NCBI RefSeq assembly: GCF_008727865.1
Contig: NZ_VTWU01000001.1
Span: forward strand, 930,001-994,000
Source of the DNA: Hymenobacter busanensis
Lineage (GTDB): Bacteria > Bacteroidota > Bacteroidia > Cytophagales > Hymenobacteraceae
Length of the DNA: 64,000 nt
Direction of reading: 5' to 3'
Position 1 is the first letter of the stretch. Every line of letters begins with the position of its first letter. A model generated the notes under the pieces. The model was not told the DNA's origin and searched no databases. It was given only the letters and a program-made list of their open reading frames with translations. A program made the translations under genes and the position numbers. This document shows, one piece after another, positions 1 through 64,000 of this stretch.

Positions 1-620
1 TTTGAGCCTGGTTCGCGGGTAATCAGTTCCTCGGCATGTTCGCCCTGGGCGTGCAGGTGAGTGCTCAGAATGCCGCGGCCTTCTTCCTGGCTGCGCTGGA
101 GTACCACGGCCCCGGCACCGTCGCCAAAAATAACCGACACGGCCCGGCCGCGCGTGCTTTTGTCGAGACCCGAGGAGTGGATTTCGGAGCCGACGACCAG
201 CGCCGTTTCGTACATGCCGGTCTTGATGAACTGGTCGGCCAAGGACAAGGCGTAGATAAAGCCCGAGCACTGGTTGCGCACGTCGAAAGCCGGAATGGGG
301 GCCTTAATGCCCAGTTCGCGCTGCAGCAGCACGCCCGAACCGGGGAAGAGGTAGTCGGGCGAAAGGGTAGCAAACACGATGAGTTGCACGTCGTCGGGCT
401 GCAGGCCGGCTTGCTCCAGGGCCATGCGGGCAGCGTTGGCGCCCATGTTGGCGGTGGTGTCTTTGCCTTCCTCAAACCACCGCCGCTCCCGAATGCCGGT
501 GCGCTCCTGAATCCAGGCGTCGGTGGTTTCCATGACTTCTTCGAGTTCGACGTTGGGCACCACGCGCGAAGGCACGTAATGGCCCACGCCGGCAATGGCA
601 GATGTGTGTAGTTGGGACAT
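1..620 (-). CDS. fabH: 3-oxoacyl-ACP synthase III (FabH), 3' end cut by window
   Basis: Condenses acetyl-CoA with malonyl-ACP to start fatty acid synthesis in the cytoplasm. The reverse strand reads from ATG at 620 with no stop before the window edge, giving about 206 residues of a protein usually about 330 long. The N-terminus MSQLHTSAIAGVGHYVPSR, the TDAWIQERTGI block near residue 33 and the nucleophile motif NQCSGF (Cys about 118) are typical of the FabH thiolase fold. The His/Asn catalytic residues lie beyond the window. A related KAS III-like enzyme for another pathway cannot be excluded from this half. Confidence 0.9.
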   Translation of the reverse strand, partial: MSQLHTSAIAGVGHYVPSRVVPNVELEEVMETTDAWIQERTGIRERRWFEEGKDTTANMGANAARMALEQAGLQPDDVQLIVFATLSPDYLFPGSGVLLQRELGIKAPIPAFDVRNQCSGFIYALSLADQFIKTGMYETALVVGSEIHSSGLDKSTRGRAVSVIFGDGAGAVVLQRSQEEGRGILSTHLHAQGEHAEELITREPGS

Positions 621-725
621 GGGAATGATGGGGGTGTGGTGCAGAACGAGCCGGGGAAAAGGCGCCAAAGATAACAACGCGCGGGCTGCGCTAACAACGC
701 AAGTCGCGGGCCTCTCGTTGCTGCG

Positions 726-1883
726 CTAGCGGCCCGTGCAGGCCGCTGCAACGGCCGCCAGCAGCCGCGGCGCCTCGCTGCTCCAGTGGGCTTCGGCCAC
801 CGGCCCGGTTGCGTAAAACCGGCGGCCGCCGAGCTGCTGGGCCAGGTGATTGGGGGCGGGGAGAGGTTGCCGAAAAGATACAACTATGCCTGCTTGATGA
901 CGTCGGACTTCAGCTTCCCATAGCGGGTTTGGCGGTACCAGCACGGGCAGTCCGGCGGCAAGGTATTCGTAGAGCTTGGTGGGCATGCAGCGCCACGAGC
1001 TGGGATGTTCCTGGTAAGGCAGCAGGCCTACGTGGTGCCGCTCAATCTCCCGCAGAATTTCCTGATGCGGCACCGGCTGCGCGCCGCCAATCAAGCGCAG
1101 CCACGAGCTATGTTCCGCTACCAACTGCTGCAGGCGGCGCAGCTCCTCCGGTTGCTGGCAAAACCCGATAATGGACAGCTGGGCAGCGGGCCAGGCTTGG
1201 CGCAGGTGCTGTACCCAGGCCACTGCATCGAACACGCCGTTGAGGGACGAAATGGTGCCCGAATAAAGCAGCCGCAGCGGCTCGGTGGGCATAGGGAGGA
1301 TGGCCGGGTGCGCTGCGGTGGGCGCGGAGCCGGCGTACTTGTTTTCGAGAATATACGTGCGGCCGGCGGGCAAGCCGCGCAGCTCGTCGGCGTAACTGCG
1401 CTCGGCCAACAGCACACCGGCGGCTCGGCGAAATGCCAGCAGCTCAATCCGGCGGATGGCGCCGGCTAGCACACGCTTGCTAAAGCCGCCGTACACCTGC
1501 TGGGTGCTGATGTTGAGCGCGTAGTTCTCGCGCACGTCATATAGAAACGCCCGCCGTGGCTCCAGCCATTGCCACAGCAGTGTGAGCGGCAGCAGTTCCG
1601 GCGCGTGCACAATAACCACAGCCGGGCGCAGGCGGTGCAACAACAGCCAATAGCGCCACTGGGCCGCAAGGCGGTCGAAGCTGAGGCGCTGGGCCTGGAA
1701 AATGGGGTGTTGCCGAATGCCGCCAACGAAAGCGGGAGGAGCACTGCTGCGCCCGGCAATGTGTACCTCGTAGCCGGCCTCAGCCAGGGTGCGGCCAACC
1801 TTTTCGGCCATGCGCGTATCGTCCACGGGCTTGAGGACCGAGGCCAGTAACACGCGCACCGAACGAGCCGCCGGGTTTTCCAT
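726..1883 (-). CDS. GT4-type glycosyltransferase
   Basis: Predicted cytoplasmic glycosyltransferase of 385 residues, probably transferring a sugar from a nucleotide sugar to a glycan or lipid acceptor. The N-terminal half has the GT-B pattern (RVLLASVLKPVDDTRM, then AEAGYEVHIAGR). The C-terminal half has the donor-binding Rossmann domain, with LRLLYSGTISSLNGVFDAV and later HHVGLLPYQ and MPTKLYEYLAAGLPVLV, which carries the acidic residue of the usual E-x7-E region. The ATG at 1883 lies divergent to dapD with a short shared promoter region. Donor and acceptor cannot be told from sequence. Confidence 0.8.
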   Translation of the reverse strand: MENPAARSVRVLLASVLKPVDDTRMAEKVGRTLAEAGYEVHIAGRSSAPPAFVGGIRQHPIFQAQRLSFDRLAAQWRYWLLLHRLRPAVVIVHAPELLPLTLLWQWLEPRRAFLYDVRENYALNISTQQVYGGFSKRVLAGAIRRIELLAFRRAAGVLLAERSYADELRGLPAGRTYILENKYAGSAPTAAHPAILPMPTEPLRLLYSGTISSLNGVFDAVAWVQHLRQAWPAAQLSIIGFCQQPEELRRLQQLVAEHSSWLRLIGGAQPVPHQEILREIERHHVGLLPYQEHPSSWRCMPTKLYEYLAAGLPVLVPPNPLWEAEVRRHQAGIVVSFRQPLPAPNHLAQQLGGRRFYATGPVAEAHWSSEAPRLLAAVAAACTGR

Positions 1884-2009
1884 ACCACGCCAAACCTACT
1901 ACTTTCGTCCCGCTGCCGCGTGCCGCCGCTCCTTTTTGCGTCTTGCTGCGCAACCAAGCGGCCGCTTTTTCACTTTTCTTCTGACGCGCCACCCGGCGCT
2001 TCCTTCCCT

Positions 2010-2837
2010 ATGACCAACGACATTCACGCCCTCATCGAAGCCGCCTGGACCGACCGCTCGCGCCTGCAAGACGCCGCTACCCAGGAAGCCATCCGCTCCG
2101 TTATCGAGCACCTCGACCGCGGCCAGCTGCGCGTGGCCGAACCCAGCACGTCGGAGGACGGGCGCTGGCAGGTAAACGACTGGATCAAGAAGGCCGTCAT
2201 TTTGTACTTCCCGCTGCAGCAGATGCAAACGTTGGAAGTCGGCCCCTTTGAGTTTCACGACAAGATGAAGCTCAAAACCAACTACGCGCAGCAACAGGTG
2301 CGCGTGGTGCCGCCCGCCGTGGCCCGCTACGGCAGCTACCTCGCCCCCGGCGTGATTATGATGCCTTCTTATGTAAACATCGGCGCCTACGTGGGCGAGG
2401 GCACGATGGTGGACACCTGGGCCACCGTGGGCTCGTGCGCGCAAGTGGGCAAGCACGTGCACCTCTCGGGCGGGGTAGGCCTGGGCGGCGTACTCGAGCC
2501 GGTGCAGGCCGCGCCGGTTATCATCGAAGACGGGGCCTTCATCGGCTCGCGCTGCATTTTGGTAGAAGGCTGCCACGTGGGCAAAGAAGCCGTGCTCGGT
2601 GCAGGCGTTACCATCACCGGCAGCACCCGCATCATCGACGTGTCGGGCGCCGAGCCGAAGGAGTACCGCGGCTACGTGCCGCCCCGCTCGGTGGTCATTC
2701 CCGGTACTTTGCCCAAGCAGTTTCCGGCCGGCGAATACCACGTGCCCTGCGCCCTCATTATCGGGCAGCGCAAACCCAGCACGGACCTAAAAACCTCACT
2801 CAACGACGCCCTGCGGGAACACGACGTGGCGGTGTAA
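2010..2837 (+). CDS. dapD: 2,3,4,5-tetrahydropyridine-2,6-dicarboxylate N-succinyltransferase
   Basis: Adds a succinyl group to tetrahydrodipicolinate in the succinylase branch of lysine and meso-diaminopimelate synthesis. From ATG 2010 the protein is 275 residues, the usual DapD length; the frame is open further upstream but that extension is not DapD-like. The N-terminal helical domain is followed by a left-handed beta-helix of hexapeptide repeats (GVIMMPSYVNIGAYVGEGTM through IIEDGAFIGSRCILVEGCHVG). It is cytoplasmic and forms trimers in the family. The upstream sequence TACTACTTTCG resembles a -7 element shared with the divergent glycosyltransferase. Confidence 0.95.
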   Translation: MTNDIHALIEAAWTDRSRLQDAATQEAIRSVIEHLDRGQLRVAEPSTSEDGRWQVNDWIKKAVILYFPLQQMQTLEVGPFEFHDKMKLKTNYAQQQVRVVPPAVARYGSYLAPGVIMMPSYVNIGAYVGEGTMVDTWATVGSCAQVGKHVHLSGGVGLGGVLEPVQAAPVIIEDGAFIGSRCILVEGCHVGKEAVLGAGVTITGSTRIIDVSGAEPKEYRGYVPPRSVVIPGTLPKQFPAGEYHVPCALIIGQRKPSTDLKTSLNDALREHDVAV

Positions 2838-2848
2838 GCCAAACAGAA

Positions 2849-3157
2849 ATGCCGCTTTTTGAAGAGGCCAGGGATATTGCTCAAGGGTATATGGATGCGC
2901 TAAATGCCAATCCGTATGGCGACCCAGATGCAGTTACGGATTGCGTCCTCATTTACGAGGAAACCATCAGCAGGCCTTACGGTTGGGTTTTCTTTTATGC
3001 TTCCAAAAGCTTTCTGGAAACTGACGACTTCGTGTTTGCTTTAATAGGCAACGCGCCTTTTATCGTGAATAAATTCGATGGCTCCATTACTGTCACGGGT
3101 ACGGCACATGGAGTTGATTGTTATTTGGCAGAATACGAAAAGCAGAAAGGCTATTGA
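2849..3157 (+). CDS. YrhB/Immunity protein 35-like small protein
   Basis: 102-residue cytoplasmic protein starting 11 bases after the dapD stop. The central block RPYGWVFFYASKSFLETDD, then ALIGNAPFIVNKFDGSITVTGTAHGVDCYLAEYE, matches what I know of the YrhB/Imm35 fold (paired Trp/Phe strands, GNxPfiV, dGsi..tGTa..v..Y). Family members are found as polymorphic-toxin immunity proteins and as stand-alone YrhB proteins. No toxin gene lies nearby, so it would be an orphan. Its DNA is visibly less GC-rich than dapD, suggesting later acquisition. The family call is from motif memory. Confidence 0.65.
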   Translation: MPLFEEARDIAQGYMDALNANPYGDPDAVTDCVLIYEETISRPYGWVFFYASKSFLETDDFVFALIGNAPFIVNKFDGSITVTGTAHGVDCYLAEYEKQKGY

Positions 3158-3171
3158 CACCGAAGCGCCAT

Positions 3172-3215
3172 AAAAGCAAAGCGCCTGACCAAAACTGGTC
3201 AGGCGCTTTGCTTTT
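3172..3215. terminator. Bidirectional intrinsic terminator
   Basis: Perfect 19-bp stem (3172-3190 with 3197-3215) around a 6-base loop, with A-run on the left arm and T-run on the right. It lies between the convergent Imm35-like gene and the isoaspartyl peptidase gene and can serve both. Confidence 0.85.
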
Positions 3216-3227
3216 GAACCAGCAGGT

Positions 3228-4163
3228 TTAGCGTAGCTGCTCGTCTACATCCTCTTTCCAAATGGCCACGAACGGCTCGTCGTCGCCCACACGGTAAGCG
3301 CAGCGCATCACGTTGGTGTTCGACTCAATGGCGAAGTTGCCCTCGGGGTCAATGGCAATAATGCCCCGGTCACCCTGTAGCTTGTCGGCGTGCACTGCCA
3401 CGGCACCTTGCGCGGCCTTGGCAATCGAGAGCTTTTTGTACTTGCGCAGCGCATACACTTCGTGGGCGCAGGCGGCGAGCATAATGATTTCGCCGTCGCC
3501 GGTGCAGGAGGCGGCACACACCTCGTTGTTGGCGTAGGAGCCGCCGCCGTAGATGCAGCTGTCGCCTACGCGGCCGCGCAGCTTGCCTTCGATGCCGCCG
3601 GTGCTAGTGGCTACGGCTAAATTGCCGTGTTGGTCGAGAGCCACGGCGCCCACGGTGTCGTGCTTGTTGGGGTGCTCCACTTCGGCTTCCTGAATGATGT
3701 CGAGCCACTCCTGCCGTTGCTCGTCGGTTTTGAAGTAGCTAGGGTCCTGCAGCATCAGGCCCTGGGCTAGCGCAAACTCGTGCGCTCCTTCGGCCGTGAG
3801 GAAAGTATGCTTGCACTTCTCCATCACCAAGCGGGCCAGGTGCACGGGGTTTTTCACCAACTTCAACCCGCTCACGGCCCCGCCGCGCAGGGTGAGGCCG
3901 TCCATTACCGAGGCTTCGGTTTCTACCTCGCCGTTGAGGGTGAACATACCCCCGCGCCCGGCGTTGAACAGCTCGTTGTCTTCCATGCTCATCACGGCCG
4001 CTTCCACCGCATCGAGGGCAGTACCGCCGCGGTTCAAAATTTCCCAGCCAGCATGTAAAGCCGCTTCGAGGCCCTTTTTCAGAGCTGCTTCTTTTTCTGG
4101 TGGAATCGACGACGGGTCGGTGGTGACCGCGCCGCCGTGGATGACAATGACATACTTGCCCAT
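3228..4163 (-). CDS. Isoaspartyl peptidase/L-asparaginase, Ntn-hydrolase
   Basis: Plant-type asparaginase family enzyme that hydrolyses isoaspartyl dipeptides and asparagine. The start at 4163 gives MGKYVIVIHGGAVTTDP, the conserved first strand with HGGA; total 311 residues. These proteins self-cleave before a Thr that becomes the N-terminal nucleophile. The motif HDTVGAVALD places it at Thr170, followed by ATSTGGIEGKLRGRVGDS and the substrate-binding GxxxxxNN region. Auto-processing should give subunits of about 169 and 142 residues. No signal peptide is seen, so it is cytoplasmic. Confidence 0.92.
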   Translation of the reverse strand: MGKYVIVIHGGAVTTDPSSIPPEKEAALKKGLEAALHAGWEILNRGGTALDAVEAAVMSMEDNELFNAGRGGMFTLNGEVETEASVMDGLTLRGGAVSGLKLVKNPVHLARLVMEKCKHTFLTAEGAHEFALAQGLMLQDPSYFKTDEQRQEWLDIIQEAEVEHPNKHDTVGAVALDQHGNLAVATSTGGIEGKLRGRVGDSCIYGGGSYANNEVCAASCTGDGEIIMLAACAHEVYALRKYKKLSIAKAAQGAVAVHADKLQGDRGIIAIDPEGNFAIESNTNVMRCAYRVGDDEPFVAIWKEDVDEQLR

Positions 4164-4274
4164 ACTCGGTAGTGGGGAGATGGTGTGGTAGGTAAGAATG
4201 CGGCGCCTCGTTGGTACGGCGAAGAAGGCGCTTCGTTGGTGCTGCAAGCCTATGGTATGGGGTAGTCAGCAAAC

Positions 4275-4300
4275 AAAAAAGCCCGGCGCAGGCCGGGCTT
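4275..4300 (-). terminator. Intrinsic terminator after msrA
   Basis: Stem 4279-4287 with 4292-4300 (AAGCCCGGC and its complement) and loop of four bases. The A-run at 4275-4280 becomes a U-run on the minus strand, so it ends the msrA transcript. Confidence 0.8.
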
Positions 4301-4337
4301 TTGAAAGACAGTGGTTTATGCGAAAACGTAAACCGGA

Positions 4338-4883
4338 CTAATCGGCCGAAACGCGGGGCTTCAGCTTGTCGGCAAACACCTGCCGCACTTTGTCGACTTT
4401 GGGCTTCACCACAAACTGGCAGTAAGGTTGCCCGCCGTTGAGGTTGAAGTAGTTCTGGTGGTAGTCCTCGGCGGGGTAGAACACCGACAGCGGCAGAATC
4501 TCGGTGACAATGGGCTGGGGGAAAGCATGGGCGTCGTTGAGTTTCTGCTTGTATTCCTCGGCCAGGCGCTTCTGTTCAGCATTGTGGTAGTAGATGCCCG
4601 AGCGGTACTGCGTGCCCACGTCGTTGCCTTGGCGGTTGAGCGTGGTGGGGTCGTGGGTTTTCCAGAACACCTCCAGCAGCTCCTCGAAGCTAATTTTCGC
4701 AGGGTCGAAGGTGATTTGCGCTACCTCGTTGTGCCCGGTCAGGCCCGAGCAGACTTCTTTGTAGGTAGGGTTGGCAATGCGTCCGCCGGTGTAGCCCGAA
4801 ACGACTTTCTCTACGCCGTTCAGGTTCTGAAACACGGCCTCGACGCACCAAAAACAGCCGGCCCCAAAGGTTGCTAATTCCAT
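4338..4883 (-). CDS. msrA: Peptide-methionine (S)-S-oxide reductase
   Basis: Reduces the S-epimer of methionine sulfoxide in oxidised proteins. ATG at 4883 gives MELATFGAGCFWCVEAVF, with the catalytic Cys10 in the invariant GCFW motif; total 181 residues, normal for a single-domain MsrA. Further hallmarks are YTGGRIANPTYKEVCSGLTGHNE and the substrate-pocket Tyr region TQYRSGIYYHNAEQK. Cys13, Cys45 and Cys155 could act as recycling cysteines. There is no signal peptide or fused MsrB domain. The frame is open upstream of 4883 but that sequence belongs to the intergenic repeat array. Confidence 0.96.
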   Translation of the reverse strand: MELATFGAGCFWCVEAVFQNLNGVEKVVSGYTGGRIANPTYKEVCSGLTGHNEVAQITFDPAKISFEELLEVFWKTHDPTTLNRQGNDVGTQYRSGIYYHNAEQKRLAEEYKQKLNDAHAFPQPIVTEILPLSVFYPAEDYHQNYFNLNGGQPYCQFVVKPKVDKVRQVFADKLKPRVSAD

Positions 4884-5016
4884 AGTAAGTGGGAAATGAA
4901 AGGAGTGGTAGGATAATAAGCGGAAAACCAGCCGTAAGGTTTCCCCAAGACAGCCCGGCGCTGCTAAACCCCTTGGCTCACGACGCAGCGCAACCATCCA
5001 CAGAACCGAAACCCCC

Positions 5017-5250
5017 GTGTCGACTACTCGGCAAGCACGTACTGAGATGCAAAAGCGCCGGTCGACTACTCGACAAACACTTCCACACAATCCGAAACCC
5101 CGTGTCGACTACACGACACGGATTTTCGGGAATACACATGCCCGTGTCGACTGGACGACAGCCGCTTTCTGTTCTGCAAATGGCCCTGTCTACTAGTCGA
5201 CAGTATCCCCACGAATGCCAACAGCCCGTGTCGATCGGTCGGCACGGGCT
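5017..5250. repeat. Array of six palindromes with 42-bp period
   Basis: Six degenerate palindromes of the form (CCCG)TGTCGACTnnTCGACA occur with TCGAC-type cores starting at 5020, 5062, 5105, 5147, 5189 (TCTAC variant) and 5231. Intervals are 42, 43, 42, 42 and 42 bp. Each core is a small inverted repeat; unit 3 pairs 5100-5107 with 5114-5121 and unit 6 forms a longer hairpin (about 5220-5251). The roughly 20 bases between cores are not alike. The array fills the gap between msrA and the dehydrogenase gene, whose coding end it touches. Both strands give open frames with a 14-residue period only because the palindromes repeat every 42 bp. Confidence 0.85.
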
Positions 5251-5271
5251 GTTGCAGCATAGGAAGCCGAA

Positions 5272-6162
5272 TTAGCGGCGGAAGCGGCTGGCTACCACCA
5301 GCTCCTTCGAGCCGGCCGTGTGCTGGTAGAAACCTTCGCCCGACTTCACGCCCAGGCGGCCGGCCATTACCATGTTCACCAGCAGCGGGCAGGGGGCATA
5401 CTTGGGGTTGCCAAGGCCTTCGTGCAGCACGCGCAGAATGGCCAGGCACACGTCCAAGCCGATGAAATCGGCCAGCTGCAGCGGGCCCATCGGGTGAGCC
5501 ATGCCCAGTTTCATGACCGTGTCGATTTCTTCTACGCCGGCCACACCCTCAAACAGGGTGTAAATGGCCTCGTTGATCATCGGCATCAGGATGCGGTTGG
5601 CCACGAAACCGGGGTAGTCGTTGACCTCCGTCGGAATCTTGCCCAGCTGTTTCGACAGCTCCATAACCTGCTCGGTCACGGCGTCGGAAGTAGCGTAGCC
5701 GCGAATGACTTCCACGAGCTTCATCACCGGCACCGGGTTCATGAAGTGCATGCCAATCACGCTTTCGGGGCGCTTGGTAACGGCCGCAATCTTGGTGATG
5801 CTGATGCTGCTGGTATTGGAGGCCAGAATGCAGCCGGCGGGCGTAAACTCATCGAGCTGGCGGAAAATCTGCAGCTTCAGGTCCACGCTTTCGGTGGCGG
5901 CTTCCACCACCAGGCCCGCGTCGCGCACGCCTTCCTGAAGCGAGGTAGAGGGCCGCAGCCGGCCCAGAATCGCCGTTTTGTCGTCTTCCGACAACGCCCC
6001 TTTGGCTACTTGCCGGTCGAGGTTTTTGCCAATGGTAGCGAGGCCTTTGTTGAGGTTTTCGAGATTGAGGTCAATCAGCGTGACCGGGAATCCATACTGG
6101 GCAAACACGTGGGCAATACCATTGCCCATGGTGCCCGAGCCAATGACGGCAACGTTCAGCAT
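5272..6162 (-). CDS. 3-hydroxybutyryl-CoA/3-hydroxyacyl-CoA dehydrogenase
   Basis: NAD-dependent dehydrogenase that interconverts 3-hydroxyacyl-CoA and 3-oxoacyl-CoA in beta-oxidation or butyrate metabolism. ATG 6162 gives MLNVAVIGSGTMGNGIAHVF, the Rossmann GxGxxG motif at the N-terminus; 296 residues, near the family's 280-290. The catalytic His is in GMHFMNPVPVMKLVEV (His139), with SNTSSISIT before it and PGFVANRILMPMINEA opening the helical C-terminal domain. It is a stand-alone dehydrogenase, not the FadB/FadJ fusion. It may end in the hairpin formed by unit 6 of the 42-bp array. Confidence 0.93.
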   Translation of the reverse strand: MLNVAVIGSGTMGNGIAHVFAQYGFPVTLIDLNLENLNKGLATIGKNLDRQVAKGALSEDDKTAILGRLRPSTSLQEGVRDAGLVVEAATESVDLKLQIFRQLDEFTPAGCILASNTSSISITKIAAVTKRPESVIGMHFMNPVPVMKLVEVIRGYATSDAVTEQVMELSKQLGKIPTEVNDYPGFVANRILMPMINEAIYTLFEGVAGVEEIDTVMKLGMAHPMGPLQLADFIGLDVCLAILRVLHEGLGNPKYAPCPLLVNMVMAGRLGVKSGEGFYQHTAGSKELVVASRFRR

Positions 6163-6496
6163 GCGGGGAAATAGAAGGGGAGGAGGAAAAGAGCGGGCGG
6201 CAAGGCACTGGCCGCCCGGCAAAGCTACACGAAAGCCCTGCGCCACCCAAGTTGCGCGGTGGCTACCCCAGCGGAATGGATGTAGTAAAACCGGCGGCCG
6301 GCAGAAAAGTTTAGGTGCATGATGTATAAGGGTATAGCTATGTTTTTGAAAAAATATCTTGCCCCGTTATATCCTTTTGTACAACCCCGCGTACAAACCC
6401 GCAGAACGCCGCGACACGCCACCCGCAAACAGGATGGAACCGGGTCGCGAGGGTTTTGCAAACGTCCACACCCTCACCTAACTCTTTTCGACAACC
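6163..6496. other. Intergenic region between divergent genes
   Basis: About 330 bases separating the dehydrogenase from a small membrane protein gene. It contains an AT-rich patch (about 6310-6390) likely to hold promoters for one or both sides. I could not place a convincing -33/-7 pair. Open frames here lack recognisable protein features. Confidence 0.5.
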
Positions 6497-6658
6497 ATGG
6501 GCAATCTGCTGTACCTCATTGCTGTTGTGCTCATCATCATCTGGGCACTCGGCTTCCTCGGCTTCAACAGCTTTGGAATGGGCAATCTGATTCACATCCT
6601 GCTGGTCATTGCCATTATTGCCATCATCCTGCGTTTGATACGCGGCGGCACGGTCTAA
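6497..6658 (+). CDS. Lmo0937-family small membrane protein
   Basis: 53-residue protein starting MGNLLYLIAVVLIIIWALGF. It has two hydrophobic segments (about residues 3-21 and 32-47) joined by a GFNSFGMGNLIH linker and ends with LIRGG. This matches the Lmo0937-type small membrane protein pattern found widely in Bacteroidota, often as stress-responsive genes; the function is unknown. It is a single-gene unit followed by a strong terminator. Confidence 0.8.
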   Translation: MGNLLYLIAVVLIIIWALGFLGFNSFGMGNLIHILLVIAIIAIILRLIRGGTV

Positions 6659-6693
6659 TCTGAGGCCACCCCGGCGCAACGTTGCGTCTGAAA

Positions 6694-6739
6694 AACACGA
6701 AAAGGGCTGCCTCCTTGCGGAGGCAGCCCTTTTCGTGTT
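6694..6739. terminator. Bidirectional intrinsic terminator
   Basis: Perfect 21-bp stem (6694-6714 with 6719-6739), tetraloop TTGC, between the convergent small membrane protein gene and the barrel protein gene. Confidence 0.85.
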
Positions 6740-6752
6740 ACGCCCGCAATGG

Positions 6753-7676
6753 TTACTTGCCGATGTCGAAGAGGAAGCTGAAGCGGATAACCGGCTGGCC
6801 GTAGATGTTGGCCTGCAAGCCGTCGTTGAAATTATAGAGCACCGCAATGTCGGCGGCGGCTCGGTCGCCCAGTTCCTGCCGGTAGCCAATGCCCAGCAGG
6901 GGAGTGCGGACCGTGGCCTCGTCGCGGCGCACCGCCAGCGTGGTGGGGCTGGTAAGCACTTCGTAGATGATTTGCGCGCGCGTTACTTCGTACTCGGCGT
7001 GCACGAAGAAGTTCTTGATGACCATTACCTGCGCAAAGGCTTTCAGGCCATAGTTGTTACCCGAAATGCTCTGGCGGATACCCGTACCCGAGTTGGCGGC
7101 CGGAATGCTATAGCCCGAGTGCGAATACACGATGCCCGGACCGGCAGCAATGCGGTCGGTAATGCGGTAGCCCAGCGCCGGCGAAGCGCCCACGTTGTAA
7201 GACGTACCGCCGGCGTTGTTGCCGTTTAGGCCCAGGCTGAAATTTCCGTAGACGAAATATTTGCTTTTCGGCCGATCTACGGCCTGCGACCCGGGAATTT
7301 GCCCAGTCGACGGAATCCGTTCGGCGGGCCGGCCGTCGTCGTCGATTGTGGGCGTGGTGCGGGGGCGGGCCGGCTGGGCCTGCGGAGCCGCCGAGCCCGG
7401 CAAGGGCTGTGCCGAGCGGCCGTCGTCGTCCAAGGTGGTGCTGGGTTTGGGCGGCGTGGTGGGCTGAATGGGCGCCTGTGTGGGGGCCGTGGCAGGAGCG
7501 GGGTTGGTGGGCGTGGCAGGGGCCGGCGTGGTGCGCGGGCGCGGCAGCACCGGGCCGGGAGGCGCCGTGTTCAGCTGCGGCTTCACGGTGGTCGAGTCGG
7601 TGCGCTGGGCCAGCGCAACCGGGGCACTCAGCAATGCGGTCGATCCAAGGAGGGCCGCCAGCAAAAAACGCTTCAT
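6753..7676 (-). CDS. Outer-membrane beta-barrel protein with Pro-rich linker
   Basis: 307-residue predicted outer-membrane protein. ATG 7676 gives a signal peptide (MKRFLLAALLGSTALLSAPVALA) before QRTDST. A low-complexity Pro/Thr/Ala stretch of roughly residues 30-125 follows and contains two copies of an RPRTTP...DDDGR unit. The remainder is strand-rich with alternating hydrophobic residues (YFVYGNFSLGLNGNNAGG, NYGLKAFAQVMVIKNFFVHAEYE) and ends VIRFSFLFDIGK, as in small 8-stranded barrels of the PorT/OmpW-like type. The role is unknown. Confidence 0.75.
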   Translation of the reverse strand: MKRFLLAALLGSTALLSAPVALAQRTDSTTVKPQLNTAPPGPVLPRPRTTPAPATPTNPAPATAPTQAPIQPTTPPKPSTTLDDDGRSAQPLPGSAAPQAQPARPRTTPTIDDDGRPAERIPSTGQIPGSQAVDRPKSKYFVYGNFSLGLNGNNAGGTSYNVGASPALGYRITDRIAAGPGIVYSHSGYSIPAANSGTGIRQSISGNNYGLKAFAQVMVIKNFFVHAEYEVTRAQIIYEVLTSPTTLAVRRDEATVRTPLLGIGYRQELGDRAAADIAVLYNFNDGLQANIYGQPVIRFSFLFDIGK

Positions 7677-7743
7677 AGTAGCAGGAGGAAAGAGCACAGA
7701 AAACGAGGGAAGGAACGCGGGCGTTCCGCACGCAAGAAACAAA

Positions 7744-7773
7744 AAGGCCGCGGAGCGTTGCATCCGCGGCCTT
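7744..7773 (-). terminator. Intrinsic terminator after the ABC-F gene
   Basis: An 11-bp stem (7744-7754 with 7763-7773) with an eight-base loop; the A-run at 7741-7745 gives a minus-strand U-run. Confidence 0.8.
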
Positions 7774-7789
7774 CGTCGCCGGTAAAACG

Positions 7790-9415
7790 CTAGGCGCCCA
7801 CCGTTTGGTACATGCGCTGGCGTTGGGCCTTAATGGTTTCGTCGGCCAGGTACTCTTCGTAGGTCATGCGCTTGTCGATGATGCCTTCCGGCGTCAGCTC
7901 GATGATGCGGTTGGCTACGGTGTCGATGAACTGCAAGTCGTGCGAGGCGAAGAGCATGGTGCCGGGGAAGTCGCGCAGCGAGTTGTTCAGGGCCGTAATG
8001 CTTTCCAGGTCGAGGTGGTTGGTCGGGTCGTCGAGCACCAGCACGTTGCCCGATTCCATCATCATCTTGGAGAGCATGCAGCGCACTTTCTCGCCCCCGC
8101 TCAGCACGTTCGATTTCTTCAGGGACTCTTCGCCCGAAAACAGCATGCGGCCCAGGAAGCCGCGGATGAACGACTCGTCCTTCTCGGCGGAATACTGGCG
8201 CAGCCAATCCACCAGGTTCAAGTCGGTGTTGAAGAACTCGGTGTTTTCCTTCGGGAAGTACGAAGGCGTGATGGTCGTGCCCCAGGCGAATGTGCCTTTG
8301 TCAGCCTGCTTTTCGCCAAACAGAATGTCAAACAGGAGGGAAGCGGCGCGGTCGTCGCGGCCCACAATGGCCACTTTGTCTTTCTTGTCGAGCGAGAAGG
8401 ACACGTTGCGAAACACCAGTTCACCGTCGACCGAGGCGCTCAGGTTGTCTACCGTCAGCAGCTGGTTGCCGGCTTCGCGCTCGGCTTTGAAAGCAATGTA
8501 AGGGTACTTGCGCGAGGAGGGCTTGATTTCCTCCAGCGTGAGTTTTTGCAGCAGCTTCTGGCGCGAGGTAGCCTGCTTCGACTTCGAGGCGTTGGCCGAG
8601 AAGCGGCGCACAAACTCCTCCAGTTCCTTGCGCTTGTCCTCGGTCTTCTTGTTCACCTCCTGGCGCTGGCGCAAAGCCAGCTGGCTCGACTCGTACCAGA
8701 ACGAGTAATTGCCGGGGTACATGGTGATTTTCGAGAAGTCGAGGTCGGCCATGTAGTTACACACCGCGTCGAGGAAGTGACGGTCGTGGCTCACCACAAT
8801 AACCGTGTTCTGGAAGCCGTCGAGGAAGTTTTCCAGCCACAGCACCGTTTCGGCGTCGAGGCCGTTGGTCGGTTCGTCGAGCAGCAGCACGTCGGGGTTG
8901 CCGAACAGGGCCTGGGCCAGCAGCACGCGCACTTTGTCGGAGGTGCCCAGGTCGCCCATCAGGGTGTAGTGCTTGTCTTCGCCAATGCCGAGGCCCGAGA
9001 GCAGCTCGGCGGCTTCGTAGTCGGCGTTCCAGCCTTCAAGGTCGGCAAACTCGCCTTCGAGCACAGCGGCCCGCTCGCCGTCGGCGTCCGAGAAATCGGG
9101 CTTGGCGTAAAGGGCGTCTTTCTCCTCCATCACCTTCCAGAGGCGCTGGTGGCCCATAATCACGGTTTGCAGCACCGGGTACTGGTCGTAGGCAAACTGG
9201 TCCTGCTTCAGTACCGAGAGGCGCGCGCCCTTGGGCATGTCCACCGAGCCGGTGTTGGCTTCGATTTCGCCCGAGAGAATCTTCAGGAAAGTGGATTTGC
9301 CTGCTCCGTTGGCCCCGATAAGGCCGTACACGTTGCCGGGCATAAACTTGATGGTAACGTCTTCAAACAAGATGCGCTTGCCGTAGCGCAGGCTGACGTT
9401 GGTAGTGCTGATCAT
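7790..9415 (-). CDS. ABC-F family ATPase, YbiT type
   Basis: 541-residue soluble protein with two nucleotide-binding domains and no membrane segment, of the ribosome-associated ABC-F group. NBD1 has an intact Walker A (GANGAGKS, 34-41) and Walker B with catalytic Glu (LLLDE, Glu181) but a degenerate signature (DLGTSDK near 156-161). NBD2 has a degenerate Walker A (GRDDRAAS, 352-359), an intact signature (LSGGE, 438-442) and Asp-Asp (462-463) where Glu is usual. The linker between them (about 240-310) is charged and helical, as expected for the P-site tRNA-interacting arm. A box reading TACCTTTG on the minus strand at 9473-9480 is a likely promoter. Confidence 0.92.
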   Translation of the reverse strand: MISTTNVSLRYGKRILFEDVTIKFMPGNVYGLIGANGAGKSTFLKILSGEIEANTGSVDMPKGARLSVLKQDQFAYDQYPVLQTVIMGHQRLWKVMEEKDALYAKPDFSDADGERAAVLEGEFADLEGWNADYEAAELLSGLGIGEDKHYTLMGDLGTSDKVRVLLAQALFGNPDVLLLDEPTNGLDAETVLWLENFLDGFQNTVIVVSHDRHFLDAVCNYMADLDFSKITMYPGNYSFWYESSQLALRQRQEVNKKTEDKRKELEEFVRRFSANASKSKQATSRQKLLQKLTLEEIKPSSRKYPYIAFKAEREAGNQLLTVDNLSASVDGELVFRNVSFSLDKKDKVAIVGRDDRAASLLFDILFGEKQADKGTFAWGTTITPSYFPKENTEFFNTDLNLVDWLRQYSAEKDESFIRGFLGRMLFSGEESLKKSNVLSGGEKVRCMLSKMMMESGNVLVLDDPTNHLDLESITALNNSLRDFPGTMLFASHDLQFIDTVANRIIELTPEGIIDKRMTYEEYLADETIKAQRQRMYQTVGA

Positions 9416-9723
9416 GCAGTAGCTGCCGAAAAAATCAAATCAGAAAAGAGCCAGAATAGGCCAAAAACCGCGCAAAGGTAGTCAAAAACCACCGGGGCGC
9501 ATGCGCCCGAGGAGATATAACACCAACGGCTTGCCAAAAAATCCCGCAAAGCGGAAGCCACAGAATCAGGCGGTTAAAAAACAAAAGTTGGCTTGGGCGT
9601 TGCGCAAAGCACAACCGGCACCGCCCGATTGCAGTATAGATAAAGGCGCTTGCGGCAGCGGCAATTATATGCCTGCCTAGCCAGCGCGCCTCTCTTCATT
9701 TTAACTCTTCAACCTCCTGCCTT
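9416..9723. other. Divergent intergenic region
   Basis: About 300 bases between the ABC-F gene and the DUF4199 gene. It holds the minus-strand -7 box at 9473-9480. The rest shows no coding pattern or repeat that I can recognise; promoters for the plus-strand gene must lie here. Confidence 0.5.
9473..9480 (-). promoter_or_regulatory. Bacteroidota-type -7 box (TACCTTTG)
   Basis: Reverse complement of CAAAGGTA, an exact TAnnTTTG match 58 bases upstream of the ABC-F start. No clear TTG -33 element at the expected distance. Confidence 0.5.
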
Positions 9724-10194
9724 ATGGCTGACGCAATGCTTTCTCCGGAACGGAACGGGATACGGTACGGACTTTTCACGTCCGTGGGCATGATTGCCTA
9801 TTTTCTGCTGGCCAGTCTCATCGGCTGGGCCGACCGCATCGAATACAGCTTTTTGAACGGCGTTGTGCTGGCTATTGGCGTATGCATGGCCATTGCGCAC
9901 TACAAGCGCGTGCGCCACGACCGGATGCCGTACCTGCACGGCTTTGGTACCGGCATCATCACGGCCGCTGTTGCCTCGCTGGTGTTTGGGTTGTTTCTGA
10001 TTGCGTACATGGTCATTAACCCGAACTTTGTGGAGCAATTGCGCGCCCAGGATTTGTTTGGGTTTGACCTCTCGGTAACCATTGCCTTCCTGGCGGTATT
10101 GCTGCAAGGTGTAATGTCGGGCGTCATTATTTCGCTCATTGCCATGCAATACTTCAAGAGCCCCGACCACAAACCATTGGAGCAGTTGGATTAG
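9724..10194 (+). CDS. DUF4199 family membrane protein
   Basis: 156-residue integral membrane protein. Four hydrophobic segments are visible (about residues 17-34, 43-58, 75-100 and 120-145). The layout RNGIRYGLFTSVGMIAYFLL, a short RxxR cytoplasmic loop (HYKRVRHDRMPYLHGFGTG) and a C-terminal helix ending ALIAMQYFK-like matches the Bacteroidota DUF4199 family, usually about 160-180 residues. No function is known. It stands alone, with its own terminator. Confidence 0.8.
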   Translation: MADAMLSPERNGIRYGLFTSVGMIAYFLLASLIGWADRIEYSFLNGVVLAIGVCMAIAHYKRVRHDRMPYLHGFGTGIITAAVASLVFGLFLIAYMVINPNFVEQLRAQDLFGFDLSVTIAFLAVLLQGVMSGVIISLIAMQYFKSPDHKPLEQLD

Positions 10195-10220
10195 TGAACG
10201 AGCCTTGCTGCTTCTAAATA

Positions 10221-10253
10221 AAACCCGCCTTGGCGTACTGCCAGGGCGGGTTT
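10221..10253 (+). terminator. Intrinsic terminator after DUF4199 gene
   Basis: Stem 10221-10234 with 10240-10253 (one G-T wobble), loop GTACT, right arm running into T-rich sequence. Confidence 0.8.
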
Positions 10254-10394
10254 CTTATTGAGACAATCTTCCCGAAATGGGAACCGAAGCCACAAAGAAA
10301 AATGTTATAAGAGAGTTGTTTATTAAACTTTTGCAACATATAATTGGATTGAGTAAAGACAGCTCAACCAACTCCACCTACTTTGCCCCTTTCC

Positions 10395-10790
10395 ATGAAA
10401 GCCTTTCTCATAGCCGCATTTTGCTGCTGCCTCAGCATCGTGGCCAACGCCCAGATGCGCGACCGGCAACCCGACATGCCCAACCAGAGCCAGACCGTGC
10501 AAGCCGATGACCTAACCCGGCAAATGGCCAACCGGCTGCACCTGAACGAAGCGCAGTACATCAAGCTGCGGGCTGCCAACCAGATTAAGCTCGCCAAAAT
10601 GGACGAGATTCAATGGCAGTTTCAGCAGGACCCTGATACCCGCAACGCCAAGCTGATCGAACTGGAAGCCCAGTACGAACAGGAATGCCAGCGTATTTTT
10701 ACGCCTTCGCAACTGAGTGTGTGGCGGGAAGAAACGCCAGCCAACGACGCTCCTGCCGCTACCGACCCCAACCAGAACCGATTGGGTTAG
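10395..10790 (+). CDS. Small secreted protein, Spy/LTXXQ-like
   Basis: 131-residue protein with a signal peptide (MKAFLIAAFCCCLSIVANA, cleavage before Q). The mature part is charged and helical (DDLTRQMANRLHLNEAQYIKLRAANQIKLAKMDEIQ) and includes a TPSQLSVW segment, resembling periplasmic Spy/CpxP-type LTxxQ proteins; the exact LTxxQ repeats are not present. ATG 10395 is chosen over an upstream TTG because it begins the signal peptide. The short sequence CTACTTTGCCCC just upstream resembles a -7 box. Confidence 0.6.
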   Translation: MKAFLIAAFCCCLSIVANAQMRDRQPDMPNQSQTVQADDLTRQMANRLHLNEAQYIKLRAANQIKLAKMDEIQWQFQQDPDTRNAKLIELEAQYEQECQRIFTPSQLSVWREETPANDAPAATDPNQNRLG

Positions 10791-10800
10791 AAATTTTGCT

Positions 10801-10857
10801 CCATAAAAAAAGCCGCCCGCTTCGCGCACTAAGCGAAGCGGGCGGCTTTTTTTATGG
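10801..10857. terminator. Bidirectional terminator, 25-bp perfect stem
   Basis: Arms 10801-10825 and 10833-10857 are perfectly complementary with a seven-base loop, with A-run and T-run inside the stem. The right arm overlaps the last codons of the convergent lipoprotein gene (ends 10852). Confidence 0.85.
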
Positions 10858-11256
10858 AGCTTTCTTACCGATGGGCGGCGTGGTGCTGTACAGAACTTCC
10901 GTTACGGTGTTAAGCGCGCCGAACCGGAGCACGAGCCGTCGGGCCTTACTACGTGGATGACCCGGTTGGCATTGCTCCCCGGGGTCGAGGTAGTAATAAT
11001 AGATGCGCTGGGTCTGTTCTTCGAGTTCCTCTTCGTCGGGGTGGCCCAGCAAGCCGTTTACAGCGCCGTTGCTGAGACCATACAGTTTTTGCCGGTGCTG
11101 ATCGAGCGGGGGCAGCAACTTGGCGCGGGTGTTTTGACAGGCTCGGGTGTCACGCTGCCAGGCCGCCGCATCGAACCCCGGAATAGTGATGCTCGACTGG
11201 CTGCAAGATGCTAATAGAGAAGTGGCTGCCCCAAATAATAATACGCGTAGGTGCAT
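10852..11256 (-). CDS. Small lipoprotein with BamE/SmpA-like domain
   Basis: 134-residue predicted lipoprotein. ATG 11256 gives MHLRVLLFGAATSLLASC with a lipobox (LASC, lipidated Cys18). The middle has LYGLSNGAVNGLLGHPDEEELEEQ, followed by an aromatic strand RIYYYYL and a terminal strand RLVLRFGALNTVTEVLY. This is the order seen in BamE/SmpA-OmlA folds (helix with v..lLG.Pd, Y-rich strand, l.l.F....V). The assignment is by pattern only. The stop lies inside the terminator stem shared with the upstream convergent gene. Confidence 0.6.
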   Translation of the reverse strand: MHLRVLLFGAATSLLASCSQSSITIPGFDAAAWQRDTRACQNTRAKLLPPLDQHRQKLYGLSNGAVNGLLGHPDEEELEEQTQRIYYYYLDPGEQCQPGHPRSKARRLVLRFGALNTVTEVLYSTTPPIGKKAP

Positions 11257-11311
11257 CGTTGGAACCCGGGTTGGACCTCCGTCGTTAGAGGGCACGGCTG
11301 CGCAAAACTAG

Positions 11312-11319
11312 TACATTTG
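11312..11319 (+). promoter_or_regulatory. Bacteroidota-type -7 box (TACATTTG)
   Basis: Exact TAnnTTTG match about 53 bases upstream of the YkuD_2 protein start and downstream of the divergent lipoprotein start. No strong TTG is seen at the -33 distance. Confidence 0.5.
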
Positions 11320-11371
11320 CGGGGCCGTGTTACTCTGTCGGATTGCGACTTCACGCCATTTCCACCTTGCA

Positions 11372-12166
11372 ATGAAGCCTGCACGTTTTCTCGCGGTTGT
11401 TGGACTGCTGACCTTGGGCCTGCGCAGCGTATCGGCAGCGGCGCTGCCCAGCGGGGTTTCGCCCGCGGCCAAGCCACCGGGCACTGCGCAACAGGCGCTG
11501 TACATGGCAGCCTTTGAGCAAAACCTGGTGCGGACGTACGCTACGGCGCACCTGGCCAGCACCGGCCTGAGTGCGACGGTACTGCGCAATGCGCTTATCG
11601 GGTATTACAACCTGCGCCGCCGCGGGCTGGCCAGCAAGCCGGTGCTTACCATCATTGATTTCGGCCGTTCCAGCCGCCTCAACCGCTTGTGGGTAATTGA
11701 TCTGGCCAAGCAACGCTTGTTGTTTCACACGCTGGTTGCGCACGGCAAAAACACGGGCGAAGAATTTGCCAAGGCCTTTTCGAACACCGCGGGCTCCGAA
11801 CAAAGCAGCGTGGGCTTTTACCTCACCCAGCAAACCTACCAAGGCAAGCACGGCCTGTCGCTGAAATTGCGCGGCATGGACCCGCAATTCAACTCCAACG
11901 CCGCCTCGCGGGCGGTAGTGGTGCACGGAGCCGAGTACGTATGCCAGGATTTTATTCGGCAGCACGGCCGCCTGGGCCGCAGCCAGGGGTGCCCGGCGCT
12001 GCCACCCGAGCAATCGGCGGCCATCATCAAAACCATTCAGGGCGGGTCGGTTATCTATGCACAGCCCCCAGCTAGTGTTAGCTACCGTTCGTCGTGGCTG
12101 AACCTGGACGATGCTTTACCGGCTTTTGCCCGCAGCCAGGGCATGAGCCCCATGGTGGCGCAGTAA
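11372..12166 (+). CDS. Murein L,D-transpeptidase catalytic-domain protein (YkuD_2 type)
   Basis: 264-residue secreted protein. ATG 11372 gives a signal peptide (MKPARFLAVVGLLTLGLRSVSA). Residues about 90-215 carry the catalytic domain: LTIIDFGRSSRLNRLWVIDL, VAHGKNTG, then VVVHGAEYV and GRSQGCPAL with the nucleophile Cys207. This His...SxGCP arrangement is that of the YkuD_2 branch, presumed to act on peptidoglycan stem peptides in the periplasm. The closing part (VIYAQPPASVSYRSSWL) is less conserved. A second, unrelated-length L,D-transpeptidase lies at 38297. Confidence 0.87.
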   Translation: MKPARFLAVVGLLTLGLRSVSAAALPSGVSPAAKPPGTAQQALYMAAFEQNLVRTYATAHLASTGLSATVLRNALIGYYNLRRRGLASKPVLTIIDFGRSSRLNRLWVIDLAKQRLLFHTLVAHGKNTGEEFAKAFSNTAGSEQSSVGFYLTQQTYQGKHGLSLKLRGMDPQFNSNAASRAVVVHGAEYVCQDFIRQHGRLGRSQGCPALPPEQSAAIIKTIQGGSVIYAQPPASVSYRSSWLNLDDALPAFARSQGMSPMVAQ

Positions 12167-12198
12167 GGTCGCTTCTATCTAAAACCAATACATACAGC

Positions 12199-12231
12199 AA
12201 GGCCGGACGTCCTTACTGGATGCCCGGCCTT
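12199..12231. terminator. Bidirectional hairpin terminator
   Basis: Stem AAGGCCGG (12199-12206) with 12224-12231 and a partly paired interior, followed by TTGTTATT; between convergent genes. Confidence 0.65.
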
Positions 12232-12255
12232 TGTTATTACCGCGTAGTGAGCTGT

Positions 12256-12444
12256 TTACGCCCGGTCGCCGGTGGCGCGCACGAGGCTGATGCCGGCGAA
12301 GAAAAACACCAGGCCCAGGCCCAGCGGAACAAGGGAGTTCATTTTGCTTAGTTGGACCATGCCCAGCAAGCCGAGGGCGCCATAAATGAGGGCCGCAATG
12401 CCAAGCAGCGTCAGCAAAGACCCAAAGGTGCGTTTCTGGTTCAT
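12256..12444 (-). CDS. Small two-helix membrane protein
   Basis: 62-residue protein starting MNQKRTFGSLLTLLGIAALIYGALG at 12444. Two hydrophobic segments (about 8-28 and 37-55) are linked by a short polar loop, with a final charged tail ATGDRA. I recognise it as a type common in Bacteroidota genomes but know no function. The longer upstream open frame lacks a plausible start. Confidence 0.65.
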   Translation of the reverse strand: MNQKRTFGSLLTLLGIAALIYGALGLLGMVQLSKMNSLVPLGLGLVFFFAGISLVRATGDRA

Positions 12445-12650
12445 CGTGAAAGTAGGAAGGAAGAAAGGCCGCACGTGGCAAGCCGCAGTCCGAGGTGGAA
12501 TGCAAGGCATGGTACGTAAGTAACCCTGTTTTGGCTGCGTTAGGCCGGGTACAACCCTTCCGAATGTGGCGCGTTAGATGCAGCTGAACGGTTTCCGGTA
12601 GCCGCCGGGTCGTTTCTTCTCTCATCAACCCCCTTTTACTGACTCCCACC

Positions 12651-13460
12651 ATGCGAGGAAACCTCCGATACATCATCGGGCTGCTGCTGGCCGCTTTTTC
12701 CCTGGTTACCTATTACTGCAACCGTAGCACCAACCCCGTAACCGGCGAGGTGCAACACGTGAGCATGTCGGCCGACCAGGAAATTGCCCTGGGCCTGCAA
12801 GCCGCCCCCGAAATGGCCCAACAGTACGGCGGCCTTCACCCCGACCAGCAAGCCGCCGCCGCCGTCAAGCGCATTGGGCAAGAAATCGTGTCGCGCTCCG
12901 AAGCGGCCAAGTCGCCCTACAAGTTTGATTTCCACCTGTTGGCCGATGAGAATACCATTAACGCCTTTGCGCTGCCCGGCGGGCAGATTTTCGTGACGGC
13001 GGGCTTGCTGAAAAACATGAAATCGGAAGGGCAGGTGGCCGGCGTGCTGGCCCACGAAATTGGCCACGTGGTAGGCCGCCATTCGGCCGAGCAGATGGCC
13101 AAATCGAAGCTGACGCAAGGCCTGACGGGCGCTGCCGCCATTGCTGCCTACGACCCCGACCGGCCCAGCACCATGGCTACGGCCGCCGCCGCCGCCATGG
13201 TCTCGAAGCTCATCACGATGCGTTTCGGGCGCCAGGATGAGCTGGAAGCCGACCGCTTGGCCGTGAAGTATGCCAGCGAGGCGCAGTACGACCCCCGCTC
13301 CATGATTGAAGTGATGCGCATTCTGGAAGAGCAGGGCGGCCGCAGTAGCACCCCCGAGTTCATGAGCACCCACCCCAACCCCGGCAACCGCATTGACGAG
13401 CTGGACCGCGAAATAGCGGCTGAGTTTCCCAGCGGGGTGCCTACGGGCCTAAAAAAATAA
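12651..13460 (+). CDS. M48 family metalloprotease, membrane/lipoprotein-anchored
   Basis: 269-residue zinc metalloprotease of the BepA/LoiP-like M48C type, likely a periplasmic quality-control enzyme for outer-membrane proteins. The N-terminal hydrophobic segment (residues 5-22) is followed by Cys23 in a non-canonical context (TYYC), so lipidation is uncertain. The catalytic motif is AHEIGHVVGRH (HExxH at 135-139); the third zinc ligand is likely the Glu in RQDELEADRLAV. The block STPEFMSTHPNPGNRIDEL near the end is typical. A related enzyme is at 20055. Confidence 0.9.
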   Translation: MRGNLRYIIGLLLAAFSLVTYYCNRSTNPVTGEVQHVSMSADQEIALGLQAAPEMAQQYGGLHPDQQAAAAVKRIGQEIVSRSEAAKSPYKFDFHLLADENTINAFALPGGQIFVTAGLLKNMKSEGQVAGVLAHEIGHVVGRHSAEQMAKSKLTQGLTGAAAIAAYDPDRPSTMATAAAAAMVSKLITMRFGRQDELEADRLAVKYASEAQYDPRSMIEVMRILEEQGGRSSTPEFMSTHPNPGNRIDELDREIAAEFPSGVPTGLKK

Positions 13461-13486
13461 TCCTCTTCGCTGCGTTGCAGTAGTTG

Positions 13487-13514
13487 AAAAGCCGGCGCGA
13501 AAGTGCCGGCTTTT
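13487..13514 (+). terminator. Intrinsic terminator after M48 gene
   Basis: Stem AAAAGCCGGC (13487-13496) with 13505-13514 and an eight-base loop, followed by a T-run. Confidence 0.8.
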
Positions 13515-13557
13515 TTTGTGGCGCTTGCGTTAAAGCCCCAAGCCGTTTTCCTGCCGT

Positions 13558-14457
13558 ATGCCCAATACTCCTCTTTTTCTGCGCCGAATTCTGTTCGTCA
13601 TCAACCCCATTTCCGGCGACATCGACAAGAGCGACGTGCACCAGATGCTGGTGCAGGTGTGCAAGGAGCACGGACGCGAAGCCGGGCTTTTTGAAACTAC
13701 CGGGAACAACGACCTGGACCGCTTGCAGCAGTACCTGCAGCAGCACGCGTACGAAGCCGTGTTTGCCGCCGGCGGCGATGGAACGGTGAGCTTGGTGGCG
13801 CAAGCCGTGCAGGCACTGGGCCTGCCGATGGGAATAGTGCCTCTGGGCTCCGGCAATGGTCTTTCCAAGGATCTGGGTATTCCACAAGACCCCGCTGCGG
13901 CCGTAGAGTTGGTATGGGCCCACCGCGAGCAGACCATTGATACACTGAGCGTGAGCGGGCATTTTACAGCGCACCTCGCCGATTTAGGCTTCAACGCCCT
14001 GGTCGTAACCCGATTCAGTGAAGGCACAACCCGGGGGCCGGGGGCCTACGTGCGCATTGCGCTTCAGGAGTATATAGGCTACGAACCGGCCCGCTACCGT
14101 ATTGAAACCGAAACGGAAACCTGGGAAGGCGAGGCCTTTATGCTCACCATTGCCAACGCCCGCACGTTCGGGAGCAACGTGGTCATCAACCCCGACGGGC
14201 TGCTCGATGACGGGTGGTTTGAGCTGTGCCTTATCGAACCATTTCCGGCGGCGGCGGCCCCGCGCATGCTCTACCACCTCTACAGCGAAGGGTTCGAGGA
14301 ATCGGAGTACACGCGGCGGTTGCGGTGCCGCCGGGCCCGTATAGCGGTGCTGGGCCAAGATACCGTGCAGGTGCAAGTCGACGGCGAACCGCTGGAATTG
14401 TCCACGCCGCTGCAAGTCAGCATCAGCCCACGGAGCCTGCGGGTGCTGGTGCCGTAA
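13558..14457 (+). CDS. Diacylglycerol kinase-family lipid kinase (YegS/DagK-like)
   Basis: 299-residue cytoplasmic lipid kinase that uses ATP to phosphorylate a lipid alcohol. The family motifs are FVINPISGD near the N-terminus, AAGGDGTVSLVAQAV (nucleotide loop GGDGTV), MGIVPLGSGNGLSKDLGIP, and later NPDGLLDDGWFELCLI followed by VQVDGEPLEL. These define the DGK catalytic fold shared by DagK, YegS and sphingosine kinase-like proteins, so the lipid substrate is not certain. A sphingolipid substrate is conceivable since a serine palmitoyltransferase gene lies at 57025. Its 3' end overlaps the convergent phosphoesterase gene by 35 bases. Confidence 0.88.
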   Translation: MPNTPLFLRRILFVINPISGDIDKSDVHQMLVQVCKEHGREAGLFETTGNNDLDRLQQYLQQHAYEAVFAAGGDGTVSLVAQAVQALGLPMGIVPLGSGNGLSKDLGIPQDPAAAVELVWAHREQTIDTLSVSGHFTAHLADLGFNALVVTRFSEGTTRGPGAYVRIALQEYIGYEPARYRIETETETWEGEAFMLTIANARTFGSNVVINPDGLLDDGWFELCLIEPFPAAAAPRMLYHLYSEGFEESEYTRRLRCRRARIAVLGQDTVQVQVDGEPLELSTPLQVSISPRSLRVLVP

Positions 14458-15634
14458 CGGGCAAAGCCGAGCTAAAGACCGGCGCGGCGCGCGTACCCTC
14501 GGTATCGGCCGGCTCCCAGGTGTGCAGCCACAGCTGGCCGTCGGCGTAATAATCGAGGGTGAAAAAGCCCTTGTGCTCGTGCACAAACGCCGCCTTGCCG
14601 CCGGCCTGTACAAAGGAGGTTTTGCTACCAGCCCCGCTGACGATGTAGTGCACGCCGCGCCGCAGAAAGTACTGCAGGTTGTGGTCGTGGCCGGCGGCGT
14701 ACACGATTCCCGGAACTTGCCGGAGCACATCTAGCAAGCGGCGGCGCATTCGGCGGTAGGGCGGGTGGGCCATGTCTTCAGCGGCTCCCACCAGGCGGCG
14801 GTAGAACGGAAACAATGACCCAATCAGCGGCAAAGGCACATAAGCGCGCTTATGGGCCGCGGTCAGCGGAAACACGTGCTGCTTTACTGTGAATTTGCCG
14901 CCGTGCATGGCATTGGAATACAGCGGATGGTGCCCGGCTACCACAATGCGCTGGCCGTGGTACTGGGCCAGCATATCGGCCAGCTGCGTGAAGGGCTGCT
15001 TGGTGTCGGTGGCTGCACAGCCGTGGGCCGGACCGAAGGGGCGGGGGCCCCGCTGCACCCACCACTGGGTGTTGAGCACCAGCAGCACCAAGCCATTGGC
15101 CAGAGGTAGGGCAACGGGACCGGGGCAACCGTTTTCGGGCAAATACAAGGCTTGGGGCAAGTGCTGGCGCACGTAGGCTTCCTGCGCCCGCAGGTATTCG
15201 TAGCCGTCGGGGCGGCCTTTGTTCCAGTCGTGGTTGCCGCTGAGAAATACTACCGGACCCGCAAAGCCGCGCAGCACTTCCAGTTGAATGTTGAGACGAT
15301 GCTCGGCGTCTTCGCGGCGCGGGTGGCCCATGGGAGGCAAGCCTACCGGGTACACATTGTCGCCGAGCAACACCACGGTACCGGAGGCACCAACTTCCTG
15401 CAGCCAGCGGCGCAGCAGGTTGAGCACCGGGTCGCGGCCGTCGGTGGCCACCGCGCCCAGGTCGCCAACCAGGCAAATGCGGTGTGCGGGGGCCGTGTCG
15501 GGCGGTGAGGCGGATTGCTGCTGGCGCCACGCCGGGGCTATGTAGGGTCGGCGCCGCAGGCGGCGCTCCTGCACAAAGCGGTAGGCCAGCCACGCCGCCA
15601 GTAAGGCACACAACACAAGCGCGAATAAAGCCAC
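14423..15634 (-). CDS. Membrane-anchored metallophosphoesterase
   Basis: Calcineurin-like phosphoesterase of about 403 residues. An N-terminal hydrophobic helix (about 2-20) anchors it. Metal-binding motifs are in order: VGDLG, LLGDNVYP, SGNHDW, VAGHHPLY and AAGHDHN, leading to VSGAGSKTSF. Bacteroidota often carry this domain fused to a middle domain and a BamA-like barrel; here it stands alone. The start is a GTG at 15634 and is uncertain, because the frame remains open upstream into the neighbouring gene. The 3' end overlaps the lipid kinase gene. Substrate unknown. Confidence 0.85.
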   Translation of the reverse strand: MALFALVLCALLAAWLAYRFVQERRLRRRPYIAPAWRQQQSASPPDTAPAHRICLVGDLGAVATDGRDPVLNLLRRWLQEVGASGTVVLLGDNVYPVGLPPMGHPRREDAEHRLNIQLEVLRGFAGPVVFLSGNHDWNKGRPDGYEYLRAQEAYVRQHLPQALYLPENGCPGPVALPLANGLVLLVLNTQWWVQRGPRPFGPAHGCAATDTKQPFTQLADMLAQYHGQRIVVAGHHPLYSNAMHGGKFTVKQHVFPLTAAHKRAYVPLPLIGSLFPFYRRLVGAAEDMAHPPYRRMRRRLLDVLRQVPGIVYAAGHDHNLQYFLRRGVHYIVSGAGSKTSFVQAGGKAAFVHEHKGFFTLDYYADGQLWLHTWEPADTEGTRAAPVFSSALPVTAPAPAGSVG

Positions 15635-15695
15635 GGCCAGCAGGAAAGTTTGCCGGGTGTACGCGCCGCCGGGGGCGAAGTTGGCCGCGCTGCCG

Positions 15696-16331
15696 TTAGA
15701 ACGACGGCGGCGTCAGATTCTTGAAGTGGCCGTTCTGGCGCACGCGCTCTTTCAGGCGCTCGGTTTCGCTGAGCATGGGCAACAGCCGCTCCAGATGCTC
15801 GCACACCATTTCCTGCCGTTCGGTTTCGGAGGTCAGCTCCAGCAGGTGGTATTCTTGCTCGTTGGAGAGGCCGAGGTGATGGGCCACATCGAAAATACGG
15901 AAGTGCGGCGGCAAAGTGAGCAGCAAAGGGTGCAAGCCAAGCGCATCGTATAGCTGCTCAAGCTGAGCCGTAATGCGCTGGCGCAGCGGGGCCGATTCGG
16001 CGGGGTCGTCGGGCAGGGTTTCCACGTAGCCGGCGGCATACAGCTTGCCCGGCGCCTGGCGCAGCATTTCGTCGAGGCGAAACACGCTCACGCCCTCGGT
16101 ACGAATGTCGGACTCACCGGATTCGTAAAGCTTTTCGATTTTGATCAGCCGCATTTCGGTGCCGATGGGTTGCACGGCGCCGTTCAGAAACGCCGGAATA
16201 CCGAACGTGAGGCCTTCGGTGGCGCAGTCGTGCACCAGCTGCCGGTAGCGCGGCTCGAAGATGTGCAGGTTGAGTTTTTCGCCGGGAAAAACCACGAGGT
16301 TGAGGGGGAAAAGGGGAAGCAGGCGTGGCAT
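15696..16331 (-). CDS. Lon-N (substrate-binding) domain protein
   Basis: 211-residue protein consisting only of the N-terminal domain of the Lon protease. It starts MPRLLPLFPLNLVVFPGEKLNLHIFEPRYRQLV, the classical Lon-N opening, and continues with the FGIPAF strand and a helical second half ending in MLSETERLKERVRQNGHFKNL. There is no AAA+ or protease domain, so it cannot degrade proteins itself; stand-alone Lon-N proteins have no settled function. It is probably co-transcribed with the metallophosphoesterase. Confidence 0.88.
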   Translation of the reverse strand: MPRLLPLFPLNLVVFPGEKLNLHIFEPRYRQLVHDCATEGLTFGIPAFLNGAVQPIGTEMRLIKIEKLYESGESDIRTEGVSVFRLDEMLRQAPGKLYAAGYVETLPDDPAESAPLRQRITAQLEQLYDALGLHPLLLTLPPHFRIFDVAHHLGLSNEQEYHLLELTSETERQEMVCEHLERLLPMLSETERLKERVRQNGHFKNLTPPSF

Positions 16332-16450
16332 AGCAAGTATTTCGGGAGCAGACGGGAAAATACGGGAAAGCCCGTTGCCAACACGCCTTCGGTGCTAATT
16401 TCGCCGCCGGGGCTGCGCAGGCGCACGCCTCCGAAGCAAACCTATTGGCA

Positions 16451-17197
16451 ATGAACGAGTGGATGGATTGGGCGCGGCTGGCGCGGCGCGTGGCGCTGCA
16501 GGTGCTGGCGTCGTTGTTTCTGGTTACGGTAGCCTGGGTTCTGGTATACCGGTGGGTGTCGCCGCCGGCCACGTGGCTGATGCTGGAGCGCCGCAGCCAC
16601 CGGCCCGAAGCCAATTACGGCGGCTTGCTGCCCGAAAATGCCTCGCGGCGCATCAACTACCGCTTCCGCGGGCTCGACGAAGTGTCGCCGCAACTGCCCC
16701 TGGCGCTGGTGGCGGCCGAGGACCAACGGTTTCAGCAGCACCACGGCTTCGACCTCGACGCCATTCAGAAAGCGGCCAAAAGCAATATTGCGGGCGGTAA
16801 ACAGCTGCGCGGCGGCAGTACCATCTCGCAGCAGGTGGCCAAAAACGTGTTTTTGTGGCAGGGCCGCAGCTACGTGCGCAAAGCCGCCGAAGCCTACTTC
16901 ACGGTGCTCATCGAGCTGCTCTGGAGCAAGCAGCGCATTCTGGAAGTGTACCTGAATGTGGCCGAAATGGGCGACTGTATTTTCGGGGCCGAAGCCGCCG
17001 CGCAGCGGTATTTCGGCAAGCCTGCCAAGAGCCTGAGTCCGGCCGAAGCCGCCTTGCTGGCTGCTGTGCTGCCCAATCCGCTGAAGTTTCAGGCCGGGCG
17101 GCCGGGGCCGGCTGCCCGGGCCAAGCAGCGCCGCGTGCTGCGCAACATGCGCCGCCTGGGCGGCACCACCTTTGTGCGTAGCCTGCTGCAAGACTAA
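16451..17197 (+). CDS. mtgA: Monofunctional biosynthetic peptidoglycan transglycosylase
   Basis: GT51 glycosyltransferase that polymerises lipid II into glycan strands at the outer face of the inner membrane. 248 residues from ATG 16451: one transmembrane segment (about 15-35), then the GT51 motifs LALVAAEDQRFQQHHGFD (catalytic Glu90), GGSTISQQVAKNVFLW, and KQRILEVYLNVAEMG, then FGKPAKSLSPAEAALLAAVLPNP. No transpeptidase domain is attached. The following lipoprotein gene starts 10 bases later and probably shares the transcript. Confidence 0.95.
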   Translation: MNEWMDWARLARRVALQVLASLFLVTVAWVLVYRWVSPPATWLMLERRSHRPEANYGGLLPENASRRINYRFRGLDEVSPQLPLALVAAEDQRFQQHHGFDLDAIQKAAKSNIAGGKQLRGGSTISQQVAKNVFLWQGRSYVRKAAEAYFTVLIELLWSKQRILEVYLNVAEMGDCIFGAEAAAQRYFGKPAKSLSPAEAALLAAVLPNPLKFQAGRPGPAARAKQRRVLRNMRRLGGTTFVRSLLQD

Positions 17198-17207
17198 GCC
17201 ATAACCC

Positions 17208-17687
17208 ATGACCAAAACGTTCCAGCAGCTATTCGTAGCTGCCGCCCTGGCCGCGCTGAGCGCCTGCGGGAGCCCGCAGCCCCAAACGCCCACGGCTACT
17301 CCGGCCGCGCCGCGCCCGGCCAGTACGCAAACGGCTATTCGGGCCGTGCTGGCCGACCAAGCCACCGCCTGGAACCGGGGCGATGTGGCCGGCTACATGC
17401 AAGGCTACTGGCAGAGCGACTCGCTGCTGTTCATCGGCAAAAACGGCCCCCAGCGCGGTTGGCAGCGCACCCTCGACAACTACCGCCAGAGCTACCCCGA
17501 TGCCGCCGCCATGGGCCAGCTCGACTTCAACCAGCTACGCATTACCCCGATTGGGCCCAACGCGGCGCACGTGGTGGGGCACTGGCATTTGGCCCGCCCG
17601 CAAAAAGGCGACCTGCAAGGCTGGTTCACGCTGCTTTTCCGCGAAATCGACGGCCGGTGGGTGATTGTGGCGGATCATTCGAGCTGA
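17208..17687 (+). CDS. NTF2-like (SnoaL/DUF4440) lipoprotein
   Basis: 159-residue predicted lipoprotein. The signal MTKTFQQLFVAAALAALSACG has a lipobox with Cys20-21 region (LSAC). The mature part has the NTF2-like layout: a first helix AIRAVLADQATAWNRGDVAGYMQGYW, strand SLLFIGKNGPQRGW, helix TLDNYRQSYPDAA and C-terminal strands HVVGHWHLAR and FTLLFREIDGRWVIVADHSS. Such domains bind small molecules or act as enzymes; no active site can be assigned. It follows mtgA by 10 bases. Confidence 0.8.
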   Translation: MTKTFQQLFVAAALAALSACGSPQPQTPTATPAAPRPASTQTAIRAVLADQATAWNRGDVAGYMQGYWQSDSLLFIGKNGPQRGWQRTLDNYRQSYPDAAAMGQLDFNQLRITPIGPNAAHVVGHWHLARPQKGDLQGWFTLLFREIDGRWVIVADHSS

Positions 17688-17719
17688 CGATATCCGCTAG
17701 TTGACATGCAAGAACCGGA

Positions 17720-18118
17720 ATGAAAAAGGTCGCTGATTTTATCTACTATGCGGTTTACTGCGCAATAGCCCGAGGACCGGCGAGGGAAGCCCGAACGCAC
17801 ACTGTCCTGAACGTGTATTTTATCGTGCTGGTGAGCAGCGTTATGCTCAATGCTGCCCGGTTCTTGGGAGCTTACAAGCCGTCTTTAGTGCTTCTATTGG
17901 GTATGATTATGCTCCCGTGTATATCAGGGAAAGGTATTGAAGCCTACTTCGAGCGCAGACATTCTATGGTAATGCGTAAGTATGGTTACCCCCGACAGCT
18001 TAATATTTTATTCACCGGAGTCGTCTGCTTCGTGACTCTGCTGGGGTTGTTGGTGCTTTGTGCTTCCGGAATCAGCTGGGGCAGGGCTTCCGTCCAAGCC
18101 GCATTACTTCACCGGTAA
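17720..18118 (+). CDS. Unknown membrane protein
   Basis: 132-residue protein of no family that I recognise. Three hydrophobic segments are visible (about 26-42, 52-66 and 95-118). The basic loop ERRHSMVMRKYGYPRQ lies between the second and third, favouring a cytoplasmic loop. Base composition is less GC-rich than its neighbours. The stop codon lies inside the left arm of a 23-bp hairpin (18110-18170). Confidence 0.55.
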   Translation: MKKVADFIYYAVYCAIARGPAREARTHTVLNVYFIVLVSSVMLNAARFLGAYKPSLVLLLGMIMLPCISGKGIEAYFERRHSMVMRKYGYPRQLNILFTGVVCFVTLLGLLVLCASGISWGRASVQAALLHR

Positions 18119-18170
18119 CAGCACAAGAGCTGCCATTCCAAGGACGACAGCTCTTATGCTGTTACCGGTG
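18110..18170. terminator. Long hairpin between convergent genes
   Basis: Arms 18110-18132 and 18148-18170 pair over 23 bp with one mismatch (a G-U wobble in minus-strand RNA) and a 15-base loop. It has no T-run. The upstream gene's stop codon (18116-18118) sits in the arm. Probably a transcript end or stabilising hairpin. Confidence 0.6.
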
Positions 18171-18192
18171 GGCAAGGAGCGGAACCCGAATG

Positions 18193-19359
18193 TTATTTCT
18201 TCCCTTCCTGCGCGGCTACGTCGCCGGGGTCTTCGGGGGTGGCTTCGTCCTTCTGCTTTTCGGCCTGCACGGCGGGTATGGCTTCGCTGAAAACCAAGCC
18301 TTGCGCCGCGGCGTGTTTGGCGGCTTCCACGGTATCTTTCACGAGCAGCATTTCAACGTTGTCTCCGCGCAGCTCCTCCGATACTTTGCTTACCAGGGCC
18401 GAGCGTTCGGGCAGGTTCACGTCGCGGATGTAGATGGCCAACACACGGCCGGGGTGCCGGCGCACCACCTCGCGGTAAATGTTGGCGTCTTCCTGGCCCG
18501 AGTCGCCGATGAGCACGAAGGGCAGTTTGGGATAGGTGAGCAGCAGGTTGTCGATTTCCTTGAGCTTGTGGCCGTGGTGCTCGGAGGCGTCGCCGGATTT
18601 TTTGCGCTTCAGGGCCATGTCGCGCAGCAGGAGCGGGCCCGGCGGAATTTCGTTCAGGGCCAGGAAATCCTCCAGTAAATCGTACAGGTTCCAGGGCGAC
18701 GAGGAGACGTAGAAAAACGGGTTGTTGCGTTTGCCGTTGCGCCCCAGCTGCAGCTGCCGGTAAAACTCGGCTACGCCTTTGAAGGGCATACGCGAGCGGG
18801 CGTTGCGCAGCAGCACCGTGCGGGCCATGCGCAGCAAATCGGTAGCCGCAGTCTGAATAACGGTGTCGTCGAGGTCGGAAATGATGCCGTATTCGGCGTC
18901 GTGGGCGGGCACCAGCACGGGGGCGTGGGCTACCCGTTGGGCAGGCAGCGGAGCGGGGGCGTGCAGCAGCTCTACTTCCACCGGATGCCACATAAAATCC
19001 ACGGCCGGGCTCAGCTGCTGCGGCTCCAGGTTTAGGGTGAAATAACCTTCCTCATCCGTCACCACCGCATGTTCCGAGCCGTCGCCGGGGCGAATGAGCA
19101 GCTGCGCGCCGGGAATTTCCTGCGAATCGAACCGGCGGTACATGTTCAGCAGGTTGTGCCAGCGCGAGTCGGCCGGATCGGGCTCGGTAATGCCTTTGTC
19201 GGTGAGCACCCGGCCTTTCACGTAGAGGCGCTCGGGCGTGCCGTAGCTGCGGTAGGGCAGCACCTGCACCTCGTGCAGCAGGCCCAGGCGGGTGCGGGCG
19301 CGGCGGAGCAAGTCGTCGGCGTTTTCGGCGAGGTCGGAGAGGCGGTCGAGTAGAGGCAT
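18193..19359 (-). CDS. App1-type phosphatidate phosphatase (DUF2183)
   Basis: 388-residue protein with the App1 catalytic domain of the HAD superfamily. The key motif is GIISDLDDTVIQT (DxDxT), followed by FFYVSSSPWNLYDLLEDFL and PFVLIGDSGQEDANIYREV, with HGHKLKEIDNLL between. In yeast App1 this domain dephosphorylates phosphatidic acid; bacterial substrates are not settled. The N-terminal third (VKGRVLTDKGI... through PAVDFMWHPVEVELL) looks like a beta-sandwich accessory domain. The C-terminal tail is acidic and low-complexity. No signal peptide. Confidence 0.88.
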   Translation of the reverse strand: MPLLDRLSDLAENADDLLRRARTRLGLLHEVQVLPYRSYGTPERLYVKGRVLTDKGITEPDPADSRWHNLLNMYRRFDSQEIPGAQLLIRPGDGSEHAVVTDEEGYFTLNLEPQQLSPAVDFMWHPVEVELLHAPAPLPAQRVAHAPVLVPAHDAEYGIISDLDDTVIQTAATDLLRMARTVLLRNARSRMPFKGVAEFYRQLQLGRNGKRNNPFFYVSSSPWNLYDLLEDFLALNEIPPGPLLLRDMALKRKKSGDASEHHGHKLKEIDNLLLTYPKLPFVLIGDSGQEDANIYREVVRRHPGRVLAIYIRDVNLPERSALVSKVSEELRGDNVEMLLVKDTVEAAKHAAAQGLVFSEAIPAVQAEKQKDEATPEDPGDVAAQEGKK

Positions 19360-19460
19360 GGTAATAAACGGATGCGGGGCGAAACTACGGTACGGCGCGT
19401 TTCAATACGTTGTTGGCCGCCGTGCGTATGTTGTGAAGGTCTTTTTCGGAATTGCAGTTG

Positions 19461-20003
19461 ATGTTTATGCGAATTGTGATTGGAGCCAGCGCGCTGCTGG
19501 CATTGCTCGGCAGTTGCGCGGGCGCCAGCCGCCTGCCGGCCGCTCCTGATGGCGTAGAACTAACCGTGCAGCCCCAAGCCGACAGCGCCTTCAATATTGT
19601 GTGGCTGCGGGCCCGTGTGCACAACCGGAGCCCCCGGCGGGTTTGGATACTGCAGCAGCGCGACTCGGTGGACTTGGCTTGCACCATGAATTGGGGCATC
19701 GCGCTAAGCGGATTTACGCCTAAAGGCGATACGCTAGCTTTTTGCGACCAATGTATAATCGACGCCAGGCCCCAATATGTAGCCCTTGAGCCCGGCGCCC
19801 AACGCATCACCTACCTCAAAGTGAACTTCAATTACGTGTTTCCACGCAACGAATTATCAAGACTGCCGGCCCCGTGCGATAAATACATCAATAGAACCCA
19901 CGGGGAGTATCGATTTCAGGTGGTCTACAAAGACCATTGGCGAAGGAAGCGGGACAGCTTACCGCACTTTATCGGTAACACAGCCATCATCAAGCGTAAA
20001 TAA
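19461..20003 (+). CDS. Unknown lipoprotein
   Basis: About 180-residue predicted lipoprotein, starting at ATG 19461 or 19467. The signal MRIVIGASALLALLGSCAG has a lipobox at GSC. The mature part is rich in beta-strand-like stretches (GVELTVQPQADSAFNIVWLRARVHN, RRVWILQQRDSV) and contains a CDQC pair (FCDQCIIDARP), possibly a disulfide or metal site. I do not recognise a family. It stands alone with its own terminator. Confidence 0.6.
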   Translation: MFMRIVIGASALLALLGSCAGASRLPAAPDGVELTVQPQADSAFNIVWLRARVHNRSPRRVWILQQRDSVDLACTMNWGIALSGFTPKGDTLAFCDQCIIDARPQYVALEPGAQRITYLKVNFNYVFPRNELSRLPAPCDKYINRTHGEYRFQVVYKDHWRRKRDSLPHFIGNTAIIKRK

Positions 20004-20039
20004 AAAAGCCCCGCTGCGAAGTGCAGCGGGGCTTTTTTT
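20001..20039. terminator. Bidirectional intrinsic terminator
   Basis: A 17-bp perfect stem (20001-20017 with 20023-20039) with five-base loop and A/T-runs at both ends, beginning at the lipoprotein stop codon and facing the convergent M48 gene. Confidence 0.85.
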
Positions 20040-20054
20040 ATTGGGAAACCCAAA

Positions 20055-20873
20055 TTACAGATTCGCCTTCAGCGTTTGCAGATTGCTGTTGCTGGGCGTG
20101 CGGTTGCGGCAGTTCAGTTCGGTCGCCTTCGTCTGAATGGCCTGAATGCGCGAACCGGGGTTGGGGTGCGTGCTCAGGAACTCGGGCGTGCCCGACCCGC
20201 CATTCTCCGCTTCAGCCTTGATGAAAAAGCCCGCCGCGCCGTCGCAGGCGTAGGTGCCGGTGTTGTTGAGGTAGATGACCGAGTACTGGTCAGCCTCGTT
20301 CTCGAAGTCGCGGCTGAACTTGAGCGTGCCCAGGCCGGCCGCAATCTGCGCCAGCTGGTTGGGGTTTTCGCCCAGCACCACGCTCAGCAGCAGGTTGATG
20401 CCGTATTCGTTCTGCAGCTGGCGCGAGGTGTGCCGGCGGTCGGCGTGGGCCATTTCGTGGCCCAGCACGCCGGCCAGCTCGCTCTCGTTGTCGAGGTATT
20501 TGATGAGGCCGCTGAACACGTAAATGTGCCCGCCAGGCGAGGCAAACGCGTTCTGGATGGCGTCGTCTTTGATGATTTTCACGTCCCAGGCAAAATCGGT
20601 GCGGTGCTCAAGCTGGCCGGAGTTCAGGATTTTTTGCACCACGGCGTCCAGCGCCTGGTAGGCGGCGGGGTTGCTGGCGCGTTCCACCAGTTGGCCCTTG
20701 GCGCGGTAGGTCGAGTCGGTTTGGCGTGCTACCTGGTCGCCCAGGGCAATATCGTCTTCGATGCTGAACAGGACGGGGTTGCCTTTGTCATCGGTACAGG
20801 AAGCAGCGGTGCCGGCCAGCCCGAGGGCGAGGGCACCGAGCAGGTAAAATCGGGAGAAGGCGTTGCGAAGCAT
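20055..20873 (-). CDS. M48 family metalloprotease lipoprotein
   Basis: 272-residue lipoprotein: ATG 20873 gives MLRNAFSRFYLLGALALGLAGTAASC (lipobox AASC, Cys26). The protease domain has SPGGHIYVFSGLIKYLDNESELAGVLGHEMAHADRRH, with HExxH at 139-143, and the C-terminal FLSTHPNPGSRIQAI block. FENEADQYSVIYL supplies the likely third zinc ligand. It is of the LoiP/BepA-like group acting at the periplasmic face of the envelope, and is a diverged relative of the enzyme at 12651. Confidence 0.9.
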   Translation of the reverse strand: MLRNAFSRFYLLGALALGLAGTAASCTDDKGNPVLFSIEDDIALGDQVARQTDSTYRAKGQLVERASNPAAYQALDAVVQKILNSGQLEHRTDFAWDVKIIKDDAIQNAFASPGGHIYVFSGLIKYLDNESELAGVLGHEMAHADRRHTSRQLQNEYGINLLLSVVLGENPNQLAQIAAGLGTLKFSRDFENEADQYSVIYLNNTGTYACDGAAGFFIKAEAENGGSGTPEFLSTHPNPGSRIQAIQTKATELNCRNRTPSNSNLQTLKANL

Positions 20874-21088
20874 GTGCAAAAAGGTGGGTGGTGCAAAAGA
20901 GAAAACGCGGAGTGGCTGGGCAGGGTCTAGAAAAAACAGTGCCAGTCCGCTTCTGTGGGCCGATACGGGCAGAAGGCGCGCGGCGTTGCCGGGAGGCAGC
21001 AAAACCGAATGAGCATGGCTGTGCCGCGGCGTTGTGCGTACAAACGCGAGCCGCCAGCTTGTGGGCGGTCGACTTTCGTATTCCCGCT

Positions 21089-22210
21089 ATGCCCACCCTC
21101 TCAGCCCCTGCCCGCCCCAAAGTCAAGAAAAAGAAGCTCGCGCCCGTGGAGGCCGAAGCCCACGAGTTGTACAAAGATCCAGCCCGGCAGGCCGAGTTGG
21201 CAGGCCTGCGCTACGTGGGCGACTTGCAAAAAGGGGGCATTGCGCGCCAGCCAGCCCATAACGGCCACTTCAAATTTGTGAATGCGAAGGGCGAGAAAAT
21301 CACCGATGAAAAGACGCTGGCCCGCATCCAAAGCTTCGTTATTCCACCCGGCTGGTCCGATGTCTGGATTGCGGGGGCGCCCACGGCCCACCTGCAAGTG
21401 ACCGGCCGCGACCTGAAGGGCCGCAAGCAATACATCTACCATCCGCTGTGGGACCAGGCCCGCAGCCTCACCAAGTTCAGCCGCCTGCGGGCTTTCGGCG
21501 AAAAGCTCCCGGCTTTGCGCCAGCGCATTCAGCAGGACCTGAAGCGCCCGCAGCTCGACAAGCAAAAGGTGGTGGCCCTGGTGCTGATGCTAATGGACCA
21601 GTCGTTCATTCGCGTTGGCAACAAGGAATACGCCAAGAAAAACAAGAGCTACGGCCTCACCACCCTGCGCGACCGGCACGTGCAGGTAGAAGGAGCCGAG
21701 GTGCGCTTCAGTTTTGTGGGCAAAAAAGGCGTGCCGCACGATGTGACCCTGCGCGACCGGCGCCTGGCCCGCCTGGTGCAGAAATGCAAGGAGATACCCG
21801 GCCAGCACCTGTTTCAGTATTACGATGCCGACGGCCACCGGCAGGAGCTGGAATCGGGCGACGTGAACGACTACCTGCGCGAGGTGACCGGCATTGCGCT
21901 GTCGGCCAAGGATTTTCGCACCTGGGGCGGCACCGTGAAAATGGTGGAATGCTTGGAGCACATTCTGCAGGAAGAACCGGATTTGCCCAAGGAAAAGGTG
22001 CTGAAAAAAGCCGTGAAAGACGTGGCGGCTGGCCTCGGCAACACGCCCACCGTCTGCTCCAAATACTACATTCACCCGCAAGTAGTGGAGCTGTTCCAGT
22101 CCGACAAACTGGTGGATTACCTGCGCCGCCACGACGCCGACCCGGCCGAAAACGACCAGCTCACACCGGTCGAGCACTTGGTGCTTGATATGCTCAGCGA
22201 AGTGAAGTAA
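21089..22210 (+). CDS. DNA topoisomerase IB
   Basis: Eukaryotic/poxvirus-like type IB topoisomerase that relaxes supercoils through a 3'-phosphotyrosine. 373 residues from ATG 21089. The N-terminal domain has LRYVGDLQKGGIARQ and VIPPGWSDVWIAGAPTAHLQVTGRD; the catalytic domain has YGLTTLRDRHVQV, VGKKGVPHDV, DFRTWGGTVK and the nucleophile Tyr in SKYYIHP (Tyr327 by analogy). The N-terminal KVKKKK is a basic tail. It is widespread in Bacteroidota alongside topoisomerase I and IV. It is followed immediately by a large hairpin. Confidence 0.94.
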   Translation: MPTLSAPARPKVKKKKLAPVEAEAHELYKDPARQAELAGLRYVGDLQKGGIARQPAHNGHFKFVNAKGEKITDEKTLARIQSFVIPPGWSDVWIAGAPTAHLQVTGRDLKGRKQYIYHPLWDQARSLTKFSRLRAFGEKLPALRQRIQQDLKRPQLDKQKVVALVLMLMDQSFIRVGNKEYAKKNKSYGLTTLRDRHVQVEGAEVRFSFVGKKGVPHDVTLRDRRLARLVQKCKEIPGQHLFQYYDADGHRQELESGDVNDYLREVTGIALSAKDFRTWGGTVKMVECLEHILQEEPDLPKEKVLKKAVKDVAAGLGNTPTVCSKYYIHPQVVELFQSDKLVDYLRRHDADPAENDQLTPVEHLVLDMLSEVK

Positions 22211-22211
22211 A

Positions 22212-22293
22212 TGTGCGAATGTGCTAAATGGGGGTCATGTGCTAATGCTCAAATGAACACGAGCACATGACTCCTATTTAGCACATTCGCACA
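22212..22293. repeat. Intergenic nnAAATGG hairpin element A
   Basis: Arms 22212-22243 and 22262-22293 (32 bp) pair throughout, two of the pairs being G-U wobbles on the plus strand, around an 18-base loop. It starts one base after the topoisomerase stop and reaches the convergent gene's stop. Words such as GTGCTAAATG and CTCAAATG link it loosely to the elements at 44136 and 53899. It may also end both transcripts. Confidence 0.7.
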
Positions 22294-22300
22294 GTATAAC

Positions 22301-23884
22301 CTACCGGCCCGAGCCGTCCCGGTCGAACGCGTGCGAGGCGACGCCGTGGCTGCGTTTGTCTTTGGTTTCGGGGCCGGGTTCGTAGACGTTGTTGCGCCTT
22401 GTGTCGTAGAAGCGCGTTTTCTTGCCCAAGCCGGCCACGCGTGAGCTGTCTTGCACAGTGTCTTCCTGCGGCCCGCCGTAAATGTCGATGCGTGGCGAGC
22501 GGCGAACCGAGCCGGTGAGCCTGAACACGTCTTTGCCGCCCAGGCCGTGCAGCATTACCTGCCGGGTTTCGGCGGGCCGAAACGTGCGTCGGTAGCGCAA
22601 CGGCCCTTTTTTATCATCGAGCAACGAATACACCGATACCACGGTAGTTGTGTCGGTGAGCCGCTGCACCTCAAACAGTTCGTCTTCGTCGGTGCCGGGC
22701 ACCGTCACACGCTCGGCCAGCAGTTGGTAGTACGTGCGCGCTGCTGTGGGCAAAGCGGCGCGGCGGGCCTGCAGGCTGGCCACCAGCTGCGGCCCTTCAA
22801 TGGCATACACCTCGCGCGGCAGACGGCGGGCGGCGCGGGTAATTACCGAATCGGTGAGGCGCTGCTGAAGGCGTTGCGTTTCGGCGCGATACGCGGGCCA
22901 GTCCAGCTCGTGCAGCACCCGGCTGTCGATGAAGCGGGCGTTGCGGGTGTAGCCTTCAATGCTTTCGTAGCGCGGCCGGAACGTGCGGAATTTGGCCACA
23001 AACCGGCTGCCTAGCCACGCCAGCGGGCCGTCGTCGAAACGGTAGAAAACCTGGTCCCGGTCTTTGGGAACGGGCGAGAAGCGCGGACCGTCAGCCCGTT
23101 TTTCCCAGGTCCATTGGCCCTCGTGCCGGTCCCAGTCGCCCAGCCAGATATCGAGCAGGCGGGCCCGCACAAAGGTGGTTTGGTCTATTTGGGTGCCCGG
23201 CTGGGTATACAACGCCGCAAGCATGTCTTCGCTTTCCTCGATATCGACGCGCCCGCCGCCGCTGCCCGGCAACTGCTCGCCCTCCAGCTTTTCCTCCAGC
23301 ATCACCACTTTGCCCCGAAACCGTTCCGACGCCGGCCCCAGCCCGTTTTCGTCGGGGCGCACGTAGAACAGGCGCGGCGAGGTATGCCGAATGCCCGCGG
23401 CCTGTGCCAGCGGCGGCACTACAAAAGCGCCATACGGGTTGCCGGCCGAGGTTGCGTCGCGCACGATGTTGAGCAGGAACGTTTCCCGCATGGCTTTCGG
23501 GAGGGTTTTGAACGGGTCTTTGTCGAGGGAGCGAAGGGCAAATTCTCGGTTGCGCGTGCCAAGCAAGGTCATGCTGGTGGTTTGAAAGCCGCCGCCAATT
23601 TTGCCCGGGCGCAAGCCGCCGGCCACGGCCGTGCCCAAATCAAGCACCGGCATGCGCACGGGCGTGGCCCACACGCGGCGGTAATGTTGGCCAAACAGCA
23701 GCCGTTTTACCAGGCCCTGCTGGTAGTGGCGCCCGGCCGTGGCCGTAACGCTGTCGGTGCCGGCGGGCAGCGGCTCCGCGCTCAGGCGGGCATCGGGCTG
23801 AAAAAACCGGAGGCGGGCGCAGCTGCTGCCCAGCAGCAAGGCTGGTAGGAGGCAGAAGCAAACAAAGCGGCGCGGCAGGCGCAT
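22301..23884 (-). CDS. Lipoprotein with CotH-like atypical kinase motifs
   Basis: 527-residue predicted lipoprotein; ATG 23884 gives MRLPRRFVCFCLLPALLLGSSC (lipobox GSSC, Cys22). It resembles the middle domain that follows the phosphoesterase domain in long Bacteroidota outer-membrane proteins. Kinase-like signals: EFALRSLDKDP (Lys122), LGDWDRHEGQW (Asp252, Arg253, His254) and PVPKDRDQVFYRFDDG (Asp275, Asp277), in the order seen in CotH/Fam20 folds. The end has RKTRFY-like strands and NVYEPG. A divergent paralogue starts 125 bases away. The kinase idea is inference. Confidence 0.7.
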   Translation of the reverse strand: MRLPRRFVCFCLLPALLLGSSCARLRFFQPDARLSAEPLPAGTDSVTATAGRHYQQGLVKRLLFGQHYRRVWATPVRMPVLDLGTAVAGGLRPGKIGGGFQTTSMTLLGTRNREFALRSLDKDPFKTLPKAMRETFLLNIVRDATSAGNPYGAFVVPPLAQAAGIRHTSPRLFYVRPDENGLGPASERFRGKVVMLEEKLEGEQLPGSGGGRVDIEESEDMLAALYTQPGTQIDQTTFVRARLLDIWLGDWDRHEGQWTWEKRADGPRFSPVPKDRDQVFYRFDDGPLAWLGSRFVAKFRTFRPRYESIEGYTRNARFIDSRVLHELDWPAYRAETQRLQQRLTDSVITRAARRLPREVYAIEGPQLVASLQARRAALPTAARTYYQLLAERVTVPGTDEDELFEVQRLTDTTTVVSVYSLLDDKKGPLRYRRTFRPAETRQVMLHGLGGKDVFRLTGSVRRSPRIDIYGGPQEDTVQDSSRVAGLGKKTRFYDTRRNNVYEPGPETKDKRSHGVASHAFDRDGSGR

Positions 23885-24008
23885 AGGAGAGGAGTCGGAC
23901 ACTGGCAGGCTGGTAGGGTCCTTCAACGCAAGCTCGACGCAAAAGGCTATGTGAGCATCGGCAAAACCGTGGAGCCGCTGCCGGGGTATAACACGCCAAC
24001 CGGGCCTT

Positions 24009-25655
24009 GTGGGCTCGGTTTTCTGCCGCATTTTTTCGCTTCTGGTGTTGCCGCTCCTTTCCTACTATTGCAGCCTGCTGGTCCTATCCGGCCTGATAGG
24101 CACCTCGACGCCCGCCCCGGCGGCTCCGCTTCCTGCTACGCAGGGCCTCACCCTTGGGCCCGACTCGGTGGTGCGCGTAGCGGCGGGGCCGCAATACAAG
24201 CGCGGGTGGCTGCACAGCTTGTTTTGGGGGTTTCACTACCGCGACGAATGGGCCGTGCCCGTTGCTGCGCCCGTGTTCAACATGCAAACCGCGGTGCCCG
24301 GCGGCCTCAAGCCAGTGCAGGAAGGTGGCTCATTCCAAACGAAAAACCTGCGGCTGGTAGCCCCCAACGGCCAGCAGTTCGTGCTGCGCTCCGTCGATAA
24401 GGACGCCACGGTGGCCTTGCCCGAGAACATGCGCGACGGTATGATCGGGCGGTTGATGAAGGACCAAACCAGCGTCATTCATCCCTACGGGGCCTACATC
24501 GTGCCGCAGCTGGCCGAAGCGGCGGGCGTATACCACACCAACCCGCGCCTGGTGTACGTGGCCGACGACCCCGCCCTGGGCGAGTTCCGCAAGGCGTTTG
24601 CCAATGCGCTGTATTTGTTTGAGGAGCGGCCCGAGGGCGACCAAAGCAGCGTGCGCAGCTTTGGCAGCTCCGCTCACGTCGTCAGCTCCCGCTCGGTGTT
24701 CGGGCATTTGCTCCTGAACGCCCAGCACCGCGTCGACGCCCGCCAGTACCTGCGCAGCCGCTTGTTCGATATGTGGCTCGGCGACTGGAGCCGCCGCGAA
24801 GACCAGTGGCGCTGGGCGGCATTTCCGGCCCCGGATAGCGCGGTGCTGTACCGGGCCATTCCCCGCGACCGGGACCACGCCTTTTTCAAGTTCGACGACG
24901 GGGTGTGGACGCGGCTGATCAGCTTCTTGAAAACCAACTACCAGACCTTCACCCGCGAAATTCGCCTGCACGACGTGGAGGGCCTGAATCGCGCCGCCCG
25001 GCCCATGGATAAGTCGCTGCTGGTGTACCTGACCGAGGAGGATTTTCGGCAAGTGGCCGATTCCTTGCGCCAGCGCCTCACCGACCCCGTAATTGCGCGG
25101 GCCGTGGGCGTGTGGCCGAAAGAAGTGTATGCGCTGTCGGGCCAGGAGTTTGAGGACAAACTGCGCAGCCGGCGCGAACAGCTCCCGCGCGTGGCCGAGG
25201 AGTTTTACCGCCAGCTGGCTCGCGACGTGGAAATTCCCGGCACCGACCAGCCCGACCATTTCATTGTGGAAGCCGCCGGGCCTTGGAAAGTGCGCGTGCG
25301 GGTGTTGTCGGCCGGATTAGGCGGGCATGAGCGGATGGTGGGCGAGCGGGTATTTGATGCCCGCCAAACCGGCACGATTAACCTGTACGGGCTCGGCAGC
25401 AACGACACCTTCGATATCATTGGCGCGCCCGACCGCCGCATCCGCATCGGCATTTACGACGGGCAGGGCCAGGACCTGATTCAGCAGCTGCAAAGCCCCG
25501 ACCGCCGCGGCCCCGACATGAAAGTGACCGTGTACGACTCCGGCGACGGCAACACTCTTAAGCTCGATAAAGATCTGGTCGAGGTGAAAGCCTATATTCC
25601 CAAAGCCACCGAATACGACGGCGCCGGGTGGCTGCTGCGGCACCGGCTGTATTAG
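24009..25655 (+). CDS. Paralogous CotH-like protein with altered catalytic loop
   Basis: About 548 residues, paralogous to the divergent neighbour along its whole length (GGLKPVQEGGSFQTKNLRL, FVLRSVDKDA, NPYGAYIVPQ-type block, IPGTDQPDHF, IYDGQGQDL). The loop reads GDWSRREDQW (Ser261, Arg262, Arg263) where the partner has GDWDRH, so the presumed catalytic Asp and His are missing; the RDRD motif (Asp287, Asp289) is retained. It could be a pseudoenzyme. The N-terminus has a hydrophobic signal or anchor (about 8-30). The GTG start at 24009 is uncertain. Confidence 0.65.
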   Translation: MGSVFCRIFSLLVLPLLSYYCSLLVLSGLIGTSTPAPAAPLPATQGLTLGPDSVVRVAAGPQYKRGWLHSLFWGFHYRDEWAVPVAAPVFNMQTAVPGGLKPVQEGGSFQTKNLRLVAPNGQQFVLRSVDKDATVALPENMRDGMIGRLMKDQTSVIHPYGAYIVPQLAEAAGVYHTNPRLVYVADDPALGEFRKAFANALYLFEERPEGDQSSVRSFGSSAHVVSSRSVFGHLLLNAQHRVDARQYLRSRLFDMWLGDWSRREDQWRWAAFPAPDSAVLYRAIPRDRDHAFFKFDDGVWTRLISFLKTNYQTFTREIRLHDVEGLNRAARPMDKSLLVYLTEEDFRQVADSLRQRLTDPVIARAVGVWPKEVYALSGQEFEDKLRSRREQLPRVAEEFYRQLARDVEIPGTDQPDHFIVEAAGPWKVRVRVLSAGLGGHERMVGERVFDARQTGTINLYGLGSNDTFDIIGAPDRRIRIGIYDGQGQDLIQQLQSPDRRGPDMKVTVYDSGDGNTLKLDKDLVEVKAYIPKATEYDGAGWLLRHRLY

Positions 25656-25669
25656 CCTTTGGCCTTGCG

Positions 25670-25724
25670 CGCAACAACAAACCGCCCGCCTTCTGCAGCA
25701 GAAGGCGGGCGGTTTGTTGTTGCG
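25670..25724. terminator. Bidirectional terminator, long perfect palindrome
   Basis: Arms 25670-25696 and 25698-25724 (27 bases each) are perfectly complementary around a single central base; the RNA loop must open a few of the central pairs. Located between convergent genes. Confidence 0.8.
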
Positions 25725-25737
25725 GGAACTAGTCTGG

Positions 25738-26508
25738 CTAATTGCCGTGCACGTGGTCAATGGAAAACATATTGGCGTAGTTATCAGCCAGCCGCTTCCC
25801 GTCGGCGCCACCCGACACGAAGCTGGTTTGGGTCAGCCAGATGGCCGAGGCGCCGCTGAATACTTTCAGAATATCGGCCTTGACGTGTGCTTCGGGCGTT
25901 TTGCCTTCCCCGATGTGAATGGCCGAGGTGCTGGCGGGCAACCGCAGCGTTACGGTGCGCAGGTTGTTGTAGGGGCGCCGGTAGCCCATCACGTCAAAGA
26001 AAAACTCGCCCCCGGCGGCCTTGGCCGATTTGCCGTTGAGGCGCAGGTAGGTGTAGCCTTCCCATTCCCAGTACATGTCGTTGTTGGCCACATCGAGGGC
26101 ACCGGTGCGCACCCCGCCCACGCTGGTGGCACTATCCACCCCAATCGTGAAGGTGAGGCTAGTATAGTCGCCGGCCGGAATGTCTTTCAACTCAATGTGC
26201 TGCGACGCCGCCACGCGTTGATCGAGCAGGTGGTAGCTGTCGGGCTCGGCCCAGGAGGTACCGTCGGCGCGGTTCAGCTTGAAGCCCGAGAGGTAGTACT
26301 TAAGCGTGGTTACGCTGAACGTTTCGCCCTGCGCGGTGGTGTAGCTGCCCGCGTTCAGGGCCAGCGAAGCCGTACCGGCCACGTTTTCTACGTGCAGTTC
26401 AAGCTCACCCGTTTTGGGTTTGGGGTCGTCTTTGTTGTCGTCGCAGCCCACCAACGTGGTAAGGCTGGCGGCGGCAATCAGAAAGGCTGTACGACGAAGT
26501 AAGTTCAT
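25738..26508 (-). CDS. MbnP family lipoprotein
   Basis: 256-residue lipoprotein (MNLLRRTAFLIAAASLTTLVGC, Cys22). The mature part fits the MbnP family: GELELHVENVAGTASLALN, the FSVTTLKYYLSGFKL strand, SYHLLDQR, ELKDIPAGDYTSLTFTIGVDS, and DMYWEWEGYTYLRLNGKS. MbnP proteins usually sit beside an MbnH-type di-haem protein and are associated with copper; no such partner is adjacent here, so a copper role is only suggested by the family. Confidence 0.85.
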   Translation of the reverse strand: MNLLRRTAFLIAAASLTTLVGCDDNKDDPKPKTGELELHVENVAGTASLALNAGSYTTAQGETFSVTTLKYYLSGFKLNRADGTSWAEPDSYHLLDQRVAASQHIELKDIPAGDYTSLTFTIGVDSATSVGGVRTGALDVANNDMYWEWEGYTYLRLNGKSAKAAGGEFFFDVMGYRRPYNNLRTVTLRLPASTSAIHIGEGKTPEAHVKADILKVFSGASAIWLTQTSFVSGGADGKRLADNYANMFSIDHVHGN

Positions 26509-26589
26509 AGGAGTAGGGCAGAAGCGGGCGGTACACTGTGGGGTGGAACGCTTGCCTACTCGCTTAGTCGCGCCAAATGGTTGCCGGGC

Positions 26590-28077
26590 TCAGGCAAACA
26601 CTTTCACCTTGTCCTTATGCTTGGTGCGCATGTACTGCCGGATGATCTGCTGCACGTCTTTGTTGTCGACTTGCGGCTTGATAACGTCCTTGAACGCCTC
26701 CAGCCGCCGCGCCGTGAACGTGCCGTCGATGTAGCCAAAACCCAGGTAGCGGCCGTGCTCCACCACCACCACCGACCGCTCATCGGCCCGGCGCCCCGCC
26801 CCGATGATGACAAACGACTGGTGCTCATAGGTAATGCTTTCCACGGCCTCGTCCACGCGCTTGTTGTACTCCTCGGGCGGCTCTTGGCCCACGCAGGCCC
26901 CGTTGCAGCGGTGCACCTGGTAGTCGAAGCACGAGCCGTTGGTTTTGTACAGGTCGCACATCTTCTGGCACAGGTTGAAGCGCGCCACCTTGTGGTACAA
27001 AAAGCCTTTGGCCTTGAATTGGTTGGCCAGCGCAATGATGGGGATTTCCTGGTTGTTGGCGTCGGCGCGGCCGTAATACAGGCGTTTGTAGCCGTTTTCG
27101 TCTACCCGCAGGTAAATGCCCGCCGGAAAGACGGAACGGCGCTGGGCCCGGTTGTAGGCCGGCTTCATGCGCTTGATTTCCGACGACTCGTGGAGCAAAG
27201 CCACCAGCTCCGAGCCCGTCAGCTCCCAAGTGATGTCCGAAATCGAGTTCTTGAATTCCAACGACTTGCGCGACTTGTAGTCGATGGCAAAATGCTGCTG
27301 GATGCGCTTGTAGATGTTGATGCTCTTGCCCACGTAAATCACCTCGCCCTGGGCGTCGTGGAAATAGTACACGCCCGCTTCCTGCGGCAGCGAGGCCACC
27401 AGCTCGGGCGAAATATTGGGCGGCAGCAGCGCGGTTTTGATGGCCTGCTGCACCGCCGCCACTTTGCGGGCCGAGGGCTGCTTGGCAGCACGGCCGTTGC
27501 CGTTGTGGCTGGGTGCGTTGGCATCCACGGCGGCCAGCTTATCGGCCGGCGCGGCCTGCTCGTAGCCCGGCGCTTCGGCCTGCTGGCTGATTTTGAGCAG
27601 GCGGTCGAACAAGATGGCCGTGGCTTCGGCGTCGCCGGCGGCGCGGTGGCGGTTTTCCAGTGGAATGCCGATGTTGGCGCACAGCTTGCCCAGGCTGTAG
27701 CTCGGCTGGCCCGGAATGAGCGAACGGCTCAGGCGCACTGTGCACAGGGTTTTGCGCGAGTAGGTATAGCCCAGGTCGGCAAACTCCTTCTTCAGAAACG
27801 AGTAGTCGAAGCGCACGTTGTGGGCCACAAACACGCAGCCCTCGGTCATCTGCACCACCTTCTTGGCTACCTCGTGAAAGTGCGGCGCCTCGCGCACCAT
27901 GTCGTCGGTAATGCCGGTGAGCTGCTGAATGTAGAAGGGGATAGGCCGGCCGGGATTCAGCAGCGTGGCAAAGGAATCAACCACCTTGTCGCCATCGTGA
28001 ATGAAGATGGCAATTTCGGTGATGCGGTCCTGCGTGGGCTGGCCCCCGGTAGTCTCAAGGTCGATGATAGCGTACAA
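26590..28077 (-). CDS. DnaQ-like exonuclease fused to GIY-YIG (UvrC/Cho-like) nuclease
   Basis: 495-residue two-nuclease fusion. Residues 1-165 form a DEDDh 3'-5' exonuclease (MYAIIDLETTGGQPTQDRITE with the first DxE; VFVAHNVRFDYSFLKKEF; HRAAGDAEAT). A linker of about 60 residues leads to a GIY-YIG domain (LPQEAGVYYFHDAQGEVIYVGKSINIYKR) and a Cys-rich UvrC-type region (CQKMCDLY, CFDYQVHRCNGACVGQEPPEEY). It probably acts in DNA repair. The start is TTG 28077; a TAACTTTG box on the minus strand at 28115-28122 lies just upstream. Confidence 0.9.
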   Translation of the reverse strand: MYAIIDLETTGGQPTQDRITEIAIFIHDGDKVVDSFATLLNPGRPIPFYIQQLTGITDDMVREAPHFHEVAKKVVQMTEGCVFVAHNVRFDYSFLKKEFADLGYTYSRKTLCTVRLSRSLIPGQPSYSLGKLCANIGIPLENRHRAAGDAEATAILFDRLLKISQQAEAPGYEQAAPADKLAAVDANAPSHNGNGRAAKQPSARKVAAVQQAIKTALLPPNISPELVASLPQEAGVYYFHDAQGEVIYVGKSINIYKRIQQHFAIDYKSRKSLEFKNSISDITWELTGSELVALLHESSEIKRMKPAYNRAQRRSVFPAGIYLRVDENGYKRLYYGRADANNQEIPIIALANQFKAKGFLYHKVARFNLCQKMCDLYKTNGSCFDYQVHRCNGACVGQEPPEEYNKRVDEAVESITYEHQSFVIIGAGRRADERSVVVVEHGRYLGFGYIDGTFTARRLEAFKDVIKPQVDNKDVQQIIRQYMRTKHKDKVKVFA

Positions 28078-28114
28078 ATGCGCGGCTGCTAAAACGTCCG
28101 ATACCGGACCTTAA

Positions 28115-28122
28115 CAAAGTTA
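28115..28122 (-). promoter_or_regulatory. Bacteroidota-type -7 box (TAACTTTG)
   Basis: Minus-strand TAnnTTTG match about 38 bases upstream of the TTG start of the exonuclease fusion gene; supports that non-ATG start. Confidence 0.5.
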
Positions 28123-28187
28123 GCGGGCTTTTGGCTCCCGAAATCTGGCTTACGCGGCCGAGAGCCTAGTGGGCTGGAGGGAGCCAC

Positions 28188-28220
28188 AAAAAAAGACGGC
28201 CTGCCTCGCGGCAGACCGTC
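28188..28220 (-). terminator. Intrinsic terminator after DUF2383 gene
   Basis: Stem 28195-28205 with 28210-28220 (one mismatch), tetraloop TCGC; A-run 28188-28194 gives the minus-strand U-run. Confidence 0.75.
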
Positions 28221-28245
28221 CCTTCTCTCAACAGCCAGGTTAACC

Positions 28246-28722
28246 CTAGCGGTTGGAGGCTTTCCACTGCGTCACCTGGTTTTTAGCGGCCAGGATTTCG
28301 CCGTGTTGCTTCTGAATCACCGACGAAAGCTGCGCCGGGATGCTCTGGCTCTTCAAAGCCGTTTCGTAGGCTTCCAGGGCTACTTTGTCGCCGGTTTCGC
28401 ACTCGCCCAAAATGGCCGAGTCGTTCTGGCCCGTAACGGCCGATTTGATGTTGATCCAACCGCGGTGAACCGCTGCCGCTGCATCGGTAATGGCGCCTTC
28501 GATGGTGCCTTCTTGGCTGGGCGCTTCCACGCCAATGGAGCGGGCTTGCTGTTCCAGTTCGGAGGCAAATTGGGCGCGTTGCTGGCTGAGCTTGCTCAGC
28601 TCCGATTTCAGCTGGGGGTTGCTTACGCCTTCGGCGGCTTCCTGGTAGCCTTTGGCACCGGTACGGTTGATTTCGACGAGGTCGTTGAAGGCGCGGGCGG
28701 TTTCGGGAGTTATAGCAGGCAT
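28246..28722 (-). CDS. PA2169/DUF2383 four-helix-bundle protein
   Basis: 158-residue, all-helical, soluble protein. Residues ARAFNDLVEINRTGAKGYQEAAEG, LKSELSKLSQQRAQFASELEQQARSIG, HRGWINIKSAVTGQNDSAILGECETGDKVALEAYETAL and VIQKQHGEILAAKNQV outline four helices, the pattern of the ferritin-like DUF2383 (PA2169) family. Such genes are often stress-induced in Bacteroidota and proteobacteria; metal binding is unproven. Single-gene unit. Confidence 0.88.
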   Translation of the reverse strand: MPAITPETARAFNDLVEINRTGAKGYQEAAEGVSNPQLKSELSKLSQQRAQFASELEQQARSIGVEAPSQEGTIEGAITDAAAAVHRGWINIKSAVTGQNDSAILGECETGDKVALEAYETALKSQSIPAQLSSVIQKQHGEILAAKNQVTQWKASNR

Positions 28723-28836
28723 GGTGTGGTACGATTTAGGGTGAGAAGGGCCGCGCGCATTGGGGCATGTATCCGGGCGCGGCTTCCGAGGCTTATACTC
28801 GCCCGTGTGCCACCGGGTTACACCCAGCGGGCGTCT

Positions 28837-30012
28837 TTAGGCCGTCATGCGGCGCCACACCCGCTGCCAAAAGCTGGGCCGGTCGTCGCTCTTGTCGTTC
28901 TTGGTGTCCTCGCCGTCCGACACGTCGCCGAGCAGGAACCCAAACGGCTCCAGCGGCTGGTAGGCATCAAACACCACCTTGAGAATGGCCGTGAGCGGAA
29001 TGCTCAAAATCATGCCCGGTGTGCCCCACAGCGCCCCACCCAGAATCAGGGCCAGAATGGCTGCCAGCGGGTTGATGCTCACCTGCGAACCGGTAATCAT
29101 CGGCGTGATGAAATTGCCCTCCAGAAACTGCACAAACACGAATACCCCGATAACGGCCAGCGCCTGCAGCGGCGAACCGGTTTCCACCAGCGTGATGATG
29201 GCCGGAATGGTGGCCCCGATCATGATGCCGATGTAGGGAATGATGGCCAGTACCGAGGCGAAAATGGCGAAGAAGATGGCGAATTTGACGCCCAGCAACA
29301 ACAAGCCGATGCCGTTGAGCACGGCCACGATGATGATGACCTTCACGAGCCCCGAAATGTAGGCTTGCACGACCGTCTGAATGCTGTCGACAGTATGGAG
29401 CACGGTCGTACGCTTGTCGGGCGCCACGAAGCGGAACATGAACTGCCGCAGATGGTCGCGGTAGTACAGAAAGCAGAAGATGTAGATGAGCACCTGCGCC
29501 AGGTTGCTGAGTACCGCCGTGGTGGTGTTCAGGGTCGTGCCGATGTACGAGGTGCCCGATTTCTTCAGCGACTTCATGGTCGAATCCTTCACCTCGTTGA
29601 CGCTCATCGGGTCGTACCCGAATTTGTCGTGGGCCCAGGCCTGCGCTTGGTTAAACACCTCCATCAGCTTGGTTTGCAGCTTGGGCAGCTCGTTCTGAAA
29701 CTGTGTGAGCTGCGAGCCAAACGCCACGATGATGCCCGCAAAAATGACCAGCACCAGCAGCAGGCACAGGATAATGGCCAGCACCCGCGGCACCTTGTGG
29801 GACTCCAGCCACCGGCAAATGGGCAGCAGCAGCAGCGTAAACACCGCCGAAAAAGCCAGCGGCAGCAAAATTTCGTCGAGCTTGTGGAGCACGAACACCA
29901 GCAACGACAGCCCGATTAGCAAAAACGTGTAGTGAATTACAGGGGCCTGGCGTACTTCCTGCGGCTTAACCGGGTGCCGAGGGGTGTTGAGGTTGTGGGG
30001 GGGCGGCAACAT
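28837..30012 (-). CDS. AI-2E family transporter (UPF0118)
   Basis: 391-residue polytopic membrane protein of the TqsA/YhhQ-like AI-2E exporter family. Paired N-terminal helices (ILLPLAFSAVFTLLLLPICRWLE and LAIILCLLLVLVIFAGIIVAF), a soluble central domain, and C-terminal helices (VKVIIIVAVLNGIGLLLLGVKFAIFFAIFASVLAIIPYIGIMIGA, then LALILGGALWGTPGMILSIPLTAILK) give the typical eight-segment topology. The PYIG and GxxxGxxG-type motifs are characteristic. Substrates of this family range from AI-2 to ions. Confidence 0.9.
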   Translation of the reverse strand: MLPPPHNLNTPRHPVKPQEVRQAPVIHYTFLLIGLSLLVFVLHKLDEILLPLAFSAVFTLLLLPICRWLESHKVPRVLAIILCLLLVLVIFAGIIVAFGSQLTQFQNELPKLQTKLMEVFNQAQAWAHDKFGYDPMSVNEVKDSTMKSLKKSGTSYIGTTLNTTTAVLSNLAQVLIYIFCFLYYRDHLRQFMFRFVAPDKRTTVLHTVDSIQTVVQAYISGLVKVIIIVAVLNGIGLLLLGVKFAIFFAIFASVLAIIPYIGIMIGATIPAIITLVETGSPLQALAVIGVFVFVQFLEGNFITPMITGSQVSINPLAAILALILGGALWGTPGMILSIPLTAILKVVFDAYQPLEPFGFLLGDVSDGEDTKNDKSDDRPSFWQRVWRRMTA

Positions 30013-30092
30013 TTGCTAAAATTATTGGGAGGAGTGGGGAAGGGGAAACCTTGGAATACTGCCGGCTTTTTCGGATTTTTGACGGAACCTCG

Positions 30093-30144
30093 ACTTCGCT
30101 AGCGAAGTTAGGCAGGGTAGGGCTTTGCCAATTTGACTAGCGAA
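30093..30144. promoter_or_regulatory. Operator-like 16-bp palindrome plus half site
   Basis: ACTTCGCTAGCGAAGT at 30093-30108 is a perfect palindrome. A further half site CTAGCGAA recurs at 30137-30144. It lies between the divergent AI-2E transporter and parE genes, so it could bind a dimeric regulator. No regulator is identified. Confidence 0.4.
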
Positions 30145-30222
30145 ACCCGCCCGCGCGGCCACGGCGAGAAACCTCCCGTTCTGCGTTATTTTACCGCTTA
30201 AACGTACTGAAGGATATTACGC

Positions 30223-32181
30223 ATGGCTGACCAGCACTTTCCGCTCGCCGAAGAAGCTGACCTCGACTCACCCGCTAAGACCGCCGACCACGGCTACAAC
30301 GAAGATTCCATCCGGTCGTTGGACTGGCGCGAACATATTCGCTTGCGGCCGGGCATGTACATCGGCAAGCTCGGCGACGGTTCCTCTGCCGACGACGGCA
30401 TTTACATCCTCGTCAAGGAAGTCATCGACAACTCCATCGACGAGCACATGATGGGCTACGGCCGCACCATTGAGGTGAAGGTGACCGACCAGCGCGTGAC
30501 CGTGCGCGACTACGGCCGCGGCATTCCGCTCGGCAAAGTTGTGGATGTGGTGAGCAAGATCAACACCGGTGGCAAATACGACTCCAAGGTTTTCCAGAAG
30601 TCGGTGGGCTTGAACGGCGTGGGCACCAAGGCTGTGAATGCGCTCAGCACCAATTTCGTGGTGCAAAGCGTGCGCGACGGCCTGATGAAGTCGGCCGAAT
30701 TTCAGGGCGGCAAGCTCATCAGCGACCCAAAGCCGGCGAAAACTTCGCAGCGCAACGGCACGCTGATGGCCTTCGAGCCCGACCCCACTATTTTCCGCAA
30801 CTACCGCTTCATTCCGGACTTCCTGGAAAGCCAGATGTGGAACTACGCGTACCTGAACGCGGGGCTTACCATCAATTTCAACGGGCAGAAATACCACTCC
30901 GAAAACGGTCTGAAGGACCTGCTGGAGCGGAAAACCGACCCCGACGCCATTCGTTACCCGGTGATTCACCTCAAAGGCACCGACATCGAAATGGCGCTGA
31001 CCCACGGCAACGACTACGGCGAGGAATACTACTCGTTTGTGAACGGGCAGTACACCACCCAGGGCGGCACCCACCTGGCGGCCTACCGCGAAGGCATCGT
31101 GAAAACCCTGCGCGAGTTCTACAAGAAGGACTACGACGCTTCCGACATCCGCGCCAGCATCGTGGGCGCCATTGCCATTCGGGTACAGGAGCCGGTGTTT
31201 GAGTCGCAGACCAAGACCAAGCTTGGCTCCATTGTGATGGAGCCCCACGACAACGCCACCACGGTGCGCAACTTCGTGGTCGACTTCGTGAAGGAGCACC
31301 TCGACAACTACCTGCACAAAAACCCGGCTACCGCCGAAGCCCTCAAGAAACGCATCGAGCAGAGCGAGCGGGAGCGAAAAGACATGGCAGGCGTGAAAAA
31401 GCTGGCCAACCAACGCGCCAAGAAAGCCAACCTGCACAACCGCAAGCTGCGCGACTGCCGATTCCACTTTGGCGAAGACAAAGCCGAAAAAGCCGCGCTG
31501 ACGACCTTGTTCATTACCGAGGGCGACTCCGCGTCGGGCTCCATCACGAAGAGCCGCAACGTGGAGACCGAAGCCGTATTCTCCCTGCGCGGTAAGCCGC
31601 TGAACTGCTTCGGGCTGAAGAAGAAAATTGTGTACGAGAACGAGGAGCTGAACCTGCTCCAGCACGCGCTTAACATCGAGGAAGGCCTGGAAGGGCTGCG
31701 CTACAACCGCGTGGTTATTGCCACCGACGCCGACGTCGACGGCATGCACATTCGCCTGCTCCTGCTCACGTTTTTCCTGCAGTTCTTCCCCGATCTGGTG
31801 CGCAACGGCCACGTCTACATCCTGGAAACGCCGCTTTTCCGGGTGCGTAACAAGAAAACCACCATCTATTGCTACGACGAGCGGGAAAAGCAGCAGGCCA
31901 TTCAGAAACTGGGCCGCAACCCGGAAATCACCCGCTTCAAGGGCCTCGGCGAAATCTCGCCCGACGAGTTCGGCAAGTTCATCGGCGACAACATTCGTCT
32001 GGAGCCCGTCATTCTGCAGTCGGACCGTAGTATTCAGAAGCTGCTGACGTACTACATGGGCAAAAACACCCCCGACCGCCAGAACTTCATCATCGACCAT
32101 CTGCGCATCGAGAAAGATTTGGTAACATCTGACACGCTGCCTCTAGAAACCGTGGCCGAAGAAGACCTGGCTTTCGGCTAA
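30223..32181 (+). CDS. parE: DNA topoisomerase IV subunit B (GyrB/ParE type)
   Basis: ATPase subunit of a type IIA topoisomerase that decatenates daughter chromosomes. 652 residues: GHKL ATPase domain ([46 protein letters not shown]), transducer domain (GLNDL-type [19 protein letters not shown] with QTKTKLGS), and TOPRIM domain ([37 protein letters not shown]). The length fits ParE rather than the longer GyrB of proteobacteria, and the nearby parC supports it. Acts in the cytoplasm as an A2B2 complex. Confidence 0.93.
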
Positions 32182-32649
32182 TCGAGTTCCTTGCATTACC
32201 CCTTGCAAACCGCCCCTGTACCAAACGGTGCAGGGGCGGTTTGCGCTTATTGTGGCATGGGCTGGGTGGGCTGCTCGCCCTGTCAGTGAAATCGGCTGGC
32301 TTGTGGTGGTACCGCCGCCTGAGGCGTGCGGCCGGTGCAATATTTTGCGCTGGCCGCACTACGCGAAACGTGATGCAACGCTGAGAGAAGCTGCCTAAAG
32401 GATGCCAGTTGGCGGACTACCGCAGTTGGCGTGGTTAGCAACGGTTCTGGTTGATGACCACGTATTTATTCCCGATATTTACTAGCTGTCGGGCGCGGCT
32501 GGTACCGGCGGCTTGCACTTGCTGACTGGCGTTGCGGCTTAGGTGCCGCGGCCCGGTGCATCCGCGTCGAGCGGGTCAGTGGCTGGTTAGGGGAAATAAG
32601 GAAAAAGCAGTGGCCCAGTGCCCGCGGCCACACAGTCCGCATTCGGCCC
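32182..32649. other. Intergenic region after parE
   Basis: About 470 bases. The first part holds the parE terminator (32205-32244). The rest is GC-rich with a short AT-richer patch at about 32460-32485; no convincing gene, tRNA or repeat was found on either strand. Confidence 0.5.
32205..32244 (+). terminator. Hairpin terminator after parE
   Basis: Arms 32205-32222 and 32227-32244 pair over 18 bp with one G-U wobble and loop AAAC. The T-run is weak. Confidence 0.75.
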
Positions 32650-33336
32650 ATGCTCACCGATATTCTGCGCCGCGGTCCGCTCACCCGCGCCCGCCTCGAA
32701 GCCTTTTCCGACGGCGTCTTTGCCATCGTTGTCACCTTGCTGGTGCTGGAACTGCGCGTGCCGCACCTGCACCTCGGCAGCAGCCCCCAAGAACTGGCCC
32801 ACGAACTGCGTGCCATCGTGCCCAAGCTGCTGAGTTGGGCCGTGTCGTTTTTCGTGGTGGTCAAGTTCTGGGTCAACCATAGTTACATCCTCAGCCTGGC
32901 CCGCTGCGCCTCCTACGCCTGTTTCTGGATCAACGCCCTGTTCTTGATGGGGCAGGCTTTCATCCCGTTTCCCACCGCCTTGCTGGGCGAATACCCCGGC
33001 AACCCACTGGCCGTGTCGTTTTTCGGGGCTACGCTGCTGGTGTGCTGCCTGCTGTTTGTGTGGCTGCACCACTACGTGAATGCTCACCTGCTGCGCGACG
33101 CCGACCAGTACGTGCCCAGCCGCCCGCTGCTGCTTCGGTCTCTGGTGGGGCCGGTGTGCTACGCTCTTGGGGCCGCACTGGCTTGGGTGAGCATTCCATT
33201 GAGTTTGGCCGTGTACCTGTTTACCCCGCTCTTTTTCGTGGTGCCCCTGCAGCCGCACCGCGGGCACGCCGTGGCCGAGGGCATCATCGAGCAAGAGGAA
33301 ATGCGCTACCACGCCGGCCTGCACCACGCCCACTGA
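32650..33336 (+). CDS. TMEM175/DUF1211-family membrane channel-like protein
   Basis: 228-residue integral membrane protein. The opening RLEAFSDGVFAIVVTLLVLELRVP carries the FSDGVFAI signature that lines the pore of TMEM175 potassium channels. Further hydrophobic segments (LLSWAVSFFVVVKFWVNHSYIL, CFWINALFLMGQAFIPFPTALLG, VSFFGATLLVCCLLFVWLHHYV, and a C-terminal pair) give six helices, the length of one bacterial TMEM175 repeat, which assembles as a tetramer. Ion selectivity cannot be read here. It lies between parE and parC, with no evident functional link. Confidence 0.85.
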   Translation: MLTDILRRGPLTRARLEAFSDGVFAIVVTLLVLELRVPHLHLGSSPQELAHELRAIVPKLLSWAVSFFVVVKFWVNHSYILSLARCASYACFWINALFLMGQAFIPFPTALLGEYPGNPLAVSFFGATLLVCCLLFVWLHHYVNAHLLRDADQYVPSRPLLLRSLVGPVCYALGAALAWVSIPLSLAVYLFTPLFFVVPLQPHRGHAVAEGIIEQEEMRYHAGLHHAH

Positions 33337-33438
33337 GCAGCGCCGGCAACGGTACAGCGGCGCACCTTGCGGAAGACTTGCATCGCACGAAGCAATGAAG
33401 CTAGCTTTGGCGTCTTCACCCTCCTCAGCATACCCACT

Positions 33439-33864
33439 TTGAAGCACTTCTACTCCGTACTCCAGCTTGCCCTTCTAGCCCTTGTGTTGTCCATTTCCGC
33501 CGCGCACGCCCAAGTGGGCATCGGTACCACCACGCCCCGCGCTAGCCTCGAGGTGAATGGCTACACCAAGCTGGGTGCCGACGCCCCGGCCATTAAAGTC
33601 AAGAAACTGACCGCCACCACACCCAACGCGCAAGGGCAGGTAACGGCGGTGGCCCACGGGCTGAACCTAGCCAAAATCATCAGCATCACGGGTTTGGTTG
33701 AAACTCCTTTCGCCTCCTGGGTAACGCTGAATTTTACCACCCAAAGCGGTTTCCAGGTGGGTGTATATGCCGACGCCACCAACGTGAACATCAATACCGC
33801 CCCGAGCAACTCCAGCAGCGTACTCAATCGGCCCGTGCGCCTGCTCATTACTTACGAAGAATAG
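33439..33864 (+). CDS. Small secreted protein with VGIGTTTP motif
   Basis: About 141 residues starting at TTG 33439, which yields a good signal peptide (MKHFYSVLQLALLALVLSISAAHA) followed by QVGIGTTTPRASLEVNG. This QVGIGTxxP opening is typical of secreted Bacteroidota proteins with tail-fibre-like or adhesin-like stalks. The remainder (HGLNLAKIISITGLVETPFASWVTLNFTTQSGFQVGVY) is beta-rich, ending LLITYEE. Function unknown. An upstream in-frame TTG at 33367 would break the signal peptide. Confidence 0.65.
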   Translation: MKHFYSVLQLALLALVLSISAAHAQVGIGTTTPRASLEVNGYTKLGADAPAIKVKKLTATTPNAQGQVTAVAHGLNLAKIISITGLVETPFASWVTLNFTTQSGFQVGVYADATNVNINTAPSNSSSVLNRPVRLLITYEE

Positions 33865-34212
33865 CCTCGGCACCCGAGGATTTCGCGAAAGCTGCGCTGG
33901 CCTAAGCGAAAATGCCTTGCGCTTTGCTGTTGGCCGTTCGAATGTGTTGCAGGCATCTTGAAGCCGGGCACCAGCAGGTAGCACCGGAGCCATTCCACGG
34001 CGGCGTTCTTCGCGAGAGGGAGGCTGCCGTTGCTTCTGTTACCAGATGATTGCCAGTCGAAGATGCCGAAGTTTGAAGCAGGATGATAGTACGGGTTAGT
34101 TTGCTAATTATTTGAGTGAAAAGGCGCTGGTAAAAACTAAAAAAATTAGGAACTTTATGCGTGCGCCGCGCCTTAAAAAATGTTGCGCTCTGCGCCACTT
34201 ACGGTACTTTTG
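33865..34212. other. Intergenic region upstream of parC
   Basis: About 350 bases. GC-rich at first, AT-rich from about 34075 to 34180, ending in a promoter (34183-34212). No coding pattern or RNA gene was recognised. Confidence 0.5.
34183..34212 (+). promoter_or_regulatory. Bacteroidota promoter TTG-N19-TACTTTTG
   Basis: TTG at 34183-34185 and TACTTTTG at 34205-34212 match the TTG/TAnnTTTG consensus with 19-base spacing. The -7 box abuts the ATG at 34213, which would put the transcript start just inside the annotated parC reading frame. Confidence 0.6.
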
Positions 34213-37188
34213 ATGGTAATACGCATTCCCACCCCTGACCAACCCGCACCTCCTGTGGTCAACACCGATTATCCCGCCCCCGACGACACCCCGCGCGACG
34301 AACAGCCGGAGCTGTTCAACGTGGGCGACACTGTAGACTTTGGCGCCTCCGCTGCCGCGGCAGAAACCCCCGACGCCTCGGCTTCGGATGAAAACGCCGA
34401 CGAGGCCGACGGCGAGATGTTGCCCCTCGAAGACGAGGACGACGAGTTGGCCGAAGCCGTGGAAGCCCAGCCCGAAGAAGGCGACTTCACGCCCGGCGAA
34501 ACCATTCACGACATCTCCAGCATTGGGGGCATGTACCAGAACTGGTTTCTGGACTACGCTTCCTACGTGATTCTGGAGCGCGCCGTGCCGGCCATCGAAG
34601 ACGGCCTCAAGCCCGTGCAGCGCCGCATCATGCACGCCATGAAGGAGATGGACGACGGCCGCTTCAACAAAGTGGCCAACGTCATCGGCCAAACGATGCA
34701 GTATCACCCGCACGGCGACGCCTCTATCGGCGACGCCATCGTGAACCTGGGCCAGAAAGACCTGCTCATCGAAACCCAGGGCAACTGGGGCGACGTGCGC
34801 ACCGGCGACGGCGCGGCCGCGCCGCGCTATATCGAAGCGCGCCTCTCCAAGTTTGCCCTCGACGTGGTATTCAACCCCGATACCACCGAATGGCAGGCCA
34901 GCTACGACGGCCGCAAGCGCGAGCCGGTGACGCTACCGGTGAAATTTCCGCTGCTGCTCGCGCAGGGTATCGAAGGCATTGCCGTGGGCTTGAGCACGAA
35001 GATCATGCCCCACAACTTCCGCGAGTTGTGCAAGGCCTCGATTGACGTACTCAAGGGCCGCGACATCGTGCTGTACCCGGACTTTCCGGCCGGCGGCCTC
35101 TGCGACGTGACCAACTACAACGGCGGGTTGCGCGGCTCCAAGCTACGGCTGCGCGCCACCATCGAGAAGGTCGACAAAACCCTGCTGGTGATTCGCGACG
35201 TGCCCTATGGCACCACCACCACCGGTGTGATGGAGAGCATCGTGAAGGCCTCGGAGGCCAACAAGATCAAGATCAAGAAGGTGGTCGACAACACCGCCGC
35301 CGTGGTCGAAATCCAGGTGCACCTGCCCGCCGGTGTGTCGCCCGACCTGACGATGGACGCGCTCTACGCCTTCACCGACTGCGAAATCAGCCTCTCGCCC
35401 AACACCTGCGTCATCATCGACGAGAAGCCGCGCTTTGTGGCCGTGGAGGACATGCTGCGCCTGAGCACCCAGAAAACCCTGCGGCTGCTGGAGCGCGAGC
35501 TGGAGATTCGCCAGGACGAGCTGCAGGAAAAGTGGCACTCCGCGTCGCTGGAGAAGATTTTCATCGAGAACCGCATCTACCGCAAAATCGAGGAGTGCGA
35601 GACGTGGGCTGAGATTCTGGAAACCATCGACGCCGGCCTGAAGAAGTTCGTGCGCATCGACGGCGAAAAGGAGCGGGCTAACGACACGCGCATCGTGCTG
35701 CGCCGCGCCATTACCGAAGACGACCTCACGCGCCTGACGGAAATCCGCATCAAGCGCATTTCCAAGTTCGACGGCTTCAAAGCCGACGAGTACATTCAGA
35801 AGCTGGAAACCGAGCTGGCCGAAGTGGCCGACAACTTGGCCAACCTCACACGCTACGCCATCAACTACTTCGAGGGCCTGCTGAAGAAGTACGGCGCGGG
35901 CAAGGAGCGCAAAACCGAGCTGCGCACCTTCGACGTGGTGACGGCCCAGAAAGTAGCCGTGGCCAACCAGAAGCTCTACGTGAACCGCCAAGACGGTTTC
36001 GTGGGCCACGGCCTGAAGAAGGACGAGTTCGTGTGCGACTGCTCCGACCTCGACGACATCATTGCCATCAAGCGCGACGGCACCTTCGTGGTGACCAAAA
36101 TTGCCGAGAAAACCTTCGTGGGCAAGGATATCCTGCACGTGGGCATCTACAACAAAAACGACGACCGGCTGGTGTACAACATGGTGTACCAGGATGGCCC
36201 CTCGGGCATCAGCTACGGCAAGCGGTTCCTCGTCACGGGCATCACCCGCGACAAGTCGTACGACCTGACCAAGGGCGGCAAAAACTCGAAGGTGCTCTAC
36301 CTGACGGCCAACCCCAACTCCGAGTCGGAGGTGCTGTCGGTGCAACTGTCCGACAAGGCCCCGGCCCGCGTGAAGCAGTTCGACTTCGACTTTGCCGAGC
36401 TGGCCATCAAGGGCAAGGGCTCGATGGGCAACATCGTGACCAAGCAGCCGGTCAAGAAAATCACGCAGAAGTCGCTCGGCGACTCCACCCTCGGCGGCCG
36501 CGAAATTTTCTTCGACGACGTGGTGGGCCGCCTCAACACCGGCGGGCACGGCCGCTTCCTGGGCACCTTCGACACCGACAACACGGTGCTGGTGGTCTAC
36601 AAAGACGGCTCTTACGAGTTGACCGCGCCCGATCCGGCCATTCACTTCGAGGTGCGCAACATTGCCCTGCTGCGCAAGTTCGACCCCGACACGGTCATCA
36701 ACGCGGTATACCTGGAGGGCGAAACGAAAACCTATTTCGTGAAGCGCTTCCGCATCGAAACGAGCACCGTGGCCAAGCGCTTCTCCTTCCTGCCCGAAAC
36801 CAAAGGCACCAGCCTGGCCGTGGTAACCTGCGGCGTGGTGCCCGAAATCGAGGTGAAGGTGCAGAAGGAGAAAAAAGGGGAGAAGCTCACCGAGCGCATT
36901 CACCTGCACGAATTCATCGACGTGAAAGGCTGGAAGGCCATGGGCAACAAGCTCAACTACTTCAAGGTGCTGAGCGTGGAACTGCTCACCGACGAGGGCC
37001 CCGAGCCGGAGCGCAAGGCCCAGGTGAAGAAAAAAGGCCCGGCCACCATTCCCAAAACCGCCAATGGCGCGGCGCCTGCCGAGCCGCTACCCGAGCACGA
37101 GGGCGACGTGGTGATTTCACCCGAAGAAGTGGCCCAGGCGCAGGCCTTGCTTCAGCGCAAGCCCAAGTCGCAGATGACGCTGTTTTAA
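34213..37188 (+). CDS. parC: DNA topoisomerase IV subunit A (GyrA/ParC type)
   Basis: DNA-cleaving subunit partnering ParE. From ATG 34213 it is 991 residues; another ATG lies 11 codons upstream. The first roughly 100 residues are acidic and low-complexity (EDEDDELAEAVEAQPEEG). The breakage-reunion domain starts at SIGGMYQNWFLDYASYVILERAVP, with QYHPHGDASIGDAIV and the catalytic Tyr in AAPRYIEARL. A coiled-coil and beta-pinwheel C-terminal region follows, then a Pro/Ala tail. A promoter -7 box directly before 34213 suggests that translation may begin later, so the start is doubtful. Confidence 0.9.
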   Translation: MVIRIPTPDQPAPPVVNTDYPAPDDTPRDEQPELFNVGDTVDFGASAAAAETPDASASDENADEADGEMLPLEDEDDELAEAVEAQPEEGDFTPGETIHDISSIGGMYQNWFLDYASYVILERAVPAIEDGLKPVQRRIMHAMKEMDDGRFNKVANVIGQTMQYHPHGDASIGDAIVNLGQKDLLIETQGNWGDVRTGDGAAAPRYIEARLSKFALDVVFNPDTTEWQASYDGRKREPVTLPVKFPLLLAQGIEGIAVGLSTKIMPHNFRELCKASIDVLKGRDIVLYPDFPAGGLCDVTNYNGGLRGSKLRLRATIEKVDKTLLVIRDVPYGTTTTGVMESIVKASEANKIKIKKVVDNTAAVVEIQVHLPAGVSPDLTMDALYAFTDCEISLSPNTCVIIDEKPRFVAVEDMLRLSTQKTLRLLERELEIRQDELQEKWHSASLEKIFIENRIYRKIEECETWAEILETIDAGLKKFVRIDGEKERANDTRIVLRRAITEDDLTRLTEIRIKRISKFDGFKADEYIQKLETELAEVADNLANLTRYAINYFEGLLKKYGAGKERKTELRTFDVVTAQKVAVANQKLYVNRQDGFVGHGLKKDEFVCDCSDLDDIIAIKRDGTFVVTKIAEKTFVGKDILHVGIYNKNDDRLVYNMVYQDGPSGISYGKRFLVTGITRDKSYDLTKGGKNSKVLYLTANPNSESEVLSVQLSDKAPARVKQFDFDFAELAIKGKGSMGNIVTKQPVKKITQKSLGDSTLGGREIFFDDVVGRLNTGGHGRFLGTFDTDNTVLVVYKDGSYELTAPDPAIHFEVRNIALLRKFDPDTVINAVYLEGETKTYFVKRFRIETSTVAKRFSFLPETKGTSLAVVTCGVVPEIEVKVQKEKKGEKLTERIHLHEFIDVKGWKAMGNKLNYFKVLSVELLTDEGPEPERKAQVKKKGPATIPKTANGAAPAEPLPEHEGDVVISPEEVAQAQALLQRKPKSQMTLF

Positions 37189-37223
37189 GGCGCGGCTTCA
37201 CCAAAGCCCCCGCACGTCCGATT

Positions 37224-37273
37224 CGGCCCGGTTTCGTTGCCTGCTGCCCGCGCAGTGCAACGAAGCCGGGCCG
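37224..37273 (+). terminator. Hairpin after parC
   Basis: 17-bp stem (37224-37240 with 37257-37273, one wobble) with 16-base loop; only a weak T-rich tail. Confidence 0.6.
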
Positions 37274-37333
37274 CTTGGCGTTTGTATCAGCACGCAGGTT
37301 TTGCGTATCTTTTTGCGTCTTTGGGCTCTGCTT

Positions 37334-38194
37334 ATGTTCCGCTCGCTCCGTTCCTGTGCTGCCACCGTTAGCCGCTTGCTGGTCGGCCTGGCTTTGCTGT
37401 TGGCCCTGGATTGCCGGGCCGACGACGGCGACGAGCCCAAGACCAGAGTGGCCGAAGTCTCGCGCCTGATGGCCGAGGCTCGTGCCCTGCAGAAGCAATA
37501 CCGCGAATCGGCCGCCTTGGCGCGCTACGAGTTGGTGCTGGCCCAGCAACCCCGCTACTACGAAGCCCTGTGGCGGGCCGCCGTGCTCAGCACCAGCATC
37601 GGCATGCGCTACACCGATGAAAGCCGGCGCACGGCCTATTTCACCTCGGCCCGCCAGTACGCCGACCGCGCCTACGCCGTGAATCCCAAAGGCGGTGAGG
37701 CCAACTACGCCGTGGCTTTCACCCTGGCCCAGCGGGCTACGTTGCTCAACGCTCCGCAACGCATTCGGCTCTACAAGGAAATGAAGCCCTATGCATGGAG
37801 GGCCGTGGAGTACAGCCCCAACTTGCCCGACGCCTGGCAGATGCTGGGCCGCTGGCACTACCGCGTGGCGCACTTCAACGTGGTCGAGCGGGCTTATTGC
37901 CGCCTGTTTTTGGGCGGCCGGCCCGCCGGTGCCTCCAATACCCGCGCCATGGAAGCGCTGCGCAAAGCCCACGAACTGGACCCGCGGCGCATCCAGTTTT
38001 GCTACGACCTGGCCCGGGTCTATGCAAATCAGCACCTGACCGATGAAGCCATGCAGGTGCTCGAACAGGCCGCCGCCTTACCCACCGTTACCAGCGAAGA
38101 CCTCGAAACCAACCGCAAGTGCCTGAAGCTGCTGGGCCAAGTGCGTCGCAGTTGCGGGATGAAGGGGGAGGTTTGCGCGGCGGTGCGGCCCTGA
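37334..38194 (+). CDS. TPR-repeat secreted protein
   Basis: 286-residue protein with a signal or anchor (MFRSLRSCAATVSRLLVGLALLLALDCRA). The mature part is all-helical with TPR-like units: SAALARYELVLAQQPRYYEALWRAAVLS, QYADRAYAVNPKGGEANYAVAFTLA, EYSPNLPDAWQMLGRWHYRVAHF and EALRKAHELDPRRIQFCYDLARVYANQ. The overall pattern resembles the RMD/YfgM-like TPR group. LALDC could be a weak lipobox. It probably serves as a protein-interaction scaffold in the periplasm. Confidence 0.75.
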   Translation: MFRSLRSCAATVSRLLVGLALLLALDCRADDGDEPKTRVAEVSRLMAEARALQKQYRESAALARYELVLAQQPRYYEALWRAAVLSTSIGMRYTDESRRTAYFTSARQYADRAYAVNPKGGEANYAVAFTLAQRATLLNAPQRIRLYKEMKPYAWRAVEYSPNLPDAWQMLGRWHYRVAHFNVVERAYCRLFLGGRPAGASNTRAMEALRKAHELDPRRIQFCYDLARVYANQHLTDEAMQVLEQAAALPTVTSEDLETNRKCLKLLGQVRRSCGMKGEVCAAVRP

Positions 38195-38296
38195 ACCTGT
38201 TATGGGATAGGGGCGAGATGAGCTGTCCCCGAAGCTGGTTTATCCGTTGAAAAACGGTAACTTATCCAACGGCAGCACGGTTCACTCAACCGCTGG

Positions 38297-39736
38297 ATGC
38301 CGGGCTTCATGCGGTGCGGTCTAAAGTTATTGGTGGGCTTTGCCGGATGGATGAGCAGCGTGTTGTTTGGGTTTTCGCCCGCTTTTGGGCAATCCAACGC
38401 GGAAGTAGCCGCCGTTCTGCAGCGCGTATTGGTCGCTGATTCCAGCCAAGCCGAACTTCGCCCCGTGCGGCGCTTTTACGCGGCTCTCAACTTTGCCCCC
38501 GCCTGGACAAGCCCTGCGGGCTGGCTACCGCTCTCGGCTGACGCGTTACGGTTGCTCACTCGGGCTCCTGAGTTTGGTCTCTTACCCGCCGAGTACGAGC
38601 TGCCGGCCCTGCTGCACCTCACAGATTCACTGCAGTGCCCCGGGGCTTCGGCCGCTACCCGACTAGTGCAGCGCGTACGATGCGAATTGCTGTTCACCAA
38701 AGCCTTGCTGAACTTGGGGCAGCACCTGCAGAAAGGCCGACTGGCGGAGCAACCCTTCACCACAGGGACTACTGTTCCACCTGACCCTGATGCTGCCAAC
38801 ATGCTGCTTCGGGCTCGTCGTAGTGGATCCGTAGCTGCGTCCCTGCTTGCCTTGCAGCCCACCGGCCGCAGTTACGTTCGGCTGCTTTGGGCGTGGCAGC
38901 ACCTGTTGCGTACCGATACCGCCGCGGCGCGGCGCCTCCGGCCGACAGTCGCCATCAACCTGGAACGGCTGCGGTGGGAGCCGGCCGCCGATTCGCTGTA
39001 CGTGGTGGTCAACATTCCTTCCTACACACTGCAAGTCGTCCGTGGCCCGCAGGTAGTACGCTCCTTTCGGGTGATTGTGGGCGAAACGCCCACGCCGACA
39101 CCGGAGCTCTACAGTCACATTCGGTTTTTTGAAACGTCGCCGGAGTGGCGCGTGCCGCATAGCATTGCGGTGGGCGAGATGCTGCCGCGCCTGCGCCGCA
39201 ACCCCGGCTACTTGGGCGCCAATAACTTTCTGCTCTACGACCGGCAGGGCAAGGTGGTAAACCCGCGCAGCATCAAGTGGCAGACCGTAACGCCCGAAAC
39301 GTTCGTGTATTCCATCCGGCAGATTGCATGCTGCGACAATGCCTTGGGCAACGTAGTATTCCGCTTCCCTAACCCGCACGATATTTTCGTGCACGACACC
39401 CCCACCCGGGAACTGTTCAACAAACGCAGCCGGGCCCTCAGCCACGGCTGTATTCGGCTCGAAAAACCGCTGCAGCTGGCCTCGTTTTTATTGCGGCGCG
39501 ATTACGGCTCCAAAGCACAAAGCCGCATCGACCTGATGTGGGACAGTGTGTACAGCGGCTATGGCAAGTTCTTTCCGCTGCGCAACCCCGTGCCCATTGT
39601 GGTGCGCTACGTCACCTGCGAAGCCGACGGGCCCCAACTGCGCTTGCTGCCCGATGTATACGGTCGCGATGAGGCGCTGCAAAAGCGGTTTTTCGATGTT
39701 CCTACGGCGTCGCCGCTCGTTAGCGTGGGCAATTAG
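38297..39736 (+). CDS. L,D-transpeptidase, YcbB/LdtD-like
   Basis: 479-residue secreted enzyme that makes 3-3 peptidoglycan cross-links or attaches proteins to the wall. A signal or anchor lies in residues 1-31. The N-terminal region (HLQKGRLAEQPF, with LRWEPAADSLYVVVNIPSYTLQVV after it) corresponds to the scaffold domain before the YkuD domain. The catalytic block is FVHDTPTRELFNKRSRALSHGCIRLE with nucleophile Cys385. The GNVVFRFPN and VPHSIAVGEMLPRLRRNPGYL segments are typical of LdtD. ATG 38309 is an alternative start. The downstream lipoprotein gene follows closely. Confidence 0.9.
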   Translation: MPGFMRCGLKLLVGFAGWMSSVLFGFSPAFGQSNAEVAAVLQRVLVADSSQAELRPVRRFYAALNFAPAWTSPAGWLPLSADALRLLTRAPEFGLLPAEYELPALLHLTDSLQCPGASAATRLVQRVRCELLFTKALLNLGQHLQKGRLAEQPFTTGTTVPPDPDAANMLLRARRSGSVAASLLALQPTGRSYVRLLWAWQHLLRTDTAAARRLRPTVAINLERLRWEPAADSLYVVVNIPSYTLQVVRGPQVVRSFRVIVGETPTPTPELYSHIRFFETSPEWRVPHSIAVGEMLPRLRRNPGYLGANNFLLYDRQGKVVNPRSIKWQTVTPETFVYSIRQIACCDNALGNVVFRFPNPHDIFVHDTPTRELFNKRSRALSHGCIRLEKPLQLASFLLRRDYGSKAQSRIDLMWDSVYSGYGKFFPLRNPVPIVVRYVTCEADGPQLRLLPDVYGRDEALQKRFFDVPTASPLVSVGN

Positions 39737-39755
39737 TGTTCTGCACCACTGGTTG

Positions 39756-39763
39756 TACCTTTG
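39756..39763 (+). promoter_or_regulatory. Bacteroidota-type -7 box (TACCTTTG)
   Basis: Exact TAnnTTTG match 23 bases before the GTG at 39787. It excludes the upstream GTG at 39736 as the start for this transcript. Confidence 0.55.
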
Positions 39764-39786
39764 CGTCGGTGTATTTTTCTGCTTCC

Positions 39787-40962
39787 GTGGTTCGTTTTGG
39801 CTTGTTGAGTGTGGTGCTTGGCGGTATGGCGCTGCTGGTGTCCGGTTGCGGCGACGCCCAATCGGCGCACGCCTCGGAAACCATGGTGAACCTGCGAACC
39901 GTGCAGAGCGGCCCCGCCATTCAAGCCGCCGAGCTCAACGGGGCCATTGCCCGGCAGCCGCGCAATGCCGGCTTGTACGCCCGCCGCGCGGCTTACGAAG
40001 TCGAGGCCAACAACTTAACCGAGGCGCTGCGGGACATCAACCGCGCCCTGGAGCTCGACGACGAGGCGCCCGGCGACTACTACCTGATCAAAGCCCGGGC
40101 CCTGCGCGCCCAGGGCCGCTTGCTGGCCGCCATCGATGCCGCCGCGCAGGCCCAGCAACGGGGCTACAACCCGCCCGAACTACACTTGCTGCTGGGCGAA
40201 ACCAACCTCGCTGCCCGCCGCTACCGCACCGCGCTCGACTACCTCGACCGCGTGCTGCGCGACGATGCTGACAACGCCTCCGCATTGTTCTACAAAGGCC
40301 TCGTGTATTCGGCCCTGCGCGACACCGCGCAAGCCCTGGATTTCCTGCGTGCCAGCGTTGTGCGGGCGCCGCGCCAGCCCGAGGCCTTGCATCAGTTGGC
40401 CTATCTGCTGAATGCGAACAACCAACCCCTGGCAGCCGCTCCCTACATCGAGCGTGGGCTGAAAGTAGACCCAACTTACGCGACCCTGTGGTACGACCGC
40501 GGCCGGGTATTCGACCTCAGTGCCCAGCCCGATAGCGCCGCCCGCCAGTACGCCCGCGCCGCTTTCCTCGATTCCACTCTCTACCGCGCCGACTACCGCC
40601 TGGGCATGTTTCGCTACAAAAACAAGCGCTACGCCCAGGCCATCCGTCCGCTCAGCCGCGCCCAGCGCCGCAGTCAGTACTTGCCCGACGTAGGCCTCAT
40701 GCTGGCCGATTGTTACGAGCAAACCGGCCAGAACCAGTTGGCTTGGGTGGCCTACCGGCAGTTGGTCAAGCAGTTTCCCGGCAACCGCCACTACACCTAC
40801 AAAGTCTGGAAGGTAGGCCAGCGGCTGCCCGCGCCCCAACTCGATTCGCTCAAGCTGGTGTACGGTGCGCCCCCCTTGCCGCGCCGCGCGCCGGCCGCCG
40901 TTCGGCCCAGCTTCGAGCCGCTCGAAGCCAAGGCACCTACGCTTCAAACCCTGCCTAAGTAG
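39787..40962 (+). CDS. TPR-repeat lipoprotein
   Basis: 391 residues from GTG 39787, chosen because it begins a clean lipoprotein signal (MVRFGLLSVVLGGMALLVSGC, Cys21) and lies just after a -7 box. About eight TPR units follow, for example NAGLYARRAAYEVEANNLTEALRDINRALELD, ELHLLLGETNLAARRYRTALDYLDRVLRDD and ASALFYKGLVYSALRDTAQALDFLRASVVRAP. The tail is Pro/Ala-rich. Likely a periplasmic scaffold or assembly factor; partners unknown. Confidence 0.82.
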   Translation: MVRFGLLSVVLGGMALLVSGCGDAQSAHASETMVNLRTVQSGPAIQAAELNGAIARQPRNAGLYARRAAYEVEANNLTEALRDINRALELDDEAPGDYYLIKARALRAQGRLLAAIDAAAQAQQRGYNPPELHLLLGETNLAARRYRTALDYLDRVLRDDADNASALFYKGLVYSALRDTAQALDFLRASVVRAPRQPEALHQLAYLLNANNQPLAAAPYIERGLKVDPTYATLWYDRGRVFDLSAQPDSAARQYARAAFLDSTLYRADYRLGMFRYKNKRYAQAIRPLSRAQRRSQYLPDVGLMLADCYEQTGQNQLAWVAYRQLVKQFPGNRHYTYKVWKVGQRLPAPQLDSLKLVYGAPPLPRRAPAAVRPSFEPLEAKAPTLQTLPK

Positions 40963-41058
40963 CCCTGCTGAGGGCAGGTGCCCATTTTACAGTTCGGCGC
41001 GGTTTCCCCGCCCGAAGCTGCTAACTTGCGGGCTACTGCAGTTTTTGCCCTATTTGGT

Positions 41059-43017
41059 ATGATTGACATCACGCTCCCCGATGGCTCCAAGCGCCAGTTC
41101 GAAGCCGGCGTAAGCGGCTACGATGTGGCCGCGAGCATCAGCGAAGGCCTGGCCCGCAACGCCTTGGCCGTGCGCGTCGACGGCGAAGTCCGCGACCTGC
41201 ATCGCCCCATTGACCACTCCGCCGCGCTCGAAATTCTGACGTGGAACGACGACGCGGGCAAGAATACATTCTGGCACTCCTCGGCCCACTTGCTGGCCGA
41301 AGCCCTGGAGGCGCTCTACCCCGGCGTGAAATTCGGCATCGGGCCGCCCATCGAAAACGGCTTCTACTACGACGTCGACTTGGGTGAGGGTCGCAGCATC
41401 AGCCCCGACGGCTTTGCCGCCATCGAGCAGAAAATGCTGGAGCTGGCCAAAAACAAAAGCCGCTACGAGCGTCGCGAGGTGTCGAAAGCCGATGCCATTG
41501 CTTACTTCACCGAGAAGGGCGACCCGTACAAGCTCGACCTGCTCGAAGGCCTGCAGGACGGCAGCATCACGTTCTACCAGCAGGGCAACTTCACCGACCT
41601 CTGCCGCGGCCCGCACATCCCGGACACCTCCACCATCAAGGCGGCCAAGGTGCTGAACGTGGCCGGTGCCTACTGGCGCGGCGACGAGAAGAACAAGCAG
41701 CTCACCCGCATCTACGCCATTACCTTCCCCAAGGACAAGGAACTGAAGGAGTACCTGCACAAGCTGGAGGAAGCGCGCAAGCGCGACCACCGCAAACTTG
41801 GCAAGGAGCTGGAGTTGTTCGCGTTTTCGGAAAAAGTAGGAGCGGGGCTGCCCCTGTGGCTGCCCAAAGGCACGGCCCTGCGCGAGCGGCTGGAGCAGTT
41901 TCTGCGCCGCGCCCAGGTGAAAGCCGGCTACCTGCCGGTAGTCACGCCCCACATCGGTGCCAAGGACTTGTACGTGACGTCAGGTCACTACGAGAAGTAC
42001 GGCGCCGACTCGTTCCAGCCCATCAAGACGCCGAACCCGGGCGAGGAGTTCTTCCTCAAGCCTATGAACTGCCCCCACCACTGCGAGATTTTCAAGACCA
42101 AGCCGCGTTCCTACCGCGACCTGCCTTTGCGCCTCGCAGAGTTTGGCACCGTGTACCGCTACGAGCAGTCGGGCGAACTGCACGGCCTGACGCGCGTGCG
42201 CGGCTTTACCCAGGACGACGCCCACATCTTCTGTCGCCCCGATCAGGTGAAAGAGGAGTTCCTGAAGGTGATTGACATCGTGCTTTATGTACTTCGTGCG
42301 CTGGATTTCCCCGATTTCACCGCCCAGATTTCCCTGCGCGACCCGGAAAACAAAACCAAGTACATCGGCTCCGACGAAAACTGGGAGCGGGCTGAAGCCG
42401 CCATTCAGGAAGCCGCCCAGGAGAAAGGCCTGAAGACCGTTACCGAACTCGGCGAAGCCGCGTTCTACGGTCCCAAGCTCGACTTCATGGTGCGCGACGC
42501 CATCGGCCGCAAGTGGCAGCTCGGCACCATTCAGGTCGACTACAACCTGCCCGAGCGGTTTGAGCTGGAGTACGTGGCCTCCGACAACTCGCGCCAGCGC
42601 CCCGTCATGATTCACCGCGCGCCGTTTGGTTCGTTGGAACGCTTCGTGGCCGTGCTCATCGAGCACTGCGCCGGCAACTTCCCGCTGTGGCTGGCCCCCG
42701 AACAGTTCGTGGTGCTGCCCATTTCGGAGAAGTACCACGACTACGCCCGCCAGGTGCAGGAGCAACTGCAGCAAGCCGACCTGCGCGGCACCGTCGATGA
42801 GCGGGATGAGCGGATCGGCCGCAAAATCCGCGACGCCGAGATGCAAAAAGTGCCCTACCTGCTGGTGGTGGGCGAGAAGGAAGCCGACAACGGCATCGTC
42901 TCGGTGCGCCGCCACGGCGAGGGCGACCTGGGCTCGATGCCCATTGATGCCTTCATCCGCAACTTCCAGGAGCAAGTGGAGGAAATTATGCGCGGCGGAA
43001 CCGTAGCGGCCCATTAG
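41059..43017 (+). CDS. thrS: Threonyl-tRNA synthetase
   Basis: Class II synthetase that charges tRNA-Thr. 652 residues from ATG 41059: TGS domain ([24 protein letters not shown]), editing domain with [16 protein letters not shown] and the C-terminal part of its zinc-like site, class II motif 2 ([27 protein letters not shown]), motif 3 ([11 protein letters not shown]), and the anticodon-binding domain ending with [19 protein letters not shown]. It heads the conserved thrS-infC-rpmI-rplT cluster. No T-box leader is seen upstream, as expected outside Firmicutes. Confidence 0.97.
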
Positions 43018-43042
43018 CCGTTTAGCAACGTACAAAACAAGC

Positions 43043-43077
43043 TCAGCCCGCCGGAAACCGTGTTTTCGGCGGGCTGA
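43043..43077 (+). terminator. Hairpin between thrS and infC
   Basis: Stem TCAGCCCGCCG (43043-43053) with 43067-43077, then ATTTTG. It separates thrS from infC, so infC probably has its own promoter. Confidence 0.7.
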
Positions 43078-43194
43078 ATTTTGTGGTTCGGGAAAATTGC
43101 CGGATATTCGCCCGCTGAAATAGTTGGCTAGACCTGATTGTCAGGAGCTTTCGGCTGTTCGCCCAACCAAGTTTCACCTTAAACACCTCGTCTT

Positions 43195-43836
43195 ATCAGA
43201 ACCCCCAATCGCCGCCTCCCTCCGCGTCAGGTAGAGGAGCCGTTCAAAATCAACCATAAAATCACGGCCCGTGAAGTCCGCCTAGTAGGCGACAACGTGG
43301 AGCAGGGCATTTATCCGACGGACCAAGCCCGTCGCATGGCCGAGCAGCAAGGCCTTGATCTGGTGGAGATTTCGCCGACGGCAGTGCCGCCGGTGTGCCG
43401 CGTTATCGACTACTCGAAATTTAAGTACGAGCAGAAGAAGCGCACGCGCGAGATGAAGGCCAAGCAGACGAAGGTCATCGTGAAGGAAATCCGCTTCGGT
43501 CCCAACACCGACGACCACGACTACGCTTTCAAGCTTAAGCACGCGCAGGAATTCCTGAAGGAAGGCGCCAAAATCAAGGCCTACGTGCATTTCGTGGGTC
43601 GTTCCATCGTCTTCAAGGAGCGCGGTGAAATTCTGCTGCTCAAATTTGCTCAAGCCCTCGAAGATCTGGCCAAAGTAGAGCAGTTGCCCAAGCTCGAAGG
43701 CAAGCGCATGTTTCTGTACCTCGCGCCCAAAGTCGCTCCTTCGGCGGCTGCCAAGCCCAAGCCCGCCGCTCCCAAAGAGGGCGAGGCCAAGCCCAAAGCC
43801 GAGAAACAGCCCGCCAAAAACGAGGCTGCTGAGTAG
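43195..43836 (+). CDS. infC: Translation initiation factor IF-3
   Basis: Binds the 30S subunit, prevents 70S formation and proofreads start codons. The conserved N-terminus ([33 protein letters not shown]) lies upstream of the first ATG/GTG codons. An in-frame stop at 43180 leaves only near-cognate starts, best ATC at 43195, giving 213 residues. Noncanonical starts (AUU) are known for infC elsewhere and permit autoregulation by IF-3. The C-terminal domain ([30 protein letters not shown]) is intact and is followed by a Lys/Ala/Pro-rich tail. Confidence 0.92.
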
Positions 43837-43935
43837 ACCCCTCCGCTGTTTCGGCAGCGCTAGCACAACTTTTCAGGCGAGCCGGCCCTAGGCAGCCGGC
43901 CGCCGTTGTTGTTTCATTTCTTACACCCTTTCAAA

Positions 43936-44130
43936 ATGCCGAAAGTAAAAACCAAGTCCGGCGCCAAGAAGCGTTTCAAGCTGACCGGCACGGGCAAAGT
44001 AAAGCGCAAGCACGCGTTCAAGTCGCACATTCTGACCAAGAAGAGCACCAAGCGCAAGCGCCACCTCACGCACGCAACCCTCGTTAGCTCGGCCGACATG
44101 CCGCGCGTGAAGGACATGCTGCACATCTAG
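43936..44130 (+). CDS. rpmI: 50S ribosomal protein bL35
   Basis: 64-residue, strongly basic ribosomal protein starting [33 protein letters not shown], the family signature. It sits between infC and rplT, the universal order. A 5' extension in the open frame is not part of the protein. An imperfect nnAAATGG hairpin (element B) begins six bases after its stop, inside the operon. Confidence 0.97.
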
Positions 44131-44135
44131 TCGGA

Positions 44136-44206
44136 GGGCTAAATGGTTAAAATGGCTGTCGTTCTGCGGCCACTATTCACCAGTTAGCCATTTGATCATT
44201 CACCCC
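44136..44206. repeat. Intergenic nnAAATGG hairpin element B
   Basis: Left arm 44136-44158 (GGGCTAAATGGTTAAAATGG then CTG) pairs imperfectly with 44181-44206. It lies between rpmI and rplT. The sequence after its left arm, GGCTGTCGTTC, recurs almost exactly in element C at 53916-53927, showing common ancestry. Confidence 0.6.
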
Positions 44207-44286
44207 ATTTTTTAACCCGGCGTCCGGTCTGACGACAAGCCGCTCTTGAAAGGAGCCGGCACCGGCCGCCAAAAACACAGTAGGTT

Positions 44287-44634
44287 ATGCCAAGAAGCGT
44301 CAATAACGTGGCCTCGCGCCACCGTCGCAAAAAGGTAATGCGTTTGGCCAAAGGGTACTTTGGTCGTCGCAAAAATGTCTGGACCGTTGCCAAAAACGCG
44401 GTTGAGAAAGGGTTGCTCTATGCTTACCGCGACCGTAAGGTTAAGAAGCGTGAGTTCCGTGCCCTCTGGATTCAGCGTATCAACGCCGGTGCCCGTCAGT
44501 ACGGCCTGTCGTACTCGCAGTTTATGGGCGGTTTGAAGCGTGCCGGCATCGACCTGAACCGCAAGGTGCTGGCCGACCTGGCCCTGAACCACCCTGAGGC
44601 ATTCAAAGGCATCATCGAGAAAGTGAAAGCGTAA
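44287..44634 (+). CDS. rplT: 50S ribosomal protein bL20
   Basis: 115-residue basic ribosomal protein, [20 protein letters not shown]... with [22 protein letters not shown] and the C-terminal [12 protein letters not shown] helix. Binds 23S rRNA early in 50S assembly and in other bacteria autoregulates this operon. Last gene of the cluster, followed by a terminator. Confidence 0.98.
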
Positions 44635-44655
44635 GCTTCTGACGACTTGAAGACG

Positions 44656-44691
44656 AAACCGCCCGGTTGCTGCAAAGCGACCGGGCGGTTT
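44656..44691. terminator. Terminator after rplT
   Basis: Stem AAACCGCCCGGT (44656-44667) with 44680-44691, extended by three inner pairs, followed by TTTTGCGTTTG; faces the convergent STAS-like gene. Confidence 0.8.
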
Positions 44692-44715
44692 TGCGTTTGT
44701 AACGGCTTGGCGCAG

Positions 44716-45162
44716 CTACACGGTCGTGGCCGAACCAGGCACCAACGTATGCTGGTGTTGCGCCTCGCGCAGCCAGCGCTGCGCTGCCGTTACATCATCG
44801 AACAAGTGCATTTCAAACCGGTCGCCCACACGGCGCAGCATTTCCTCGCCCGAAACCCGGCCGAACACCCCGGGCGAGAGCACGTGCGCGAAGCGGCGCA
44901 GTCCCAGCCGAAGCGCCTGCGGCATCCACTGCTGCTCAATCCAGTCGTTGGCTTGGTCCCAGGAGCCGACCACGCTGCGGTTGTCGTTGAGAATGTAATG
45001 GCAGCCGGTTTCGCGCATCACTTCCAGCACCTGCGTTGCGCCTAGTACCACGGTGTCGGAGGGAATTACCCCCAGCCAGTTGTTGTAGATCCACCCGTGG
45101 GCGGCGTCAAACTCGATGGTGAGGTACGTCTTACCGAATGTCGTTTTAAGTTCGTGCTTCAT
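44716..45162 (-). CDS. STAS/SpoIIAA-like domain protein
   Basis: 148-residue cytoplasmic protein starting MKHELKTTFGKTYLTIEFDAAHGWIYNNWLG. The order of a strand pair, a helix (TQVLEVMRETGC), HYILNDNRSVVGSW, a long helix and FAHVLSPGVFGRVSGEEMLRR ... FDDVTAAQRWLRE is that of the STAS-like SpoIIAA fold found in Bacteroidota proteins. Function unknown; no catalytic residues seen. A GTG one codon upstream is an alternative start. Confidence 0.65.
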   Translation of the reverse strand: MKHELKTTFGKTYLTIEFDAAHGWIYNNWLGVIPSDTVVLGATQVLEVMRETGCHYILNDNRSVVGSWDQANDWIEQQWMPQALRLGLRRFAHVLSPGVFGRVSGEEMLRRVGDRFEMHLFDDVTAAQRWLREAQHQHTLVPGSATTV

Positions 45163-45307
45163 CACCGGTCACCGCGGCGAAACCCTGTGCCGCTGGTTCA
45201 TCAGTGAAAGTAGAAAATTATGACGGTTATATATTCCGTTGATTAAATAACGTCCGCGAATTGGGTTGTAAAGCAGGGAGGTGGTTGCCGCTGGACCTGG
45301 GCGGTAA

Positions 45308-45343
45308 AAACAAAAAACGCCTTCCCGGAAAGGGAAGGCGTTT
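45308..45343 (-). terminator. Terminator after tRNA-Met
   Basis: Stem 45315-45326 with 45332-45343, loop GGAAA; the A-rich stretch 45306-45317 is a minus-strand U-run. Confidence 0.8.
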
Positions 45344-45348
45344 CACCG

Positions 45349-45422
45349 TAGCGGGGACGAGAGTTGAACTCGTGGCCTCAGGGTTATGAATCCTGTGCTC
45401 TAACCAACTGAGCTACCCCGCC
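45349..45422 (-). tRNA. tRNA-Met (CAU anticodon)
   Basis: Seventy-four bases fold as a standard cloverleaf: acceptor GGCGGGG with CCCCGCT (G1-U72 wobble), D-arm GCTCAGTTGGTTAGAGC, anticodon loop TTCATAA, T-loop TTCAACT and discriminator A73. The anticodon stem CAGGA/CCCTG has an A-C mismatch at 31-39. The paired 1-72 position excludes the initiator, so elongator Met is preferred; a tRNA-Ile2 read after lysidine modification is less likely. CCA is not encoded. Confidence 0.93.
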
Positions 45423-45436
45423 GGATTTTGGTGCCG

Positions 45437-45468
45437 CAAAGGTAAGGCGAAGATTTAACGTCATGCAA
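45437..45468 (-). promoter_or_regulatory. Promoter of tRNA-Met (TTG-N21-TACCTTTG)
   Basis: On the minus strand TTG (45466-45468) and TACCTTTG (45437-45444) are separated by 21 bases, ending 15 bases before the tRNA. A clear Bacteroidota-type promoter. Confidence 0.7.
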
Positions 45469-45559
45469 CCCTTGCTGGAAAAAAATCCCGTGTATCTTGC
45501 CGCTACCACCATTGCCGTTTTCCCCTTTTGCGGCAGTCGACTGCTTTTTTCGCTTGCTT

Positions 45560-45973
45560 ATGCCTCTTTCTGCTACCCGCTCCAAACACCGGTTCGTGCA
45601 CGAGTTTCCGGTCAACGCGTCCCCCAAGATTCTGTATCCCTACTTGGCTTCGGCCTCGGGCTTGCGCCAGTGGTTTTGCCAAGATGTGCTGACGATGGAC
45701 CACCACACGTTCAACTTCGTGTGGGACAACCAGCCGCATTACGCCGAGCTAACGTCGCAACGCACCAACCGTTCGGTCCGCTTCGTATTTCTCGACCACA
45801 ACCGCCGCCACATGCCCGATGCCAACTACCTCGACTTTACCATCGAGTCGTCGGAATTGACCCAGGAGTACTTTTTGCGCGTGGTCGACTATTCGGAAGA
45901 AACCGACGACCTGGAACTGCTGGATATGTGGGATAACCTGATGCAAAAGCTGCGCGAACTAGTGGGCGGCTAA
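45560..45973 (+). CDS. START-like domain (SRPBCC) protein
   Basis: 137-residue cytoplasmic protein. From ATG 45560 it reads KHRFVHEFPVNASPKILYPYLASASGLRQWFCQDVLTMD, the usual SRPBCC opening of strand, helix and GLxxWF. Strands TFNFVWDNQ, HYAELTSQRTNRSVRFVFLDH and LDFTIESSELTQEYFLRVVDYSE follow, with a long C-terminal helix LELLDMWDNLMQKLREL. This matches the Bacteroidota START-like family; the ligand is unknown. The following LptF/G-type gene has its own -7 box. Confidence 0.85.
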   Translation: MPLSATRSKHRFVHEFPVNASPKILYPYLASASGLRQWFCQDVLTMDHHTFNFVWDNQPHYAELTSQRTNRSVRFVFLDHNRRHMPDANYLDFTIESSELTQEYFLRVVDYSEETDDLELLDMWDNLMQKLRELVGG

Positions 45974-46072
45974 GGCACGAAACGAGTACCCGAACCGTTA
46001 CGGAAAAGGAGTGGACGCGGCCCTACAGCCGCCGCCACTCCTTTTTTGCTGCGCTGCCGCCGCTGTGGCCGT

Positions 46073-46080
46073 TACCTTTG
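46073..46080 (+). promoter_or_regulatory. Bacteroidota-type -7 box (TACCTTTG)
   Basis: Exact TAnnTTTG match 39 bases before the permease ATG at 46119; supports that start over an upstream in-frame ATG at 46011. Confidence 0.55.
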
Positions 46081-46118
46081 CGGCCGCTTTGGGCGGCTGC
46101 CCATTTGCTCCCTGGTGC

Positions 46119-47558
46119 ATGAAGAAATTAGATAAGCTGATCATGCGGGCGTTTGCGGGCCCGTTTCTGCTCACGTTTGCTGTTACGGAATTCGTATTCC
46201 TGACGCAAACGATGATGAAGTACATGGACGACCTCGTGGGGAAAGACCTCGGGGCCGGTGTGCTGGCCCAGTTGCTGGTGTTTTTCAGCGTGCTCATCGT
46301 GCCCATTTCATTGCCACTGGCCGTGTTGCTGTCGTCGCTGATGACGTATGGCAACTTGGGGGAACACCACGAACTGACGGCCATTAAAACCTCGGGCATT
46401 TCGCTCACGCGTATTCTGCGGCCGGTGATGCTGTTTAGTGTGCTGCTGGCTGGCTTTGCGTTTTGGTTCAACAACACCATCGTGCCCAAAGCCAACCTGA
46501 AGGCTTTTAGCTTGCTCTGGGACGTACGCCAACAAAAGCTGGCCCTTGACATTCGGGAAGGCGTGTTCTACAACGGCATTCCCGGCTACACCATCAAGGT
46601 CGACAAGAAGTTGGGCGAAAACGGCGACCGGCTGCACGGCGTGATGATTTACGACCACAGCGGCACCAGCGGCAACGCGGCCATGGTGGTTGCCGACTCG
46701 GGCCGCATGTACACGCGATTTGGCGGGCAGTACCTCGGTCTGGAATTGTTTCACGGCCGCAAATACGTGGAGCAGCCCAACGCCCGCGACCGGGCCGGGG
46801 CCGGCTTCGTGCAGCAGCGCTTCAACAAAACCAACATCACGTTTTCGCTGGCTTCGTTCAATCTGAGCGACACACCGGATGAGCTGTTCTCCGAAAACAA
46901 GATGATGAAGACCCTGCCCCAGCTGCACACCTTCGTCGATTCGGTGCACCGGCAGCTGGCCAAAGACCGGCAAGGCATGTTGCCTCAGCTCAACCCGTAT
47001 TTTACCTACCTGCATTTCGACACCACCGGCCAGGCCCGCAGCGCGCGGGTGGCCCACCTGAAAGTGCCCGCCAAGCGCATGGGGGCGTTGTCGGCGCCGG
47101 TGGTGCAGGCCACCACCAGCCGGGTGCGCAACCTGCAGGCGTTTGCCAGCAGCTACGCCGAACGGCTGCGCAACCAAGCCCGCGAAGCCGCCAATTACCG
47201 TATTGAGGTGTACCGCAAATACACCCAGACGGCTGCCATCCTGGTGATGTTCTTGATTGGGGCGCCGCTGGGTTCCATTATCAAAAAAGGCGGTTTGGGT
47301 GTGCCGGTGCTGGTGTCCATCTTCTTTTTCATCGTGTTCTACGTCGTGTCCATCATCGGCGAGAAGTACGGGCGCGAGTTCGTAATGCCCGTGGGTTTCG
47401 GCATGTGGATGTCCAACGTCGTGTTGCTGCCGGCCGGCCTGTTTTTCCTCTACCAGGCCCGCCACGACTCCAGCCTCTTCGAGGTGGACTTCTGGCAGCG
47501 GCTCACCCGGCGCCTGCCCAAGTGGATGAGCCGCCGTGCCGAACCGGCGGCCGGTTAA
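46119..47558 (+). CDS. LptF/LptG family permease
   Basis: 479-residue inner-membrane permease of the lipopolysaccharide export system (LptB2FG), which extracts LPS for transport to the outer membrane. N-terminal helices FAGPFLLTFAVTEFVFLTQTMMKYMDDL, VLAQLLVFFSVLIVPISLPLAVLLSSLMTYG and a third, a long periplasmic beta-jellyroll segment (about 150-360), and C-terminal helices (TAAILVMFLIGAPLGSIIKKGGLGVPVLVSIFFFIVFYVVSIIGE) give the standard topology. The motif GAPLG..I.KGG is diagnostic. F and G cannot be told apart here. Confidence 0.92.
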   Translation: MKKLDKLIMRAFAGPFLLTFAVTEFVFLTQTMMKYMDDLVGKDLGAGVLAQLLVFFSVLIVPISLPLAVLLSSLMTYGNLGEHHELTAIKTSGISLTRILRPVMLFSVLLAGFAFWFNNTIVPKANLKAFSLLWDVRQQKLALDIREGVFYNGIPGYTIKVDKKLGENGDRLHGVMIYDHSGTSGNAAMVVADSGRMYTRFGGQYLGLELFHGRKYVEQPNARDRAGAGFVQQRFNKTNITFSLASFNLSDTPDELFSENKMMKTLPQLHTFVDSVHRQLAKDRQGMLPQLNPYFTYLHFDTTGQARSARVAHLKVPAKRMGALSAPVVQATTSRVRNLQAFASSYAERLRNQAREAANYRIEVYRKYTQTAAILVMFLIGAPLGSIIKKGGLGVPVLVSIFFFIVFYVVSIIGEKYGREFVMPVGFGMWMSNVVLLPAGLFFLYQARHDSSLFEVDFWQRLTRRLPKWMSRRAEPAAG

Positions 47559-47582
47559 CCCCGCTCGACAACCCGCTTTCTA

Positions 47583-47615
47583 CCGCCCTGCAATGATGCC
47601 CTCGTTGCGGGGCGG
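47583..47615 (+). terminator. Intrinsic terminator after LptF/G gene
   Basis: Stem 47583-47593 with 47605-47615 (one wobble), followed by GCTTTTTT. Confidence 0.8.
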
Positions 47616-47647
47616 GCTTTTTTAGTGCAGGCTCCGCAAAATTCTCT

Positions 47648-47655
47648 TACCTTTG
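47648..47655 (+). promoter_or_regulatory. Bacteroidota-type -7 box (TACCTTTG)
   Basis: Exact TAnnTTTG match 79 bases before the rpsO ATG; implies a leader of about 70 bases in which uS15 autoregulation could operate. Confidence 0.5.
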
Positions 47656-47733
47656 CGGCCACGGCGAGCTATGCGGTTCGTTGATTCCTTTCCACATTTT
47701 AATCCAAGACGGGGCTTTTCTCCCTATCTGCCG

Positions 47734-48009
47734 ATGAAACTCTCTACCGAAGCCAAACAGGCTATCTTCGCTCAGCACGGCGTGGCCAAAACCGCCACCG
47801 ATACCGGTTCGGCCGAATCGCAAATCGCGCTGTTCTCGCACCGCATCAATCACCTCACCGAGCACTTGAAGATCAACAAGAAAGACTTCTCGACTCGCCT
47901 GGGCCTGTTGAAGCTCGTTGGTAAGCGCCGTCGTCTGCTGAACTACCTGCAGCAGCGCGACATCACCCGCTACCGCGCCATTATCAAAGAGTTGGGCATC
48001 CGTAAGTAA
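47734..48009 (+). CDS. rpsO: 30S ribosomal protein uS15
   Basis: 91-residue ribosomal protein, [72 protein letters not shown], the uS15 signature. Binds 16S rRNA and helps join the subunits. The start at 47734 follows a leader after the -7 box; the upstream open frame is not protein-like. It precedes pnp, the conserved order. Confidence 0.98.
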
Positions 48010-48022
48010 GCCCAACGCACCG

Positions 48023-48055
48023 AAGTAGGGAGTCCGCCGGCCGGATTCCCTACTT
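48023..48055 (+). terminator. Intrinsic terminator after rpsO
   Basis: 14-bp stem (48023-48036 with 48042-48055, one wobble), loop CCGGC, strong T-run. Confidence 0.85.
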
Positions 48056-48195
48056 TTTTTGCGCTGCCCGGTACCGAAACGGCCGGGCGCGTTGTTTTAA
48101 CCCCGCCGACCGGCCGCCGCGCCCCTGATGCGCCCCAACTGCGGCCAACCCGCTGCCCCACGCTGTCCATCATCATCAAAGCTACCCCTGAAGGA

Positions 48196-50484
48196 ATGCC
48201 TCCTTACAACGCTGTCACCAAATCCCTCGCCCTGCCCGACGGCCGGCAGATTTCCATCGAAACCGGCAAACTGGCCAAGTTTGCCGACGGCGCCGTCGTC
48301 GTTCGCCTCGGCGACGCGATGCTGCTCGCCACGGTGGTGTCGCAGCCCAGTCAGCGCGAGGGCGTTGATTTCCTGCCGCTGTCGGTTGATTACCAAGAAA
48401 AATTCGGTTCGGCCGGCAAGATTCCCGGCTCGTTCCAGCGCCGCGAAAGCCGCCTGTCGGACTACGAAATCCTGATTTGCCGCCTCGTCGACCGCATCCT
48501 GCGCCCGATGTTCCCCAAGGACTATCACTACGAGGTGCAGGTGATGATTTCGCTGATTTCGGCTGACAAAGAAGTGCAGCCCGACGCGCTGGCCGCCTTG
48601 GCGGCTTCGGCGGCGCTGTCGATTTCGGACATCCCGTTTGCCGGCCCGATTTCGGAAGTGCGCGTAGCCCGCATCGACGGCCAGTTTCAGATCAACCCCA
48701 AGACGGCCGACATTGCCCGCGCCGACATGGACATCATTGTGGGCGCCACGGCCGACTCGGTGGCCATGGTGGAAGGCGAGATGAACGAAGTGAGCGAGCA
48801 GGAAATGGTGGAAGCCATTCAGTTCGGCCACGAAGCCATCAAGCAGCAGGTGCAATTGCAGCTCGACCTCGCCGCTGAGGTAGAGAAAAGCAAAGTGAAG
48901 CGCGAATACCCCAAGTACGACGAGAACGAGGAGCTGAAAAAGCGCATCCACGAGGCCATCTACCAGGGTGCCTACGACGTGGCCAAGAGCGGCAACACCA
49001 GCAAAGCCGGCCGCAAGGAAGGCTTCTCGGCAGTGAAAAAGCAGTTCTTGGACCAGTTGCTGCTCGAGCAGCCGGAACTGGACATGAAAATGTTCTCGCG
49101 CTACTACTCGTCGGCCGAGAAAAAGGCCATCCGCGACATGATGATCAAGGAGCGCACGCGCTTGGACGGTCGTCAGCTGACGGAAATCCGCCCGATCTGG
49201 AGCGAAGTGAACTACCTGCCCGGTGCCCACGGCTCGGCCCTGTTCACCCGCGGCGAAACCCAGTCGTTGACCACCGTTACGCTTGGCACCAAGCTCGACG
49301 AGCAGATTGTGGACCAGGCGATGGTGAAAGGCTACAATAAGTTTTTACTGCACTACAACTTCCCGGCCTTCTCGACCGGCGAAGTGAAGCCCAACCGCGG
49401 CCCCGGCCGCCGCGAAATCGGCCACGGCAACCTGGCCATGCGCTCCTTGAAAAAGGTGCTGCCCGCCGAGGACGAAAACCCCTACACCATCCGCATCGTG
49501 TCGGACATTCTCGAGTCGAACGGCTCGTCGTCGATGGCCACCGTGTGTGCTGGTTCGATGGCTTTGATGGACTCGGGCATTCCGGTGCGCGCCGCCGTGT
49601 CGGGCATTGCCATGGGCTTGGTGCAGGACAAGGAAACCGGTGAGTACGCCGTTCTGAGCGACATTCTCGGCGACGAGGACCACCTCGGCGACATGGACTT
49701 CAAGGTAACCGGCACCGAGAAAGGCATCGTGGCTTGCCAGATGGACATCAAAATCCAGGGCCTGAGCAACGAAATCCTGACCAACGCCCTGTTGCAGGCC
49801 CGCGAAGGCCGCCTGCACATCCTGCGCGAAATGGCCAAGACCATCAGCGCTCCGGCGGCTGAACTGAAGCCCCACACCCCGCGTTCGACCAAAGTGCTGG
49901 TCGACAAGGAGTACATCGGCGCCATCATCGGCCCCGGCGGCAAAGTGGTGCAGCAGATCCAAAAGGATACCAACGCCACCATCACCATCGAGGAGAAGGA
50001 CGAGAAGGGCCACGTGTACATCTACGCCTCCAACGCCGACGACATGGCCGCTGCGGTATCGCGCATCCGCGGTATTGCCGCCACGCCGGAGCCGGGCGAA
50101 ACCTACACCGGTACCGTCCGCTCGATTCAGGCTTACGGCGCGTTTGTGGAGTTCATGCCGGGCAAAGACGGCCTGCTGCACATCTCCGAAGTGAGCTACG
50201 ACCGTCTGCCCACGCTGGAAGGCGTGCTCACGGTGGGCCAGGAAGTGCAGGTGCAACTGGTGGAAGTCGACAAGAAAACGGGCAAGTTCCGGTTGTCGAT
50301 GAAGAGCCTGCTGCCGAAGCCCGAGGGCTACGTAGAGCCGTCGGAGCGCCCCGACCGTGGCCCGCGCCCCGAGCGTGGCGACCGTCCGGATCGGGGCCCG
50401 CGTCCCGACCGCGGTCCGCGCCCCGATCGGGGTCCGCGGCCGGAGCGTACCGAGTCCGCCAACAACGACTCCCAGAACCAGTAA
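48196..50484 (+). CDS. pnp: Polyribonucleotide nucleotidyltransferase (PNPase)
   Basis: Phosphorolytic 3'-5' exoribonuclease of RNA turnover, trimeric. 762 residues: two RNase PH domains (DFLPLSVDYQEKFGSAGKIPGSFQRRESR; later LTTVTLGTK, PNRGPGRREIGHGNLA and MDFKVTGTEKGIVACQMDIK with catalytic acidic residues), KH domain (VDKEYIGAIIGPGGKVVQQIQ) and S1 domain (GTVRSIQAYGAFVEFMPGKDGLLHISE). The tail after the S1 domain is six RPDRGP/RPERGD-like hexapeptides, an Arg/Pro/Gly-rich addition that may bind RNA or partner proteins. Confidence 0.97.
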   Translation: MPPYNAVTKSLALPDGRQISIETGKLAKFADGAVVVRLGDAMLLATVVSQPSQREGVDFLPLSVDYQEKFGSAGKIPGSFQRRESRLSDYEILICRLVDRILRPMFPKDYHYEVQVMISLISADKEVQPDALAALAASAALSISDIPFAGPISEVRVARIDGQFQINPKTADIARADMDIIVGATADSVAMVEGEMNEVSEQEMVEAIQFGHEAIKQQVQLQLDLAAEVEKSKVKREYPKYDENEELKKRIHEAIYQGAYDVAKSGNTSKAGRKEGFSAVKKQFLDQLLLEQPELDMKMFSRYYSSAEKKAIRDMMIKERTRLDGRQLTEIRPIWSEVNYLPGAHGSALFTRGETQSLTTVTLGTKLDEQIVDQAMVKGYNKFLLHYNFPAFSTGEVKPNRGPGRREIGHGNLAMRSLKKVLPAEDENPYTIRIVSDILESNGSSSMATVCAGSMALMDSGIPVRAAVSGIAMGLVQDKETGEYAVLSDILGDEDHLGDMDFKVTGTEKGIVACQMDIKIQGLSNEILTNALLQAREGRLHILREMAKTISAPAAELKPHTPRSTKVLVDKEYIGAIIGPGGKVVQQIQKDTNATITIEEKDEKGHVYIYASNADDMAAAVSRIRGIAATPEPGETYTGTVRSIQAYGAFVEFMPGKDGLLHISEVSYDRLPTLEGVLTVGQEVQVQLVEVDKKTGKFRLSMKSLLPKPEGYVEPSERPDRGPRPERGDRPDRGPRPDRGPRPDRGPRPERTESANNDSQNQ

Positions 50485-50493
50485 GCTGCTGAA

Positions 50494-50545
50494 GCCGAAC
50501 TTTCGGTCAGGAGTGGGCGTTAGCCCCTTCTGACCGAGCTTCGGC
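50494..50545 (+). terminator. Hairpin terminator after pnp
   Basis: Two-part stem: GCCGAA 50494-50499 with 50540-50545 and CGGTCAG 50504-50510 with 50530-50536; weak T-tract CGGTTTTCG downstream. Confidence 0.6.
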
Positions 50546-50602
50546 CGGTTTTCGCTCCGAAATTCAACCTGCACCTTTCTACCCGCTTCCGCGCCCGTCA
50601 CA

Positions 50603-51466
50603 ATGAGACAGTTAAAAATCAGCAAGCAGATTACCAACCGCGAAAGTCAGTCGCTGGACAAGTACCTCCAGGAGATTGGCAAGGTGGATCTGCTCACCCC
50701 CGACGAGGAGGTAACGCTGGCCCAGCGCATCAAGGAAGGCGACCAGCAGGCGCTGGAAAAGCTCACCAAGGCCAACCTTCGCTTTGTGGTGTCGGTGGCC
50801 AAGCAATACCAGAACCAAGGCTTGTCGCTGGGCGACCTGATCAACGAGGGCAACCTCGGCCTGATTAAAGCCGCCAAGCGCTTTGACGAAACCCGGGGTT
50901 TCAAATTTATTTCCTACGCCGTATGGTGGATTCGCCAGTCCATCCTGCAGGCCCTGGCCGAGCAGTCGCGCATCGTGCGTCTGCCCCTGAACCGCGTTGG
51001 CTCGCTGAACAAGATCAGCAAGTCGTTTTCGGAGCTGGAGCAGAAATTTGAGCGGGAGCCCTCGCCCGAAGAAATTGCCGAAGTGCTCGAACTGACCACC
51101 TCAGAAGTGGTGGACACGCTCAAGATTTCGGGCCGCCACGTATCGGTGGACGCGCCGTTTGTGCAGGGCGAAGAAAACCGCCTGCTCGACGTGCTCGAAA
51201 ACGAAGACGAGGAAACGCCCGACAGCGGCCTGATGACCGACTCGCTCCGCAAGGAAGTGCAGCGTGCCCTGAGCACGCTCACCAAGCGCGAAGCCGACGT
51301 CATTACGCTCTACTTCGGTCTGAACGGCGAACATTCCCTGACCCTCGAAGAAATCGGGGAGAAGTTCAACCTCACCCGCGAGCGGGTGCGTCAGATCAAG
51401 GAAAAAGCCATCCGCCGCCTGCGCCATACCTCGCGCAGCAAGGCGCTGAAGCCTTACCTGGGCTAA
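50603..51466 (+). CDS. rpoD: Primary sigma factor, Bacteroidota type
   Basis: Principal sigma factor directing RNA polymerase to TTG/TAnnTTTG promoters. 287 residues, much shorter than proteobacterial RpoD because region 1.1 is absent. Region 1.2 ([20 protein letters not shown]), region 2 ([61 protein letters not shown]), region 3 and region 4 ([29 protein letters not shown]) are complete. It follows pnp, an order common in the phylum. Its promoters in this window fit the consensus of this sigma. Confidence 0.97.
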
Positions 51467-51492
51467 GCTCCACGGCTACTTTATCGTCACTG

Positions 51493-51520
51493 AAAACCCT
51501 GGCCCTACGGTCGGGGTTTT
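51493..51520 (+). terminator. Intrinsic terminator after rpoD
   Basis: Stem AAAACCCTGGCC paired with 51509-51520 (two mispairs or wobbles), then a T-run. Confidence 0.75.
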
Positions 51521-51605
51521 TTGTACCGCGGAGTGCTACTTCGCATTCCGCTTTACGCGTCGAACGTAGTTGTTCGGCGATGCGCGAACTGCAAGCTCGC
51601 GCTGC

Positions 51606-51613
51606 TACTTTTG
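51606..51613 (+). promoter_or_regulatory. Bacteroidota-type -7 box (TACTTTTG)
   Basis: Exact TAnnTTTG match 29 bases before the trxB ATG at 51642; supports that start. Confidence 0.55.
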
Positions 51614-51641
51614 CCGCACTCTTTCCGAATCTTTCCCTTCA

Positions 51642-52586
51642 ATGGAAAACGCTACTGAGCACGTCAAGTGCCTGATTATTGGCTCGGGGCCGGCCGGTTA
51701 CACGGCTGCCATCTACGCCGCCCGCGCCAACATGCAACCCGTGATGTACCAGGGCCTGCAGCCCGGCGGGCAGCTCACCATCACCAACGACGTGGAGAAC
51801 TTCCCCGGCTACCCGAAAGGCGTGATGGGCCCCGAAATGATGGAGGACCTGAAAGCCCAGGCCGAACGCTTCGGCACCGATATTCGCTACGGTCTGGCTA
51901 CGAGCGTCGATTTTTCGGGTCATCCGCACCGGGTGACCATCGATGAGAAAACTACCCTAAAAGCCGACGCCGTAATTATTGCCACCGGCGCTTCAGCCAA
52001 GTGGCTGGGTATCGAGTCCGAGGCCCGGCTGAACGGTTCGGGCGTGTCGGCCTGCGCCGTGTGCGACGGATTCTTCTACCGCGGCAAGGACGTGGCCATT
52101 GTGGGCGCCGGCGACACAGCGGCCGAAGAAGCTACCTACCTCTCGAACCTCTGCAACAAGGTGTACATGCTGGTGCGAAAAGGGGAGATGCGCGCCTCTA
52201 AGATCATGCAGAAGCGCGTGCTCGATAACCCCAAGATTGAGGTGCTCTTCAACACCCAGACCGATGAAATACTGGGCCAGCACGCCGTGGAAGGGGTGCG
52301 CGTGAAAAACATTTTGACCCACGAAACGCGCGAAATTGCCATCGAGGGTTTCTTCGTTGCCATCGGCCACGAGCCCAATTCGGCCATTTTCCGCGACTAC
52401 CTGCACCACGACGAGCAGGGCTACTTGAAAACCCTGCCCGGCACGAGCAAAACCAACGTTGACGGCGTGTTTGCCTGCGGCGACGTGCAAGACTTTGTGT
52501 ACCGCCAGGCCGTGACGGCCGCCGGCACCGGCTGTATGGCCGCGCTCGACGCCGAGCGCTACCTGGCCGCGCTGGGCGTCCACTAG
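51642..52586 (+). CDS. trxB: Thioredoxin reductase
   Basis: Flavoprotein passing electrons from NADPH to thioredoxin. 314 residues: FAD-binding GSGPAGYTAAIYAARA, redox-active CAVCDG (Cys138, Cys141), NADPH-binding VGAGDTAAEEATYLS, and the C-terminal FAD loop VDGVFACGDVQDFVYRQAVTAAGTGCMAALDAERYL. Full-length low-molecular-weight TrxR. ATG 51642 lies just after a -7 box; the upstream open frame is not homologous. Confidence 0.97.
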   Translation: MENATEHVKCLIIGSGPAGYTAAIYAARANMQPVMYQGLQPGGQLTITNDVENFPGYPKGVMGPEMMEDLKAQAERFGTDIRYGLATSVDFSGHPHRVTIDEKTTLKADAVIIATGASAKWLGIESEARLNGSGVSACAVCDGFFYRGKDVAIVGAGDTAAEEATYLSNLCNKVYMLVRKGEMRASKIMQKRVLDNPKIEVLFNTQTDEILGQHAVEGVRVKNILTHETREIAIEGFFVAIGHEPNSAIFRDYLHHDEQGYLKTLPGTSKTNVDGVFACGDVQDFVYRQAVTAAGTGCMAALDAERYLAALGVH

Positions 52587-52768
52587 CCCGGCTTTGCCGC
52601 AGCGTGCGTTGCGGCTTTCCACGCATACTAAACGGCCACCCCCGGCCGTTGTCCGGGCCGACCTGCCACGCGCAGGTCGGCCCGTTTGCTGAATGCTTCC
52701 GTACTTTGCACCCCCAAGTGCCGGGCCGCCACGCCCAGCACCTGGGCCAAGTCCGTTTCCACCCCCAC

Positions 52769-53887
52769 GTGCCCTTGTCCCATACGTTCAAATTCTGGCT
52801 CCTGACGCTGCTGGCGTTGCTGCTCTGGCTGGCCCCCGACCAGGGGCTGGCGCAGCGGCGCAAGTCTACGCCCAAGGCGAAAGCCGGTACGCCCAAAGAC
52901 TTTTTCCGCATCAAAGCGCCCAAGATTCGCTACGTGCGGCCCGATACCACGGTGCTCATCGAAACCGAAGAGCTGCCCGACGACAACTCAGAAGCAGCCA
53001 AATCGGTGTTCCAGCCGGCCAAGCCGCTCAGCATTGTGAGCGAAGACACCAGCACCCTGAACCTGGGCGAGCAAAGCATCGTCGAGATGTCGGAAGAGGT
53101 GCTCATTGATTCGTCGTGGATCAAAGTGGCCGGTTACTACTCCATCTGGGATACCCGCTCGGTGAACCCCTACCGCATGGACGGCCGCCGCTTGCGCGAC
53201 ACCCTCACGCTGCACCTGACCGACCCGCCCCGGGAGCGGTACGCCCGCATGCCCATGGCCGAAACCCCGCTGACCTCGGACTTCGGTTTCCGCGGCTACC
53301 GCTGGCACTACGGCGTGGATATTGACCTAGAAACCGGCGACTCGGTGAAAGCGGCTTTCGATGGCGTGGTGCGCGTGGCCAACTGGGACGGCGGCGGCTA
53401 CGGTTACTACCTCGTCATTCGGCACTACAACGGCCTGGAGACGCTCTACGGCCACTTGAGCAAGCAGCTGGTGAAGCCCGGTACCTTCGTGAAGGCCGGA
53501 CAGCTGATTGCCAAAGGTGGCAGCACCGGCCGCAGCACCGGCTCGCACCTGCACTACGAGGTGCGCTACGAGGGCAACCCCATCGACCCCGAGCAGGTGT
53601 ACGACTTTCCCGAGCACCAGCTGCGCGGCGAAAACCTCCAGATTACGGCCGCGCTGTTTAATTACGCCGGCCAGGCCGCCCGCTTAAAAGCGGCAGCCCG
53701 CGCCCGCGCTGCGGCGCAGCACAAGCCCACGGCCGCCCGCCGCGTGGTGTCGCACCGCATCCGGTCGGGCGACACGCTCTCGGAAATTGCCGACAAATAC
53801 GGCGTGTCGCAGGCTCAGATTCGGCGCCTCAACGGTATAACGGGCAAGACCACCCTGCGCCCCGGTCGTACGCTCCGCATCAAATAA
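52769..53887 (+). CDS. M23 peptidase with C-terminal LysM
   Basis: Secreted peptidoglycan-binding protein, about 372 residues. No ATG fits; GTG 52769 (or TTG 52775) begins a signal MPLSHTFKFWLLTLLALLLWLAPDQGLA. The M23 domain has FRGYRWHYGVDIDLETGD (HxxxD), VIRHYNGLETLYGHLS and GRSTGSHLHYEVRYEG (HxH), so all zinc-binding motifs are present. The final 45 residues are a LysM domain (HRIRSGDTLSEIADKYGVSQAQIRRLNG). Likely cleaves cross-links or activates amidases at division. A TACTTTG sequence near 52702 may be its -7 box. Confidence 0.9.
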   Translation: MPLSHTFKFWLLTLLALLLWLAPDQGLAQRRKSTPKAKAGTPKDFFRIKAPKIRYVRPDTTVLIETEELPDDNSEAAKSVFQPAKPLSIVSEDTSTLNLGEQSIVEMSEEVLIDSSWIKVAGYYSIWDTRSVNPYRMDGRRLRDTLTLHLTDPPRERYARMPMAETPLTSDFGFRGYRWHYGVDIDLETGDSVKAAFDGVVRVANWDGGGYGYYLVIRHYNGLETLYGHLSKQLVKPGTFVKAGQLIAKGGSTGRSTGSHLHYEVRYEGNPIDPEQVYDFPEHQLRGENLQITAALFNYAGQAARLKAAARARAAAQHKPTAARRVVSHRIRSGDTLSEIADKYGVSQAQIRRLNGITGKTTLRPGRTLRIK

Positions 53888-53898
53888 TACTGGCTGGA

Positions 53899-53976
53899 TT
53901 GCTAAATGGTCAAATGGCTGGTCGTTCAACGATTCGTTAGGACAATCAGCCATTTGGCCATTTGACCATTTAACAA
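53899..53976. repeat. Intergenic nnAAATGG hairpin element C
   Basis: Left arm 53899-53920 pairs with 53947-53976; the right arm holds an additional 8-base AAATGGCC unit. The loop begins GTCGTTC, as in element B. It sits between the M23 gene and bshB1 and ends eight bases before the bshB1 ATG, in its probable ribosome landing region. Confidence 0.7.
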
Positions 53977-53983
53977 TTCAAGA

Positions 53984-54706
53984 ATGATGAAACTCGACAT
54001 CCTGGCCCTGGCTTCGCATCCCGACGACGCCGAAATGTCCTGCGTGGGCGCCATGCTGGCGGCTGCCGCCTTGGGCAAGAAAATCGGTATCGTAGATCTC
54101 ACGCGGGGCGAGTTGGGCACGCGCGGCACCCCCGCTACCCGCGCCGAGGAAGCCGCTGCCGCCTCGCAGATTCTGGGGCTGCACGCCCGCGAAAACATGG
54201 GTTTGCCCGACGGCTTTTTCCAGAACGTGCGCGAGCATCAGCTACCCATCATTGCCGCCATCCGCCGCTACCAGCCCGAAGTGGTGCTGTGCAACGCCAT
54301 TCACGACCGGCACCCCGACCACGGCCGCGGCGCCCAGCTGCAATCCGACGCCTGCTTTCTGGCTGGCCTGAAGATGATTGAGACGCTGGGCGACGACGGC
54401 CAGCCGCAGGCCGCGTGGCGCCCCAAGCACGTGTACCACTACATCCAGGACCGCCAGATCAAACCTGACTTTGTGGTGGATATTTCGGCGCACTGGGAGA
54501 CCAAGCGCGCCTCCATTGCCGCCTACAAGTCGCAGTTCAACGTGGTGGAAGAAGGCGAGGAGCAGACCTACATTTCGGGGGCCGTGTTCTGGCAGTTCCT
54601 CGAAGCCCGCGCCCGCGAAATGGGCCACATCATCGGCGCTGAGTTCGGCGAAGGATTTACCGTGGAGCGGCCGATAGGAGTGCGTGACGTGACGACGTTG
54701 CTATAA
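53984..54706 (+). CDS. bshB1: Bacillithiol biosynthesis deacetylase BshB1
   Basis: Zinc-dependent deacetylase removing acetate from GlcNAc-malate in bacillithiol synthesis, the low-molecular-weight thiol used by many Bacteroidota. 240 residues: ILALASHPDDAEMSCVGAM with the His-Pro-Asp-Asp metal/catalytic motif, DLTRGELGTRGTPATRAEEAAAA, and HDRHPDHGRGAQL with further metal ligands. The pattern distinguishes BshB1 from the mycothiol MshB. The preceding intergenic hairpin may influence translation. Confidence 0.93.
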   Translation: MMKLDILALASHPDDAEMSCVGAMLAAAALGKKIGIVDLTRGELGTRGTPATRAEEAAAASQILGLHARENMGLPDGFFQNVREHQLPIIAAIRRYQPEVVLCNAIHDRHPDHGRGAQLQSDACFLAGLKMIETLGDDGQPQAAWRPKHVYHYIQDRQIKPDFVVDISAHWETKRASIAAYKSQFNVVEEGEEQTYISGAVFWQFLEARAREMGHIIGAEFGEGFTVERPIGVRDVTTLL

Positions 54707-54748
54707 TTAACTATTACAAGAATACTTCAACTAAGTAAATAATCTGCT

Positions 54749-55201
54749 ATGAAAATTATATTTAATAGGTGTTTTGTGAGAGTAGATATATCAATAAATA
54801 TATGGGTGAATGACTTTCTTAATTCGCTTGAGGACTGTATAAACGCGAATAATTTAGAAAAGGTGTCTTGTGAAGTTCGTGCCGGTTTAATATTTATCTC
54901 TGCGGAAGAATCAAAAAAAGAGATGTTTGAACCGCGACGGAATAGGTATTTACTACATAAGACTAGTGAAAGCGAAGATGGAGGTGTTGAACTGAAGGAA
55001 GTATTGGAATATGAATTCCAAATCAATACGGATCAGTTGAGTGGATTGAAAACTGGTGGAGAAAGAGAATCCTTTTTAGCAAATATAATTGCCTCTTCAT
55101 TCAAAATAGTTCAGCCATTTGCCAAGAAGAAAGGTTCGCTAATCAATTTTGATTCATTAGCAGCGTTAGTAAGGCTGTTTGTTAAAAGCAACAAAGAATA
55201 A
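54749..55201 (+). CDS. AT-rich orphan gene, unknown function
   Basis: 150-residue protein of no family that I recognise. No signal peptide or membrane segment; two cysteines near the N-terminus (Cys8, Cys30) and Lys/Ser-rich patches. The coding sequence is clearly AT-rich, with A- or T-ending codons, unlike all neighbours, which suggests recent acquisition. It is bounded downstream by a 32-bp palindrome. Small helical soluble protein; a toxin-immunity role is conceivable but unsupported. Confidence 0.5.
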   Translation: MKIIFNRCFVRVDISINIWVNDFLNSLEDCINANNLEKVSCEVRAGLIFISAEESKKEMFEPRRNRYLLHKTSESEDGGVELKEVLEYEFQINTDQLSGLKTGGERESFLANIIASSFKIVQPFAKKKGSLINFDSLAALVRLFVKSNKE

Positions 55202-55273
55202 TTTCCACTACCCATAAAACGAAGCACCCCGAACATTCTAATCGGGGTGCTTCGTTTTATGGGTAGTGGAAAT
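55201..55273. terminator. Bidirectional hairpin, 32-bp perfect stem
   Basis: Arms 55201-55232 and 55242-55273 are perfectly complementary, nine-base loop. It begins at the stop codon of the AT-rich gene and ends next to the accC stop, so it is probably a shared terminator. Confidence 0.75.
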
Positions 55274-56788
<1,515 letters not shown>

Positions 56789-57024
56789 GCCGAAGGGGCG
56801 GAGGGGAAGGGCAAAGGTTTGGAAGGCCGAAGGTAGGACGTAGCGCGAACTTTGGCTACGCCGGCCCTCGGTGGTAGTTCGCGCTGCTATTCGGCGTGCC
56901 GACTACGGTCGAACTTAACTGCGCCGGGCTGAGCGTCGTTTCGTAACTTGCGCCGCGTTCGGCCGTGCCCCAACGGGCGCCAGGGCCGCGTTTTTTCAGT
57001 AACCCCACCCAAAAGCATTCCCGC

Positions 57025-58263
57025 GTGGATATTTTTGAGAGAATTGCCGCCAACCGCGGCCCGCTCGGCAGCCACTCGCACTACGCCCACGGCTACTTCA
57101 CGTTTCCCAAGCTCGAAGGCGAAGTCAATCCCCGGATGATTTTCCGCGGCAAGGAAGTCCTGACCTGGAGCCTCAACAACTACCTCGGCCTGGCCAACCA
57201 CCCCGAGGTACGCAAAGTCGACGCCGAAGCGGCCGCCGAGTTCGGCATGGCCGTGCCCATGGGGGCCCGCATCATGAGCGGCAACTCCAACTACCACGAG
57301 AAGCTGGAAGCCGACCTGGCCGACTTCATCAAGAAGCCCGACGTGCTGCTGCTCAACTTCGGCTACCAGGGCGTGGTGTCCATCATCGACGCGCTGGTGT
57401 CGCGCCACGACGTGATTGTGTACGACGCCGAGTCGCATGCCTGCATCATCGACGGCGTGCGCCTGCACCAGGGCAAGCGCTTCGTGTACCCGCACAACGA
57501 CATGGCCAGCCTTGAGAAGCAACTCGAGCGCGCCAAGCGCATGACCGACGAGACGGGCGGCGGCATTCTGGTCATCACCGAGGGCGTATTTGGCATGTCG
57601 GGCAACCTCGGCAAGCTGCGCGAGGTGGTGGCCTTGAAGGAGAAATTCGAGTTCCGCCTGTTCGTCGACGACGCGCACGGCTTCGGCACGATGGGTGAAA
57701 CCGGGGCCGGTACGGGCGAATTTCTGGGCGTGCAGGACGGCATCGACATTTATTTTTCGACGTTCGCCAAGTCGATGGCCAGCATCGGTGCCTTCGTGGG
57801 CGGGCCCGAATCGGTAATTGAATATTTGCGCTACAACATGCGCAGCCAGATTTTCGCCAAATCCCTGCCTATGCCCCTTACGGTGGGCGCAATCAAGCGT
57901 TTGGAGCTGCTGCGCACCCAGCCGGAATTGAAAGAAAACCTCTGGACGGTGGTGCGCGCCCTGCAAAGCGGCCTGCGCGAAAAAGGCTTCAACATCGGTA
58001 CCACCGAGTCGCCGGTTACGCCGGTGCTGCTCAACGGCCAAATTCCCGATGCAACGCAGCTAACCTTCGATTTGAGAGAGAATTACGGCATTTTCTGCTC
58101 CATCGTGGTATATCCGGTGGTGCCGAAAGACGTGATTATGCTACGCCTGATTCCCACGGCCTCGCACACGCTGGAGGACGTAAAGCAGACCATTGCGGCC
58201 TTCGAGGCCGTAGCGGCCAAACTCGACAAAGGCCTGTACTCGAAACAGCCTGCAACGGCCTAG
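57025..58263 (+). CDS. Serine palmitoyltransferase-like PLP enzyme
   Basis: Alpha-oxoamine synthase (aminotransferase class I/II) of 412 residues. The start GTG 57025 gives VDIFERIAANRGPLGSHSHYAHGYF, the usual start for the Bacteroidota SPT-like branch. Motifs: LNNYLGLANHPEV, MGARIMSGNSNYHEKLE, DAESHACIIDGV (His137), VDDAHGFGTMGETG, and PLP Lys249 in STFAKSMASIGAFVGG. SPT condenses serine with palmitoyl-CoA to start sphingolipids, which Bacteroidota make. Glycine C-acetyltransferase (Kbl) is a close alternative but has different length and start. Confidence 0.85.
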   Translation: MDIFERIAANRGPLGSHSHYAHGYFTFPKLEGEVNPRMIFRGKEVLTWSLNNYLGLANHPEVRKVDAEAAAEFGMAVPMGARIMSGNSNYHEKLEADLADFIKKPDVLLLNFGYQGVVSIIDALVSRHDVIVYDAESHACIIDGVRLHQGKRFVYPHNDMASLEKQLERAKRMTDETGGGILVITEGVFGMSGNLGKLREVVALKEKFEFRLFVDDAHGFGTMGETGAGTGEFLGVQDGIDIYFSTFAKSMASIGAFVGGPESVIEYLRYNMRSQIFAKSLPMPLTVGAIKRLELLRTQPELKENLWTVVRALQSGLREKGFNIGTTESPVTPVLLNGQIPDATQLTFDLRENYGIFCSIVVYPVVPKDVIMLRLIPTASHTLEDVKQTIAAFEAVAAKLDKGLYSKQPATA

Positions 58264-58285
58264 AACGGCTTTTTGCTAATAAGCT

Positions 58286-58318
58286 AAACCGCCCGCTGCC
58301 TCGTGTAGCGGGCGGTTT
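58286..58318 (+). terminator. Intrinsic terminator after SPT gene
   Basis: 12-bp stem (58286-58297 with 58307-58318), loop GCCTCGTGT, T-rich tail. Confidence 0.85.
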
Positions 58319-58511
58319 GTTTTTGCACTAAGCCAAGAGAAATGGCGAAGGCCAAAAATCTGAAAACGCAGATTTTAGGTAGTGAAATGGCCCCATACGC
58401 GCTGTATAGGCCGATTAAAAAAAAAGAGAAAAATTAGCTTGTATTTGAAATGCCCGTATATTAGACCCGGTCAAATACTTGTTCCACACCACAAACCCTC
58501 CTCCTTTTCTC

Positions 58512-58802
58512 ATGGCTAATAACTTTGGCTCCCTGCGTGACCTCGTGATGTCCCTGGAAGGTGACTTCGAGAAATTCTACGACAAGAGCAACTCGGCTGC
58601 CGGCACGCGTGTGCGCAAAGGCATGCAGGAACTGAAGAACATGGCCCAGGCCATCCGTTCGGAAGTTCAGAACACCAAGAACAGCGCTGCTGGCGCTGGT
58701 GCTGCCGGTGGTGCTAAGGCTGGCGCTGCCAAGCCTGCCGCTGCTAAGAAAGCCGCTCCGGCTGCTGCCAAGAAAGCCGCTCCGGCTGCTAAGAAGAAGT
58801 AA
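58512..58802 (+). CDS. Histone H1-like DNA-binding protein
   Basis: 96-residue basic protein. The N-terminal half (NNFGSLRDLVMSLEGDFEKFYDKSNSAAGTRVRKGMQELKNMAQAIRSEVQ) is helical; the C-terminal half is a repetitive Lys/Ala/Pro tail (AAKKAAPAA units), the pattern of bacterial histone H1-like (Hc1) proteins that bind and compact DNA. It is preceded by an AT-rich region, likely its promoter, and followed by a strong terminator. Probably highly expressed. Confidence 0.85.
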   Translation: MANNFGSLRDLVMSLEGDFEKFYDKSNSAAGTRVRKGMQELKNMAQAIRSEVQNTKNSAAGAGAAGGAKAGAAKPAAAKKAAPAAAKKAAPAAKKK

Positions 58803-58839
58803 TGCGGCGCGGCCGACAGGTCGCACTACACTACCCAAC

Positions 58840-58875
58840 AAAAAGGGCGCCCGACATGTCGGGCGCCCTTTTTGT
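58840..58875. terminator. Bidirectional terminator after histone-like gene
   Basis: Perfect 18-bp-arm palindrome 58840-58875 with A- and T-runs; lies between the convergent histone-like and tyrS genes. Confidence 0.85.
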
Positions 58876-58892
58876 TTGTGGCGGTTTGGAAC

Positions 58893-60233
58893 TTAGGTCA
58901 GTTTGATGAGGAAGTAGTTTTTCTTGCCTTTCTGAGCCACCACGTAGCGTTCCTGCACCAAGGGCAGTTCGGCTACCGGTTGGGCGGGCGCGTCGGCGCG
59001 CTGGCGGTTGAGGCTCACGCCGCCGGCCTGCATCATCTTGCGGGCTTCGCCTTTGGAAGGGAAAATCTGGAAGCCGGTAGCCTCGCTCAGCAGATCGAGC
59101 ACGGAGAGGCCGGTGGCTTGCTCGCGCGGTACCTCCAGGCGCGGCACGCCGGCGAATACGTCGAGCAGGGTGGCCTCGTCGAGGCTGGCCAGGTCGCCGC
59201 CGCCGAAGAGCACTTCGGAGGCAGATAAGGCCGCTTCGTAGGCTTCGGCGGAGTGCACGCGGGTGGTTACGTCCTGGGCCAGGGCTTTCTGCAGGATGCG
59301 CTTGTGCGGGGCCTGGGCGTGCTCGGCTTCGAGGGCCGTTATTTCGGCTTCCGTCAGCAGCGTAAACACGCGAATCAGGCGCGGGGCGTCGGCATCGGCG
59401 GCGTTCAGGAAGAACTGGTAGAACTGGTAGGGCGAGGTCATCGTGGCATCGAGCCACACGGTGCCGGTTTCGCTCTTGCCGTACTTGGTGCCGTCGGATT
59501 TGGTGATGAGCTGGCCGGTGAGGGCGTAGGCTTTGCCCTGGCCGCTGCCTGCCTCGCCTTCGCCACCGTGCGCGCTCATGCGCCGGATCAGCTCGGTGCC
59601 GGTGGTGATGTTGCCCCACTGGTCGGAGGCGCCCATTTGCAGGGTGCAGCCCAAGGTGCGGTGCAGGTGCACGTAGTCGTAGCCCTGCAGCAGCTGGTAA
59701 CTGAACTCGGTGTAGCTGATGCCCTCGGCGCCCCCGGAATCAGCACTGGCGTCGTTGCCGCCGATGCGGCGCTTCACCGAATCCTTGGCCATCATGTAGT
59801 TTACGGTGAGGTGCTTGCCCACCTCGCGCAGAAACTGCAGAAAGCCGAATTCCTTGAACCAGTCGTAGTTGTTGACCACCATTGCGCCGGTGGGGCCTTC
59901 CGAAAAGTCCAGGAACTTCTCCAGCTGCGCCTTGATGCCGTTCTGGTTGCGGCGCAGGGTTTCCTCGTCCAGCAAATTGCGCTCGGCCGACTTGCCCGAC
60001 GGGTCGCCAATCATGCCGGTGGCGCCGCCTACGAGGGCTACCGGGCGGTGGCCGGCGCGCTGCAGGTGCACCAGCAGCATGATGGTGGCCAGGTTGCCGA
60101 TGTGCAGCGAGGCGGCCGTGGGGTCGAAGCCGATGTAGCCGGTGATGGGGGCATTATGGCGCAGGTGCTCGTCGGTGCCGGGCATCATGTCGTGAAACAT
60201 GCCGCGCCAGCGCAGTTCTTCAATCAGGTCCAT
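58893..60233 (-). CDS. tyrS: Tyrosyl-tRNA synthetase
   Basis: Class I synthetase charging tRNA-Tyr. 446 residues: the HIGH-like motif in [14 protein letters not shown], the YxxLLQxYDY tyrosine pocket, [14 protein letters not shown], and a KMSKS-like loop (KYGKSET). The C-terminal S4 domain ([22 protein letters not shown]) binds the tRNA long variable arm. ATG 60233. A TACCTTTG box on the minus strand at 60301-60308 is a likely promoter. Confidence 0.96.
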
Positions 60234-60300
60234 TCAGTTGCGGGTTGTCGGTTGCCGGCTGCCGGTTTGCGGAAGATGCAAAACCGGCAAACCGGGGGCG

Positions 60301-60328
60301 CAAAGGTAAGGGCAGGGCGGTACCTTTG
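60301..60328. promoter_or_regulatory. Divergent -7 boxes for tyrS and holA
   Basis: CAAAGGTA at 60301-60308 reads TACCTTTG on the minus strand (tyrS) and TACCTTTG at 60321-60328 reads on the plus strand (holA). The two exact TAnnTTTG matches are only 12 bases apart, so the two promoters should exclude each other. Confidence 0.5.
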
Positions 60329-60402
60329 CACGGAAGTTGCACGGGGCGCTACCTGCGGTTAGACGTCCTGGCAACTGACAACCCGCAACTCGCAACTGAC
60401 TC

Positions 60403-61458
60403 ATGCCCGCACTTTCGGCCGACCAACTCATGCAGCAGCTGCAGAAGCGGCAGTTTGCGCCGGTATATTTTCTGCAAGGGGAGGAGCCCTACTATATTGA
60501 CCTGGCCTCCGACTTCATCGAGAAAAACGTGCTCAGCGAAGCCGACAAGGGCTTCAACCAGGTGGTGCTCTACGGCAAGGACACCGACGTGGCCACGGTG
60601 CTGGGCCAGGCCCGCCGCTTTCCCATGATGGCCGAGCGCACCGTCGTCATCGTGAAGGAAGCCCAGAACTTGCCGGGCCTCGACACCGACAACGCGGCCA
60701 CCCTGCTGGAGGCGTACCTGAAAAACCCGCTCCCGAGCACGGTGCTGGTGTTCGGCTACAAGCACAAAACCCTCGACGGCCGCAAGAAGCTGGGCAAGCT
60801 GATGACCGAGCACGCCGTGCTGCTGACTTCCGACAAGCTGCGCGACTACCAGGTGCCGCAGTGGCTGCAGGCCACCATGAAGCAGCGCCAGCGCCCCATT
60901 CACGACGAGGCCGTGCAGCTGCTGAGCGAGTACATCGGCGCCGACTTGGGGCGGCTGCTGGGCGAAATCCAGAAGATCGAGCTAAACCTGAAGCCGGGCG
61001 AGCCGATTGACGCGGCCACGGTGCAGCGGCTGGTGGGCATCAGCAAAGACTACAACATCTTCGAGCTGCAGAAAGCCCTCGTCACGCGCGACATTCTCAA
61101 GGCCAACCGCATCGTGCAGCACTTCGCGGCCAACCCCAAGGACAACCCGCTCATCCCGAACCTGACGCTGCTCTTCAACTTTTTCCTGCGGCTGCTGCAG
61201 CTACACACGCTGCCCAACCCCACGGCCGCCGACTGGAAGCGGCTTGGTATTGCCCACGCCTTCGCCCAGAAAGAGTACCAGCAGGCCCAGCGCGTGTTCA
61301 ATTACCAGCGCACCCGCGACATCATCCGCCTCATCCGCCGCGCCGACTTGCAGAGCAAGGGCGTCGACAGCGGCTCGATGGAAGATGGCGAGATCCTGCA
61401 GGAACTGGTGTTCATGATTCTGCACCCGCAGGTGCCGGTGGCGGCGGTGCTGGGGTAG
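60403..61458 (+). CDS. holA: DNA polymerase III subunit delta
   Basis: Clamp-loader subunit that opens the beta clamp. 351 residues: FAPVYFLQGEEPYYIDLASDFIEKNVL at the N-terminus, TVVIVKEAQNLPGL, then an AAA-like domain without a Walker A, QLLSEYIGADLGRLLGEIQKIELN, and the C-terminal collar domain (ILKANRIVQHFAANPKDNPLIPNLTLLFNFFLRLLQL). Normal length for the family. It is read divergently from tyrS. Confidence 0.93.
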   Translation: MPALSADQLMQQLQKRQFAPVYFLQGEEPYYIDLASDFIEKNVLSEADKGFNQVVLYGKDTDVATVLGQARRFPMMAERTVVIVKEAQNLPGLDTDNAATLLEAYLKNPLPSTVLVFGYKHKTLDGRKKLGKLMTEHAVLLTSDKLRDYQVPQWLQATMKQRQRPIHDEAVQLLSEYIGADLGRLLGEIQKIELNLKPGEPIDAATVQRLVGISKDYNIFELQKALVTRDILKANRIVQHFAANPKDNPLIPNLTLLFNFFLRLLQLHTLPNPTAADWKRLGIAHAFAQKEYQQAQRVFNYQRTRDIIRLIRRADLQSKGVDSGSMEDGEILQELVFMILHPQVPVAAVLG

Positions 61459-61558
61459 CCCGTCTTAGCGCTAAAGCCTTTGCCGCGAAGAACCAAAAGA
61501 AATTTTTCTGCGTTACAAGGAAAAATTTCCTAAGTTTCGGCAGCTTTCCTCAGTAACC

Positions 61559-62023
61559 ATGGCCACCACCAGCATCAAACCCAAAACCGACCCGACGGCG
61601 CTGCCCATTGCGCTGCGTAAGAAGTGGGCGGCCTGGGGCCGCACCGGCAAAGATTCCTTTGCCCTGGTGCTGGAAGCCCGCAAAGGGGTGCCCGCCGCCA
61701 CGGCCTTCGAAGTAGCCCAAGCCTATCAGCTACAGCCCAACGAGCTGGAGGCCATCTACGAGCTGTCGACCAAGACGCTGCGCAGCTACTCGCAGGAAAA
61801 CAAGCCGCTGAGCGCCGCCAGCAGCGAAAAGACGCTCAAGATCATTGCCCTCTACAACCTGGGCGTGGAGGTGTTCGGCGAGGCGGCGGCGTTTCTGCGC
61901 TGGCTCGACAAGCCCGCCCACGGCCTCGACCAGGAGGTGCCCCTGCGCCTGCTCGAAACCTCCGGCGGCATCGACTTGGTGGCCGAGGAGTTGCAGCGCA
62001 TTGCCTACGGCGACTTGTCTTAG
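61559..62023 (+). CDS. Antitoxin with Xre/MbcA/ParS toxin-binding domain
   Basis: 154-residue antitoxin of the Xre-RES type. The N-terminal part (QLQPNELEAIYELSTKTLRSYSQENKPLSAASSEKTLKIIALYNLG) is helix-turn-helix-like, and the C-terminal MbcA/ParS (DUF2384) domain ends VFGEAAAFLRWLDKPAHGLDQEVPLRLLETSGGIDLVAEELQRIAYG. It binds and neutralises the RES toxin and usually represses its own promoter. The toxin starts nine bases after its stop. TAAGTTTC upstream is a possible -7 box. Confidence 0.9.
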   Translation: MATTSIKPKTDPTALPIALRKKWAAWGRTGKDSFALVLEARKGVPAATAFEVAQAYQLQPNELEAIYELSTKTLRSYSQENKPLSAASSEKTLKIIALYNLGVEVFGEAAAFLRWLDKPAHGLDQEVPLRLLETSGGIDLVAEELQRIAYGDLS

Positions 62024-62032
62024 CCTCGGCCG

Positions 62033-62500
62033 ATGCTGGTGTACCGCATTTGCCTGGCTAAGTACGCCGACGGCCTGTTTGCCTCGGGCTACCGGGCGCG
62101 CTGGAATTTCAAGGACCAGTTCGTCATCTACTGCGCCAGTAGCCGCGCCCTGGCCTGCCTCGAAAACGTGGTGCACCGCAGCGGGGAGGGGCTCAACGAC
62201 CAGTTCCGGGTGCTCGTCATCGACGTGCCCGACGACTTGCTGGTGGAAGAAATACCGCTGGCGCAATTGCCGCCCGACTGGACCAAAGCCAGCCGCTATG
62301 GCCTGTGCCAGCCCTTGGGCAGCGCGTGGTACGAGGCCCGCCGCTCGGCCGTGCTGCGCGTGCCCTCGTCCATTGTGCCCCAGGAAAGCAACTTCCTGCT
62401 GCACAGTCGCCACCCCGATTTCGGCCGCATCCGCATTGTGACGCAGGAACCGTTCAGCTTCGACGCCCGCATCAAAGCCTCCGACGCCGGGGCCGCGTAG
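62033..62500 (+). CDS. RES domain NAD-degrading toxin
   Basis: 155-residue toxin. The RES core appears as MLVYRICLAKYAD, SGYRARWNFKDQFVIYCASSRALACLENVVH (with the Arg, Tyr and Glu of the active site) and VPSSIVPQESNFLLHSRHPDFGRI. RES toxins such as MbcT and Res deplete NAD by phosphorolysis or hydrolysis. The order antitoxin-toxin and the spacing are typical. Gly of the usual GxR is replaced here (GYRARWN rather than GGRWN), so activity should be tested. Confidence 0.9.
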   Translation: MLVYRICLAKYADGLFASGYRARWNFKDQFVIYCASSRALACLENVVHRSGEGLNDQFRVLVIDVPDDLLVEEIPLAQLPPDWTKASRYGLCQPLGSAWYEARRSAVLRVPSSIVPQESNFLLHSRHPDFGRIRIVTQEPFSFDARIKASDAGAA

Positions 62501-62601
62501 CGCGTTTTGCCTCAGCCCCACGAAAAAGCCCTTCAGGCCGCTGGGCGACGTGAAGTAAAACAGTACAAATGAAAATTGAATTCACAGAACTGAATTATAA
62601 C

Positions 62602-63324
62602 ATGAAGCATGTTGCAGCATTTAAATGGATGGCATTGTTTTTTGTGATAGTTACTTTTTCCTCATGTAGCAATAAGTCAGAACGTGATGCTGTTGTCAAG
62701 GTTGCGAATGAATTTGGTGGGAGTGTTACTGGAACCATTGGCTATGTAAAGACTACAGAAAAGTTCAAAAAAAGTGGTAAGTATTTTCAGTTATTGGTAG
62801 AGGATTTGGATGCAAGCTTTTTTAATTATTATTCGGATCTTCGTGTTCCAGCGTCAAAATCAGCATTCATCTTTTTTGACAATATCAAAAAAGATGAATT
62901 CAACTATGATTTCATCCGAGTGATTTATAGGTATTCATTGAGGGAAGAAATATATGAATACTCAGTTAACGATCTGTTGTTTTTTAAGAACAATGAATCT
63001 GTTGTTGGTAAAATGGTTAAAGCAATGTGTAATGGTAATTGTATGATAGTGAGTAAATACTTTGATAAAAATGTTTTTAATCAATATGCTGTAAATAGAA
63101 TATGCGACAGTTTGAGGGTATTTGATAATGCTGTAAAAGGGAATAGATTGATTGTTGATATAAAGGGATTTGATGTTGTTAGCGCGAAGCCTCACGCCAT
63201 TAAAGTATTTACAGTAGTAAAGGCAGCTAAGCTTTCAAAGGCAATTTCAGTTATAATCGAGCCTGATAATGGAAGTCGCTTTATAGCAGGGCTCTATATA
63301 TCGAATACGTTTGTAAAAAAGTGA
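62602..63324 (+). CDS. AT-rich unknown lipoprotein
   Basis: About 240 residues from ATG 62602, giving MKHVAAFKWMALFFVIVTFSSC (lipobox SSC). The rest is rich in Lys, Phe, Tyr and Asn with no recognised domain. The gene is strongly AT-rich, with codons unlike any neighbour, and sits directly downstream of a toxin-antitoxin pair, consistent with an acquired island. An ATG at 62569 would add eleven residues before the signal. Confidence 0.6.
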   Translation: MKHVAAFKWMALFFVIVTFSSCSNKSERDAVVKVANEFGGSVTGTIGYVKTTEKFKKSGKYFQLLVEDLDASFFNYYSDLRVPASKSAFIFFDNIKKDEFNYDFIRVIYRYSLREEIYEYSVNDLLFFKNNESVVGKMVKAMCNGNCMIVSKYFDKNVFNQYAVNRICDSLRVFDNAVKGNRLIVDIKGFDVVSAKPHAIKVFTVVKAAKLSKAISVIIEPDNGSRFIAGLYISNTFVKK

Positions 63325-63705
63325 TTGTACTGCTTGGAAGGGGGTTTTCCGTTGCAAGTATGTTGCTTTAGTTGGACTGAAACCAGTGATACATATACTA
63401 GAGCGGGTTACAGATCTGGCCGCGCCACCTGTCCGGTGGGAAGTACTCAATTAATACGGAACACTTGTGGCACAGCCGCTCGGGCGTATGAGTCAATTGG
63501 CGCAGTCCAGTGCCAGCGCGGGCACTGCCGCCTGCTGCCAAGTATGGACAACTACCCAATTCAGGCCAACCAGCGCGTTCCCGTTATACCTCAATTGCTC
63601 CATTCCGCGTTGAAAGCAGGCAAAACCCCGCAACCCGCGGGCATTTTTCCCTACTTTTGACCAACACCGGGCCGCCGGGGCCCTTCCTCCCGCAACGCTC
63701 CGCCC
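63325..63705. other. Intergenic region at edge of AT-rich island
   Basis: About 380 bases, where composition returns from AT-rich to GC-rich at about 63410. A -7 box TACTTTTG lies at 63652-63659. The open frame through it has no protein-like features. No direct repeats flanking the island were seen. Confidence 0.5.
63652..63659 (+). promoter_or_regulatory. Bacteroidota-type -7 box (TACTTTTG)
   Basis: Exact TAnnTTTG match 47 bases before the ATG at 63706. Confidence 0.55.
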
Positions 63706-64000
63706 ATGAAGCTTCTCTCTCGCTTGGCGCTGGCTGCCTCGCTCAGCGCCGCGACGCCGCTGGCCCTGCAGGCCCAGCACACCCAGAAATTCACCAACGA
63801 CGAACGCCCGTTCCTCGAAGGCCTCGAACTCTTCGACCGTGGCCAATATGGCGCCGCCCAAACCGCGTTTCAGCAGTACCTGGAAACCACGCAGCGCCGC
63901 ACCGGCGAGCTGCGCGACCGGACCGTGGACGCCGAGTACTACTACGCCGTCAGCGGCCTGTACCTGTTCCATCCCGACGCGGAAAGCCGCATCTTGGCCT
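63706..64000 (+). CDS. Secreted TPR-like protein, 5' end only
   Basis: 98 residues visible before the window ends. The signal peptide is MKLLSRLALAASLSAATPLALQAQ. The mature part HTQKFTNDERPFLEGLELFDRGQYGAAQTAFQQYLETTQRR and VDAEYYYAVSGLYLFHPDAE resembles the first TPR helices of large Bacteroidota secreted TPR proteins. The rest of the gene is outside the window, so this is provisional. Confidence 0.6.
   Translation, partial: MKLLSRLALAASLSAATPLALQAQHTQKFTNDERPFLEGLELFDRGQYGAAQTAFQQYLETTQRRTGELRDRTVDAEYYYAVSGLYLFHPDAESRILA

Follow-up and report, generated by a model that had tools for sequence, protein, structure and literature searches.

What kind of element is formed by six evenly spaced palindromic units between msrA and a dehydrogenase gene of Hymenobacter busanensis? 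The units lie in a 64-kb stretch of DNA (the window), and an earlier note, made from its sequence alone, had read them either as binding sites of one dimeric protein, aligned on one side of the helix, or as RNA hairpins. The array and the two genes that enclose it comprise the following features:

5013..5250, no strand assigned: whole array, six units with a 42-bp period (core copies and inversion-centre fit)
5013..5033, plus strand: unit 1 core, centre 5025.5 (core copy and centre fit)
5055..5075, plus strand: unit 2 core, centre 5067.5 (core copy and centre fit)
5098..5118, plus strand: unit 3 core, centre 5110.5 (reached from unit 2 by the 43-bp step)
5140..5160, plus strand: unit 4 core, centre 5152.5 (core copy and centre fit)
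5182..5202, plus strand: unit 5 core, centre 5194.5 (core copy and centre fit)
5219..5254, minus strand: unit 6, centre 5236.5, a terminator-like hairpin that follows the dehydrogenase gene (inverted pair and centre fit)
4338..4883, minus strand: msrA, peptide methionine sulfoxide reductase (Pfam PF01625, E = 6.9e-68)
5272..6162, minus strand: 3-hydroxyacyl-CoA dehydrogenase gene (PF02737, PF00725; start at the methionine of MLNVAV)

Copies of the TGTCGACTAGTCGACA-like core begin at positions 5013, 5055, 5098, 5140, 5182, and 5224, with steps of 42, 43, 42, 42, and 42 bp. Inversion centres, fitted with steps restricted to 41-43, fell on the same grid with identical steps, and their pairing score of 38.2 compared with 21.7 ± 2.3 (maximum 28.1) in 60 base shuffles. 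Core starts and inversion centres thus confirmed the six units, with one 43-bp interval, that had been read from the sequence. Unit 6 is a hairpin with 16-nt arms that are 94% complementary and 4 nt apart, in register with the array. Unit 5, judged by eye, reads flipped, its better-matched half being opposite to that of units 2-4. Mean unit-to-unit identity over five units (terminator unit excluded) was 82% in the 16-nt core versus 42% in the 18-nt stretches that separate the centres. The distance from the msrA start to the array is 130 bp.

A repeat detector revealed no second cluster in the 64-kb window and zero clusters in a control of 400 kb obtained by shuffling the sequence of a relative. 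When the core motif was searched genome-wide, as the earlier note had proposed, 14 matches with at most two mismatches were obtained versus 18 for a backward-read control. Nine of the 14 fell within the array, where three of the six sites were matched on both strands, and five lay outside. Membership of a REP/BIME family was rejected on these counts (nine of 14 matches inside the array, total below the control), as was an operator of a one-factor regulon (five matches outside the array against the control's 18). In DNA searches, the only other match to the array in the genome was its own inverted repeat, and none occurred in seven other genomes of the GTDB genus; a search of PLSDB gave no match either. 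Identity of the MsrA protein to that of other genomes reached 90%.

The same locus was compared in relatives using 108 msrA loci, a set in which several species are present twice because two collections were used. The dehydrogenase gene lay directly upstream of msrA on the same strand in 87 loci; among the others, 19 showed no dehydrogenase match in the fetched stretch and in two the genes were too far apart. Arrays were present in 11 of the 87 intergenic regions, including that of the window, and were counted as ten distinct arrays because those at loci L050 and L234 look alike. In the remaining 76 regions, six of which were shorter than 130 nt and unscanned, an array was not found, which indicates that the array is dispensable. 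Eleven of the 13 regions longer than 350 nt contained an array (exceptions: L258 and L264), and the sole signal in shorter ones was a weak 22-bp chain in L209. Arrays, where present, had approximately 5-7 units.

All arrays at the msrA locus had a period of 42 ± 1 bp, with cores that were mostly unlike one another. For example, L023 has CCGCTTCGAGAAGCGG, to which the core of L255 is related, L050 has TTGCGAGTACTCGCA, and L230 has TTGCACGSSCGTGCAA. The earlier note had held that free spacing together with an unconserved core in relatives would argue for a random or decayed duplication; spacing was kept, conservation of the core mostly was not. One core is common to genomes G016 and G100; although hardly any alignment is left between their spacers, all steps in both arrays fit 42. 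Cores occurred in both orientations within one array, for example in L255 and L247. In L255, a core 16-mer also occurs as a perfect reverse complement that keeps even the mismatched outer pairs, which suggests that sequence rather than pairing was copied. Core identity exceeded between-core identity in eight of the ten arrays, the exceptions being L230 (0.54 vs. 0.53) and L246 (0.35 vs. 0.39). Spacers of L050 were also alike (between-centre identity 0.63). In L246 and L257, the 42-bp period was present and the palindromic grid was not above the null. Palindromes were mainly a trait of the msrA locus, being present in seven of its ten arrays versus nine of 52 arrays overall (z of at least 3 in these nine). 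The period is therefore the common trait, and the palindrome, by which the element had initially been defined, is not. REP-like inverted repeats of the form AACGTCATGCTGAGC...GCTCAGCATGACGTT were also observed in the msrA region of two other Hymenobacter-type genomes (L049:2311-2412 and L029:1030-1140).

The sequence used to quantify period preference was Hymenobacter-type, comprised 2.04 Mb with 390,898 nt intergenic, and included 40 stretches fetched for their msrA gene; genes predicted by codon usage were masked. Intergenic clusters numbered 16 at a period of 42 bp, two at 41, three at 43, and 13 at 21, with seven at 63, ten at 84, scattered others, and none at 38-40 or 44-47. When G016 was left out, seven remained at 42 and seven at 21. 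Repeats inside predicted genes were spread over multiples of 3 without a preference for 42 (19 at 42, 31 at 39, 18 at 48). In the lag spectrum of 45 arrays, mean excess identity was 0.275, 0.349, 0.270, and 0.323 at lags of 21, 42, 63, and 84, with shoulders of approximately 0.03-0.04 one base off the peaks and values of at most 0.01 at all other lags. A 21-bp unit (excess above 0.15) was detected in 37 of the 45 arrays; those at the msrA locus were mainly pure 42. Distance pairs in 52 arrays numbered 437 at 42 versus 21 at 41 and 25 at 43, although this list was hand-picked from the clusters of a search that admitted periods of 22-120, and the 2.04-Mb spectrum is consequently less biased. The suggestion that the spacing corresponds to four helical turns fits these data: the spacing recurs in other species and at other loci with unrelated cores, and steps of 41 or 43 bp are few. 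Odd-turn spacings (31-32, 52-53) were absent, and units showed no internal A/T wave of 10.5 bp (z -1.7); all-base power at 10.5 bp had a z of 2.7. A general 42-bp spacing of intergenic hairpins was rejected, with 12 neighbouring pairs at 42 versus ten each at 32 and 46.

Detector scans (periods 22-120) covered 400 kb of H. busanensis (contig C3, 530001-930000), 400 kb of G016, and 100 kb each of G020, G003, G028, G005, and four genomes of other genera. G016 contained eight arrays including that of msrA, all intergenic and each with its own motif. H. busanensis had one further array (L143, steps of 40 and 41 bp), G028 had two at the detector threshold, G005 one weak 38-bp cluster, and G020 and G003 none at threshold. 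The other genera yielded one 42-bp and one 63-bp cluster (G009, G013); after gene masking, no intergenic cluster at 42 or 63 was left, and three at 21 and one at 43 were. In 20 kb around msrA of 40 further genomes, three clusters at msrA passed the threshold and one 59-bp cluster occurred elsewhere; the msrA arrays of L246 and L247 were detected among these genomes only at a weaker threshold. Four arrays, all intergenic and with periods of 41-43, were found in 80 kb of G071. Two other repeats were encountered. G016 carries a long CRISPR-like array with a 65-bp period (L151:5169-9146), and a Cyclobacteriaceae contig carries approximately 24 copies of a 21-bp tandem that is open on both strands (L115:4786-5415). 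The latter was set aside as another kind, though it places a 21-bp unit length outside Hymenobacter as well.

Among 1205 intergenic regions of at least 100 nt, 21 held a cluster: 15 of 761 between tandem genes, four of 299 between divergent genes, and two of 145 between convergent genes. Tandem or divergent regions accounted for 19 arrays of at least four units in 1060 regions, and both convergent cases were runs of the heptamer GTTGTCA. In G003, such runs start at the stop codons of two genes and are followed by a terminator-like hairpin (L174:8450-8533 and L174:15719-15812). Below detector size, G016 has two sets of three near-identical 42/43-bp units with convergent genes on either side (L161:2297-2422 and L152:10849-10975), whose terminal inverted repeats are TGTACC...GGTACA and TGTAGAA...TTCTACA; the position rule therefore has exceptions. 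Predicted start codons were 44 to 876 nt away from the array (median 140, n = 23), most arrays lying approximately 80-200 bp upstream.

Arrays recurred in several species at msrA, at ligA, near the methylmalonyl-CoA mutase gene, and at the gene for a protein of approximately 225 amino acids. Those at msrA and ligA were located directly behind the terminator of the preceding gene. At ligA, four of 30 loci had an array, with one motif common to G016 and G070 and another to G071 and G072; G090, G100, and G093 had a terminator-like hairpin alone. In the vicinity of the methylmalonyl-CoA mutase gene, G016, G071, and G028 had arrays with a core that, judged by eye, is related.

The gene for the 225-residue protein was first met beside one of the G028 arrays. 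Judged by inspection, an array lay directly upstream of 29 of 43 loci of this family (L309-L338 and L339-L351). In the first 30 loci, 19 had a 42-bp array in this position and five of the other 11 were gene fragments (L327-L330, L336); L319, whose array is approximately 1.2 kb away, was scored as without. Thirteen more loci, obtained by profile search, included ten with an array. A comparison of 29 of 38 family loci with 19 of 1203 intergenic regions gave a Fisher p of 4e-38, with orthologues treated as independent, the five fragments and two heptamer runs dropped, and msrA loci that had been fetched on purpose in the background. H. busanensis itself has five family matches. Among the four examined, C3:4605 and a gene on C6 had an array (at about 5393-5690 of C3 and 12780-13010 of C6), and a gene on C4 and the fragment at C3:907222 had none. 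The family occurred in 36 of 150 genomes sampled from the GTDB family, in two of six genera, and was missing in three of eight genomes of the GTDB genus of H. busanensis. Although G016 is rich in arrays, it encodes a single, distant member with an array upstream (L347), so that sequence-specific reading of every array by this family is excluded.

The protein matched no Pfam family at E up to 0.001, and its NCBIfam hit, the PQLLE family, reached 15.8 bits (E = 0.0086) against a cut-off of 80. AlphaFold2 predicted an all-helical model (mean pLDDT 83.1, pTM 0.52) without a PDB fold match at E up to 0.001, and defence and plasmid searches with the family found nothing. A single-sequence search of PDB sequences retrieved the HK97 major capsid protein at E = 0.00015. 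Kinship with this protein was rejected because a 19-member profile gave E = 0.33-0.38 and no fold match was obtained; in view of both observations, we regard the hit as a chance likeness of a helical, alanine-rich sequence.

These surveys established a common ruler that is independent of motif, a position relative to genes, recurrence at the same loci across species, and a link to one protein family. Together they point to a previously undescribed element of Hymenobacter-type bacteria in which spacing takes precedence over sequence. Our preferred reading, to which we give a little less than an even chance, is that the arrays are helically phased upstream elements that form a nucleoprotein structure at a promoter, with phase under selection and motif drifting. 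Units that repeat every 21 or 42 bp, or two or four turns of B-DNA, would present equivalent points on the same side of the helix. Proteins might then assemble cooperatively along that face, or the DNA might be shaped in register, and the resulting structure could insulate or tune the promoter. Selection would keep the spacing as the repeat sequence of each array drifts and is homogenised within the array. A phase constraint is favoured because drifted spacers keep their length, because the tolerance is one base, and because the periods are multiples of two helical turns; array position favours a promoter role. Confidence stays below one half because of the missing odd-turn spacings, the missing 10.5-bp A/T wave, and the private motifs. 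Helical phase alone fails to explain a restriction to multiples of 21, and a private motif per array argues against one protein that reads sequence.

The main rival, which we consider unlikely yet serious, is a neutral minisatellite, in which a unit of 21 or 42 bp arises by local duplication, copy number then rises and falls, and nothing is selected. Recombination or template switching between cores would homogenise and flip units, and the ruler would be a product of the copying mechanism. Concerted evolution within arrays, motifs private to each, and absence from most relatives all agree with this scenario, as do cores that face both ways in one array (L255, L247) and the arrays whose spacers are similar too, such as L050. 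It does not readily account for spacers that have little likeness left and still keep their length to within a base, nor for a ruler that is confined to intergenic DNA when in-gene repeats of the same genomes lack it. Recurrence in several species at msrA, ligA, methylmalonyl-CoA mutase, and the family gene likewise speaks against it.

Two readings at the level of the transcript were also considered. A protein-coding repeat was rejected. Between units of 44 arrays no codon-position bias was found (combined p = 1), in agreement with the earlier view that the 'RHG' peptides on both strands are spurious; the 3-bp harmonic in arrays was depleted (z -3.2), and the occurrence of 41- and 43-bp steps implies that the ruler is not one of codons. 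Open frames were in excess (108 in 45 arrays versus 34.1 in base shuffles, with at least one in 42 of the 45), which was not taken as evidence of coding because repetition at a multiple of 3 yields the same excess. The other reading, that the units are duplicates of the dehydrogenase terminator acting as serial hairpins in the transcript, appears improbable. In seven of the ten msrA arrays, the first array centre was 42 or 43 bp away from the terminator and thus in register with it, a result that is partly circular since the fit allowed steps of 41-43 and its start range was set around the terminator. Averaged over these ten arrays with their different cores, units also share the terminator's frame, A-rich at -16 to -14 with C at +12 and T at +13 to +15, a hint that units at this locus originated from the terminator. 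In eight arrays, however, right arms shuffled between units paired as well as the real ones (279 paired cells versus 290 ± 6 in shuffles), so that no compensatory changes were evident, and 12 double-sided changes compared with an expected 19.6 ± 3.2, which weakened the hairpin alternative. Folding per unit was weak in ten arrays, with array means in sense of 0.0 to -2.5 relative to base shuffles; L247 and L255 were close to zero, and windows shifted by half a unit often equalled or surpassed the units. Moreover, positions 4300-6500 had no Rfam match at E up to 1, hairpins have no need of a one-base ruler, and most arrays at other loci lack palindromes. Missing compensation, weak folding, and the Rfam result led us to reject RNA hairpins kept by selection.

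Ordinary operators, with each array a cooperative site cluster for its own sequence-specific repressor or activator, are a very unlikely explanation: pseudo-palindromic cores in either orientation at helical spacing upstream of predicted genes would suit dimer sites, but a separate protein would be needed for each array (eight in 400 kb of G016), motifs at one and the same gene vary between species, and the window core is not enriched elsewhere in its own genome, which together with the private motifs also counts against the single dimeric protein on a single palindrome that had originally been envisaged.

A more far-reaching version of the phased-element reading, which we regard as doubtful, is a code of chromosomal architecture in Hymenobacter: phase itself would be the signal, arrays of any motif, with two or four turns per unit and placed ahead of promoters, would seed a nucleoprotein filament, and the family of approximately 225 residues would be part of the machinery or be controlled by it. 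Neither duplication alone nor sequence-specific operators readily explain a period held to within a base over freely changing sequence. If phase is selected, the arrays provide naturally occurring material for testing the use of DNA helical phase by bacterial promoters; if the cause is mutational, they would reveal that DNA is copied to a 21-bp ruler, visible in intergenic and not in coding DNA.

A literature search, covering the openings of abstracts, returned nothing recognisable as such arrays, and several known systems share part of their traits. CRISPR arrays likewise combine repeats with spacers of constant length. The repeats described here are degenerate in comparison (core identity 0.82 in the window array, short of near-identical repeats, so that the initial view of them as too degenerate for a CRISPR array held), and in some arrays, such as L050, the spacers are alike. 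Plasmid iterons and partition centromere arrays are tandem sites spaced by approximately two helical turns, with a motif private to the replicon and frequently with the gene for their binding protein as a neighbour. The Hymenobacter arrays resemble them in tandem arrangement, spacing, and private motifs; unlike them, they are chromosomal, several per genome, and in many cases adjacent to housekeeping genes (msrA, ligA, methylmalonyl-CoA mutase), and the linked family is without a recognised DNA-binding domain. Like REP/BIME elements, they are intergenic, partly palindromic, and often near gene ends; in contrast to these, the window palindrome is not dispersed over the genome and array spacing is constant. 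With minisatellites and VNTRs they share tandem, homogenised units that vary between species, and their copy number and presence differ between relatives as in minisatellites. They differ from these in that intergenic units cluster at lengths of 21 and 42 irrespective of sequence, and in that cores at the msrA locus are, in those same eight of ten arrays, more alike than the stretches between them.
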